NCBI GenBank assembly: GCA_013151015.1 | Contig: JAADJA010000086.1 | Coordinates: 1-46,955 of the forward strand | DNA: 46,955 nucleotides | Source: Chlorobiota bacterium | GTDB lineage: Bacteria > Bacteroidota > Bacteroidia > Bacteroidales > JAADJA01 | Direction of reading: 5' to 3' | Part shown: one piece after another, positions 1-46,955 of the stretch | Layout of the letters: every line of letters starts with the position of its first letter | Position numbering within the stretch: the first letter of the stretch is position 1 | Position numbers and translations under genes: made by a program | Notes under the pieces: model-generated | The model's input: only the letters and a program-made list of their open reading frames with translations | Databases searched by the model: none | Told to the model about the DNA's origin: nothing

Positions 1-1299
1 TTGTTCAGTTCCTTATTCGTTATTGTTAATTATTTTTTTGGGATAGGTATCCAAAAGCATTTAAAAAAGCCGAAACAAAAATTGATTTTTTGGACTGGGA
101 TCATTATTGATATTGGTATCCTTGCATTTTTCAAGTATATAAATTTTATCTTCGAAAACCTGAATTACCTTCTTTCCTGGTTGCCCGACAGTCCTTCTAT
201 CCCATATCTGTCCCTTATTCTTCCCGTTGGGATATCGTATTACACTTTTCAGGCTTTGGGGTATTTGATAAGGATAAACCGGGGGGCCGAGAAAGCCGAA
301 AAACATATCGGGATATTCGCAACTTACCTGTTGTTCTTTCCAAAGTTTCTTTCAGGGCCTGTTGAAAGGTCGAATCATTTTTTTCCGCAAATGCACTCCA
401 AAATTGCGTTTGATGGGGATACTGTCAGTAAGGGCTTAAGGTTGTTTTTGTGGGGTTTGTTCAAAAAGGTGGTCATTGCGAATAATTTGGCCGGGCCGGT
501 CCAGATGGTGTACGGCAACCTTCACGAATACTCGGGGCTACCGCTGATTATCGTGCTGTTTTTGCAAGCAATTTACCTTTATGCCGATTTTTCTGGCTAT
601 ACCGACATGGCCTTGGGATCGGCAAAAATGCTTGGCATCGACATTATTGACAACTTCAACAGGCCGTTTTTATCGAAAAGCGTTACGGAGTTTTGGCGGC
701 GGTGGCATATTTCACTTTCATCGTGGTGCAACGATTTTATTTTTACCCCATTTATCGTGAAATACCGCAAGATGGGGAACAAAGCGGCGGTTATCGGCAT
801 CTTCCTTACTTTTTTCGTAATTGGGATATGGCATGGAGCCAAATGGACGTATGTGATGCTTGGTGTTTTTCAGGGCCTTGCCATAGTTTATGAATTCTAT
901 ACAAAAAGGAAACGGAAGCAGATTGCGGCAAAACTCCCAACGAGACTGGTAGGGCTTGTCGGTATTGCAGCTACGTTTATTTTTTTTAGTTTTTCGCTTG
1001 TTCTGTTCAATGCTGATTCACTTCACGAGTCCTGGTATTTTGTCGTAAATCTCTTTTCATTTGACATTGATAATCCGTTTAAGCTAAATATGATTGTTGA
1101 CCGGACCGGGTTTTTGATAGGTTTGGGCGGGTTTGCTTTGTTAATGATAAAAGAAATCATGCAGGAAAGCGGAGTGGATGTTGTCAATCTTTTTCTAAAA
1201 CAACCTCGTTATATACGATGGGCGGGGTACTATACGATCCTGGTTTTGGTTTATAATTTCAGTCAAATGAAGGAGACCTTTGTTTATCTTCAATTTTAA
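1..1299 (+). CDS. MBOAT family O-acyltransferase (AlgI/DltB-like), 5' truncated
   Basis: Polytopic membrane protein that would transfer an acyl group, often acetyl, to an extracytoplasmic glycan. The 432 visible residues contain many hydrophobic segments. The MBOAT signature is clear: EFWRRWHISLSSW with His236, and GIWHGAKW with His278, which matches the catalytic His of AlgI. Family members normally have a further 30-60 N-terminal residues with one or two more membrane segments, and the frame is open to the first base, so the TTG at position 1 is probably not the real start and the gene is cut by the window edge. The next gene starts 9 bases later and encodes an SGNH-like protein, the usual partner of such acyltransferases. 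The acyl donor and the target glycan cannot be read from the sequence. Confidence 0.9.
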   Translation: MFSSLFVIVNYFFGIGIQKHLKKPKQKLIFWTGIIIDIGILAFFKYINFIFENLNYLLSWLPDSPSIPYLSLILPVGISYYTFQALGYLIRINRGAEKAEKHIGIFATYLLFFPKFLSGPVERSNHFFPQMHSKIAFDGDTVSKGLRLFLWGLFKKVVIANNLAGPVQMVYGNLHEYSGLPLIIVLFLQAIYLYADFSGYTDMALGSAKMLGIDIIDNFNRPFLSKSVTEFWRRWHISLSSWCNDFIFTPFIVKYRKMGNKAAVIGIFLTFFVIGIWHGAKWTYVMLGVFQGLAIVYEFYTKRKRKQIAAKLPTRLVGLVGIAATFIFFSFSLVLFNADSLHESWYFVVNLFSFDIDNPFKLNMIVDRTGFLIGLGGFALLMIKEIMQESGVDVVNLFLKQPRYIRWAGYYTILVLVYNFSQMKETFVYLQF

Positions 1300-1308
1300 A
1301 AAGGAAAA

Positions 1309-2238
1309 ATGGGCAAGTATCTTTTAAAAGTGTTTTATTTTACTATACCGGTTTTGGCCGTGCTTCTTTTTATTGTCGTAATTGACCCTTATGAACTTGT
1401 CAATATTTCGCACCTGATCAGTGCCCAATCGAAAATAGCGGTCCTCAACCGTTCCGATGAGGCTTCCCCGCGAGGGAACATGTTGTGGAAAACAATCCAT
1501 TTTAAAAGGGAACCAAAAAGCAAGTTGATTATTGGCGATTCGCAGGGTCGTAAGATAAAGGAATCGATCATAAAGGAAGTCAGTGGAGAGGATTACTTTA
1601 ATTATTGTTGCGAAGGGGCGAGTTATGAGACGATGATCGATGTTTTTTGGTTTGCGGCCAGGCAGGTTAAGTTGGAAAAGGTTGTCTTTCAGGTCGGTTA
1701 TGCGAATTACAGTGCAAACCGCTCTTATAACCTTTTTCATTTCGGGATCGACATAACCGATGAACCCTATACGTATTTTACAACCCCCGATATCCTTGTG
1801 GACTCCTACGAAAACTTGTTGTTCGCAATTACGAAAAACCGTAGTTTGGTGGAGAATTCATATGAGTACCAGGATCCTGCTGATTTGGACAGTTTGTCGG
1901 AATTTAGGTTGGGGCTTTTCTTCGGTGATTACGAATACCCGGCGAAATTCTATGCTGAGTTGAAAAAAATATCGGATTATTGCAAAGACAATAATATCCA
2001 ATTAAGCTTTCTTATTCTTCCTGTTTATGATAGGGTCACCGAATATCTGAAAGACAATGGCCTTGAAGTGGTTAGTTTGAGGTTTAAGGAGGATATGCAC
2101 CGGCTTGGGAAAACCTATGATTTTGAATTGCCAAGTGAAATGACGGGAACAAGGGCCAATTTCATCGATTATTTTCACCCTAAGCAACCTATCCTTGATA
2201 AAATCACAAGGGAAGTCTGGGGCAAACAAAACGAATAA
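1309..2238 (+). CDS. SGNH/GDSL-like membrane-anchored partner of the MBOAT protein
   Basis: A 309-residue protein with one N-terminal membrane segment (about residues 5-26) and an extracytoplasmic body. GDSQGR carries a candidate nucleophile Ser78, and DYFH near the end (Asp287, His290) matches the DxxH block of SGNH hydrolases, so all three catalytic positions appear present. Proteins of this kind (AlgX, AlgJ, DltD-like) complete the acyl transfer started by the MBOAT membrane enzyme. The gene follows the MBOAT gene by 9 bases on the same strand and is almost certainly cotranscribed. It converges with the acyl ligase gene, the two ends lying 8 bases apart. The fold call rests on motifs and context, since overall sequence is divergent. 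Confidence 0.7.
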   Translation: MGKYLLKVFYFTIPVLAVLLFIVVIDPYELVNISHLISAQSKIAVLNRSDEASPRGNMLWKTIHFKREPKSKLIIGDSQGRKIKESIIKEVSGEDYFNYCCEGASYETMIDVFWFAARQVKLEKVVFQVGYANYSANRSYNLFHFGIDITDEPYTYFTTPDILVDSYENLLFAITKNRSLVENSYEYQDPADLDSLSEFRLGLFFGDYEYPAKFYAELKKISDYCKDNNIQLSFLILPVYDRVTEYLKDNGLEVVSLRFKEDMHRLGKTYDFELPSEMTGTRANFIDYFHPKQPILDKITREVWGKQNE

Positions 2239-2246
2239 AGCATTCG

Positions 2247-3707
2247 CTATTTCACTCTTTTTCCTGATGTGTTGAACGTGAGTTTGGTGTCAAATTCTAT
2301 TTCCTTGGGAATCTTGTGCCGGGAAAGGTGCTTGGCACAAAACTGTTGAATTTTATATTTGTCCAATTTCCCCAAATCCCCATCATTTACATAAACGATT
2401 GCTTTTATGGCTTCGCCCGTAATGTCGTCCGAAATTGCATGGATCGTGCAATCGATCACTCCGGGGAAACCAACGATAACTTCCTCTATTTCCTTTGGGC
2501 TAATCCGAATCCCCCTTACCTTCAAAATTTCCTTTTCACGGCTTTTTATGTAGATGAATCCGTCATCGTCAATGCTTGCCAAATCACCTGTATGCAGCCA
2601 TCCCTCCCTGAGCACTTCCATTGTGGCTTTCTTGTCCTTGAAATATCCCTGCATGATGTTTTCCCCTTTGGCAATTATTTCGCCAACTTCCCCGGCTTTC
2701 ACGGGCTTGCCTTTTTTGTCAACCACCTTGAGTTCAACCCCGGGAATCCCTTTGCCAATTGATCCCGTTTTCTTTTTTAAATCCTTTGGGGGGAGATAAG
2801 ATAAGCGCGCAGTGGCTTCCGTTTGTCCGTACATCACATAAAAATCAATATCGGGAAAAGCAGAAACGAACTCCCTGATAAACGAGGTGTGCAATTTGCC
2901 TCCGGCTTGTGTAACATATTTTAGGTGAGGGAAATGAGTGTCTTTGAAATCCTTTGATTTTCGCAAGAGTATTTGAAAATGGCTTGGGACACCGGCAAAC
3001 CCGGTACATTTATATTTCTTTAGATCGTTAATGATGGTTCCAAGGAACATAAAGCTGTTGTTAAGTACAACGGAGCCACCTACTTTCAAATGGGTGTGCA
3101 ACAACGAAAGCCCATAACAATAATGAAAGGGCAAAACCACCTGGACAATATCGTTTTGTGAAAGTTTGAGGTATTCAATTATTGAACTGGTATTGGCAAT
3201 GATATTCTTATGCGAGATCATTACCCCTTTTTGTTCTCCTGTGGAACCTGAAGTAAAAATTATTTCTGCTGTTCTGTTTTCATCAAATTCGGCAATATCC
3301 ATATCCTCAAAACCAGAAACATCCGATGTGGCTTGGCCGTTCAGATAACCGTTCAGGATTGTAAATGAGAAATCTTCGAATTTTCGCAAGTTCCTCGGAC
3401 TTATAAACGCTTTTTTTGTTTCGGCGAGTTCGACGATTTTTCTTAGGTTTTCCTTCTCAAGAGAAGGGTTTACGGGAATACAAATATTACCTGATTTCAG
3501 GATAGCAAGATAGCTTTTGATGAAAAACACAGAATTTTCGCTAATAAGGAATATGGGATTGTTTTCACCAAATTGATTGAATAAGCCCCTTGCGGTTTCA
3601 ATGCTCTCATTGTATAGCTTTGAATAAGATATGGTTTCGCCCGGCCCTAAAACAAAGTCATTGTTGTAACCGGCCCAATTCTCAAAAAGATAATCGAAGA
3701 CATTCAT
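2247..3707 (-). CDS. AMP-forming acyl-CoA synthetase / acyl ligase
   Basis: A 486-residue ANL-superfamily adenylating enzyme. In order it shows the P-loop FTSGSTGEQKGVMISH (about 151-167), the YGQTEAT block, GWLHTGDLASIDDDG with the ATP-binding Asp, the hinge KVRGIRISPKEIEEVI, and a C-terminal NTSGK with the adenylation Lys at 483. It would activate a carboxylic acid as an acyl-AMP and pass it to CoA or a carrier protein; the substrate is unknown. Its start lies 9 bases after the stop of the NadE-like gene upstream, so the two are probably one transcript. No acyl carrier protein gene is visible, but the group runs off the left edge. The nearby MBOAT and SGNH genes suggest a role in making or attaching an acyl decoration, which is inference. 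Confidence 0.85.
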   Translation of the reverse strand: MNVFDYLFENWAGYNNDFVLGPGETISYSKLYNESIETARGLFNQFGENNPIFLISENSVFFIKSYLAILKSGNICIPVNPSLEKENLRKIVELAETKKAFISPRNLRKFEDFSFTILNGYLNGQATSDVSGFEDMDIAEFDENRTAEIIFTSGSTGEQKGVMISHKNIIANTSSIIEYLKLSQNDIVQVVLPFHYCYGLSLLHTHLKVGGSVVLNNSFMFLGTIINDLKKYKCTGFAGVPSHFQILLRKSKDFKDTHFPHLKYVTQAGGKLHTSFIREFVSAFPDIDFYVMYGQTEATARLSYLPPKDLKKKTGSIGKGIPGVELKVVDKKGKPVKAGEVGEIIAKGENIMQGYFKDKKATMEVLREGWLHTGDLASIDDDGFIYIKSREKEILKVRGIRISPKEIEEVIVGFPGVIDCTIHAISDDITGEAIKAIVYVNDGDLGKLDKYKIQQFCAKHLSRHKIPKEIEFDTKLTFNTSGKRVK

Positions 3708-3716
3708 AATAACAGC

Positions 3717-4712
3717 CTAATCGTTTCCGGGATAATAAATAGGTTGATGCCGGAGATATTCGGTGGTTTTCATTTTTCGGGCAAAGTTGCAGAAAATAAT
3801 TTCCACTTCTTCCTTTGTTTTGCCCATCACCTTTGCTACTTCCTGTGTGTCATATCCATTCTCAAATCCGTACCACATTATGTCCAAAATGTCAAAAGGA
3901 AGTTGATAGAAAAATTCTTCCTGTGTCTGTTCGGCAGTATAGGTATCAGTTGTGGGTGTCCGGTCAATAATTTCCTGCGGAACACCAAGGTGTTCGGCAA
4001 GTTGGTAAACCTGTGTTTTGTAAAGTCCGGCCAAAGGGAAGACATCGGCACCGCCATCGCCGTATTTTACAAAAAAGCCCTCGTCTATTTCTTGTTTGTT
4101 GGCTGTGCCGATAACAATGTAATGCAATAATTCAGCGTAATAATAAACAATGGCCATCCGGCTTCTTTGCTTGAAATTGGAAGCCGCCACGATCTGCAAA
4201 TAGTCGATTACCGGCAGTACTTTGCTTTTTTGATCTCCGTTGGGTGCAATAATGGTAAGGTAAAAAAGAGGGGGCAGGTTTTGGTTCAGGCCTGACTGAT
4301 GGACTCCGATTTTCATTTTGTATGATTTGGGCTCGTATTCGGGAAACACATGTTTAACGGCTTCATCACGTCTATCATAGCAGGCAAATCCGTTCAGGGC
4401 CGGTGAAATATTCTCGACAACTGTTTTCACGCCATACTGTTTGGCGAGGTCACCTGCAAGTTTCAGGCTATCCGGACTTGAGTCTTTTTCGGGGATCATT
4501 ACGCCAAAAACCCGATCGCTTCCAAGTGCATTTACTGCCAATGCCATGGAAACAGAAGAATCAATTCCCCCACTGATCCCTATAACAGTTCCCCTTCTTT
4601 TGTATTCCTTAAAAGTGTCATCTTTTAATTTTTGACCTAATTTTTCGACAAGTGCAGGAATGTCGTCGATTTTTAAAATGTCTTTTGAAAAAGGTTTTTT
4701 GTTTGGGTGCAT
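3717..4712 (-). CDS. nadE: NAD+ synthase-like ATP-pyrophosphatase (NadE family)
   Basis: Contains the PP-loop SGGIDSSVS near the N terminus, the block SRMAIVYYYAELLHYIVIGTANK typical of NadE split over two halves, and KYGDGGADVFPLAGLYKT, all marks of ammonia-dependent NAD synthetase. It has no glutaminase domain. The frame is open to an ATG at 4754, but a TATATTTG -7 box overlaps that stretch, so the ATG at 4712 (331 residues, beginning MHPNKK) is the likely start. The middle of the protein has a longer insert than a standard NadE, and the gene is linked to an acyl ligase and an MBOAT pair. Paralogues of this type occur in surface-polysaccharide clusters under the NAD synthase name, so the substrate may be another acyl-adenylate. 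Family call sure, biological substrate not. Confidence 0.75.
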   Translation of the reverse strand: MHPNKKPFSKDILKIDDIPALVEKLGQKLKDDTFKEYKRRGTVIGISGGIDSSVSMALAVNALGSDRVFGVMIPEKDSSPDSLKLAGDLAKQYGVKTVVENISPALNGFACYDRRDEAVKHVFPEYEPKSYKMKIGVHQSGLNQNLPPLFYLTIIAPNGDQKSKVLPVIDYLQIVAASNFKQRSRMAIVYYYAELLHYIVIGTANKQEIDEGFFVKYGDGGADVFPLAGLYKTQVYQLAEHLGVPQEIIDRTPTTDTYTAEQTQEEFFYQLPFDILDIMWYGFENGYDTQEVAKVMGKTKEEVEIIFCNFARKMKTTEYLRHQPIYYPGND

Positions 4713-4743
4713 AATACGAATTTTAAAAAATGGGTCTGAACCA

Positions 4744-4751
4744 CAAATATA
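4744..4751 (-). promoter_or_regulatory. Bacteroidota -7 box upstream of the NadE-like gene
   Basis: On the minus strand this reads TATATTTG, a full match to TAnnTTTG, about 30 bases upstream of the ATG at 4712. A TTG occurs about 22 bases further upstream as a weak -33 element. It would give the NadE-like gene and the acyl ligase their own transcript, and it argues against translation starting at 4754. Confidence 0.5.
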
Positions 4752-4770
4752 CATTTACTTTTTGGAAATG

Positions 4771-6120
4771 TTACAAGGGGATAACTTTTTCTACTCTGTT
4801 TCTTTTTAAATGACCCCTGATTATTTGCCGGATATCCCTGTTGTCAGGATAGGAGCGGATACAGTCCTTAAGTTGTCCAACGGAAGTTTGCCCATTCAAA
4901 TCAAAATCAAGGTATCCAAAACCAAGGTATTTATTGTGTTCAACTATCACAACCGAATGTTCGCCAGGATTTCTTCCTTTGTCGATAAGAATGAAATCCT
5001 CGTTTTGGAAACGGTAGGGTTCAATTGCTTGTTTTGCCCTTGAATTATATGTGTTGGGGCTCTCTTCCTGAATACAGGCGCCATTGCATTGTTTGATGTT
5101 ATATTGAAAACAAGCCCTTTTTGTGTCAAACAACCCACAAAGCTTCTGGCAAAGCTGAAAGGCTTCGGTCAACATGAACAAATGGTTTTTTGCTGCCTGG
5201 TGCGATGAGAAACTTGTCAAGGGCATTTTATCCAAAACGTTCTTTTCAATTTTCAACCTCAGGTATTTGTTCTCGTCAAAATATGAATAAATCCCCCATT
5301 GAAAGCTGTTCCTGCGCTGTGCCCGGTTGTATTTCGGGGTGTGCTTTTTTATTTCGTTCGATTCAAGCAACAAGGCGACCAATTCGCTCCCGGTAATTTC
5401 AAAACCGATATCCGCAATTTCGTTCCGCATTTCAATGGCCCGTTTTGAGCCATTATTGCTCAGGTGCGATAAAACCCGGTCATGGATGTTGATGCTTTTC
5501 CCAATGTAAATTATACTTCCCTTGTCATTATAAAAATAATACACCCCTGTTTTTTCGGGAAGGCTTTCAATTTGCTTTCTGTCGAGGCTTGTGTTCAATC
5601 CCTGATAGGTCAATGCTTTTAGGTTTTTCTCAAGTTTCAAAAGAATTTCAAAAAGTTCCACGGTTGCTTTGGCGTCCCCAAAGGCTCGGTGCCTGTTTTT
5701 AATGTTGATGCCCAATTCGATGCAGATTTTCCCTAAAGCGTATGAACGTCGTCCCGGTAAAAGTTTTCTGCTCAGTTTTGCCGTGCATATTTTGTCACGG
5801 TGATAATCATATCCAAATTCCTTAAACTCCTTGCGGATGAAATTATAATCGAAATGTACGTTGTGCCCAACAAAGATTGTCCCCTCGGTCATCTCTACGA
5901 TTTTCCTGGCAACCTCATAAAACTTGGGCGCATTTTCGACCATCTTGTTATTGATGCCTGTAAGTTGGGTTATCCGGTACGAAATCTTCTTTTCGGGATT
6001 CAAGAGAGTCGTAAATTCATCCGTTATCTTTTTCCCATCATGGACGTAAACCGCAATCTCCGTAATTTTTTCGTTCCGGGGGCTCAGTCCGGTGGTTTCT
6101 ATGTCGATGATGGAATACAC
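4771..6120 (-). CDS. DEDDh exonuclease fused to GIY-YIG nuclease (UvrC-like)
   Basis: A 449-residue two-nuclease protein. Residues 1-165 are a DnaQ-like 3'-5' exonuclease with DIETTGL (Asp6, Glu8), GHNVHFDYNF (Asp91) and HRAFGDA (His144, Asp149), the full DEDDh set. Residues 190-275 form a GIY-YIG nuclease module with GVYYFY, YIGKS and a later LLLESNEIKKH carrying the metal-binding Glu. Further on, RACFQYNIKQCNGAC resembles the Cys-containing segment of UvrC. Such fusions are common in Bacteroidota and Actinobacteria and are thought to act in DNA repair. The gene begins 30 bases after the stop of the three-Cys protein gene on the same strand, so it could be read through from the regulator-TcmP operon, but its base composition is closer to the housekeeping genes. 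Confidence 0.85.
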   Translation of the reverse strand: MYSIIDIETTGLSPRNEKITEIAVYVHDGKKITDEFTTLLNPEKKISYRITQLTGINNKMVENAPKFYEVARKIVEMTEGTIFVGHNVHFDYNFIRKEFKEFGYDYHRDKICTAKLSRKLLPGRRSYALGKICIELGINIKNRHRAFGDAKATVELFEILLKLEKNLKALTYQGLNTSLDRKQIESLPEKTGVYYFYNDKGSIIYIGKSINIHDRVLSHLSNNGSKRAIEMRNEIADIGFEITGSELVALLLESNEIKKHTPKYNRAQRRNSFQWGIYSYFDENKYLRLKIEKNVLDKMPLTSFSSHQAAKNHLFMLTEAFQLCQKLCGLFDTKRACFQYNIKQCNGACIQEESPNTYNSRAKQAIEPYRFQNEDFILIDKGRNPGEHSVVIVEHNKYLGFGYLDFDLNGQTSVGQLKDCIRSYPDNRDIRQIIRGHLKRNRVEKVIPL

Positions 6121-6150
6121 AAGTCGTTTGTGAAAATGATTTCAATGGTA

Positions 6151-6927
6151 TTAATTTGCTTTTGTTTTATAGGCTGACCTTGGCATTTCCTGAATAATTT
6201 GCCCATTTAATTCACATCCTCCTTTGGCATATTGTTTATGCCCTTTAAGCATAGTTGGGTCGTTCATGTTCATGTTATGCATTTTTTTGCCCCATTGCTT
6301 GAAAAAGAATGGAACATTGTGAGTTTGGCATTTATTGTAAATATAATCAATCCATTCCTGTTTTATTTCCCTTGCCTTATGACCTGACTCTCCACCAACA
6401 ATTACCCAATCAATAAGATCAAGTTGCAAAGAATACAAAGGACCTATTAATGGTTCGCAAGAAATGAATTTAATGAATGCCGGTGTTTTGACCAAGTGTG
6501 TTATCCGTTCAGCAACATGCTCGTTTTCTACTGAAACCCCCATCCAAATATTAGAGGTCCAGTTTAATAATGGTGCTATTTGCATGAGTCTTTCCGATCG
6601 TTTTGTCAAAACCTGATAAGTATGTTGTGGCGTATTGTTCATTACTTCAAATACACTTTTAATGAATTCGAAGGGAATGTCATTATGAAATAAATCACTC
6701 ATTGAATCAACAAACACAACAGTTGGTTTTTTCCATTTATAGGGTTCATTAAGTGCATTATAATGAACAGCAATTTTGAATCCATCTTTGTATTTGTCCA
6801 TCCCCATTGCTTTCAGTCGTTTAGACATGGTTTCTGCATAACAATACAAACATCCGGTTGATATTTTCGTACATCCTGTTGTTGGGTTCCAAGTGGTTTC
6901 CGTCCATTCAATATTTGATTTTGCCAT
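6151..6927 (-). CDS. Phage Gp37/Gp68-family three-Cys protein (DUF5131), radical-SAM-like
   Basis: A 258-residue protein starting with NIEWTETTWNPTTGC. The cluster Cys19-x6-Cys26-x2-Cys29 resembles the radical-SAM iron-sulfur motif. Other family blocks visible are VFVDSMSDLFH, WMGVSVEN, CEPLIGPL, GGESG (178-182) and KQWGKK (210-215). Members occur in phages and bacterial islands and regularly sit next to TcmP. The reaction is not established; a radical-based chemistry on nucleic acid is inference. The start codon lies 2 bases after the stop of tcmP, which indicates translational coupling. The gene is visibly more AT-rich than the flanking housekeeping genes, consistent with transfer. Confidence 0.88.
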   Translation of the reverse strand: MAKSNIEWTETTWNPTTGCTKISTGCLYCYAETMSKRLKAMGMDKYKDGFKIAVHYNALNEPYKWKKPTVVFVDSMSDLFHNDIPFEFIKSVFEVMNNTPQHTYQVLTKRSERLMQIAPLLNWTSNIWMGVSVENEHVAERITHLVKTPAFIKFISCEPLIGPLYSLQLDLIDWVIVGGESGHKAREIKQEWIDYIYNKCQTHNVPFFFKQWGKKMHNMNMNDPTMLKGHKQYAKGGCELNGQIIQEMPRSAYKTKAN

Positions 6928-6929
6928 GA

Positions 6930-8048
6930 TTATTTAAGTCTTAAAGTTACCTTTGAGAATTCGTTTTTGTAGTCTCTGTAATTAATATAAAAAGCTCCCT
7001 TTCTTGCTTTTTGACCATTTTTTAGAATAACATCCAATTTGCTGGTTTGTTGCCAATTTTTAAGTATTTCGTTCGTGTGTTTGGGTAAAAAACTTTTTCG
7101 TAGTGTGAATACATATATTTCGCCATTAGTTTTAGTGGCTTTTGAAAGGAATTCACTGAGATTTTCTTCAAGTGGATTTGTTTTATCTTGAAAGAAAAGG
7201 CTTGGTTGGTTTCCTGAGTAATTCCATCCTTTGCCTTGTTCTTTGTCAATTTCCCACTTGGTTTCAAGCATTTTTTCAAAACCTCTAATATGTGGTGAAA
7301 AAAAGAATAAACAAAACACAGTACTTTCGTCTTTTTGGATTGTGAAACTATCAACAAAATAATTATCGCCTATTTTATTTTGAAAACCCTCTTTCATTTG
7401 ATTAATGAAACCCCAGACACTATCAGAACTTGTCCATTTTTCAAAAGGGACAATTTCTTCTAAAAAATCTTTTAAGGCTAATGGAGTGCCATTTGATTCA
7501 AAACGATACATGAATTGTGTTGGAAGCCATAATAATACTTCAGACTTGTTATTGGAAATTAGATTTTTAATGTGGCTTGTCTTTATGTGCTTATATTCAT
7601 AAGGGTCAATGAAAATAAAAGCTTTTTCATTTTTCAGGGCATTGAGTTTGTTGATTAGTTTTTGTAAATAATCTTTGTAATCAATATTGGAAAATTTTAA
7701 TTCTCCAAAGTATTCATAATAAAGGGATTTAAGTTTAATGGTACTTTTGACTTTTTCTATTTTGAAAGAATCTATATCATTAAAGAAGCAATTGATTTTT
7801 GGAATAAATTCTGATTTTGAAACATTCTTGAAATGAATATCTTTAACTGCACGCATGATAACTAATGGACTTCCTTCGCCTTCATTTTCGTATAAACCTT
7901 CCCCACAAAACAAATCAAATACATTTATTTCTTTTGTGTATCCGTCATTGCTAATTACATTAAGGTATCTTTTTAAGTATTCTCCAAGTAATTTGACTTT
8001 TGCTTGAGAATGATTCAATAAATTTGTTTTAACATTTTTTTTGGACAT
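6930..8048 (-). CDS. tcmP: Three-Cys-motif partner protein TcmP
   Basis: A 372-residue protein with VFDLFCGEG (43-51), GEGSPL (57-62) and FIDPYEY (146-152). These match the nucleotide-binding loop and the DPxG/Y-like motif of TcmP, whose fold resembles class I methyltransferases. The family is named for its constant association with the three-Cys Gp37/Gp68 protein, here the next gene. Function is unknown; the motifs suggest SAM binding and perhaps modification of nucleic acid. It follows the S24 regulator gene by 9 bases and precedes the three-Cys gene by 2, so the three genes look like one operon. AT-rich codon use suggests horizontal acquisition. Having the regulator as the first gene is the notable feature. 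Confidence 0.85.
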   Translation of the reverse strand: MSKKNVKTNLLNHSQAKVKLLGEYLKRYLNVISNDGYTKEINVFDLFCGEGLYENEGEGSPLVIMRAVKDIHFKNVSKSEFIPKINCFFNDIDSFKIEKVKSTIKLKSLYYEYFGELKFSNIDYKDYLQKLINKLNALKNEKAFIFIDPYEYKHIKTSHIKNLISNNKSEVLLWLPTQFMYRFESNGTPLALKDFLEEIVPFEKWTSSDSVWGFINQMKEGFQNKIGDNYFVDSFTIQKDESTVFCLFFFSPHIRGFEKMLETKWEIDKEQGKGWNYSGNQPSLFFQDKTNPLEENLSEFLSKATKTNGEIYVFTLRKSFLPKHTNEILKNWQQTSKLDVILKNGQKARKGAFYINYRDYKNEFSKVTLRLK

Positions 8049-8057
8049 AGTGCAAAG

Positions 8058-8858
8058 TTAAAAATTTAATTTCGTCTGTATCGCCATCACCTCTTTTCGT
8101 AAAGCCCTTACTTCATCCACCAAATCATCTTTTTCAATATTTTGTGGTGGCATTTCGGAACTGATGTAATTCACGAATTTCCAGACTTCTTTCACGTCTT
8201 TAATACTGATGTCGAATGGTTCATAAACTGTATTCAAAGAATGCAAAGTCAGTTTCCCCTCTTTTTCGATTTTGTTTTCGGCAATCTTGAACACGATCCC
8301 ATCGTCCATCGTAAGGACAATATATGGCATCCCGCTTTTGATATATTGCCAGTTCTCAACATACTCGGTGGTTACATAAGATTTGTCGGGAATAGGCAAC
8401 ATGGAATCCCCGCTGATCTGGAAAGTGCGGTATTTCCTTTGAGGTGATAAAAAGGGCAATTTGAAAGTCGGGAGTATCCTGATGTACTCGGGGTCGGCAA
8501 AACCTGCCGTATAACCGGCCCTTGCTTTTTCCGAGACCAGTTCGATATTTTCTTCGTTCATACTGTCAACCGTTGTGGCCAACACCCTGAGCTTGCTCCC
8601 TTTTATATATACATCATAACCCTTTTCAAGCTGTGACAGTTGGCTCTCCGGGAGTTCTTGCAAGTTGACTTTTAGCAGGGTGTCAATGGAAATTTGGTAA
8701 TAATCGGAAAAGGCCAAAAGGATTTCCACCGATGGTTTTGCGATCAGGTTTTCGTAACCGCTTAACGTGGAGCGTTTCATGTTCAATGAAAAGGCGACAT
8801 CGTCTTGTGTGCGGCCCTTACGTTTTCTCAGGAATTTAATGTTTTTGCTGAAGTGCAT
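8058..8858 (-). CDS. XRE-type regulator with LexA-like S24 peptidase domain
   Basis: From the ATG at 8858 (MHFSKN) this is 266 residues; the frame extends to 8915 but those residues overlap a REP-like palindrome. Residues 3-63 are a helix-turn-helix of the XRE type (RTQDDVAFSLNMKRSTLSGYEN). A C-terminal S24 domain has SGDSM with Ser152 and GIVFKIAEN with Lys191, the right spacing for the LexA/CI Ser-Lys dyad. KARAGY supplies an Ala114-Gly115 pair at the usual cleavage position. Such proteins repress their targets and are inactivated by RecA-promoted self-cleavage or otherwise. It ends 9 bases before tcmP, so it probably controls its own operon; dinB and dnaE on the other strand are further possible targets. 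A coiled tail closes the protein. The operator is not recognised. Confidence 0.85.
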   Translation of the reverse strand: MHFSKNIKFLRKRKGRTQDDVAFSLNMKRSTLSGYENLIAKPSVEILLAFSDYYQISIDTLLKVNLQELPESQLSQLEKGYDVYIKGSKLRVLATTVDSMNEENIELVSEKARAGYTAGFADPEYIRILPTFKLPFLSPQRKYRTFQISGDSMLPIPDKSYVTTEYVENWQYIKSGMPYIVLTMDDGIVFKIAENKIEKEGKLTLHSLNTVYEPFDISIKDVKEVWKFVNYISSEMPPQNIEKDDLVDEVRALRKEVMAIQTKLNF

Positions 8859-8887
8859 GGTTTTGTGTTTTTGTTTTTTATAATAAT

Positions 8888-8907
8888 CCCTACCCTGAAG
8901 GGTAGGG
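8888..8907. repeat. REP-like palindrome, variant stem
   Basis: The sequence CCCTACCCTGAAGGGTAGGG has 9-base arms. On the minus strand it is preceded by GAGTTA and reads CCCTACCCT-TC-AGGGTAGGG. It is the same element as the CCCAGCCCT-TC-AGGGCTGGG copies nearby, with paired changes in both arms that keep the stem intact. It sits just upstream of the S24 regulator start. Confidence 0.75.
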
Positions 8908-8981
8908 TAACTCATAGTGGCAGTCGAAATAGTGATTTTTGTTTATTTTAAATTTTCCTGCCATGAGTTTTCTGGTCCTTT

Positions 8982-9167
8982 TTAGTTTTCTGTCTCTGAG
9001 TTTCCCAGCCCTTCAGGGCTGGGAAGGGTCAAGCCCATATTTCCTGATAAATTCATCATGTTCCTCCTGATATGTTCAAAAAGTTTCTGCCTGACATTTT
9101 TAACTAAAAACTTTTCTCTATTTTTTGTTGTCCAAACTGCGTGTATCCAAACTTTTACGTAAGCCAT
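8982..9167 (-). pseudogene. N-terminal remnant of a REP-associated tyrosine (IS200-like) transposase
   Basis: The first 40 or so residues (MAYVKVWIHAVWTTKNREK and on to LFEHIRRN) match the start of Y1/RAYT transposases, which normally run to about 150 residues with a later HxH metal motif and a catalytic Tyr. Here the frame leaves the family after LFEHIR, enters a REP-like palindrome (translated as PSPEGLGN) and stops at 61 residues, so no catalytic residues remain. RAYT proteins are known to be linked to REP palindromes, and copies of one lie inside and on both sides of this relic. Confidence 0.65.
9004..9023. repeat. REP-like palindrome CCCAGCCCT-TC-AGGGCTGGG
   Basis: Nine-base arms with a 2-base centre, preceded by GAGTTT. 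It lies inside the broken transposase frame. Identical copies occur at 9317-9336, 9385-9404 and 18521-18540. Confidence 0.85.
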
Positions 9168-9260
9168 AATTTTGAATTTTATTGTTTTCTTTCCCGCGAT
9201 CTCCCCGCCCTAACAGGTGAGGTAACTCATAGAGGGTCAAAATAGCAATTTTGTCGATTG

Positions 9261-9773
9261 TCAACTAACCTGTTTGTATTGGGCTGATGGTTCATGCACT
9301 TCCCAGTCTTGAATTTCCCAGCCCTTCAGGGCTGGGCGTGTGGGTGGGGTTTCTGGGTTTCCCAGTGAATTCCCCAGTGAATTTCCCAGCCCTTCAGGGC
9401 TGGGTACCGTGTGCGGGAACATTCCCTCCATTTTCCGCCTGCTCTTTGCAATTTTGAATTGCAGCGTTTGATACCCAATAATCAGTTTTTCCACCGAACC
9501 TCCCCTTTGGTAAGCTGCCTTTATATTAATAAGGTGTGAAATTATTTCGTTGCACAAATTTGCGGCGTCTTCCAATGTTTTCCCGTCAGGGGTATTGGTG
9601 TTTCCATTGGCGTAAGCTTCCACGATCATGTCTTTTGTTTTTAGGGAAGACCATCTTAAACGGTTTCCGTACCGGATGAGCAATTGCCTTGGGAGGCTAA
9701 TGTTGAGGTTGTAGATATTGATGGCAAGGTTGAATGCCAACTGATAGGTTTCGAGATTCTTATATGTTTTCAT
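9261..9773 (-). CDS. Four-helix-bundle protein (S23/23S rRNA intervening-sequence family)
   Basis: From the ATG at 9773 (MKTYKNLETY) the first 120 residues are a typical small helical protein of the four-helix-bundle/S23 family: helices around YQLAFNLAINIYNL, LRWSSLKTKDMIVEAYANG, LEDAANLCNEIISHLINI and LIIGYQTLQFKIAKSRRKM. In Bacteroidota these proteins are often scattered near repeats and other mobile DNA; their function is unclear. The last 45 or so residues are low-complexity and are simply translated REP-like palindromes (PSPEGLGNSLGNSLGNPE and PALKGWEI), so the original stop was probably lost when the repeats inserted. The frame is open to 9833 but the earlier start has no family support. 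Confidence 0.7.
   Translation of the reverse strand: MKTYKNLETYQLAFNLAINIYNLNISLPRQLLIRYGNRLRWSSLKTKDMIVEAYANGNTNTPDGKTLEDAANLCNEIISHLINIKAAYQRGGSVEKLIIGYQTLQFKIAKSRRKMEGMFPHTVPSPEGLGNSLGNSLGNPETPPTRPALKGWEIQDWEVHEPSAQYKQVS
9317..9336. repeat. REP-like palindrome CCCAGCCCT-TC-AGGGCTGGG
   Basis: Exact copy of the 20-base palindrome, inside the 3' part of the four-helix-bundle gene. It is joined to the next copy at 9385 by a short stretch in which CCCAGTGAATT is repeated. Confidence 0.85.
9385..9404. repeat. REP-like palindrome CCCAGCCCT-TC-AGGGCTGGG
   Basis: Exact copy, 48 bases after the previous one and also within the 3' part of the four-helix-bundle frame. Together they form a REP pair in the same orientation. 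Confidence 0.85.
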
Positions 9774-9976
9774 TTTCCGGATATTTAGTCTGTGAATAAA
9801 ATTTCTTAAAACAAATCCTTTTGCATAAAACAAAAGTGATTATATTGTGGTCAAAAAAATGATTAAAAACTAATCAAAGGTAATACGAAAATTTAAAATG
9901 TCAAGTAAAAATGAAAAAAAAATGAAAAAAAGTTTTTTCTGGATTTCTAATACACAGGTAAACAGGTTGTTTGGCC

Positions 9977-10120
9977 TGACCTGACCTTTCAGAGTCGGGA
10001 CGAGGACGACCTGAAAGAGTCGGGTCAAGGGGGGCGACCTGAAAGAGTCAGGTCAACCTGAAAGGGTCGGAACGATCTGAAAGAGTCAGGTCGAAAGAAT
10101 CAGGTCAACCTGCAAGGGTC
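9977..10120. repeat. Cluster of GACCTGA hairpin repeats upstream of dinB
   Basis: About seven degenerate copies of GACCTGAAAGAGTCAGGTC. The best copy, 10036-10054, is a perfect 7-base hairpin (GACCTGA-AAGAG-TCAGGTC). Copies at 10008-10026 and 10074-10092 each differ by one base that still allows a G-U pair. The rest of the gap between the four-helix-bundle gene and dinB (9774-9976) is AT-rich and holds nothing I recognise. Confidence 0.75.
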
Positions 10121-10147
10121 AAAATTCGTGTGTGATAATTATAAAAA

Positions 10148-11326
10148 ATGAAAACTTCAAACCGTTGTATCGTACATCTCGACCTTGACACATTTTTTGT
10201 GTCTGTCGAAAGGCTAATGAACAGCAAGCTGATTGGGAAACCCGTTATTATTGGCGGTACGTCCGATAGGGGAGTGGTGTCGTCGTGCAGTTACGAAGCC
10301 CGGCAATTCGGGGTACATTCGGCCATGCCCATGCGGATGGCGCGCATGCTGTGCGACCATGCCGTGGTAATCCGTGGCGATATGGATGAATATAGTAAGT
10401 ATTCAAAAATGGTTACAGAGATCGTGGCCGAAAAAGCACCCGTTTACGAAAAAGCTTCCATTGATGAGCACTACCTTGACATTACCGGGATGGACCGTTT
10501 TTTCGGAAACCTAAAATGGTCGCAGAAGCTGAGGGAGCGGATTATCAGGGAAACGGGCCTGCCGATTTCTTTTGGGGTTTCCATTAATAAAACGGTATCG
10601 AAAATCGCAACGGGCGAGGCCAAGCCCAATGGTTTGTTGAATATCCCACAAGTTGGCGTGCAGCCTTTCCTGAACCCGCTTTCCATCCGCAAAATCCCGA
10701 TGGTGGGCAGCAAAGCTTATTACTTGTTGCGTTCCATGGGAATTTCCACTATCAGTACTTTACGGCAAATCCCGCCCGATATGATGCAGCGGGTAATGGG
10801 CAAAAGTGGGATTGCTATTTGGAAAAGGGCCAATGGCGTTGATAATGCGCCTGTGAGGCAATATTCCGAACGGAAATCGATCAGCACGGAACGGACTTTT
10901 GAAAAAGACACCATTGATGTGGCAATGCTCAGGAACCTTTTGATCGGGATGGTCGAAAAAATCGCTTTCCAGCTTCGCAAAAAAAACAAGCTGACATCCT
11001 GTGTCACGGTAAAGATAAGGTATTCAAATTTTGATACGCACACTTTGCAAAAGCACATCCCTTATACCTCTTTCGATCATATTTTGATGGATATAGTTCT
11101 GGAGCTCTTTAAGAAATTGTACAACCGGAGGATGCTCCTTCGGTTGATAGGGGTAAAATTCAGCCATTTGGTGCAGGGCTCACAGCAGTTGAACATATTT
11201 GAGGATACCCCGGAAATGACCGACCTCTATCAGGCAATGGACAAGATACGCTTGCGCTTTGGGAACAAGGCCGTGTGCCGGGCAGTATCCCTTCAGCAGC
11301 CTGCAACTGACCTTCCTAGCGTCTGA
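10148..11326 (+). CDS. dinB: Y-family translesion DNA polymerase (Pol IV, DinB)
   Basis: A 392-residue error-prone polymerase. The first catalytic block is HLDLDTFF (Asp12), followed by the steric-gate region and SIDE (Asp106, Glu107), the metal-binding pair. Residues about 170-215 form the helix-hairpin-helix thumb (IRKIPMVGSKAYYLLRSMGI), and the little-finger domain follows from about 245 (SISTERTF). Near the C terminus QQLNIF is a good beta-clamp binding peptide. It would bypass damaged bases with low fidelity. It has its own ATG after an AT-rich leader, and is flanked on both sides by the same GACCTGA hairpin repeat family. A dnaE-type gene follows on the same strand and a LexA-like regulator lies upstream on the opposite strand, so a damage-inducible group is likely. 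No imuA gene is present. Confidence 0.93.
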   Translation: MKTSNRCIVHLDLDTFFVSVERLMNSKLIGKPVIIGGTSDRGVVSSCSYEARQFGVHSAMPMRMARMLCDHAVVIRGDMDEYSKYSKMVTEIVAEKAPVYEKASIDEHYLDITGMDRFFGNLKWSQKLRERIIRETGLPISFGVSINKTVSKIATGEAKPNGLLNIPQVGVQPFLNPLSIRKIPMVGSKAYYLLRSMGISTISTLRQIPPDMMQRVMGKSGIAIWKRANGVDNAPVRQYSERKSISTERTFEKDTIDVAMLRNLLIGMVEKIAFQLRKKNKLTSCVTVKIRYSNFDTHTLQKHIPYTSFDHILMDIVLELFKKLYNRRMLLRLIGVKFSHLVQGSQQLNIFEDTPEMTDLYQAMDKIRLRFGNKAVCRAVSLQQPATDLPSV

Positions 11327-11328
11327 AA

Positions 11329-11369
11329 GACCTGGAAGCGTCAAGAGGAAACGATCTGGAAGCGTCAGG
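11329..11369. repeat. Diverged copies of the dinB-flanking repeat
   Basis: GACCTGGAAGCGTC at 11329-11342 and GATCTGGAAGCGTCAGG at 11353-11369 are recognisable relatives of the GACCTGAAAGAGTCAGGTC units on the other side of dinB. They begin 3 bases after the dinB stop codon. Confidence 0.55.
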
Positions 11370-11488
11370 GAAAAAGACATGGAAATGATAAAAAACACCT
11401 AATTATGATTTTGAATAAAACGAAGTGCTTTTTCGAGGTTCATTACTTCAGGCTTTTTAACGTGAAGCAAGGATATATACAAGTTCCC

Positions 11489-11651
11489 CGTCATTGCGAA
11501 CGAAGGGACGGGATTGTGTGGAGGGGTGAAGTAATCTGTTAGAGGTTATGGGCTGACTTTCATCAGCGGCAGTTTTGGGCAGTCTTTCATGGCAAACAGA
11601 TTGCTGCCATTCTTTCCCACAAGGCTTCGCATACGATGCCTCGCAATGATG
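11489..11651. repeat. Miniature inverted-repeat element with CGTCATTGCGA-type ends
   Basis: The element opens with CGTCATTGCGA and closes with TCGCAATGATG, an inverted match with one mismatch, and contains GATTGCTGCCATTC and ACAAGGCTTCGCA. This is the layout of widely dispersed noncoding repeats with CGTCATTGCGAG ends. It fills much of the gap between dinB and the dnaE-type gene. A 72-residue frame across it on the minus strand has no coding character. A diverged fragment of the same family lies at 26411-26466. The rest of 11370-11745 shows nothing recognisable. Confidence 0.6.
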
Positions 11652-11745
11652 TGGTAAAGTATTTTGCGGGGTCAATGGTTTACACTTCCAAAAATCAATT
11701 TATAGAAGTCCCCTGAATATATAAGTGGTCTTGAAAAATAAAAAA

Positions 11746-14682
11746 ATGTACATCAATTGCCATTCAAATTTTAGCCTCCGTTATGGAACCCTTCCCGTTG
11801 AGAAGCTGGTGAAGCTGGCAAAGGAATATAGTGTTCCGGCATTGGCGTTGACGGACATTAATAATTCATCGGCGATGCTCGATTTTGTAAAAATCTGCAA
11901 AAATAAGGGCATAAAACCCATTGCCGGGATCGAGATTAGGAACGGGAACAAATATCTATATACGGGCATTGCAAAAAACAATGAAGGCTTTAGGGAATTG
12001 AACGAATTTGTTTCTCGTCATAATTTCAATAAAAAAGAGTATCAGGCTTATGCAGAAGGATTTAATGATGTTTATATAATCTATCCATTTAATGGTAGAA
12101 ATCCAGAAGATCTAAGGGGAAATGAGTTCATAGGGATCAAACCCCATGAAGTTTTAAAGCTTTTTACTTCCCCTTATTTTCGTGACCGATCCAAGCTGAT
12201 TATACAACAACCTGTGACTTTTGCCGATAAGGAGGGTTATTTCATCCATAAGAACCTGCGGGCCATTGACAATAACATCCTGCTCTCGCAATTGACGCCC
12301 GAAATGCTTGCAGGTGAAGCAGAAACCCTGATACCTGTCGATGAGCTGCTGGCTTTTTATCGTGATTATCCCCAAATAATCAAAAACACCGAAAAGTTCA
12401 TCGATGAGTGTGAAATTGATTTTGACTATAAATCATTGAAGAACAAAAAGACCTTTACCGATGATGTTGTCGATGACAAGACCCTGCTTAGGAAACTTGC
12501 TTTTGATGGGCTCGATTATCGTTATGGGATGAAAAACAAAACGGCAAGGGAGCGGGTGGAAAAAGAGTTGGGCATTATCTTCAAACTTGGGTTTGCGGCC
12601 TATTTCCTCATTGCCTGGGACATTATCCGTTATTCCATGTCGCGCGGTTTTTACCATGTGGGGCGGGGGAGCGGCGCCAACAGCGTAGTGGCCTATTGCC
12701 TTAAAATCACCGATGTGGACCCCATTGACCTTGATTTGTATTTTGAACGTTTCCTGAACCCCAAACGGACCAGTCCCCCGGATTTTGACATTGACTATTC
12801 ATGGCGCGACCGGGAAGAAGTGCAGGATTATATTTTCAAACGCTATGGCCATGAACATACGGCTTTGCTGGGGGCAACCTCCACTTTCAAACGGAAATCC
12901 ATTTTGAGGGAATTGGGGAAAGTGTATGGATTGCCAAAAACAGAAATTGATGAATTGGTGGACAATACGGAGAAATCCGCAAGGGAAAATTCAATAGCAA
13001 GAGAAATTGTAGAGATTTCCAGGAATCTCACAGATTTTCCCAATATCCGTAGCATACACGCCGGTGGGATTTTGATTTCGGAAAAACCGCTCACATATTA
13101 CACAGCCCTTGATTTGCCCCCAAAGGGTTTCCCCACAACGCAATGGGATATGTACGTGGCCGAGGACTTCGGGTTCGAGAAACTGGACATCCTTAGCCAA
13201 CGCGGGATTGGGCACATTCGTGATGCGGCTGAAATTATTTTGGAAAACCGTGGGATAAGGATAGATGTCCATCAGATAGATAAGTTCAAAAAGGATAAAA
13301 AGGTAAGGGCACAGTTGAAACGGGGCGAGACCATCGGTTGTTTTTATGTCGAAAGCCCTGCCATGCGCGGGCTGTTGAACAAACTACGTTGCGACAATTA
13401 CCTGAGCCTTGTGGCGGCCAGCTCCATCATCCGTCCGGGCGTGGCAAAATCGGGGATGATGCGCGAATATATCCATCGTTTCCACAATCCCGACAAATTC
13501 GAATATCTCCATCCGGTGATGAAAGAACAATTGCAGGAAACCTTTGGAGTAATGGTGTACCAGGAGGATGTGTTGAAAGTTTGCCACCATTTTGCCGACC
13601 TTGATTTGAGCGATGCCGATGTGTTGCGCCGTGCCATGAGCGGCAAGTTCAGGGGAGGCAAGGAGATGAAACGCATTGTCGGGAAGTTTTTTGGCAATTG
13701 CAAAGAAAAAGGCTATTCCGATGAACTCACAAAAGAGGTGTGGAGACAGATCGAATCCTTTGCCGGCTATTCCTTTTCCAAGGCCCATTCGGCTTCCTAT
13801 GCTGTCGAAAGTTTCCAGAGCCTTTTTCTGAAAGCCTGGTTCCCGTTGGAGTTTATGGTTGCGGTCATCAATAATTTTGGTGGTTTTTATCATACATGGG
13901 TTTATTTTGGCGAAGCGAAATACCATGGGGCAAATATCGAACTTCCCTGCGTGAACCATAGTAATTATCTCACGCACATCATCGGAAAGGATATTTACGT
14001 GGGATTTGTCCACATTGCCAATCTTGAAAACAAGGCTGGAAAGAAAATCCGGGACGAAAGGCAATTGAACGGCAATTTCAATGATTTGGAGGATTTTATC
14101 CGGCGGGTGGATATTGGATTGGACCAGCTCATAATCCTTATCCGTACCGATGCTTTCCGTTTTACGGGGAAACAAAAAGCAGAGTTGCTATGGGAAGCCC
14201 ATTTGTTCCTGAACAAAGGGAGGCAAAGGCAAACGGGTTCCTTGTTTTATGCTTCGCCAAGGAAGTACAAACTCCCAAAGCTTGAACAAAGCCCGGTGGC
14301 GAATGCCTATGATGAAATCGAGTTTATCGGTTTCCCTGTCAGCATGTCTTATTTTGATTTGTTGAAAACCCCGTTCCGTGGTGAAATCACTGCAAAGGAC
14401 TTAATAAAGTATGTTGGGAAAAGGGTGAGGATGCTTGGCCACCTTGTTACGGTTAAGTATGTGAGGACAGTGAGAAAGGAATTGATGCATTTCGGTACTT
14501 TCCTCGATGTCAATGGTGAATTCTTCGATACTGTTCATTTCCCCAACTCCCTGAGGAACTACCCATTTCGTGGAAATGGCCTTTATCTCATCCTTGGCCT
14601 GGTGACCGCTGAATTTGATTTTCCAAGCCTCACGGTTGAAAAACTGGCAAAATTACCTTTGAAGGGCGATCCACGGGAATGA
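11746..14682 (+). CDS. dnaE: DNA polymerase III alpha-type subunit (DnaE/DnaE2-like, short form)
   Basis: From the ATG at 11746 it is 978 residues; a GTG at 11725 is in frame but adds 7 residues before the PHP domain. Order: PHP domain (1-200), polymerase palm with RGSGANSVVAYCL and the catalytic PDFDIDY, a further Asp in KLDILSQRGIGHI, fingers with SFSKAHSASYAVES, a helix-hairpin-helix region, and a C-terminal OB fold (GKRVRMLGHLV to VNGEFFDTVHF). It is shorter than replicative DnaE (about 1,160) and lacks the tau-binding tail. The PHP metal site is degraded: the usual HxH is NCHS and the usual TDH is TDINN. Together with dinB this suggests an accessory, error-prone polymerase rather than the main replicase. 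No clear promoter of its own was seen. Confidence 0.9.
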   Translation: MYINCHSNFSLRYGTLPVEKLVKLAKEYSVPALALTDINNSSAMLDFVKICKNKGIKPIAGIEIRNGNKYLYTGIAKNNEGFRELNEFVSRHNFNKKEYQAYAEGFNDVYIIYPFNGRNPEDLRGNEFIGIKPHEVLKLFTSPYFRDRSKLIIQQPVTFADKEGYFIHKNLRAIDNNILLSQLTPEMLAGEAETLIPVDELLAFYRDYPQIIKNTEKFIDECEIDFDYKSLKNKKTFTDDVVDDKTLLRKLAFDGLDYRYGMKNKTARERVEKELGIIFKLGFAAYFLIAWDIIRYSMSRGFYHVGRGSGANSVVAYCLKITDVDPIDLDLYFERFLNPKRTSPPDFDIDYSWRDREEVQDYIFKRYGHEHTALLGATSTFKRKSILRELGKVYGLPKTEIDELVDNTEKSARENSIAREIVEISRNLTDFPNIRSIHAGGILISEKPLTYYTALDLPPKGFPTTQWDMYVAEDFGFEKLDILSQRGIGHIRDAAEIILENRGIRIDVHQIDKFKKDKKVRAQLKRGETIGCFYVESPAMRGLLNKLRCDNYLSLVAASSIIRPGVAKSGMMREYIHRFHNPDKFEYLHPVMKEQLQETFGVMVYQEDVLKVCHHFADLDLSDADVLRRAMSGKFRGGKEMKRIVGKFFGNCKEKGYSDELTKEVWRQIESFAGYSFSKAHSASYAVESFQSLFLKAWFPLEFMVAVINNFGGFYHTWVYFGEAKYHGANIELPCVNHSNYLTHIIGKDIYVGFVHIANLENKAGKKIRDERQLNGNFNDLEDFIRRVDIGLDQLIILIRTDAFRFTGKQKAELLWEAHLFLNKGRQRQTGSLFYASPRKYKLPKLEQSPVANAYDEIEFIGFPVSMSYFDLLKTPFRGEITAKDLIKYVGKRVRMLGHLVTVKYVRTVRKELMHFGTFLDVNGEFFDTVHFPNSLRNYPFRGNGLYLILGLVTAEFDFPSLTVEKLAKLPLKGDPRE

Positions 14683-14693
14683 TTCATGTGAAT

Positions 14694-14875
14694 AACACAC
14701 CCCCGCCAACGCCAAACCCGGCGCACCCCCTCTCAAGAGGGGAGTAGGGAATCGCAGAAGAAAGGAGCTATGGAGCAAATTTATAGGTTATTAAAATACT
14801 TGAAATTATTTGGCGCAGAACAGCCTCCCCTCTTGAGAGGGGGTGTGAAAGCAAGTGCGTGGGTGGGGGTGTGTT
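14694..14875. mobile_element. MITE-like element with long terminal inverted repeats, copy 1
   Basis: The ends are AACACACCCCCGCC and GGGTGGGGGTGTGTT. The arms (14694-14746 and about 14824-14875) pair imperfectly over about 50 bases and each ends in an inner hairpin, CCCCTCTCAAGAGGGG. Between the arms lie about 75 AT-rich bases. A second, related element lies at 15213-15436, and the DUF559 gene sits between the two. Confidence 0.65.
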
Positions 14876-14888
14876 ATTCTCGATTTAT

Positions 14889-14896
14889 TATTTTTG
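14889..14896 (+). promoter_or_regulatory. Bacteroidota -7 box before the DUF559 gene
   Basis: TATTTTTG fits TAnnTTTG. It is 22 bases before the ATG at 14918 and 14 bases after the end of the MITE-like element, so the upstream half of the promoter would lie in the element arm. No good -33 box was found. Confidence 0.3.
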
Positions 14897-14917
14897 CATT
14901 CTAAATAACCCTGACCC

Positions 14918-15257
14918 ATGAACAAAAGAAGGAGAATAATCCCCTATAACCCCAAATTAAAAGAGTTCGCCGGTCAATTACGGAACAAAAGCACCAAATC
15001 CGAAATTTACCTTTGGGGGCATTTGAAAGGGAAAGCAAATTATGGGATATGATTTTCACCGGCAAAAACCACTTGATAATTATATTGCCGATTTCTTTTG
15101 CCATGAATTAATGCTTGCCATTGAACTTGATGGCTATACACATCTGCTGGAGGAAGTTCAGGACAAAGATGAAAAAAAGGAAAAGAGGTTAAACATATTT
15201 TTGTTTGACAAGACACACCCCCGCCCCCCGCTAAACCCTTCGCACCCCCTCTCATAG
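14918..15257 (+). pseudogene. DUF559 endonuclease-like gene, frameshifted and truncated
   Basis: The ATG at 14918 opens PYNPKLKEFAGQLRNKSTKSE and LWGHLKGK, the standard start of DUF559 proteins, small relatives of the very-short-patch repair (Vsr-like) endonuclease fold. That frame ends at a TGA about 15052. The continuation is one base out of register from about 15042: MGYDFHRQKPLDNYIADFFCHEL and AIELDGYTH, with the conserved FRRQ-like and ELDG blocks. One base must have been gained near 15038-15043. Family members continue for about 35 more residues (a RFxxxEVL block), but here the second MITE-like element starts at 15213 and the frame ends inside it. The gene is therefore doubly broken. 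Its original role was probably linked to mobile DNA. Confidence 0.75.
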
Positions 15258-15436
15258 AGGGGAGTGGGCATTCTAAAAGATGAAATATTATGATACTTGA
15301 TTAAAAGGAAATGGAACTTGTTTGTGAAAGGATATAATTGATTTCCGAAAACCAATATCCATTATAAAATATTGCGTGGAACAAACTCCCCTCTTTGAGA
15401 GGGGGTGTGAAGGCAAGTGTGCAGGCGGGGGTGTGT
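15213..15436. mobile_element. MITE-like element with long terminal inverted repeats, copy 2
   Basis: The ends ACACACCCCCGCC and GGCGGGGGTGTGT are a perfect 13-base inverted pair. The arms (15213-15264 and 15385-15436) pair over about 50 bases, each containing the inner CCCCTCT/AGAGGGG hairpin seen in copy 1. The 120-base centre differs from copy 1 and shows no gene. The element removed or displaced the 3' end of the DUF559 gene. The stretch from 15437 to 15633 contains only short frames that I do not recognise. Confidence 0.65.
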
Positions 15437-15633
15437 TAAAAATGCTTAAAGGGACTTCTGCTAGTTCATTTGCATTAAGACTTTCAGGGTTTTTCATAGC
15501 ATTGAAAATTTTAGAAACACTATCGGGACAATGTAAAAAAAATTGAAGAAGAATATGGAAAACCCTGGAAACCCTATGGGGACAAATATAATGAACAATC
15601 TGACATCGTTAAAATTATTCTCAATCAAAAAAA

Positions 15634-16869
15634 CTAAGCAACTTTGTCCAAAGCTTTCAACCTTTGCAGTAATGGTGGGTGTGAATAATAAAAGAAAACG
15701 TAGGCCGGATGGGGGCGAAGGTTGCTCAAATGGTTTACCGAAAGTTTTTTCAGGGCTGTTTTCAGGGCTTCGGGATTGTATTTCTCCCCTGCATACCGGT
15801 CAGCTGCAAATTCGTTTTTGCGCGAAACGATGTTCATGATTATCCCGAGGATGGTCGATAGTGGGCTGTACAATAAGCCAAATGCAAGTACGCCCATATG
15901 GAAACTCCCTTCGGTGGCGCCAAGTGCCTGTGAAAGGATAGGGTTCCCAATAAATATCCCGAGGATAAAAAGCATCAAACCGGTTTGCACCAAGGAAAGG
16001 ATTGTCCCCAAAACAGTATGTTTCTTTTTGTAATGCCCCACTTCATGGGCCAAAATCCCAACAAGTTCTTCGGTGCAGTGGTCTTTGATGAGCGTGTCGA
16101 AAAGCACGATCCGCTTTTTTGCCCCGAGGCCACTAAAATATGCATTGGCTTTGGTTGAGCGTTTTGAACCATCCATCACGTAAATGTTCTTCAATTGGAA
16201 ACCGGCCTTCGAAGCAAATTTTTCAATGGCATTCCTTAAATCACCTTCCTCAAGAGGGGTTTGTTTATTAAAAAGAGGGACGATGATCTCGGAATAAAAC
16301 ATCGTCATAAAAAGGGTGAAAACGCCGATCACACCCCAGGCAATCAACCAGAACCATTCGCCGGTAGTGCCATATATCCAGACAATAAGCGACAATAACC
16401 CGCCTCCGATGATGGCCGCCATTGCCCAACCTTTTATCTTATCCAAAATGAATGTTTTGGCCGTGGTTTTGTTGAACCCAAATTTTTCTTCGATAACAAA
16501 TGTGCTGTAAATGCTGAATGGCGTACTGAAAATATCAGCGATCAGCCCCATAATCCCAAAAAACATCAACGCCATCAAAATAGGGTTTTGGGTGTATTGC
16601 CTCACAAAATCATCCAACCATGCAAATCCACCCAAAAACAGAACCAGCAACATGGCAATAACACTCAGGGTGCTTGTAACAAATGAAAAACGGGTGGTTA
16701 CTTTGTCATATTCCTGGGCCTTTCGATATTTTTCTTTGTCGTAAAGCCCTTTCAACTCATCAGGGACTTCCGGGCTCCAACGGGTGCTGTTCAAATAATC
16801 CAAAACCCTTTCCAATATATAATCGAAAAGGATGATCGCTATGATGATATAAAAAATAGTTTGTGCCAT
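15634..16869 (-). CDS. M48 family metallopeptidase (STE24/CAAX protease-like)
   Basis: From the ATG at 16869 (MAQTIF) it is 411 residues; the frame extends to 17118 but that part overlaps yicC and is not credible. It has several membrane segments (about 5-20, 65-85, 98-120, 150-168, 175-195, 288-310, 325-348). The zinc site is HEVGH (275-279) with the third ligand in NEFAADRYA (Glu353). ANAYFSGLG precedes it as in STE24. Bacterial members act in membrane protein quality control, cutting on the cytoplasmic side; there is no prenylated-protein substrate known in such bacteria. It is divergent from yicC with 130 bases between starts. Confidence 0.92.
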   Translation of the reverse strand: MAQTIFYIIIAIILFDYILERVLDYLNSTRWSPEVPDELKGLYDKEKYRKAQEYDKVTTRFSFVTSTLSVIAMLLVLFLGGFAWLDDFVRQYTQNPILMALMFFGIMGLIADIFSTPFSIYSTFVIEEKFGFNKTTAKTFILDKIKGWAMAAIIGGGLLSLIVWIYGTTGEWFWLIAWGVIGVFTLFMTMFYSEIIVPLFNKQTPLEEGDLRNAIEKFASKAGFQLKNIYVMDGSKRSTKANAYFSGLGAKKRIVLFDTLIKDHCTEELVGILAHEVGHYKKKHTVLGTILSLVQTGLMLFILGIFIGNPILSQALGATEGSFHMGVLAFGLLYSPLSTILGIIMNIVSRKNEFAADRYAGEKYNPEALKTALKKLSVNHLSNLRPHPAYVFFYYSHPPLLQRLKALDKVA

Positions 16870-16892
16870 CGTTTGAAAAAATAAATAATCGC

Positions 16893-16900
16893 CAAAGTTA
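16893..16900 (-). promoter_or_regulatory. Bacteroidota -7 box for the M48 protease gene
   Basis: Minus-strand TAACTTTG is a full TAnnTTTG match, 23 bases upstream of the ATG at 16869. No clear -33 element at the expected distance. Confidence 0.4.
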
Positions 16901-16974
16901 TAATATTTGAGGGGATTAGTAAGTTGAATTTTATTCGTAATTTTGCCAGAACGGTTTTCGTAAATTGAATATAC

Positions 16975-16982
16975 TACCTTTG
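16975..16982 (+). promoter_or_regulatory. Bacteroidota -7 box for yicC
   Basis: TACCTTTG is a full TAnnTTTG match, 17 bases before the yicC ATG. A short leader would result, which is common in this phylum. The -33 region is not a good match. Confidence 0.4.
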
Positions 16983-16999
16983 CTGAAAATATACAACAT

Positions 17000-17875
17000 A
17001 TGATAAAATCAATGACAGGTTTTGGGAAAACGGAATGCGAATGCCAGGATCGGAAAATCGTGATCGAAATAAAATCGCTCAACAGTAAACAGTTGGATGT
17101 GAATATGAGGATACCCAATGGTTACCGTGAAAAGGAACTCGCTTTCAGGACTCTTATCTCCAAAAACCTGAAAAGGGGCAAAGTGGATTTTAGTATCTCG
17201 GTTGAAAATTCGGGTGGTGCTTCAAACTTTTCGATAAACAAAGCATTGGCATTAAAATATTACAGGGAAATGCAATCCTTGTCAGAGGAAATCGGGGAAA
17301 ATGGCAATGTTGACTATCTATCGGTTGTCATGCGCTTACCGGATGTGATGATGTCAGAAAAGGAAGAAGTCAAGGAGGACGAGTGGAAGTTGCTTTTTGA
17401 TGCAGTTGAAAGGGCCATTGGCAAACTTGATGTGTTCCGTGTGGAGGAAGGGCAGAACCTGTTCACAGACCTGTCGAAAAGGACTGAAAAAATCATGGAA
17501 CTTTTGGTGCAGGTGGATCCTTATGAAAAACGGCGGATCGAAAACCTGAAAGTGAAAATAAAAAGAGACCTGTACGAACTTACGGACAAGGATAATATCG
17601 ACAAGAACCGTTTTGAACAGGAACTGGTTTACTATATCGACAAACTGGACATCACAGAAGAAAAGGTCCGGTTGAAAAAACATTGCGAGTATTTTTTGGA
17701 AACAATGGACGAGGCGGTCTCACAAGGGAAAAAGCTGAATTTCATCGGGCAGGAAATGGGGCGCGAAATAAATACCATGGGCTCCAAGGCCGGGGATGCG
17801 AACATACAGAAGATCGTGGTTCAGATGAAGGATGAACTGGAAAAAATCAAGGAGCAATTGTTTAATATTTTGTAG
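17000..17875 (+). CDS. yicC: YicC/YloC family endoribonuclease
   Basis: A 291-residue protein that starts IKSMTGFGK, the family signature, continues with IKSLNSKQLDVNMRIP and ends with NFIGQEMGREINTMGSKAGD, the conserved C-terminal block (DUF1732). Family members cut RNA; E. coli YicC helps degrade a small RNA. Length is normal. It precedes gmk by 50 bases on the same strand, the order usually found in Bacteroidota, where nadD often follows; here nadD is absent from the group. A strong hairpin sits between the two genes. Confidence 0.92.
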   Translation: MIKSMTGFGKTECECQDRKIVIEIKSLNSKQLDVNMRIPNGYREKELAFRTLISKNLKRGKVDFSISVENSGGASNFSINKALALKYYREMQSLSEEIGENGNVDYLSVVMRLPDVMMSEKEEVKEDEWKLLFDAVERAIGKLDVFRVEEGQNLFTDLSKRTEKIMELLVQVDPYEKRRIENLKVKIKRDLYELTDKDNIDKNRFEQELVYYIDKLDITEEKVRLKKHCEYFLETMDEAVSQGKKLNFIGQEMGREINTMGSKAGDANIQKIVVQMKDELEKIKEQLFNIL

Positions 17876-17882
17876 GGAAATC

Positions 17883-17915
17883 AATCACGGGGTGGCTCAA
17901 AGCCACCCCATGATT
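17883..17915 (+). repeat. Long hairpin between yicC and gmk
   Basis: AATCA-c-GGGGTGGCT-CAA-AGCCACCCC-a-TGATT forms a stem of 9 plus 5 pairs with one mismatch and a 3-base loop. It lies 7 bases after the yicC stop and 10 bases before the gmk ATG. No T run follows, so it is not a classic terminator. It may be an mRNA-processing or stability hairpin, or a translation control for gmk. Confidence 0.6.
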
Positions 17916-17925
17916 ATTGGGAAAG

Positions 17926-18510
17926 ATGGAAATAAATCAGGAATTTAAAGGCAAACTAATCATTTTCTCCGCTCCTTCAGGGGCGGGAAAAACAACCATT
18001 GTGCACCATTTGCTGAAATCCGGGCTTGATCTGCAATTTTCGATTTCGGCGGCTTCGCGGGAAAAACGAAAAAACGAAATTGATGGGAAAGACTATTATT
18101 TCATCCCTGCCGATGAATTCAGGAAAAAGATAGAAAACAATGAGTTTTTAGAGTGGGAAGAAGTTTACAAAGATCATTATTATGGAACATTGAAATCAGA
18201 GGTGGAGAGGATTTGGAGCGAAGGCCTCCATGTGATTTTTGATGTGGACGTAGTGGGCGGGATGAACATAAAGAAATACTATGGCGACCGTGCCTTGTCT
18301 GTTTTTGTGATGCCCCCTTCGGTGAAGCACCTTGAAGAGCGCTTGAGAAAACGTTCGACCGATAGTTAAGAAAAAATAAAACTGCGATTGCAGAAAGCTG
18401 AAAAAGAACTGGAATTTGCTAAGCATTTTGATAAAATAATCGTGAACGATGATTTAAAAACAGCACAAGCTGAAGCTGTCCGGATTGTATCTGGATTTAT
18501 AAATAACTGA
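17926..18510 (+). pseudogene. gmk: Guanylate kinase interrupted by an in-frame TAA
   Basis: Guanylate kinase converts GMP to GDP with ATP and is normally essential. The ATG at 17926 (MEINQEF) is better than the in-frame TTG at 17917. The P-loop [10 protein letters not shown], the GMP-binding [16 protein letters not shown] block and [14 protein letters not shown] are intact. The frame then stops at TAA, 18367-18369, after RKRSTDS. Reading on in the same frame gives EKIKLRLQKAEKELEFAKHF and IVNDDLKTA to a TGA at 18510, exactly the missing C terminus. Family members have RSTDSEEKI here, so one GAA codon became TAA by a single G-to-T change. The full length would be about 194 residues, normal for the family. 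The truncated 147-residue product lacks the end of the lid and the last core helices. Sequence error, readthrough or a real null are all possible. Confidence 0.85.
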
Positions 18511-18520
18511 CCATGAGTTT

Positions 18521-18540
18521 CCCAGCCCTTCAGGGCTGGG
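18521..18540. repeat. REP-like palindrome CCCAGCCCT-TC-AGGGCTGGG
   Basis: Exact copy of the element at 9 kb, again preceded by GAGTTT, placed between the gmk stop and the oxidoreductase ATG. It shows that the element is dispersed rather than local to the transposase relic. Confidence 0.85.
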
Positions 18541-18559
18541 CTGGTGAAAAAATCTACCC

Positions 18560-19588
18560 ATGGAAAACAATCACAACATCCCCGAAAAATACCGTGCAGC
18601 GGTTCTTCCCGCCTATAACCCAAATATCATACGGGCAATTATCGGCCTTAAAACCGAAGAGCGGGAAATCACTGGTTTAAAACCCAATCAGGTTTTGATC
18701 AAAATTGTTGCCGCTCCCTGCAACCCTTCGGATATCGCTTTTCTGCAAGGGGGATACAATGTGGTAAAACCACTTCCGGCCGTCCCCGGTTTTGAGGGGG
18801 CAGGTACCGTTGTCCAAACCAGTGAGGAGGCTTCGGCGTTATTGGGACAAAGGGTGAGCTGTTTTACCCAGGACGATGGCGATGGTACATGGGCGGAATA
18901 TTTGGCAACGGACGCAAAGAACTGTATTGTCCTGAAAGATGAAGTCGGTTTTGACCAGGCGGCCTGTCTTGCAATTAACCCGTTTACGGCTTACGGCCTT
19001 TTTGAATTGTGCCAAAGGGATAATTGCAAAGCACTTGTCCTAAATGCCGCTGGGGGGCAACTTGCTGAATTTGTCAGGTTGTTGGCCATAAAGGAGGGTG
19101 TTGATTGTATCAATATTGTGCGGAAAAAGGAACAAGTTGATTTGCTTAAGGAAAAAGGGGAGGAGTATGCTTTGAATTCAGCAGATGATTTTTTCAAGGA
19201 TGAATTGAAAATTGTTTCGAATAAGCTAAATGCCACCTTTGCCTTTGATGCCGTAGGCGGCGAAATGACGGGGACGCTTTTGAATGCCATGCCTTCCGGG
19301 TCGGAAGTGGTTGTTTACGGAGGTTTGTCGGGAAAGGATATTTCAGGGATAAGTACCCTGGATATAATTTTTCAAAACAAAAAAATTTCCGGTTTCAATT
19401 TGAACGAATGGATCGCAAATAAATCACCAAAGGAATTGCAAAGGATTGGAAATGAAATCCAGGAGTTTATTGTGAAAGGTGACTTTGAAACCAAAATCCA
19501 GGGAAGCTTCAAGCTTGACGATGTCAAAGAGGGTATCCGGGCTTATATCAAATCCATGTCAAATGGAAAAGTGCTTTTCAAACCTTAA
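18560..19588 (+). CDS. Zinc-independent MDR-family alcohol dehydrogenase / quinone reductase
   Basis: A 342-residue medium-chain dehydrogenase/reductase. The N-terminal GroES-like domain shows VLIKIVAAPCNPSDIAFLQG and PAVPGFEGAGTVV, and the Rossmann half has ALVLNAAGGQLAEFVRLLA, in place of the usual GxGxxG, and a nucleotide-binding strand ending NIVRKKEQ. The Cys cluster of the structural zinc is missing, as in quinone oxidoreductase and enoyl reductase members that use NADPH. Substrate unknown. Its stop overlaps the stop of the convergent T9SS propeller gene by 4 bases. Confidence 0.85.
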   Translation: MENNHNIPEKYRAAVLPAYNPNIIRAIIGLKTEEREITGLKPNQVLIKIVAAPCNPSDIAFLQGGYNVVKPLPAVPGFEGAGTVVQTSEEASALLGQRVSCFTQDDGDGTWAEYLATDAKNCIVLKDEVGFDQAACLAINPFTAYGLFELCQRDNCKALVLNAAGGQLAEFVRLLAIKEGVDCINIVRKKEQVDLLKEKGEEYALNSADDFFKDELKIVSNKLNATFAFDAVGGEMTGTLLNAMPSGSEVVVYGGLSGKDISGISTLDIIFQNKKISGFNLNEWIANKSPKELQRIGNEIQEFIVKGDFETKIQGSFKLDDVKEGIRAYIKSMSNGKVLFKP

Positions 19589-20712
19589 TAAACAATCAGC
19601 TTTTGGTGATAAACCGTATTGTCGTTTAAAACCGTGACAATATAGGTCCCGGTTTCCAGGAAATCCAAATCCAGGTTTTCTTTGCCATTCATGTTTCTGT
19701 CCACGATCTTTTTGTTAAAAACCTCTTTCCCCGAAATATCATAAACCGATAAGTCAAGGTTTGATGCCTCGAACCCTGAAAGGTCGATTTGTACATTTCC
19801 TTCACTTGGATTTGGATAGATTTTAAAGCTGGAAAGAGGTTGCAATTCATTGGTCCCAAAGAGTGTAAGGTCAATGAAATTAATAACATGGCTTCCCCAA
19901 TTGCAAACAGCGAGATGGTTGTCTTTTCCCAAGCACATCCCAAATGGGCGGTTGTTGTTGTTGTTTAACAAAAACTTCCAATCAAGGGCATGTGAGGCTT
20001 TATAAACAGGTTCGGATCCCCAATTGCCACCGCTCCCCGTCCAACTTGATAAATAATAATCCCCATTTGAGTTCATAACTATCCCTTCCAACCAACCTGT
20101 GTGGTAAAACATTGTGGTGAAGTTTCCGCCTTCAGGTGATATTGCCGCCACGTAAGAAATATTGGACTTACTTATCGTGAACATTATTTGGTCATCAATC
20201 TCATTGTAGCAAATCCCGATGGGCTTGTTGATATTGGTCACAAAATCTTCAAATGTCTGCGACTGGATATTGTATTTGTATATTTTCAGGTTTTCGCTAT
20301 CGGTGATGTACAGGTTTCCTTTATTGTCGGTCGTCACCATATCAACATAAATCCCACCGGTCCCAATTTCCACATCCACTATTTTCTGGCCCGTATTCAT
20401 ATCGATACCCAGTAGGTACGAAGGCTGGTTCCCACCATATAGGTCTTTGTTGTTAAGGACGTAAAGTGTGTCGCCCACCTGGCAAATCCCACCCGGTAAA
20501 TCAAGGCCGGGATAAAAGTTTTCCGTAACTTCTCCGGCCGCATTCAGTTTAAGGATATAACCAGGATAATCTTCATCAGCCCAGTTTGAAACATAGTATT
20601 CTTCATTTTGTGAATCATAAATAATATCGGTCGGGTAGGAGAGCGTATCCTGGGAGATTGCAAAAACAGGGACGAAAAGGGCTACGAATATTAGGAGTGG
20701 AAAATGCTTCAT
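19585..20712 (-). CDS. Secreted NHL/SMP-30-like beta-propeller protein with T9SS sorting domain
   Basis: A 375-residue protein with a signal peptide (MKHFPLLIFVALFVPVFAISQ). Residues 25-285 hold repeats with the YPTDIIYD / GNLYITDSEN / GICYNEIDD / GMCLGKDNHLAVCNWG pattern typical of NHL or SMP-30 type propellers. Residues 295-375 form a type A T9SS C-terminal domain: IYPNPSEGNVQIDL, LSVYDISGKEV, LDFLETGTYIVTVL and a final KLIVY. It is expected to cross the outer membrane through the type IX system and stay on the surface or be released. No catalytic residues can be named. Confidence 0.85.
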   Translation of the reverse strand: MKHFPLLIFVALFVPVFAISQDTLSYPTDIIYDSQNEEYYVSNWADEDYPGYILKLNAAGEVTENFYPGLDLPGGICQVGDTLYVLNNKDLYGGNQPSYLLGIDMNTGQKIVDVEIGTGGIYVDMVTTDNKGNLYITDSENLKIYKYNIQSQTFEDFVTNINKPIGICYNEIDDQIMFTISKSNISYVAAISPEGGNFTTMFYHTGWLEGIVMNSNGDYYLSSWTGSGGNWGSEPVYKASHALDWKFLLNNNNNRPFGMCLGKDNHLAVCNWGSHVINFIDLTLFGTNELQPLSSFKIYPNPSEGNVQIDLSGFEASNLDLSVYDISGKEVFNKKIVDRNMNGKENLDLDFLETGTYIVTVLNDNTVYHQKLIVY

Positions 20713-20743
20713 GATGAGAAATTATTAGGTGTCATTTTTTGTG

Positions 20744-20751
20744 CAAATATA
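20744..20751 (-). promoter_or_regulatory. Bacteroidota -7 box for the T9SS propeller gene
   Basis: Minus-strand TATATTTG, a full match, 31 bases upstream of the ATG at 20712. The nearest TTTTG is 15 bases further up, shorter than the usual 19-21 spacing. Confidence 0.4.
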
Positions 20752-20927
20752 TAAATTCCTAAGCTTCAAAAGGTGTGGTATTTATTATTTTCTTTCTTGC
20801 TGAAACTTATTGAACACGTGAATTGTCCATATTTCTGAAATAAAAAAGCGCAAATTAATAAAGTGAAAATATTTTTGGTTTAGGATTATTTGTTTAATTT
20901 GCACCAAAATTTGAAATCAATTAGTGG

Positions 20928-21407
20928 ATGAAAATTAAAGTAGGCTTCGGGTTTGATGTACATAAATTGGAAAAAAATACTGAATTATGGCTGGGTGGCA
21001 TTCAAGTGCCCTCCGGGCTGGGGGCAGTTGGCCATTCCGATGCCGATGTGTTGATCCATTCTATTTGTGATGCACTGCTCGGTGCTTCCAATCAAAGGGA
21101 TATCGGATATCATTTTCCTGATACGGATGAGGCCAATAAAGATATAGATAGCAAGATCCTCCTTGCTAAAGTGGTTGAGATGCTTAGGGAAAAGAAGTAC
21201 ATAATAAATAATATAGATGTTACGGTAAGCCTTGAAAAACCAAAGATTTCTGAATTTATCCCCGCCATGAAAAAAACCCTTTCACAAACAATGGGCATTT
21301 CCGAACTGGATATTTCCATAAAAGCCACAACCACCGAAAAGTTGGGTTTCACGGGCCGCAAAGAAGGTGTGGCGTCCTATTGTGTGGCTTTGGTGAAGAG
21401 GGCTTAG
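20928..21407 (+). CDS. ispF: 2-C-methyl-D-erythritol 2,4-cyclodiphosphate synthase
   Basis: A 159-residue enzyme of the non-mevalonate isoprenoid pathway, forming the cyclodiphosphate from CDP-ME-2-phosphate. Metal ligands are in GFDVHKL (Asp10, His12) and SDADVLIHS (His44). The conserved DIGYHFPDTD and the C-terminal ATTTEKLGFTGRKEG block are intact. It acts as a cytosolic trimer. It stands alone here, not next to ispD. The length is normal. Confidence 0.96.
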   Translation: MKIKVGFGFDVHKLEKNTELWLGGIQVPSGLGAVGHSDADVLIHSICDALLGASNQRDIGYHFPDTDEANKDIDSKILLAKVVEMLREKKYIINNIDVTVSLEKPKISEFIPAMKKTLSQTMGISELDISIKATTTEKLGFTGRKEGVASYCVALVKRA

Positions 21408-21464
21408 TTTAATTTAGAACTCCCAATTTCCCCCAACATATTTTCCGCCAAATTATATAATGGG

Positions 21465-22076
21465 TTACTTCACCTCAAAATTAAACATCTCCTTATCTTC
21501 AATAAACCCAACCAAGCTGTCCCCGATTTTCACAGGTCCAACGCCAACAGGTGTTCCCGTGAAAACAAGATCGCCCATCCGTAGCATTACGAATTGGGAA
21601 ACATAGGAAATGATGTCTTCCATATTGAAAATCATATCCGATGAAACACCTTGCTGGACGATTTTACCGTTTTTCTCCAAATGAAAATGGATATTGTCCT
21701 TGTCCTTCAATTTTGTTACAGGGAAAATTTCACTTACGGGGGCTGAATCGGTAAAAGCCTTTGCAATCTCCCATGGCAGCCCTTTTTCCTTGCATTCCCT
21801 TTGCAGGTCGCGGGCCGTAAAATCAATGCCCAGGCCCACTTCCTTGTAATAGCTGTCGGCAAATTCCTTTCGGATGTGTTTCCCGTTTCTGGTGATTTTG
21901 AAAACCAGTTCCACCTCATAATGGATTTCCTTTGAAAAGGGGGGGTAATAGAACGGACGGTTTTTTGTGAGCAGGGCGGTTTCCGGTTTCATGAAAAACA
22001 CAGGTTTTTTTGGGACCGGGCTTTTCATTTCTTTGGCATGGTCAATATAATTCCTGCCGATACAGATTATTTTCAT
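21465..22076 (-). CDS. Fumarylacetoacetate hydrolase-family protein
   Basis: A 203-residue compact FAH-fold protein starting IICIGRNYIDHAKEM. HYEVEL supplies two of the acidic metal ligands and GIDFTARDLQRECKEKGLPWEIAKAFT the third with the substrate loop; FTGTPVGVGPVKIGD is the conserved C-terminal block. Members include acylpyruvate hydrolases and oxaloacetate decarboxylases (FAHD1 type). The exact substrate cannot be assigned. The start codon is well supported because the family begins at this point. Confidence 0.9.
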   Translation of the reverse strand: MKIICIGRNYIDHAKEMKSPVPKKPVFFMKPETALLTKNRPFYYPPFSKEIHYEVELVFKITRNGKHIRKEFADSYYKEVGLGIDFTARDLQRECKEKGLPWEIAKAFTDSAPVSEIFPVTKLKDKDNIHFHLEKNGKIVQQGVSSDMIFNMEDIISYVSQFVMLRMGDLVFTGTPVGVGPVKIGDSLVGFIEDKEMFNFEVK

Positions 22077-22164
22077 AAGACAAATATTTTGATTTTGTGT
22101 TATTTCAAGATTAAACGTTTTGTTGCTAAAAGTTTAGGCTCGAATTAAAGAAAACGACCTTAAA

Positions 22165-22182
22165 TTGTTAAATATATAACAA
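22165..22182. repeat. Inverted repeat upstream of dnaB
   Basis: TTGTTA-AATATA-TAACAA, two perfect 6-base arms, sits in the 274-base AT-rich gap between the FAH-family gene and dnaB. It could be an operator; nothing else in the gap besides the dnaB promoter is recognisable. Confidence 0.3.
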
Positions 22183-22314
22183 TAATCCCTATTCCCATTT
22201 TGAGAATTCGATCCTTAAATCCCTCGAACTTCCGGGCACAAAAATATTAACAATTTCCGGTTAATAACCCTTTTATTTAATTGGATAATGTTGATAACTA
22301 AAAACGTTTTATAA

Positions 22315-22346
22315 TGTGGGGAAAGCTGTTTAATAATATACTTTTG
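22315..22346 (+). promoter_or_regulatory. dnaB promoter close to the start codon
   Basis: TGTG (22315-22318) and TACTTTTG (22339-22346) are separated by 20 bases and fit the TTTG/TAnnTTTG pattern. The -7 box ends 4 bases before the dnaB ATG at 22351, so transcription would start at or next to the start codon. No Shine-Dalgarno sequence is present. Confidence 0.45.
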
Positions 22347-22350
22347 AAAC

Positions 22351-23901
22351 ATGGTTGAACAACAAAACACAAGCAGCAACATTACTGGTAATCAGGATAA
22401 AGTAAAAAGAAGGCTACAAAAAAACCAATTGGCGACAGCCTTTATGGAACATGGCCGTGTGCCTCCACAGGCTGTTGACCTTGAAGAAGCCGTCCTTGGT
22501 TCGGTAATGCTCGAAAAGGATGCCCTGTCCACGGTTATCGATGCGTTGAGCCCCGAAGCTTTTTATAAAGAAAGCCACCAACGTATATTTGCTGCTGTCC
22601 ACCGTTTGTTCACAAAATCGGAACCGGTGGATATTTTAACCGTTACTGCCGAATTGAAATCCAGTGGTGAACTGGAGCTGGTTGGTGGGGCCTATTATAT
22701 CACCCAATTGACCAACCGTGTGGCATCTACCGCAAACATTGAATTCCATGCCCGCATCATTACTCAAAAATATATCCAAAGGGAATTGATCAGGATTTCT
22801 TCATCCATTATCAAAGATGCCTTTGAAGAGACTACCGATGTATTCGAATTGCTTGATAAAGCGGAACAAAGCCTTTTTTCCGTCAGCGAAAAGAATTTCA
22901 GGAGGGATTATGACAGTATGCAGGTTTTGGTGAGCCAGGCCATTAAAGATATTGCATCAGCTCGCGAACACGAAGGTAATATGCGGGGAGTCCCATCGGG
23001 TTTTACGAATGTTGACCGGATTACGGCTGGTTGGCAAAAATCCGACCTGGTGATTCTAGCGGCCCGTCCGGGTATGGGTAAAACGGCTTTTGTGCTTACC
23101 ATGGCAAGGAATATTGCTGTCGATTTTAATAAGCCGGTTGCTTTTTTCTCTCTTGAGATGTCTTCGGTTCAATTGGTTACACGTTTGATTTCGAGTGAAA
23201 GTGAACTGCCAGCCGATAAACTAAAAAAAGGGAATCTGGAGAATTATGAGTGGGAACAATTGAATTCAAAAATAAATAATTTGATTGAAGCTCCCCTTTA
23301 TATTGATGATACGCCGGCATTGTCCATTTTTGAATTGAGGGCAAAATGCAGGAGGTTAAAGGCCCAGCACAATATCGAGATGATCATTATCGATTATATC
23401 CAGTTGATGACAACCGGCGGGGACAACAAAATGGGAAATCGTGAGCAGGAAATAAGTACGATTTCAAGGTCGTTGAAAAGCCTTGCGAAAGAATTGAACG
23501 TTCCCGTTATCACCTTGTCGCAGTTGAACCGTTCGGTGGAAACCCGTGCGGGCTCAAAACGCCCATTGCTTTCCGACCTTCGCGAATCGGGCGCCATCGA
23601 GCAGGATGCCGACCTTGTCCTGTTTATTTACCGTCCCGAATATTATAAGATTGATGTGGACGAAGACGGGAATTCCACAAAAGGGATGGCCGAACTCATT
23701 GTGGCCAAGCACAGGAACGGGGCCCTTGCCGATATCAAATTGCAATTTATCGACAGGTTTGCCCGCTTTACCGATCCGGAAGTTGCCGAAATGCACGATG
23801 ACCCACAGCAATTCCCTGATGATTACCAATTGCCCGATAGCAATTCCTATACGGTTCCTTCCAAAATGAACGAAGGTGGAGGAGGGGATGTCCCATTTTA
23901 A
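22351..23901 (+). CDS. dnaB: Replicative DNA helicase DnaB
   Basis: A 516-residue hexameric helicase that unwinds DNA at the fork. The N-terminal domain begins about residue 39 (PQAVDLEEAVLGSVMLEKDA) and the RecA-like helicase domain about 205. Walker A is ARPGMGKTA (238-246), Walker B is EMIIIDYIQLM, and the arginine-finger region contains SDLRESGAIEQDADLVLFIYRPEYY. No intein is present. The C-terminal tail ends GGGGDVPF, common in this phylum. A terminator hairpin follows. Confidence 0.97.
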   Translation: MVEQQNTSSNITGNQDKVKRRLQKNQLATAFMEHGRVPPQAVDLEEAVLGSVMLEKDALSTVIDALSPEAFYKESHQRIFAAVHRLFTKSEPVDILTVTAELKSSGELELVGGAYYITQLTNRVASTANIEFHARIITQKYIQRELIRISSSIIKDAFEETTDVFELLDKAEQSLFSVSEKNFRRDYDSMQVLVSQAIKDIASAREHEGNMRGVPSGFTNVDRITAGWQKSDLVILAARPGMGKTAFVLTMARNIAVDFNKPVAFFSLEMSSVQLVTRLISSESELPADKLKKGNLENYEWEQLNSKINNLIEAPLYIDDTPALSIFELRAKCRRLKAQHNIEMIIIDYIQLMTTGGDNKMGNREQEISTISRSLKSLAKELNVPVITLSQLNRSVETRAGSKRPLLSDLRESGAIEQDADLVLFIYRPEYYKIDVDEDGNSTKGMAELIVAKHRNGALADIKLQFIDRFARFTDPEVAEMHDDPQQFPDDYQLPDSNSYTVPSKMNEGGGGDVPF

Positions 23902-23946
23902 ATGGGAACGGTCTTTATTTGTCCAAGCTTTATTGAACAGTGAAAC

Positions 23947-23970
23947 CCCGGTAACAGCTACCGGGTTTTT
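23947..23970 (+). terminator. Rho-independent terminator after dnaB
   Basis: CCCGGTA-ACAGC-TACCGGG followed by TTTTT: a perfect 7-base stem with a T run, 46 bases after the dnaB stop. Confidence 0.85.
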
Positions 23971-23989
23971 CTCATTTGCAACTTGTTAG

Positions 23990-24021
23990 TTTGAAATAGA
24001 AAGACGAAAGGCTTATCTTTG
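23990..24021 (+). promoter_or_regulatory. Promoter of the dinD-like gene
   Basis: TTTG (23990-23993), a 20-base spacer, then TATCTTTG (24014-24021): a full match to the Bacteroidota sigma pattern, just downstream of the dnaB terminator. It gives a leader of about 70 bases. Confidence 0.65.
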
Positions 24022-24099
24022 CCAAAAAAAGAGATTAAGAAACGTATTGAAATAGGCAAAAGATTTTTGACGTTTGTTTAATATAAACGAAAATGATTG

Positions 24100-24942
24100 A
24101 TGAAAAAAGAAGTAGTTTTAAGTTTTACAAATAATTTTGACGATCATTCACATACTACCGAAAACGGTATTGGATTTTGGTTTGCAAGGGATATGCAACA
24201 CCTTTTGGGATATTCCGAATGGCGTAATTTTTATAGAGTCATTTTAAAAGCAAGAATAACTTGTGAAGCTACAAATAATGCAGTATCCGATCATTTTGTC
24301 GACGTTAACAAAACGATTGAAATGCCAAAAGGGGCAAGTAAAGAAATTCAGGACATAATGCTTACACGATATGCCTGTTATTTAATTGCCCAAAATGGAG
24401 ATCCAAGAAAAGAAACCATTGCATTTGCCCAGAATTATTTTGCCATACAAACAAGAAGGTTTGAACTTGTAGAAAAGCGAATAAATGAATGGGAGCGCTT
24501 ACAAGCAAGGCAGAAACTCACGTTGTCAGAAAAAGAACTTTCCGGGCTTATTTATGAACAAACAGGAAGCGACCGAAATTTTGGAATAATACGGAGCAAG
24601 GGCGATAGGGCGTTGTTTGGTAAAACAACCCAGCAAATGAAAGATAAGCTCAACATTCCAAAAGGTAGGGCCTTGGCAGATTTTTTACCGACCATTACCA
24701 TAAAAGCAAAAGACTTTGCCACAGAAATAACGGTTTTTAATACAAAAGAAAAAGGTTTTTCATCTGAACGGCAAATATCCGCCGAACATATTACAAACAA
24801 TCGCTCTGTAAGACGGATTTTGCTTGAAAGGGGGATAAAACCGGAAGAACTGCCACCTGAAGAAGATATCAAAAAATTGGAACGTAGGGTAAAATCTGAT
24901 GATAAAAGAATTAGCAAAAACCCTGAAAAACTGGATAAATAG
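24100..24942 (+). CDS. dinD: DNA-damage-inducible protein D (DinD family)
   Basis: Starting at the ATG at 24100 (the in-frame TTG at 24097 is less likely), 280 residues. The N-terminal BRO-N-like DNA-binding domain shows GIGFWFARDMQHLLGYSEWRNF, followed by KEIQDIMLTRYACYLIAQNGDP, which is diagnostic of DinD. The central helical part has EKRINEWERLQARQKL and the end is charged. E. coli DinD belongs to the SOS regulon and inhibits RecA-mediated strand exchange. Lower GC than neighbours and placement between two independent transcription signals suggest an insertion. Whether the S24 regulator 15 kb away controls it cannot be seen. Confidence 0.9.
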   Translation: MKKEVVLSFTNNFDDHSHTTENGIGFWFARDMQHLLGYSEWRNFYRVILKARITCEATNNAVSDHFVDVNKTIEMPKGASKEIQDIMLTRYACYLIAQNGDPRKETIAFAQNYFAIQTRRFELVEKRINEWERLQARQKLTLSEKELSGLIYEQTGSDRNFGIIRSKGDRALFGKTTQQMKDKLNIPKGRALADFLPTITIKAKDFATEITVFNTKEKGFSSERQISAEHITNNRSVRRILLERGIKPEELPPEEDIKKLERRVKSDDKRISKNPEKLDK

Positions 24943-25000
24943 GTAGTACATCGGAAATTTGATGTTTAAAAGTTTCCAGTATCTCATAAACCAAAATGTC

Positions 25001-26266
25001 ATGAAAAAAATCACCTTACTAAATTTGTTCCTTTTCCTGTTTTTCTTCTCACAAGCAGCCTACATCCTAATTCCCATGGACGAAACGCAGAAGAATCATT
25101 TGAAAGCTTATGGGATTGCCTATTGGGAATTGCAACAGGACGTGGAGGTTACCTGGCTCCTCAATTATAAAGGCGGGAGCTTTATGAGCAAATACCACGA
25201 AATCATCGAACAGGAATGCATCATCAGGGGAGTGAGCTACACCGTTATCGCCGATGCGCAATCCACCGCCATTTTAAGTGAGATTTCCGACCCGGAAGTG
25301 AACATGGATGCCGTAAAATTGAACCGTGCCCCCAAAATAGCCGTCTATTCCCCAAAAAACAAACAGCCCTGGGACGATGCCGTTACCCTTGTGCTTACCT
25401 ATGCCGAAATCCCTTATGACATTGTTTATGATGAAGAGGTAATGGAAGGCGTTTTGCCGCTTTACGATTGGCTGCATTTGCACCATGAGGATTTTACGGG
25501 GCAATATGGAAAATTTTGGGCCAATTACCGAAATGCCTCCTGGTATATCGAAAATGTAAATGCCAATGAAGATGTGGCGCACAAACTGGGTTTCAGCAAA
25601 GTGTCGGAATGCAAACTGGCCGTGGCATTAAAGATCAGGGATTTCACGGTAGGAGGGGGTTACCTGTTTGCCATGTGCTCGGCGCCGGATAGTTACGATG
25701 TGGCCTTGTCGGCAGAAGGTGTTGATATTTGCGATGTGATGTTCGATGGCGATCCCATGGATCCTAATGCACAGGCAAAACTGGATTACAACAGTTGTTT
25801 TGCCTTCCGGGATTTTACGATAAGTACCAATCCCTATGAATACGAAATTTCTTCCATCGACATCAACCCTCAGCAAAGAAGGGGCAAGGTGAACCCCAAG
25901 AACGATTATTTTACCTTGTTTGATTTTTCGGCCAAATGGGATCCGGTCCCGACCATGCTTTGCCAAAACCATACGCAGATTATCAAGGCTTTTATGGGAC
26001 AGACGACCGCTTTCAGGGAACAATACATCAAACCGAACGTGTTGATCATGGGGGAAAACAAATCACTCGGCGAAGCCCGTTATATCCATGGTGAATTTGG
26101 AAAAGGGACCTGGACTTTTTACAGCGGCCACGATCCCGAAGACTATCAACATTTTGTAGGTGATCCGCCAACAGACCTCAATTTACATCCCAATTCCCCG
26201 GGTTACAGGCTTATCCTGAATAATGTGCTTTTCCCTGCCGCCAAAAAGAAAAAGCAGAAGACGTAA
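25001..26266 (+). CDS. Conserved secreted Bacteroidota protein (often misnamed asparagine synthetase B)
   Basis: From the ATG at 25001 (MKKITLL) it is 421 residues with a clear signal peptide ending near SQAAY. The mature start YILIPMDETQKNHLKAYGIAYW is strongly conserved in Bacteroidota. I recall database entries that call such proteins asparagine synthetase B, but no glutaminase nucleophile at the N terminus and no PP-loop SGGxDS is present, so that name is not supported. Visible blocks are LLNYKGGSF, KIAVYSPKNKQPWDDAVTL, GGGYLFAMCSAPDS (glutamine-amidotransferase-like turn) and FGKGTWTFYSGHDPEDYQH. The pattern recalls secreted class-I amidotransferase-like folds, which is inference. The in-frame ATG at 24962 is discounted because the signal peptide begins at 25001. 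Confidence 0.75.
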   Translation: MKKITLLNLFLFLFFFSQAAYILIPMDETQKNHLKAYGIAYWELQQDVEVTWLLNYKGGSFMSKYHEIIEQECIIRGVSYTVIADAQSTAILSEISDPEVNMDAVKLNRAPKIAVYSPKNKQPWDDAVTLVLTYAEIPYDIVYDEEVMEGVLPLYDWLHLHHEDFTGQYGKFWANYRNASWYIENVNANEDVAHKLGFSKVSECKLAVALKIRDFTVGGGYLFAMCSAPDSYDVALSAEGVDICDVMFDGDPMDPNAQAKLDYNSCFAFRDFTISTNPYEYEISSIDINPQQRRGKVNPKNDYFTLFDFSAKWDPVPTMLCQNHTQIIKAFMGQTTAFREQYIKPNVLIMGENKSLGEARYIHGEFGKGTWTFYSGHDPEDYQHFVGDPPTDLNLHPNSPGYRLILNNVLFPAAKKKKQKT

Positions 26267-26277
26267 TATTCGTCAGA

Positions 26278-26387
26278 CCACTGCGCACGGGGCTTAGTGC
26301 GGGACAGTGGTCAGGCGAATACCCACTGCGCACGGGGCTTAGTGCGGGACAGTGGTCAGGCGAATACCCACTGTTGCACGGCAGCGG
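26278..26387. repeat. 45-base tandem repeat forming nested hairpins
   Basis: Two identical 45-base units start at 26278 and 26323, followed by a broken third unit at 26368. Each holds CCACTG-CGCAC-GGGGCTTA-GTGCG-GGA-CAGTGG, a nested double inverted repeat. The array begins 11 bases after the stop of the secreted-protein gene and lies between two convergent genes, where it could act as a bidirectional end of transcription. Confidence 0.75.
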
Positions 26388-26410
26388 TTATAATAGCTTT
26401 TATAGCAAAT

Positions 26411-26466
26411 GGATTGCCATGGTATTCTTGCGCACAAGGCTAAGCTTTCGATACCTCGTAATGACG
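26411..26466. repeat. Fragment of the CGTCATTGCGA-type miniature element
   Basis: GATTGCCATGGTATTCTTG, ACAAGGCTAAGC and the closing CTCGTAATGACG follow the same order as the right half of the element at 11489-11651. The left end is missing or replaced by the 45-base repeats. Confidence 0.45.
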
Positions 26467-26488
26467 ATTTTGGGTTTCCAAGGGGCAC

Positions 26489-26542
26489 TTTGAGTTTCCA
26501 AGACATTTTGAGTTTCCAAGGCATTTTGAGTTTCCAATGCAT
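26489..26542. repeat. 18-base tandem repeat, three copies, abutting the acnA stop
   Basis: Units TTTGAGTTTCCAAGACAT, TTTGAGTTTCCAAGGCAT and TTTGAGTTTCCAATGCAT occupy exactly 54 bases and end next to the acnA stop codon (TAA on the minus strand, 26545-26543). A diverged fourth copy lies just before. Read as minus-strand codons they would be WKLKMx units, in frame-length multiples. Confidence 0.75.
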
Positions 26543-28813
26543 TTATGCCTTGGAAGACTGCATCCGGATCAAATTCAAGGCGCTCCCCGCCTTGAACCAT
26601 TCGATCTGGTTTTCATTATAGGTATGGTTCACCTCGATTTCCTCGTTTTTACCATCGGCGTGACGGATGATGGCTGTTAACGGTTTTCCGGGGGCAAATG
26701 ATTTTAAACCAACGATGTCGATGATATCATCTTCCCTTATTTTGTCATAGTCTGCTTTGTTGGCGAAGGTCAAACCCAGCATCCCTTGTTTCTTGAGGTT
26801 GGTTTCGTGTATCCGTGCAAAAGAGCGGACCAAAACCACTTTTACGCCCAGGTTGCGTGGTTCCATTGCTGCGTGTTCGCGTGAGGAGCCTTCACCATAA
26901 TTTTCATCTCCGATAACGATAGAACCCAATTCTTCAGCTTTGTAAGCACGGGCTGTATCGGGCACGGGGCCGTATTCTTCGGTCAACTGGTTTTTGACCA
27001 AATTGGATTTATCATTGAAATAATTGACAGCACCAATAAGCATATTGTTGGAAATGTTATCCAAATGTCCACGGAATCGCAACCATGGGCCCGCCATCGA
27101 AATATGATCGGTGGTGCATTTTCCTTTTGCTTTGATCAAAAGGCGCAAACCGCGATAATCCTCACCGTTCCATGATTGGAAAGGGGTAAGCAATTGCAAT
27201 CTCTCCGAAGCCGGGTTGACAACGATGTTCACGTTACTGCCATCTTCCGCAGGGGCCTGATAGCCATTGTCGTCCACGGCAAAACCTTTTGGTGGCAATT
27301 CAAAGCCGCTGGGTTGTATTAATTTTACTTGCTCACCTTTGTCATTTGTGAGCGTGTCGGTTATCGGGTTGAAATCAAGTCTCCCAGAAATGGCAATGGC
27401 GGCCACCATTTCTGGTGAAGCCACAAAAGCATTGGTGTTGGGGTTTCCGTCCGCCCGCTTTTTGAAATTCCTGTTGAAGGAATGTACGATTGAGTTTTTC
27501 TCTTCTTTTTCTGCGCCCGGTCTTGCCCATTGTCCGATACAAGGACCACAGGCATTGGTGAAAATTTTTGCACCTGCATTGGTGAAGATTTCCAGCAAGC
27601 CATCCCTTTCAGCTGTGAAACGAACTTGCTCAGAGCCCGGGTTGATCCCCAAGGTTGCTTTGGGTTTGATCCCCTTATCAAGTGCATCTTTAACGATGGA
27701 AGCGGCACGGGTCAAATCTTCATAGGATGAGTTGGTACAGGAGCCAATCAGCGCCCATTCCACATCCAGGGGCCAGTCGTTTTTCCTTGCCTTTTCTGCC
27801 ATTTCCGAAACCGGTGTCGCCAGATCAGGGGTGAAGGGCCCGTTTAAATGAGGTGTCAGGGTATTCAGATCAATTTCAATTACTTCATCAAAATACTTTT
27901 CAGGATTGGCATATACCTCCTCATCTCCCGTAAGATGTTCTTTTATCCCGTTTGCCAGATCGGCCACATCGCCACGGCCGGTTGCACGGAGGTATCTTTC
28001 AATGCTTTCGTCATAACCAAAGGTGGAAGTGGTTGCGCCAATTTCCGCGCCCATATTGCAAATAGTCCCTTTTCCCGTTGCAGAAAGGTTTTTGGCACCT
28101 TCGCCAAAATATTCGACAACGGCACCGGTTCCACCTTTTACGGTAAGTATACCGGCAACTTTCAAAATAATATCTTTCGGGGCTGTCCAGCCGTTTAATT
28201 TACCTGTGAGCTTTACACCGATCAGTTTTGGCATTTTCAGTTCCCAGGGCATATCGGCCATTACATCAACGGCATCTGCGCCACCAACACCAATGGCAAT
28301 CATTCCCAATCCCCCGGCATTTACGGTATGCGAATCGGTCCCTATCATCATCCCACCAGGGAATGCGTAGTTTTCAAGTACAACCTGATGGATAATCCCG
28401 GCACCTGGTTTCCAAAAACCAATTCCGTATTTATTGGATACGGAAGCAAGGAAATCATAAACTTCGGCATTTGTATGTTTAGCTGTATCCAAATCATCTT
28501 TAGCGCCCAGTTTGGCCTGGATAAGATGATCTGCATGAACCGTGGAAGGAACGGCCACTTTGCTTTTGCCTGCCTGCATAAACTGCAACAACGCCATTTG
28601 CGCCGTGGCATCCTGCATGGCCACCCTGTCGGGACGGAAATCAACATAGGATTCGCCTCTTGGATAAGCTGATTGGGCTACCCCTTCATCAAGGTGGGAA
28701 TAGAGGATTTTTTCGGTGAGGGTCATCGGTTTGCCAACAACTTTACGGGCTGCTTCCACTCTCTTAGCCATGCGTGCATAAACGCCTTTTATCATTTCAA
28801 TATCAAAAGCCAT
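26543..28813 (-). CDS. acnA: Aconitate hydratase
   Basis: A 756-residue TCA-cycle enzyme interconverting citrate and isocitrate. It is of the mitochondrial type by length and sequence. Cluster ligands are in [10 protein letters not shown] and ACGPCIGQW. Also visible are [14 protein letters not shown], the [22 protein letters not shown] block, and the swivel domain with [19 protein letters not shown]. It acts in the cytoplasm with a 4Fe-4S cluster. The stop codon is immediately followed by an 18-base tandem repeat. An own promoter is visible upstream. Confidence 0.96.
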
Positions 28814-28895
28814 AATATTATCTTTAAGTTTTTTATAAATTTTCAGAATTGATGCCAGAAATCCGGCAATCAGAAGACCTGCTTTTTTCGGTTTG

Positions 28896-28927
28896 CAAAA
28901 GTAGGGTTTTTCAGGTTAAAATGAAAA
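28896..28927 (-). promoter_or_regulatory. acnA promoter
   Basis: Minus-strand TACTTTTG at 28903-28896 is a full TAnnTTTG match; TTTT at 28927-28924, 20 bases upstream, is a partial -33 element. The leader to the ATG at 28813 would be about 75 bases. Confidence 0.45.
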
Positions 28928-28933
28928 ATGGGC

Positions 28934-30346
28934 TTATCTTTTTATGAACCGCCCCCGGTAATTCCTTCCTCTATCCTCAATGGAAATAATATAAACCCCA
29001 TTGGCGAGATTCCCACAGTTCAGGAAAAGGGATTTCCCATTTTTATTTAACTCGGGGATTAGGTTGATTTTCTGCCCGGTGATATTGTTGATTTGAAATT
29101 GATAATTTCCCGATAGGGGAACAGGGATTGAAATCCATGTTTTATCGGAAACGGGATTGGGGTAAAGGGAAAGATTTTGGATTTCATTTTCCTTGATGAA
29201 AGCCGCATTTGTGTATTGGAATTCATGGCTATAAACTTCGTTGTTATAACTTGCTTCAAATTTCCAAAGGCCATCCTGTTCATCCTTTAAAATCAGGAAC
29301 CAATAATTCCAGGATGCAATATAGAAAGGATGGTTGTTTTCCCAAACCCATTGTGAATGGATTGAATTGTCGGGCCGGGTAATGGTGATGTTCACATTGT
29401 CGCCGTTTGAAAGGTTCCTGAAATAAATCAAAAGGAATATCGTGTCGTTCCCCGAGAATGTTGAAGACTCGTTCAATATTTCCTGTTGGGGACAATCTGG
29501 CGTTACGGCGAGCGTGGAGTTGGTCGTGATTTTATTGATCCCGGCATCCAGATAGGGTTTCTGGTCGAGCCATAAAGATTCATCTATTGTCGGATTGCAG
29601 GAACCAAGATAGGGATCAACGATATTATCGTTTTCGTCGTGTACCTCAAAATGGAGATGCGGCCAAAATGAAATACCGGAACTTCCAACCACGCCCAAAT
29701 ATTCTCCGGTTTCCACTTCTTCTCCCACGAATTTTTCAGTCAGGGAACCGCTCTTTAAATGCCCGTACCATGTAACATAACCATTGGAATGTTGAATGAA
29801 TACCGCATTCCAGGGCTGGTCTTCCCCATCACAATTACGATCGAAATTGCCATCTTGCTTATAAAGGATAATCCCTGGTGCGGCCGCAACTACTTCCACC
29901 TCGTCGTTGTCCATTTTGTACCAGGGGAAAGGCCACAACAGGAAATCGGTCCCCTCATGGTTGTAGCCGTCCCCTGTATCGTATGTCAGTTCCCCGCAAT
30001 TATAATCTTTTAGTTCATTTGGATATAAAGTGTCATGGTCGGTATAGCTCGAAACCGTATAAAACCCCGGATCATCAAAGCCATCCTTTGCCTTGATAGG
30101 GAAATCGAGCAAGATTGCCTTGGGGGAATATTTGGGGTTGAGGATCCCTTCCTGAATAAGTTTTTGCCTGTTTTTGTCAATCTTTTTTTTTATTTCCAAT
30201 CGTAGTTGAGGATTTAAACAATTTTCTGTGGAGTTGCCAATCTTTCCAAAATGTGTATCATTTGTAATAAGGTTACCCGAAAAATGATTTTGACTTTGTA
30301 AAGCGGAAATGCTTATGAACATTGAAATAATAAGTAGGAATCTCAT
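28934..30346 (-). CDS. Secreted M23 family metallopeptidase with T9SS sorting domain
   Basis: A 470-residue secreted zinc peptidase. A signal peptide covers about residues 1-17 (MRFLLIISMFISISALQ). The LytM/M23 domain spans about 120-245: NHEGTDF gives the ligands His130 and Asp134, WYGHLKSG the catalytic His196, and WPHLHFEVH the His230/His232 pair. M23 enzymes cut peptidoglycan cross-links or other glycine-rich peptides. Residues about 265-380 resemble an immunoglobulin-like spacer. Residues 390-470 are a type A sorting domain (LYPNPVSDKTWI, FQINNITGQKI, ANGVYIISI, RGRFIKR). Cargo status for the type IX system is clear; whether the target is the cell's own wall or another organism's is not. 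Confidence 0.9.
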   Translation of the reverse strand: MRFLLIISMFISISALQSQNHFSGNLITNDTHFGKIGNSTENCLNPQLRLEIKKKIDKNRQKLIQEGILNPKYSPKAILLDFPIKAKDGFDDPGFYTVSSYTDHDTLYPNELKDYNCGELTYDTGDGYNHEGTDFLLWPFPWYKMDNDEVEVVAAAPGIILYKQDGNFDRNCDGEDQPWNAVFIQHSNGYVTWYGHLKSGSLTEKFVGEEVETGEYLGVVGSSGISFWPHLHFEVHDENDNIVDPYLGSCNPTIDESLWLDQKPYLDAGINKITTNSTLAVTPDCPQQEILNESSTFSGNDTIFLLIYFRNLSNGDNVNITITRPDNSIHSQWVWENNHPFYIASWNYWFLILKDEQDGLWKFEASYNNEVYSHEFQYTNAAFIKENEIQNLSLYPNPVSDKTWISIPVPLSGNYQFQINNITGQKINLIPELNKNGKSLFLNCGNLANGVYIISIEDRGRNYRGRFIKR

Positions 30347-30375
30347 ATCATCGAAGAAATTGTTGTTAGCTTCGG

Positions 30376-30406
30376 CAAATATGTGAATTTATTGTTTTAT
30401 CCCAAA
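30376..30406 (-). promoter_or_regulatory. Promoter of the secreted M23 peptidase gene
   Basis: Minus strand: TTTG at 30406-30403, a 19-base spacer, then CATATTTG at 30383-30376 (one mismatch to TAnnTTTG). The ATG at 30346 is 30 bases further on. Confidence 0.55.
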
Positions 30407-30434
30407 GGAATCTTTGGAATATTTGCATCGAAAT

Positions 30435-30773
30435 TCAGAATTTCTTGCCAATCTGTATTATTGGCCTTGGCAAACGCCGACTTACCCAATCGTTGTTTGA
30501 GAACAAGGGCTTGTCATCGTATATGTTCTGGGAGATTCCAAAACCGATATCGAGAAACCATTTTTTGTCTTTTGATAGATTGAATTTTTCCCCAATGGAA
30601 GCCCCTATCCCATAATAATACAGGCTGTGCCTGAAGTTATCGTCGTGCATATGGGTTTGGGACAAAATCGACAAATACCCGCTGAACCAAATATTGTTCA
30701 GCCCTTTTTTCTTGGAGACAGTGAAATATTTATATGCTGGGAATAAGCCAACATTATGGTACAAAAGCCCCAT
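30435..30773 (-). CDS. Small ORF after ppk2, resembling the end of an outer-membrane beta-barrel
   Basis: The ATG at 30773 comes one base after the ppk2 stop, so the 112-residue frame could be translated by coupling. Alternating strands rich in aromatic residues (WFSGYLSILSQ, SLYYYGIGASIGEKF, KKWFLDIGFGISQNI) and a C-terminal Phe look like the last strands of an outer-membrane barrel. No signal peptide exists and the barrel would be far too short, so this is probably the surviving 3' end of a longer gene whose 5' part was lost. The frame is open to 30824 inside ppk2. Confidence 0.4.
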   Translation of the reverse strand: MGLLYHNVGLFPAYKYFTVSKKKGLNNIWFSGYLSILSQTHMHDDNFRHSLYYYGIGASIGEKFNLSKDKKWFLDIGFGISQNIYDDKPLFSNNDWVSRRLPRPIIQIGKKF

Positions 30774-30774
30774 T

Positions 30775-31581
30775 TCAAAAAACCTCCGGTACAAACGTTT
30801 GTTCCGACATGGGTGGGCGAACATAGCCCATCCGTTTTTGCCTTTCGGGCAATTCTATCTGCTCCGGTTCAATGTATTCGTAAGGGATCATGCTTAGCAA
30901 GTGGCTGATAACATTTAACCTTGCCCTCTTTTTATCATCGGCATTTACAACAAACCAAGGCGATTGCTTGGTGTCGGTATAGGAGAACATTTCGTCTTTT
31001 GCCTTTGAATACTCCTCCCATTTGGAATAGGAACGCAAATCGACATCAGAAAATTTCCATCGTTTGGTGGGGTCGGTCAGCCGGGACCGGAAACGTTTTT
31101 CCTGCTCTTTATCGTTAACAGAAAACCAGTATTTGATCAGGATAATCCCCGAGCGGATCAACATCCTCTCATAGTTGGGACAGGAGCGCAAAAATTCCCA
31201 GTACTCTTCATCGGTACAAAAATCCATTACCCGTTCAACGACCGGGCGGTTGTACCAACTACGGTCGAGCAAGACCATTTCACCACTTGCGGGCAAATGG
31301 GAAACATAACGTTGGAAATACCATTGGCTCCGTTCTTTTTCGGTGGGTTTGGGAAGGGCAACAATCCGGCAAATCCGGGGGTTGAGTTTCTCGGTAATCC
31401 GTTTTATCGTTCCCCCTTTTCCGGCAGCATCCCGCCCTTCAAAAATAACAACCACTTTCAAGCCGGTGTTTTTGATCCATTCCTGGAGCTTTACCAACTC
31501 TATCTGTAACCGGACCAGTTCTTTTTCATATTCCTTGGTGGATATTTTCTTTATGTGGTTTTCATTGTTGTCTTCTTTCAT
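30775..31581 (-). CDS. ppk2: Polyphosphate kinase 2 family protein
   Basis: From the ATG at 31581 (MKEDNN) 268 residues; the TTG at 31596 is in frame but lies closer to the promoter box. Walker A is EGRDAAGKGG (48-57), Walker B LLDRSWYNR (104-112), and the lid region carries RFRSRLTDPTKRWKFSDVD. These are the marks of class I PPK2, which phosphorylates nucleoside diphosphates (or monophosphates) from polyphosphate. Cytosolic. The length is typical for the short single-domain form. It is a single-gene unit except for the small coupled ORF that follows. Confidence 0.93.
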   Translation of the reverse strand: MKEDNNENHIKKISTKEYEKELVRLQIELVKLQEWIKNTGLKVVVIFEGRDAAGKGGTIKRITEKLNPRICRIVALPKPTEKERSQWYFQRYVSHLPASGEMVLLDRSWYNRPVVERVMDFCTDEEYWEFLRSCPNYERMLIRSGIILIKYWFSVNDKEQEKRFRSRLTDPTKRWKFSDVDLRSYSKWEEYSKAKDEMFSYTDTKQSPWFVVNADDKKRARLNVISHLLSMIPYEYIEPEQIELPERQKRMGYVRPPMSEQTFVPEVF

Positions 31582-31606
31582 AGTACAGGTTTTCAAAGTT
31601 CATGTG

Positions 31607-31614
31607 CAAATATA
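31607..31614 (-). promoter_or_regulatory. Bacteroidota -7 box for ppk2
   Basis: Minus-strand TATATTTG, a full match, 25 bases upstream of the ATG at 31581. No matching -33 element at the usual distance. Confidence 0.45.
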
Positions 31615-31640
31615 AATAATAATCTTGCTTGAAGCATTTA

Positions 31641-32804
31641 TTATTGATCCAAAATTTCCCTGACCCCTTCACCGGCTCTGGCAATATAGAAATCAGCTTT
31701 CAGGCCAGTTCTTTCGAAATAGTTTTTCCCTACTGTTTCCTCGAATTCCTGAATGCTCTCCTTTTTTACAAGGCTGACCGTGCAGCCACCAAACCCACCA
31801 CCGGTCATCCTGGACCCCAATACACCTTTTACTTTTGAAGCCTCGTCCACCAATACATCGAGTTCATCACAGGAAACTTCGAAATCGTCCTTTAATGAAT
31901 AATGGGATTGGAACATCAGTTTTCCAAATTTATTTAGGTCGTTCCCCTTTAATGCCTTTACGGCATCCATTGTCCTCTGGTTTTCATAAATCACATGGTT
32001 TGCCCTTTTCCTTCCAACAATATCGGTAATTTTATTTTTAATGGATTCAAATTTTTCCATCGTCAACTCGCTTAAGTTACGGATAGGTTCTGTGGCACTC
32101 AGGTTTTCAACAGCGGTTTCGCATTCCGTTCTCCGTTCGTTGTATTTTGAATCGGCAAGTTCCCTCCGTTTGTTCGTATTTGTGATAACCAGCGAATAAG
32201 CTTTCAATGCCAATGGGACAAGATCGTAATCCAAAGTGTCGCAATTCAGGAACACGGCTTTGTCTTTTTTCCCTGCACCAACTGCAAACTGATCCATGAT
32301 CCCACAGTTCATCCCCACAAAATCGTTCTCCGCGAGTTGCGATATTTTAATCATATCAATTGTGTCGAAGTTGCAACCCAATAATTTGTTCAGTGCATAG
32401 GCCGTAACCATTTCCACCGATGCCGAAGAAGATAATCCGGCACCATTGGGGATGTCACCGTAGAAAAGCAGGTTCATCCCTTTTAATCTGACCCCTTTTC
32501 CCTGGAACTCTTTCATAACGCCAAGCGGAAAGTTGACCCACTCGTTCCCGATTTTATGCAAAGGCTTGTCAATATCAATTTCCACAATAAAAGGGAAATT
32601 CAATGAATGGGCTTTTACTTTGTTGTCGTTTCGGAAACCGATGGCCAATAAAGTCCCATATTGAATGCTGCACGGTAATACATAGCCTCCATTGTAATCG
32701 GTGTGCCCGCCAATGAGGTTGACCCTGCCCGGGGCAAAACACACACGGGGTTCATCTGCTGATTGGCCAAAAATATTTTTGAATTCTTGTTTTAATTTTG
32801 ACAT
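31641..32804 (-). CDS. galK: Galactokinase
   Basis: A 387-residue GHMP-family kinase that phosphorylates galactose at C1 (Leloir pathway). Motif 1 is PGRVNLIGGHTDYNGG (26-40), motif 2 GDIPNGAGLSSSASVEM, and motif 3 GSRMTGGGFGGCTVSLV. In most galactokinases motif 1 reads NLIGEHTDYN, and the Glu contacts the sugar; here the codon is GGG, Gly33, while His34 and Asp36 are kept. This might change sugar preference or be compensated. No galT, galE or transporter gene is adjacent. A short repeat region lies upstream. Confidence 0.93.
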   Translation of the reverse strand: MSKLKQEFKNIFGQSADEPRVCFAPGRVNLIGGHTDYNGGYVLPCSIQYGTLLAIGFRNDNKVKAHSLNFPFIVEIDIDKPLHKIGNEWVNFPLGVMKEFQGKGVRLKGMNLLFYGDIPNGAGLSSSASVEMVTAYALNKLLGCNFDTIDMIKISQLAENDFVGMNCGIMDQFAVGAGKKDKAVFLNCDTLDYDLVPLALKAYSLVITNTNKRRELADSKYNERRTECETAVENLSATEPIRNLSELTMEKFESIKNKITDIVGRKRANHVIYENQRTMDAVKALKGNDLNKFGKLMFQSHYSLKDDFEVSCDELDVLVDEASKVKGVLGSRMTGGGFGGCTVSLVKKESIQEFEETVGKNYFERTGLKADFYIARAGEGVREILDQ

Positions 32805-32823
32805 TGGATTTTGTTTTAATCGA

Positions 32824-32925
32824 CCGTGGCCTAAAGTCCACGGAAACTCAGCCTAAAGTCCATGGAAACTTGGTCTGAAGGCAATGGAAGCCCTGAGTTG
32901 CCCATGCCTAAAGGTATGTGGCGAG
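32824..32925. repeat. Short repeats between galK and the SDR gene
   Basis: CCTAAAGTCCACGGAAACT (32830-32848) is repeated 22 bases later as CCTAAAGTCCATGGAAACT (32852-32870), with a diverged third copy after that. The first unit is part of the hairpin CCGTGG-CCTAAAGT-CCACGG (32824-32843). GCCCATGCCTAAAGGTATGTGGC-like pairing follows. They resemble a further, separate REP-like family. Confidence 0.5.
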
Positions 32926-32936
32926 GCCTTGGTTTA

Positions 32937-33713
32937 TTACCCAAAAGTCCCACGAATGGCACCGCCATCAACACTGATCGTTTGTCCGGTAATATACTTT
33001 GAAACCGGTGACAGCAACCAGGCAGCGATACTCCCAAATTCATTGGCATCTCCCATTTTCCCGATGGGAATATTGGATTCGTACCTTGCTTTGGCTTCTT
33101 CTATCGTGATACCTTCCACTTCGCTTCTCTTCACGAACAACCTCTTTGCGGCATGGGTTTCATGGAAGCCGGGTGCGAGGATATTTAAGGTAACCCCTTT
33201 TGTTGCAATTTCCTGCGATAGGGTTTTTGCAAATCCCACAACTGCCAGTCGCAATGAATTACTGAGTACGAGATTTGCTATCGGTTGTTTGGTGGATGAG
33301 CTTTCGATGTAAACAATCCTGCCGTATTCCTGCTTGATAAATATGGGCAAAATGGCTTTTGTGAATTCCACTTTCCAGCGCAAGATCGAGTTGTATGCGT
33401 TGTCCCAATCTGCCATTTCTGTTTCCAAAAAGGATTTTGCCGGAGGTCCGCCTGCATTTATCAGCACACCATCCAGGAACCGGTCGCCCAGTTTTTCCAA
33501 TGTCTCTTGGATAGTTGCTGTCTTGCTGATGTCGCCAAGCACAATTTCAATTTGATCTGGATGCCTGTTTTTGAATGCGTTTAATTTTCTTGCATCCCTT
33601 GCAATTGCAATTATTTTGGCCCCTTCGTTTATTAAGTTCAGTGCAGCCCCATTTCCCAAACCTCCGGTAGCCCCACAAACGATGAACAGTTTATCTTTAA
33701 TTTTTAAGTCCAT
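32937..33713 (-). CDS. SDR-family oxidoreductase lacking the usual Tyr/Lys pair
   Basis: A 258-residue Rossmann protein: cofactor loop CGATGGLG (13-20), DI at 61-62, NAGG (86-89), and the C-terminal APGF and GQTISVDGG blocks of classical short-chain dehydrogenases. After the Ser block (YIESSST) the catalytic YxxxK is replaced: the aligned run is LVLSNSLRLAVVGFAK, with Leu150 at the Tyr position and Leu154 at the Lys position (Arg155 beside it). A known subgroup with an LSN-R pattern shares this. It may bind NAD(P) without standard reductase chemistry or use other residues. Substrate unknown; no operon partner. Confidence 0.85.
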   Translation of the reverse strand: MDLKIKDKLFIVCGATGGLGNGAALNLINEGAKIIAIARDARKLNAFKNRHPDQIEIVLGDISKTATIQETLEKLGDRFLDGVLINAGGPPAKSFLETEMADWDNAYNSILRWKVEFTKAILPIFIKQEYGRIVYIESSSTKQPIANLVLSNSLRLAVVGFAKTLSQEIATKGVTLNILAPGFHETHAAKRLFVKRSEVEGITIEEAKARYESNIPIGKMGDANEFGSIAAWLLSPVSKYITGQTISVDGGAIRGTFG

Positions 33714-33815
33714 ATTAAATTCAGTGTTTTTATTATTAATCCCGCTAAAATATAAATAATAAGAAAACGACTGGATTTTGTCAATAAATTGTTATTCAAA
33801 AATAATCAAGTTATT

Positions 33816-33848
33816 ATTGCTCGATTCCCGACGAAAATAATATATTTG
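33816..33848 (+). promoter_or_regulatory. Promoter of the hybrid histidine kinase gene
   Basis: ATTG (33816-33819), a 21-base spacer, then TATATTTG (33841-33848), a full -7 match. The leader to the ATG at 33911 is about 55 bases. Confidence 0.55.
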
Positions 33849-33910
33849 CTATTTGAACATTTAATACGGTTCTTTTTTCAGAATCGAAGTCCATTCTAAT
33901 CTGTGAAGCC

Positions 33911-36292
33911 ATGCACATGCCAGCAACAAATGACATAATAAATTTCATACTTTTCTGCAATGCCCCTGATCCTATTTTAATATTGGATTCGATGGGAACC
34001 ATCAAAGATTGCAATGGCGCCCTTGAGGAAGTGTATGCTTACCCAAGGGATGAACTAATCGGGAAGAAAAGTATTGACTTTTTGACAGAAGAATCAAAAG
34101 CGGTTTTTAAAGAGAAGTTTCCTGCACTAAAAAATGGAAGTTTACAGGAAGGGGAAGTTGAAGTTGTTTCAAAAGAGGGTAAAATAATCCATTTGTGGCG
34201 AAAAGGCATTCCCATTATGGACGATGTCAATGGATTTGGTGGAGCTGTTATTTTTGATCGTGACATTACGCTTAAAAAGCTTACGGAAAAGGAACTAAGG
34301 GAGCAAAAAGAGTATCTCGAGAGGAGGTTTGAAGAACAGACCTCACGCATACAATCGACCAATCAGGAATTGCAAACTTTAATTGGGGAGCTGAAGAAAA
34401 CCAAAGAGAAAAACCTGAGTATCCTCCACGCTTTGCCCGATTTGCTTTTTATCCTTAACAAAGATGGTGAGTTCCTGGATTACAATTATGATGAACCTGG
34501 TGGTTTATATGTGATGCCCGAAATGTTTATCGGAAAAAAACTTATGGACGTTTTGCCCTCCGGGGTTGCTGAACTATCTTTTTCAATGGTTCAAAAAACC
34601 TTAAAAACAAGGGAACTCCAGACCTTTGAATATGAATTGGATATGGAAGGTGATCGGACTTCGTTCGAGGCCCGGATGGTTTATAAAAATGCTTCGGAGG
34701 TTTTGGTGATCATCCGGGACATTACGGAACAAAAAAGAACCCTTGAAAACCTGAACAAAAGCGAAACTCTTTTTAGGACACTTGTGAACTCGACACAGGA
34801 AGCGGTAATTGCCATAAACAGTAAAAGTGAAATCGTGATTTTTAACCCTGCTGCCGAAAAGATGTTTCAGCTATCGATTGATGAGTTGCAAGCAGGAAAC
34901 ATCAGCAAGATTTTCCCGGATGATTACAAGGTAGAGCACGGCAAATGGGTTTCGGGTTATTTTAAATCGGGAAAGCCGGACGGTGCCATGGGCAAGACAA
35001 TGGAATTGCGGGCCAGGCGAAATGATGGCAGTAGCTTCGATATTGAGATTTCGATTTCGCCAGGGGACCTTGAAGACGAACGGATTGTTGTTGCGGTGAT
35101 CAGGGATATTACCCTTCGGAAAAAAGCGGAAAAAGCTCTGTTGGAAGCCAAGGAAAAAGCCGTGGAAAACGATAGGCTGAAATCGGCGTTCCTTGCCAAT
35201 ATGTCGCATGAAATAAGGACCCCGATGAACAGTATCCTTGGGTTTTCAAATCTTTTGCCCGAGGCCGAAACGGAGAAGGAGAGGGACGATTATATCAAAA
35301 TCATTATCTCGAATGGGCATTTGCTCATGAACCTCATCAATGATATCATCGATATTTCAAAAATTGAGGCAGGGCTTACAAAATCGTTCAATACGTCTTT
35401 TCATATTTCCGATAAAATGGAGAATATTTACGACCTGTTTTCAGTGAACGAGAAATGTGTCTCGGGAAAGGTGGAGCTTAAAATGAACGTACCTCCTGAA
35501 TTGAAAAATGAAACATTGTTTACCGATAAAACAAAATTTAGCCAGATATTGATCAACCTTGTCAACAATGCCATTAAGTTTACTGAAGAGGGCGTTGTGG
35601 AATTTGGGTTCTCAAAAGTAGAAATCGATGGAAAACCAATAATCCGTTTTTATGTAAAAGATTCGGGGATCGGGATATCCAAATCGGACCAGGAATTGAT
35701 CTTTGACCGTTTCAGGCAGGTGGATGTCATCGATCGAAATGCTTACGGTGGAACGGGCTTAGGGCTTTCGATCTGTAAATCGTTTGCAAAACTTCTCGGT
35801 GGGGATATCCAGGTGGAGTCGGAAGAAGGGAAAGGCACCGTGTTTTTCGTTAGTTTACCGGCCAGGGCAGCGGGCGCACCATTGCCCAAGGTTATTTCCA
35901 AACATGGGTTTACCGGGTTCTCAAACTGGCAGGGAAAGAAAATCCTTGTGGTTGAGGACAACGATGCGAATTATATGATCTTCAATGCTTATTTAAAAGA
36001 AACAGGCCTGGAGTTGCTTTGGGCAAAAACAGGCGAAGAAGCGGTTGAGTATTGCGAAAGAAATGATGCGATTGATTTAATCCTGATGGATATAAAACTT
36101 CCCGGCATGGATGGTTATGAAGCCACGAAACGAATCAGGGGAATTGGAAAAAAAACCCCAATTATTGCACAAACGGCCTATGCCATGGATTCTGACCGCC
36201 AGCGAAGTGTGGATGCCGGTTGTGACAACTTCATTTCCAAACCTATTTTAAAGGAGAAGCTTTATAATATTCTTTCAAATTATTTGAATTAG
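33911..36292 (+). CDS. PAS-containing hybrid sensor histidine kinase / response regulator
   Basis: A 793-residue signalling protein. Three PAS domains occupy about 8-120, 165-275 and 285-402, with a coiled linker at 122-165 (EKELREQKEYLERRFEEQ). HisKA has the phospho-acceptor His433 in NMSHEIRTPMN; the ATPase domain shows N box NLVNNAIKF, G1 DSGIGIS and G2 GTGLGLS; the C-terminal receiver has Asp727 in LMDIKLPGMDG and Lys777 in SKP. There are no membrane segments, so it senses a cytoplasmic signal. A second ATG lies two codons in. No partner regulator with an output domain is adjacent, so the phosphorelay target is elsewhere. Confidence 0.92.
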   Translation: MHMPATNDIINFILFCNAPDPILILDSMGTIKDCNGALEEVYAYPRDELIGKKSIDFLTEESKAVFKEKFPALKNGSLQEGEVEVVSKEGKIIHLWRKGIPIMDDVNGFGGAVIFDRDITLKKLTEKELREQKEYLERRFEEQTSRIQSTNQELQTLIGELKKTKEKNLSILHALPDLLFILNKDGEFLDYNYDEPGGLYVMPEMFIGKKLMDVLPSGVAELSFSMVQKTLKTRELQTFEYELDMEGDRTSFEARMVYKNASEVLVIIRDITEQKRTLENLNKSETLFRTLVNSTQEAVIAINSKSEIVIFNPAAEKMFQLSIDELQAGNISKIFPDDYKVEHGKWVSGYFKSGKPDGAMGKTMELRARRNDGSSFDIEISISPGDLEDERIVVAVIRDITLRKKAEKALLEAKEKAVENDRLKSAFLANMSHEIRTPMNSILGFSNLLPEAETEKERDDYIKIIISNGHLLMNLINDIIDISKIEAGLTKSFNTSFHISDKMENIYDLFSVNEKCVSGKVELKMNVPPELKNETLFTDKTKFSQILINLVNNAIKFTEEGVVEFGFSKVEIDGKPIIRFYVKDSGIGISKSDQELIFDRFRQVDVIDRNAYGGTGLGLSICKSFAKLLGGDIQVESEEGKGTVFFVSLPARAAGAPLPKVISKHGFTGFSNWQGKKILVVEDNDANYMIFNAYLKETGLELLWAKTGEEAVEYCERNDAIDLILMDIKLPGMDGYEATKRIRGIGKKTPIIAQTAYAMDSDRQRSVDAGCDNFISKPILKEKLYNILSNYLN

Positions 36293-36381
36293 GCTTTGGA
36301 TTTGAAAGCAATGGTTTATACGCCCGAACAAGTCATGCGCTTTGTTTAAAACTAAATGTTTTAAAATTGTTTGGAAGCAGT

Positions 36382-36389
36382 TATCTTTG
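36382..36389 (+). promoter_or_regulatory. Bacteroidota -7 box for guaA
   Basis: TATCTTTG, a full match, 21 bases before the guaA ATG at 36411; TTTT lies 19 bases upstream as a partial -33 element. Confidence 0.5.
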
Positions 36390-36410
36390 CGGGCTTAAAA
36401 CATTTTCAAC

Positions 36411-37940
36411 ATGCAGGAAACCATTTTGATCCTCGATTTTGGTTCACAATACACACAGCTTATTGCCCGCCGGGTTCGTGAACTCAATGTTTTTTGTGAA
36501 ATATATCCCTTTAATTCTTTTCCTGAAATCACCTCAAATTATAAAGGGGTGATACTGTCGGGCAGCCCGTTCTCCGTCCGTGACGAAGATGCCCCTGTCC
36601 CTGACTTGTCCGATATTCGGGCCAAACTCCCATTATTGGGTGTCTGCTTTGGGGCACAGTTCCTGGCCAAAGATTCCGGTGGCGAAGTAATGCCTTCAAA
36701 AATCAGGGAATACGGACGGGCCAACCTGGCTTTTATCCAAAAGGAAAACGAACTGATGAAAGGGATGACCAATGGTTGTCAGGTGTGGATGTCGCACGGG
36801 GACACAATCCTCGGAATCCCTGATAATTTCCGGATTATCGCCAGTACTTCCGATGTGGAAGTGGCAGGTTATGAGATTGCAGGCGAACCCACATATGGGA
36901 TACAGTTCCACCCTGAAGTTTACCATACATCCGAAGGGATGACCTTGCTAAGGAATTTTGTCGTTGATATTTGTGCATGCCATCAAATCTGGACGCCCGA
37001 ATCCTTCGTGGAAACCACGGTGAAAGGGCTGAAAGAAAAATTACGGGATGATAAAGTGGTACTTGGGCTTTCGGGCGGTGTTGATTCTTCGGTGTCGGCA
37101 GTTTTGCTCGACAGGGCCATTGGAAAAAACCTCCATTGCATTTTTGTGGACAATGGCCTGCTTCGCAAAGATGAATTTGAATCGGTTTTGGATTCTTACA
37201 AACATATGGGCCTGAACGTGAAAGGAGTCCGGTCGCAGGAAAAGTTCTACGAAGCCCTGAAAGGGATAAGCGACCCCGAGAAAAAAAGAAAAGCAATCGG
37301 CAATACATTTATCGAGGTTTTTGACGAAGAGGCACACGAAATCCAGGATGTGAAATGGCTGGCGCAAGGGACCATATACCCTGACGTGATCGAATCGAAA
37401 TCGGTGAAAGGGCCATCGGCAACCATTAAATCCCACCATAACGTGGGCGGGTTGCCTGATTTCATGAAATTGAAAATCGTGGAACCGCTCAACACACTTT
37501 TCAAAGATGAGGTGAGAAGGATTGGCAAGTCCCTTGACATGGACACGGCCTTGCTTTCGCGCCATCCGTTTCCCGGCCCGGGACTCGGGATTCGTATCCT
37601 TGGCGATATTACCGAAGAAAAAGTAAGGGTATTGCAGGAGGCCGATCACATATTTATCGAAGGCCTGAAATCAAACGGTTTATATGATAAGGTATGGCAG
37701 GCCCTCGCTGTTTTGCTGCCTGTTCAGTCGGTAGGGGTGATGGGCGATGAGCGCACTTACGAGAATACGGTTGTCCTCCGGGCAGTTGGGTCCACGGATG
37801 GGATGACCGCCGATTGGTCGCACCTTCCCTATGAATTTCTTGCCAGGGTTTCGAACGATATAATAAATAAGGTAAAAGGCGTTAATAGAGTGGTATATGA
37901 TATTAGTTCCAAACCACCGGCCACAATTGAATGGGAGTAA
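36411..37940 (+). CDS. guaA: GMP synthase (glutamine-hydrolysing)
   Basis: A 509-residue enzyme that aminates XMP to GMP. The class I glutaminase domain has the nucleophile Cys79 in GVCFGAQ and His167/Glu169 in FHPE. The ATP-pyrophosphatase domain has the PP-loop SGGVDSSV at about 220-227. The C-terminal dimerisation domain shows [14 protein letters not shown] and ends KPPATIEWE, the normal family end. It sits alone before the LysM protein gene, with a gap of 113 bases that shows only a short imperfect repeat (GTCAGATGGCGG and GTCGGATGTCAGATG). It feeds the same guanine nucleotide route as gmk. Confidence 0.97.
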
Positions 37941-38053
37941 GTTGATGTCCGCAAAACCTGTTGAGATAAATTACTTGATAGAAAAAAACACTTTAAATAT
38001 GTTGTCAGATGGCGGGTGTCGGATGTCAGATGTGAAAAAATAACAAATTCAGT

Positions 38054-40393
38054 ATGAGCAGAAATAATTTCATCATTACAACAATAGCTTTTTTCTTTTT
38101 GATAATCACTTCGGAATTGCCTGCACAAACAAACCCGAATATCATCAAATCCGAAATCGTCGAAACCATCGACAGTACGACCTATTACTTGCATTTTGTG
38201 AAAGATGGCGAAAGCGTGTTTGCCATTGCAAAGGTTTATGGGGTTTCAGTAAATGATGTTTTCAAACACAATCCTGAATCCCGTACGGGCGTCCATACCG
38301 GACAGGTCCTGAAAATCCCTTTTGAACAAAAGGAAAAGCCACGGGCGAAGAACGAAACCACCCTTCGGAAAGATGAGGATTTTTTCTATCACATTGTCAA
38401 ACCTCATGAAACACTTTATGGGATTTCAAAGGGTTACCGAGTGGACATTGAAGATGTGAAAAAGATAAACCCGGGGCTTACAGAAAACCTGAAAGAGGGG
38501 CAAATGATCAAGATCCCTGCCTTGAAAAAACCGGGGATAGGATATTTTGAAGAAGAATCGGACGAAACCAAATTGCACACCATTGTTCAGGGCGAAACCC
38601 TTTATGGGATTGCCAAAGAATACAATGTGTCCATTGGGGAAATAAAAAATGCCAATCCGGGCTTGACCGATGTACTTAGTGTTGGCACAAGTATTTTGAT
38701 CCCAAACCAGATTGAAAAGGAAAGCGCAAATGCTTCAGAAAACAAATCCGAAGCGGCAGATAGTTCAAAATACCACACTGTTGTGGCCGGGGAAACTTTG
38801 TTCAGGATCGCTAAAAACTATGCGGTGAGCGTGGATACTTTGAAAAAACACAATCCCGGCCTGAACGATGCGTTGTACATTGGCCAGAAAATAGTGATCC
38901 CCGATGCCACCGATTCAAAAAACTACATTGTACATGTCACGCACGAAAAGGAAAAGCTGAACAAGATCGCAAAGAAATATGATGTAAGCCTGTCCAAGAT
39001 CCAAAGCATGAACCCCGACTTGAAAAAGAAGGTTTCGAGCGGACAGCAGGTCAGGATTCCTGTACAGCCCAGGAAAATAGAACAACCGAAAGATAATTTG
39101 GACAATGACAAGGATGTGATTGCTGAAAATCCATGCGGTGATTTGCAAATGGACAAAGAAGCGGTTTATAATGTCGCCTTGATGATCCCTTTGTTCCTGG
39201 AGGAACTCGACAGCATGCTCGTTAAAGACCGGGTGGATATCTCGGAACTGAAGGATTTGTTGAGCTTCCGGTTTATCCAGTTTTACGAAGGGCTGTTGAT
39301 GGCCGTGGATTCAATGAAAAACCAGGGGATGAACCTGAACCTCTTTGTTTATGATGTGGACAATACCCCCGAAAAGATCAACAAAGTCTTGCGGGCATCC
39401 GAACTGGGGAGCATGGATTTGATCATTGGCCCTTTTTACAGTACGGGTTTTAAGCAGGTGGCGAAATTTGCTGAGACTTTCAACATCAAAATCGTGAACC
39501 CGCTGACATACCGCGAGGAAATAATCGTGAACCAGCCCAATGTTTTCAAGGTGCGGCCACCTTATAGCACACAGGCCGACCAGTTGGTCGATCATATTTT
39601 GAAAAAATACCCTTTGCACCATATTCTCCTCGTGAGGCATTATAAATACAAATACCAGTCGGAAGTTTCTTACATTAAAAACCGTTTGAACAGTGAGCGG
39701 AAAAGAGGGGTTTTTATTTCCAATAAATCGCTGTACGATGCCATAAAATCATGCGAGGAAAAGGGCGTTAACAACGTTTATTCCGAGAATACCTTGTTGG
39801 ACAAACAATATATCAAATCCCATATCGACGATAGCACCTGGTTCAACAATACCGCAAAGGAAATCCTTTATTCCGCCGATAGTTTAAGGGGCTTGAGCCG
39901 AAACATCTCAAGGGCAAGGCCCAACCTTGTCATAGCTCTTTCGAACAAGCGGGTATTCCAATACGATTTGCTTTCGCAGTTCAATAAATTGGCCGAGGAC
40001 AACTCCATTTCCCTCGTGGGCATCCCCAAATGGGACGAATTGGAGAAGCAGGAAGCAGAGCATTTGATCAATCTGAACTTCCAATATTTTTCCCCTTCCT
40101 TCATCGACTATTCTGATAAACTGAACCAGGAATGGATACAGAAGTTCAGGGATATATATCATACAGAGCCCTCTGAAGAGAAATATGCCTTTGATGGTTT
40201 TGATATTGGCTGGTATTTCCTGAATGCCCTTTACCGCTATGGACGGGATTTTGAAAACTGTGTCCCCGGCTTCGATATCCACCTGATCCAGACCCATTTC
40301 GATTTTGAACAAAACCCGCCCAACGGTTTCCAGAACACCCATTGGAACCTGCTCCGTTATGATGGCTATAAGGTGGTTAAGGAGAAGCTTTGA
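38054..40393 (+). CDS. Secreted protein with five LysM domains and a periplasmic-binding fold
   Basis: A 779-residue protein with a signal peptide (FIITTIAFFFLIITSELPAQ). Five LysM modules, each about 45-50 residues, run from about 38 to 345; typical units are GESVFAIAKVYGVSVNDV, HETLYGISKGYRVDIEDV, GETLYGIAKEYNVSIGEI and GETLFRIAKNYAVSVDTL, and the fifth (EKLNKIAKKYDVSLSKI) is more diverged. From about 372 a type 1 periplasmic-binding-like domain follows (VALMIPLFL, IIGPFYSTGFKQVAKFAE, LVIALSNKRVFQYDL, AFDGFDIGWYFLNAL). LysM binds peptidoglycan; the second domain resembles ABC substrate-binding or LpoA-like proteins, so a wall-synthesis helper role is possible. No transporter gene is linked. 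Confidence 0.88.
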   Translation: MSRNNFIITTIAFFFLIITSELPAQTNPNIIKSEIVETIDSTTYYLHFVKDGESVFAIAKVYGVSVNDVFKHNPESRTGVHTGQVLKIPFEQKEKPRAKNETTLRKDEDFFYHIVKPHETLYGISKGYRVDIEDVKKINPGLTENLKEGQMIKIPALKKPGIGYFEEESDETKLHTIVQGETLYGIAKEYNVSIGEIKNANPGLTDVLSVGTSILIPNQIEKESANASENKSEAADSSKYHTVVAGETLFRIAKNYAVSVDTLKKHNPGLNDALYIGQKIVIPDATDSKNYIVHVTHEKEKLNKIAKKYDVSLSKIQSMNPDLKKKVSSGQQVRIPVQPRKIEQPKDNLDNDKDVIAENPCGDLQMDKEAVYNVALMIPLFLEELDSMLVKDRVDISELKDLLSFRFIQFYEGLLMAVDSMKNQGMNLNLFVYDVDNTPEKINKVLRASELGSMDLIIGPFYSTGFKQVAKFAETFNIKIVNPLTYREEIIVNQPNVFKVRPPYSTQADQLVDHILKKYPLHHILLVRHYKYKYQSEVSYIKNRLNSERKRGVFISNKSLYDAIKSCEEKGVNNVYSENTLLDKQYIKSHIDDSTWFNNTAKEILYSADSLRGLSRNISRARPNLVIALSNKRVFQYDLLSQFNKLAEDNSISLVGIPKWDELEKQEAEHLINLNFQYFSPSFIDYSDKLNQEWIQKFRDIYHTEPSEEKYAFDGFDIGWYFLNALYRYGRDFENCVPGFDIHLIQTHFDFEQNPPNGFQNTHWNLLRYDGYKVVKEKL

Positions 40394-41038
40394 CCAATTC
40401 TTAAATGGCTGCAATTTATTGTACTCCTCATTTTGGCAAAGCAGAATTCTGCCATAAATTTTTCTAGTGGTTTTCTGCCATGCTTTTCCAAAAACCTTTG
40501 TTTATTATTGTCGCCTGAATTGTAAAAAGTTTTCAACAACAGGGTAACCTTTTGCCCTTTTGTGGAATCAACTAATTGCAAATCAAGGATTCGTTCAGTA
40601 GGTGGGATATTGTTTATGAAACAACGCATAACTTTTTAACACCTAACTTTTATCTTTTAACACATGAGCTTTTACCGTTAACTGAAAGAAACCTACCGTT
40701 AACTGATTTGCCTTGCGATTATAGAAATTAATTCATTATATTTGGCAAACCATTTTAAAACCAGGAACGCTTTGAACAAGGCCAAAATATGCAGTATTAT
40801 GTGCTTTTTCTGTTACGGCAGGAAATGTAGCATATTGGCTATTCTTTATGTGGCTGCATGTCAGGCGATTACCCTCCCCATAAATATAAAAGGCTAATAT
40901 CCTTTTTTTGGGTGGGGGCACAGTTGAGGCCAATTTTGGTTTGCCTGGGGATATTCCGTTTTCATCTTTTCTGAACAGGGCAAAACAAATTGGCCATTGA
41001 TGCCCTTAAATTATTTTTCAAACAAAAAAACAGAAAAG
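40394..41038. other. 645-base intergenic region before the T9SS cargo genes
   Basis: An 87-residue minus-strand frame across 40366-40629 has no family resemblance and overlaps the LysM gene end. TACCGTTAACTGA-type words occur twice near 40675-40705. The rest is AT-rich with a promoter-like site at 40712-40744; otherwise I see nothing. Confidence 0.4.
40712..40744 (+). promoter_or_regulatory. Possible promoter for the T9SS cargo gene
   Basis: CTTG (40712-40715), a 21-base spacer and TATATTTG (40737-40744), a full -7 match. If used it would give a leader of nearly 290 bases before the ATG at 41039. Confidence 0.35.
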
Positions 41039-44000
41039 ATGAAAAAGAACATATTAAAAACAGTATTTATAGTAATATTGACAATCATGATTTCAAGTTT
41101 AACAAAGGCGCAGGAGTATGGGAGCTGGGTGGTGCCCTACCACGAAGCCAATGGAGGGGCGCTCGACCAAGCCTGGGAATTGGGTTTTTGGACTACCGAT
41201 ATACAAAGTACGGTAATTAACATCGACTTGCCCGATGGTGATTACCAATATGATTTTTCCACGGGTGGCTATGCCCAGGACGGTGAGCTCCTTTTTTACG
41301 TTATCGACAAGAACGTTTATGAAGCAGGTACCAATACCATTGTCGGCACTTTCTATATTGATAATACATTTGTAACAGACCCTGAAGTTGAAATTGTAAG
41401 GGAGCCGGGAAGCACTTCAAAGTATTACATCATATACAGTGCCCACGATCCTACTTCAAACGGCCCGGATGATTATGTCGGGTTTTATTATTCCGAAGTA
41501 TATGTGGATGCAGGTACGGGAGCCGTTAGCCTTGGAAACCTTGAACAACAATTGACCTCCTATATTGGAGCCGACCATGGTGCATTTGCCGTTTCGAAAA
41601 TGAGCAATGGGGAAAAGGCCTTGTACAGGTGCACAGGTGGAAATGGCATAACGAAAACCATGATTACCACAAATGGGATTTCAACAAGTGTCGAACTGAT
41701 CCTCGACAGAAACGATCCAACAATCGGGAGCCATTATAATTTCGAGGCATATAATTTTGAAATGCTGGAAAAAAGCAATGGGCAAACTGTTTTTGCATGG
41801 AGCACAATGACATCTTATCCGACAGGGAACGATGAAAAGGACAAGGTTTTCATATATAACATGACCTTGGGGCAAGCATTGAAAATAGATGTTGATGAAA
41901 ACAGTACGGGCAAAATTGGCGGCCTTGAGTTTTCTACCTGGGAAGACGATGTCATATATGTATCTTACCGCTCGGACATACCTGCCAATTCGGGGTTGAT
42001 AAAACTTGATTATTCGAACCCGAACCAAATCCTTAGGGAAAACATTACTTCACAGGACAACGATTATAGCCATACTTTTCTGCAACTTGCGCCCGATGGC
42101 AACATTTACGGTGTTGCCAACGATGGCCTTAGCCTTTGCCAGATAAACATGGGAAACGGTATGTTCACTCCAGGGTATTTTCCTGGTGAAGTATTGTCCT
42201 ACATATCCACTTATGGCCAGCCCAACTATTATATCCTGCCCGAGAACGAGCAACCCATCCTGGGAATGATCCTCACGGCCGGGGGCGTTTCCTGCGGCTG
42301 CGATGACAACAATGATGGCTCGGTTACGGTTTTCCCCCGGGGAGGTGTTCCACCTTACACATTTGCATGGACCGATAGTCAGGGAAACCCCATGGGCAAT
42401 ACACAAACAATTACAAACCTACCGGTGGGGAATTATACTTGTTGTATTACCGATTCTGATTCGCCCCCTTATACATACTGCGAAAACGTACAGGTTATGT
42501 TGGATCCGGGCTTGTTGAGTTTTACATTTGACGACAACCTGTACGATATTGACAATTCAAATGTGACATGGTCAAATATGAATTTTTCGTTCCGTTATGG
42601 CATTCGTGTTCACGAGGGGTACAAACTTACCATCGACCAAGGCAGCTACATGGAGTTTGGCGAAGATGCCAAGATAATCGTGGAGCCCGGTGCTGAGCTT
42701 GTGATCGATAATTCCACCCTATCCTATTTTGCGGACTGCCCATGTGGATGGCTGGGGATAGAGGTGTGGGGCAATCCTGAGGTCCACCAGTACCAATGCA
42801 ACGGCGTGATCCAACAGGGGAAGGTCACCATAAAGAACGGGAGCCTGATAGAACATGCCGAGATAGCCGTATTGCTTGGTTCAAGGGTCGGGTCGGGCTC
42901 TTCCGGTGGCGGGATTCTCCAAATACCCAACAATGGGAGCATGGAAACAAAGAGCGCAAGCTTCCTGAACAACAGGTATGCGCTCTATTTCACCCCTTAC
43001 CAGAATTACAGGTTCGATGTAAACTGCAACAATACCCTCCCGGCGGCAAACCTTAGCTATATCTACAATGCCCTTTTCGAGGTAAATGCCAATTACATCT
43101 ATGGCAACTGGGGCCATGCCCATACCAAGCTCAACAAAGTTGACGGAATTGATTTCCATGGTTGCACCTTTGCCCAATACCAGAACCCAGAACCAAAAGG
43201 GAAGGGGATAGATGCGCTGGGTTCGGGTTTTTCCGTTGAAGAAATTTGTAATTCCATACAGAAGCCCTGTCCCGAAAACTCGGTAGTTTACAGCAGCTTC
43301 ACCAATTTTAATAAAGCCATAGTATCTGCAAATTCTGGTGTTTACACAGCTTTGGTTAAAAACACCGATTTTTATGATAACAGCCTTGGCATAAAACTCA
43401 GCAACGTGAACAATGCAACGGTGATTATGAACAATTTCTACCTTGGCAAACCCGCTGCTTGCGACCTGCAGACGACAACTTCCTTTGGAATTGACATTTT
43501 GGGCTCCACAGGTTTTGCGATAGAGGAGAATTTCTTCACAAAGGCAAACGGTGCGCCCACGGGGAATTATATTGGAATAAGGGTGAAGGATTGCCCAAGC
43601 ACATGGGACATTGTCTATTTAAATGATTTTGACGGACTTAGCTACGGAAACTATGCGCAGGGGACAAATAGAGAAACTCAAAATAATGATGGGACTGGAG
43701 TGGAATACCGTTGCAACACAAATACCAACAATGCCGTGGATTTTATTGTTACAGGAGCAATACCAATACAAGCCATGATCCGTACCGAACAGGGCACAGA
43801 GGATGTCGCTTCGGGGAATGTGTTTTCGAACCCGGTTAAATGGCATTACCGCAACGAAGGGCTTCAATTCATCAATTATTGGTATTGCAATACATGCCCC
43901 AACGAGGAGCCCATGAGCATTTATATGTTGCCCGGGTATAATACGTTCGACAAGGACATTGCTGAACACCCAAATACATGCCCTTCGCATTATGGAGGTG

Positions 44001-44335
44001 GGGGAACAGTTGGTACAGGGGGGAGGCTATTGCTCACCGATACCGAAAAACTGGAAATGGAACAGGCTTATTCTCAAAACCTTTCTAATTATAACAATGT
44101 AAAAGCACTTGCCGATAACCTGAAAGATGGTGGGAACACCGATGTGTTGCTCAATGAAGTGGAGCTAAGCTGGCCCAACGATATGTGGGAACTGCGTTCA
44201 AAACTTTTGGGCGATTCGCCCCACCTTTCGAAAGAGGTGTTGATGACGGCAGCCGATAAAACGGACGTATTGCCCGAATCGGTCTTGTTCGAGATATTAT
44301 CGGCCAACCCAGATGAGCTCAAAAGCCTGAACTAA
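41039..44335 (+). CDS. Large secreted T9SS cargo, N-terminal part (SprB repeat, beta-helix), ends at a frameshift
   Basis: From the ATG at 41039 (MKKNILK) a signal peptide leads to KAQEYGSW; the earlier in-frame start at 40997 adds non-signal residues. Roughly 1,098 residues: residues 20-410 look like a propeller-type domain, about 420-500 is a SprB-like repeat (DDNNDGSVTVFPRGGVPPYTF, TNLPVGNYTCCITDSD), about 530-960 has beta-helix features (IIVEPGAELVIDNSTL, LGIEVWGNPEVHQ, KNGSLIEHAEIAVLLG). Near the end ADKTDVLPESVLFEILSANPDEL is a segment seen before the sorting domain in related proteins. The frame stops at 44333-44335, but the adjacent frame continues the same protein. Function unknown; adhesin-like. 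Confidence 0.8.
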   Translation: MKKNILKTVFIVILTIMISSLTKAQEYGSWVVPYHEANGGALDQAWELGFWTTDIQSTVINIDLPDGDYQYDFSTGGYAQDGELLFYVIDKNVYEAGTNTIVGTFYIDNTFVTDPEVEIVREPGSTSKYYIIYSAHDPTSNGPDDYVGFYYSEVYVDAGTGAVSLGNLEQQLTSYIGADHGAFAVSKMSNGEKALYRCTGGNGITKTMITTNGISTSVELILDRNDPTIGSHYNFEAYNFEMLEKSNGQTVFAWSTMTSYPTGNDEKDKVFIYNMTLGQALKIDVDENSTGKIGGLEFSTWEDDVIYVSYRSDIPANSGLIKLDYSNPNQILRENITSQDNDYSHTFLQLAPDGNIYGVANDGLSLCQINMGNGMFTPGYFPGEVLSYISTYGQPNYYILPENEQPILGMILTAGGVSCGCDDNNDGSVTVFPRGGVPPYTFAWTDSQGNPMGNTQTITNLPVGNYTCCITDSDSPPYTYCENVQVMLDPGLLSFTFDDNLYDIDNSNVTWSNMNFSFRYGIRVHEGYKLTIDQGSYMEFGEDAKIIVEPGAELVIDNSTLSYFADCPCGWLGIEVWGNPEVHQYQCNGVIQQGKVTIKNGSLIEHAEIAVLLGSRVGSGSSGGGILQIPNNGSMETKSASFLNNRYALYFTPYQNYRFDVNCNNTLPAANLSYIYNALFEVNANYIYGNWGHAHTKLNKVDGIDFHGCTFAQYQNPEPKGKGIDALGSGFSVEEICNSIQKPCPENSVVYSSFTNFNKAIVSANSGVYTALVKNTDFYDNSLGIKLSNVNNATVIMNNFYLGKPAACDLQTTTSFGIDILGSTGFAIEENFFTKANGAPTGNYIGIRVKDCPSTWDIVYLNDFDGLSYGNYAQGTNRETQNNDGTGVEYRCNTNTNNAVDFIVTGAIPIQAMIRTEQGTEDVASGNVFSNPVKWHYRNEGLQFINYWYCNTCPNEEPMSIYMLPGYNTFDKDIAEHPNTCPSHYGGGGTVGTGGRLLLTDTEKLEMEQAYSQNLSNYNNVKALADNLKDGGNTDVLLNEVELSWPNDMWELRSKLLGDSPHLSKEVLMTAADKTDVLPESVLFEILSANPDELKSLN

Positions 44336-44364
44336 TCAAATACCTTGAAGACAAGGAACAGCCC

Positions 44365-45186
44365 TTGCCGGAATTTATGATAGACATATTGAAACAATTG
44401 ACCACAGGTGTTACCTACAAAACCATACTGAAAAGGCAGATGGCAAAATACCATGCGGCAAAATCGTTTGCGGCCTTGGACATGGTACGTAGCATACTTG
44501 CCGATTCGGTATTTGACATTGTACAGTACCGTAATTGGTTGGACAACCTTGGAGGCCTTGGTGCCGACAAACAAATTATTGCATCGTATGTAAGCGAGGG
44601 CGATTATGCCAATGCCCAGACAATGCTCGGGCTATTGCCCACATTGTATGGCCTTGAAGAGGATGCCCTCAATAAGTACAACGACTATAAGGCAATTGCA
44701 TTAATGCAAGTAGCATGGGATCAGCAAGAGAAAAGTGTTTTTGATCTTGATGAGTCAGAAATCACCGTTTTGCAAGTTTATGCCGATAGTTCCAAAGGGA
44801 CTGCAAGGTATATTGCCCAAGGTATATTGAATTTTGCTTATGATTTTGATTATTGCGACTGCCCAATAATTTCGGACACAAGCTTTATGAAAAGCAGCGA
44901 AACAGAAAACCCAGATCCTTTGGACAGGATGTTCAGTGCGAAAGTTTCTGTAAGCCCAAACCCGGCAGGTGAATGGACAACATTTTATTTTGAACTGCCC
45001 AACAATTCATCAGTGTGCAATATCAAAATTACCAATGTTACAGGTTCTGTTGTAAAAACATTTACTGTTACAGGAAAACAGGGGCAGCAGCTTTGGGATA
45101 CACGCAAAATAAGATCGGGGGTTTATTTCTACACATTGAATGTGAATGGAAAAACCAAATCCGGCAAAATTGTTATCAATAAATAA
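44365..45186 (+). CDS. C-terminal part of the same T9SS cargo protein, with sorting domain
   Basis: The open frame begins before this point: reading upstream from the TTG at 44365 gives KPELIKYLEDKEQPLPEF, which directly continues the family segment cut off in the previous gene. This piece is mostly helical (FMIDILKQLTTGVTYKTILKRQ, YRNWLDNLGGLGADKQIIASY) and ends with a type A sorting domain (VSPNPAGEWTTFYF, IKITNVTGSVVKT, RSGVYFYTLNV, KSGKIVINK). Without it the upstream product could not be recognised by the type IX system. A terminator follows. I regard 41039-45186 as a single gene of about 1,380 codons with one base lost in the A run at 44321-44324. Confidence 0.8.
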   Translation: MPEFMIDILKQLTTGVTYKTILKRQMAKYHAAKSFAALDMVRSILADSVFDIVQYRNWLDNLGGLGADKQIIASYVSEGDYANAQTMLGLLPTLYGLEEDALNKYNDYKAIALMQVAWDQQEKSVFDLDESEITVLQVYADSSKGTARYIAQGILNFAYDFDYCDCPIISDTSFMKSSETENPDPLDRMFSAKVSVSPNPAGEWTTFYFELPNNSSVCNIKITNVTGSVVKTFTVTGKQGQQLWDTRKIRSGVYFYTLNVNGKTKSGKIVINK

Positions 45187-45195
45187 TTTAAAAGT

Positions 45196-45226
45196 GTGCC
45201 ACGCTTTTTTAGCGTGGCACCTTTTT
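45196..45226 (+). terminator. Rho-independent terminator between the T9SS cargo genes
   Basis: GTGCCACGCT-TTTTT-AGCGTGGCAC is a perfect 10-base stem followed by CTTTTT, 10 bases after the preceding stop codon. Confidence 0.85.
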
Positions 45227-45241
45227 AAAAACTTTTTGGAT

Positions 45242-46955
45242 ATGAAAAAGATGATAACAATTTTAATATTAACAAGTTTGGCAATTTATTCATTTGGACA
45301 AATCCCGGAAATAACCTGGCAGAATTGCTTTGGTACAGATGAAGATGAGAATGCCAAATGTATTTTAAAAACTGACAATGGTTATCTATTGGGAATAACC
45401 CTTGAATCAGATGGCCCTGGTATTACAAATTTCCATGGGGTAGCAGATGCCTGGATTATTAGTGTTGACACAGTTGGCAATGTTATATGGGAAAAGTGTT
45501 TTGGGGGTAGTGAAGCAGAGACATCTCATCAAATAATTAAAGCCTCTAACCATAATTACTATTTGTTAAATAGTTCGAATTCAACCGATGGTGATGTGCA
45601 ATCTCAAAGCAATGGCCTGACAGATTTTTGGATTGTTAAAATTGATGAAGTGGGCAACATTCTATGGGAGCGTTGTTATGGCAGCCCTAATGGCGACACA
45701 CCAGTGGATGCTATTTCGACACCTGACGGGGGCTTGATATTCATGGGGAGGATATGGACCGCTGGGGGTGATGTGCAAATATATTATGGTGCCTATGATA
45801 TTTGGTTTTGCAAGATAGATTCCCTTGGTAACATTGAATGGGAAAAAACAATAGGTAATGAGGGGATTGACAATGCCATTAATTTAAAGTTGACGTCGGA
45901 TACCACTTTTTCGTTTATCGGGGGTTATTATGAACTGGGCGGTATGATAGATTGCTATGTGCCGTCAACAGGCTCTGGGGCTGATTTGTGGTTGGTGGAA
46001 TTAAATCTTTCGGATGGAGATATACTGAACCAATATTGCTATGGCGGCAGTTACAATGATTTGGGGTATTATTTTGAGAAATTAGATGATGGTTATATAC
46101 TCGTTTCTTCGACTACTTCAAATAATGGAGATGTTTCAGGTCTGCACGGCCCTCCTGGTGACCCAAATTATCAAGATATTTGGGTAGTTAGAATTGATGA
46201 ACAGGGGGGGATTGAATGGCAAAAATGCCTTGGAGGGTCTGGACTTGAAGTCCCAAATTATATAGGTCAAACCAAAGATGGTGGTTTTATGGTAATCGGG
46301 TATACCCGTTCTTATAACGGAGATGTAAACGGCAACCACTCCATGCCGGGAGACGCAGATATCTGGGTCGTTAAACTTGACAAGGATGGTGAAATCATAT
46401 GGCAACATTGCTATGGTGGCTGGGGAAATGATAGGTTTTGGGGTCTAAATTCTGTTGTTAAAAAAGATGATAACAGCTATATAATATTGGCTCAATCCGA
46501 CAACGGATCGGATGATGTGGAATGTACCATAAATCAAGGGTATTACTACGATGCCTGGCTCTTTGAGATAAAAGACTGCTCCCAATATCCCGTGGGCGGC
46601 ATAGGGGCAATCACCGGGCCGGACACTATATGTATGGTTTACGACAGCACCAACCTATATACCATAGACCCGGTAACGGGCGCATGGGAATACGGTTGGC
46701 AACTAATACCAAATGAGGCCGGAACCATAAACGGCAGCGGCTCACAGGCCACGGTCAACTGGGTTCCTGGCTGGGAGGGCACCGCAAGCATAAGTGTCCG
46801 TGCCATGAACGATTGCGATACCTCGCAGTGGTCGCAGCCACAATACACAGAGGTTTTCACCTGTCTCGGCATAGAAGAACTGAACGCCGGGAAGGTGAAG
46901 ATGAGGGTTTACCCCAATCCGGCCAAGGGGTTTGTAATATTTTCATCCTACGCTA
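45242..46955 (+). CDS. T9SS cargo protein with repeated propeller-like units, cut by the right edge
   Basis: The ATG at 45242 opens MKKMITILILTSLAIYSFGQ, a signal peptide, and the frame stays open for 571 codons to the window end. Residues 25-440 hold about six units of 60-70 residues with the pattern DxWIVKID..GNI.WE.C.GG (for example DFWIVKIDEVGNILWERCYG and DIWVVRIDEQGGIEWQKCLG), interleaved with DGGF-type strands, as in propeller proteins annotated in Bacteroidota. About 450-540 is a PKD-like domain (ITGPDTICMVYDSTN to ISVRAMNDCDTSQWS). The last visible residues, RVYPNPAKGFVIFSSYA, are the opening of a type A sorting domain, so only about 60-70 residues are missing. Function unknown. Confidence 0.85.
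   Translation, partial: MKKMITILILTSLAIYSFGQIPEITWQNCFGTDEDENAKCILKTDNGYLLGITLESDGPGITNFHGVADAWIISVDTVGNVIWEKCFGGSEAETSHQIIKASNHNYYLLNSSNSTDGDVQSQSNGLTDFWIVKIDEVGNILWERCYGSPNGDTPVDAISTPDGGLIFMGRIWTAGGDVQIYYGAYDIWFCKIDSLGNIEWEKTIGNEGIDNAINLKLTSDTTFSFIGGYYELGGMIDCYVPSTGSGADLWLVELNLSDGDILNQYCYGGSYNDLGYYFEKLDDGYILVSSTTSNNGDVSGLHGPPGDPNYQDIWVVRIDEQGGIEWQKCLGGSGLEVPNYIGQTKDGGFMVIGYTRSYNGDVNGNHSMPGDADIWVVKLDKDGEIIWQHCYGGWGNDRFWGLNSVVKKDDNSYIILAQSDNGSDDVECTINQGYYYDAWLFEIKDCSQYPVGGIGAITGPDTICMVYDSTNLYTIDPVTGAWEYGWQLIPNEAGTINGSGSQATVNWVPGWEGTASISVRAMNDCDTSQWSQPQYTEVFTCLGIEELNAGKVKMRVYPNPAKGFVIFSSYA

Follow-up and report, generated by a model that had tools for sequence, protein, structure and literature searches.

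Background

Phase variation often targets surface proteins, and a surface-protein gene whose reading frame breaks at a run of A raises the question of whether the break is a switch, a loss or a fault in the sequence. Such a gene lies in the 46,955-nucleotide stretch of Chlorobiota bacterium DNA analysed here (hereafter the window), where an earlier note, made from the letters alone, had described a large type IX secretion system (T9SS) surface protein split by the loss of one A, and had offered as explanations a slippage that switches the sorting domain on and off, or an assembly error. We followed the geometry of the break, the homologous loci, the residues conserved in both halves and the accuracy of the contig. 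The split gene looks like a broken member of a multi-copy family of surface proteins exported by the T9SS, through either ordinary recent loss or sequence error. With a probability of about one half, we read it as a real, non-switching loss-of-function allele of the sampled cells, which is slightly likelier than a wrong consensus base.

Geometry and coding signal of the frame break

The upstream frame ends on SANPDELKSLN directly before its TAA, as the earlier note had it, and the neighbouring -1 frame, reading ..KPELIKYLEDKEQPLPEF.., indeed runs unbroken to its own stop at 45184-45186 (Table 1). Both frames are open together over a single stretch of 16 bases, so that the frame break must sit within it, and the A run, whose length of four was borne out, lies inside this overlap. 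Homologues align to the two pieces with one base's worth missing in the window, which supports the description of one large T9SS cargo protein split by a one-base frame break. The joined gene counts ~1382 codons, with the A run at ~codon 1095 (~79% along), and TTG 40997 is a possible alternative start.

None of 2000 Markov sequences of the same length was free of stops, so the downstream open frame is more than chance. Coding scores trained without the split gene reached 0.437 for the upstream and 0.441 for the downstream piece (median training ORF, 0.436), the latter scoring -0.60 and -0.67 in its other two frames, and the coding signal of the second piece starts directly after the frame switch, before the first ATG. 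Stop-codon reassignment, considered as a means of bypassing both stops, was rejected: TAA is a normal stop and terminates 17 of 30 counted ORFs of the window.

Over 339 kb, the coding-signal detector returned 18 candidates, of which six were break-like as judged by eye, two each in the window, at one fucosidase-like gene and in one repeat. At L063 (G000:C37:20001-40000, minus strand), neighbouring repeat units of a large protein, near 13240 and 12552, are frameshifted at the same point and the unit preceding the two shifted ones is in frame; this shift looks like a real one, copied along with the repeat. At L065 (9403-10250, minus strand), a fucosidase-like fragment, named by eye, carries an in-frame stop with a frame shift nearby.

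Table 1. Position of the split gene, its parts and neighbouring features, and of the gmk gene, in the window
Feature	Position	Strand	Remarks
Guanylate kinase (gmk)	17917..18510	+	in-frame TAA at 18367; sole gmk match in the genome
5' flank and gene start	40440..41136	+	parts repeated beside other copies
N-terminal piece	41039..44335	+	1098 aa; ATG 41039 to TAA 44333-44335; includes the beginning of the helical domain
Hydrophobic signal-peptide-like start	N-terminus of N-terminal piece	+	charged start and hydrophobic core, by hydropathy only
SprB repeat	residues 421-448 of N-terminal piece		Pfam
Stretch with both frames open	44317..44332	+	16 bases; holds the AAAA run 44321-44324
C-terminal piece, -1 frame	44317..45186	+	rest of helical domain, then T9SS type A sorting domain
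Por_Secre_tail, T9SS type A sorting domain	~44950-45180	+	in C-terminal piece
Terminator-like hairpin	45196..45220	.	just 3' of C-terminal piece; 10 pairs, 7 G-C
Next gene, secreted-type protein with PKD-like domain	45242..46954	+	cut by contig end

Domain content and genomic surroundings

Searched against Pfam and NCBIfam, the N-terminal piece returned nothing beyond the SprB repeat (from Pfam). The sorting domain passes the curated cut-offs of both families (TIGR04183, 46.3 bits vs 23; PF18962, 38.5 vs 27) and lies in a different frame from the signal-peptide-like start, one base apart; judged by hydropathy only, the start of the C-terminal piece has no signal-peptide character. The genome encodes one match to SprA, the T9SS component searched (2573 bits), and 150 scored matches to the type A sorting domain among 253 candidates, the split gene included; three of these 150 are on its contig.

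A structure model of the homologue L076 (390 residues modelled; mean pLDDT 78.4, pTM 0.52) places the break point at a turn between two helices, in an all-helical part spanning ~residues 10-277, with the strands of the sorting domain starting at residue 310. On this model, the frame break is predicted to fall in a helical domain, ~200 residues ahead of the sorting domain, which would therefore not be neatly removed. A fold search with the modelled helical domain returned no match at E <= 0.001, the sensible weak matches being ones that fit the C-terminal domain (CTD).

The 5' flank shares 40658-41133 with C163 of the own genome (75.8% identity) and 40675-41136 with G016:C352 (81%), and parts of the next gene match DNA beside other family copies. 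The hairpin behind the C-terminal piece may mark the end of the transcription unit; the region has no more terminator-like matches than chance would give (4 vs 5.1 expected). Parts of the 5' flank (40440-41136) also recur beside family copies and elsewhere in the own genome and in G016, whose syntenic contig ends there; the locus behaves like a repeated cassette.

Homologous loci at the break point

Relatives were searched in 60 genomes, namely the own genome and 59 relatives, and a frame holding both sides of the break point was found on 22 contigs (4 from the own genome, 18 from relatives), a list that by design shows only frames open across this point. A relative within the genome is an open frame of 1386 codons on C163, sharing 44% identity with the N-terminal piece and 53% with the C-terminal one. 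A test capable of revealing breaks was based on 44 homologous loci from a scan of named genome contigs. Most of these records derive from metagenomes and bear the title Bacteroidales or Bacteroidetes, a few having other titles. Both sides of the break point are visible in 34 of these loci, some of them on the same contigs as in the 60-genome search, and all 34 have them in one frame there. The other ten (L102, L104, L105 and L113-L119) show no recognisable N-terminal side and were not counted; the frame of L104, for instance, has 308 codons and starts ~21 codons ahead of the break point. The window copy is thus the sole one found broken at this point, and three of the 34 loci (L078, L089 and L108) look broken at other places. 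Family copies in G008:C3, G012:C10 and G016:C306 also look broken, at other scattered places.

On C37 of the own genome, all that is left of a related copy is an open tail of 73 codons, headed by three stops. The 5'-flank match ends there ~0.2 kb before the tail (in the window this distance is ~4.2 kb), and behind the decayed copy stands a relative of the window's next gene. Decay of this T9SS surface-protein family in the own genome, as seen in the C37 copy, is real.

Age of the break and accuracy of the contig

Conserved columns were taken from 20 homologues that are open in the compared part. The N-terminal tail keeps 25/25 invariant and 15/16 nearly invariant columns, and the C-terminal piece 31/33 and 32/36, compared with 57/58 and 51/52 in the own paralogue; of eight further controls, seven retain 52 to 58 of the 58 invariant columns and the remaining, shorter one 43/46, L078 among them coming from a locus that is broken elsewhere and open in its compared part. 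Both pieces therefore lie within the range of the controls, with no sign of drift after the break in the conserved columns, and the residues kept in both halves indicate that the break, if real, is recent. Relaxed constraint or several lesions, the marks of a pseudogene, are thus not seen: the lesion is single and the conserved columns are kept, a state with which a very young pseudogene would also be compatible.

The gmk gene provides an indicator of base accuracy on the same contig. It is unbroken in 12/12 other same-genus genomes with a match (4 of 17 genomes gave none), a residue stands at the position of its stop in all 8 relatives aligned among those 12, and PMC11980595 describes the gene as essential in B. 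subtilis. As the sole match of the genome is interrupted, at least one consensus base of the contig seems wrong, and TAA 18367 is probably a consensus error. Rather than an indel, this lesion is a stop codon that leaves the length unchanged. All 37 ABC-transporter domain matches in the genome are without internal stop, a result that fits either reading, an error or a real allele.

Length errors were assessed against G016, whose main blocks are 91-96% identical to the window, over 12 loci of these blocks covering 26.9 kb of 47 kb, the split gene lying outside the compared part. The shared coding sequence, 24.1 kb with 672 homopolymers of at least four bases, contains no uncompensated frameshift well inside a gene. 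Four of 32 length differences alter the frame within an ORF: one ~25 bases from the start of a TTG ORF, one at a gene's stop codon, and two that form an opposite-sign (-1/+1) pair at 24777-24834 in a BRO-N domain gene. Within the compared part, the contig consequently shows no abundance of indel errors. An orthologue of the split gene was sought in G016, where the syntenic contig ends at the 5' flank, before the gene itself; the relatives that G016 does have are all more distant, lying on C352 (37%, covering part of the N-terminal piece) and on C86 (50%, covering the C-terminal piece).

Runs of A and recoding signals

The split gene holds 30 A4, 6 A5 and 1 A6 runs, and apart from a run of T it has no repeat of at least three units of 2-6 bases. 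At the break point, the A run of the 34 open relatives measures 0 to 6 and is not conserved. A contingency gene would carry a hypermutable simple repeat, conserved in relatives, at its switch; the present gene has A4 there and nothing longer, and its relatives 0 to 6 A. In the fusion test in Listeria described in PMC2831843, a sequence of A2GA4, with A4 as its longest run, yielded no deletions (< ~3e-10), deletions being the sole change assayed in that sequence; A6 to A7 occurred ~1000-fold above the point-mutation rate, and A7 to A6 was rare too (~3.9e-8), not significantly different from A2GA4. As for the slippery heptamer and downstream structure of a programmed -1 frameshift, no X XXY YYZ heptamer starts in 44290-44334, and the RNA fold of 44310-44420 is no better than that of shuffles (z -0.27). 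Among the papers searched, none combined type IX secretion, phase variation and frameshift, nor did any combine T9SS, phase variable and homopolymeric.

Discussion

Several explanations can be weighed against a loss of function. That the pieces are two separate genes, never one, is scarcely credible: TTG 44365 could start the second frame, but the pieces stand in one frame in 34/34 comparable relatives, the coding signal begins at the switch, ahead of the first ATG, and the second piece begins without signal-peptide character. Programmed -1 frameshifting or transcriptional slippage, which would yield a short and a full-length product, agrees with a shift of -1 and with the A run in the overlap, but it appears extremely improbable in view of the lack of a shifty heptamer and the unremarkable RNA fold in the regions searched; moreover, 34/34 relatives read through without a shift, so that there is nothing conserved to programme. 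The phase variation suggested by the earlier note, in which A-run slippage turns the full-length protein on and off, draws on the coincidence of the shift with a short A run and on surface proteins being common targets. It is not supported by our results and we regard it as very unlikely, since a run of four is ordinary in a gene so rich in equal or longer ones, varies in length among relatives that are all open at the point, and lies far from the 5' end, and since other family copies are broken at other places; the A2GA4 sequence of the Listeria assay, too, gave no deletions (PMC2831843). Switching of the sorting domain alone is also a poor fit, the break falling ~200 residues earlier, inside the predicted helical domain.

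A consensus or assembly error, with the gene intact in the cell and its sequence short of one base, was the other proposal of the earlier note and has held up as a live option; we consider it a serious contender that falls somewhat short of even odds. It is favoured by the in-frame stop in the sole gmk match, on the same contig, by the conserved residues that both halves retain, by the 34/34 comparable loci open at the point, and by an assembly of 237 contigs that looks like a metagenome bin. Against it, the gmk lesion involves no change of length, and the 24.1 kb shared with G016 are without uncompensated frameshift despite their 672 homopolymers, a comparison that leaves out 20 kb of the window, the split gene included. 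The reality of the allele is inferred from evidence that weighs roughly even, slightly in its favour: a real indel is favoured by the absence of uncompensated frameshifts well inside genes relative to G016, and supported by the decayed C37 copy and the three of 34 loci that look broken elsewhere, with the gmk stop, the single lesion and the unrelaxed constraint as points against.

If the loss-of-function allele is real, the single-base frame break would have arisen recently in the 16-base overlap, and translation would stop four codons on, counted from the A run. T9SS cargo is described as needing both a Sec signal peptide and a C-terminal sorting domain (PMC10202324). Exported through its signal-peptide-like start but lacking a sorting domain, the N-terminal product would be expected to stay periplasmic, off the surface; the C-terminal piece, which shows no signal peptide by hydropathy, is probably not made or not exported. 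Such a loss would be tolerated because of the related copies and the many other sorting-domain proteins of the genome, and tolerance of losing one sorting-domain protein is likely given 150 matches and one SprA. A more speculative extension, which we judge improbable, is a real low-frequency allele under selection, whereby surface display would be lost by ordinary indels, with intact copies persisting or recombination between paralogues restoring it, and the family would turn over by loss and replacement without a dedicated switch.

These results caution against reading phase variation into a frame break that falls on a short A run in such a contig; as the broken gmk on this contig illustrates, a single essential gene can flag faulty bases.

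Comparison with known systems

The protein is of a kind already known, a T9SS type A cargo, split here by either a young frame break or an erroneous base. With other cargo of this type (TIGR04183 / PF18962) it shares a signal-peptide-like start, a large body with an SprB repeat and a C-terminal type A domain, and the CTDs of PorU and mirolase weakly resemble the modelled CTD of the homologue (E ~5e-3); unlike in known cargo, the sorting domain lies here in another reading frame than the body. Contingency genes with homopolymer tracts, of which inlA and swrA are examples described in PMC2831843, have in common with it a frame switch at an A run, but tracts of the inlA/swrA type are six to eight long, whereas the present one is four long, sits in the 3' part of the gene and is not conserved. 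The resemblance extends to frameshifted pseudogenes of multi-copy surface proteins, with a single lesion, an open related copy in the genome and another that has decayed; as only one lesion is present here, however, the gene has the same look as one carrying a base error.
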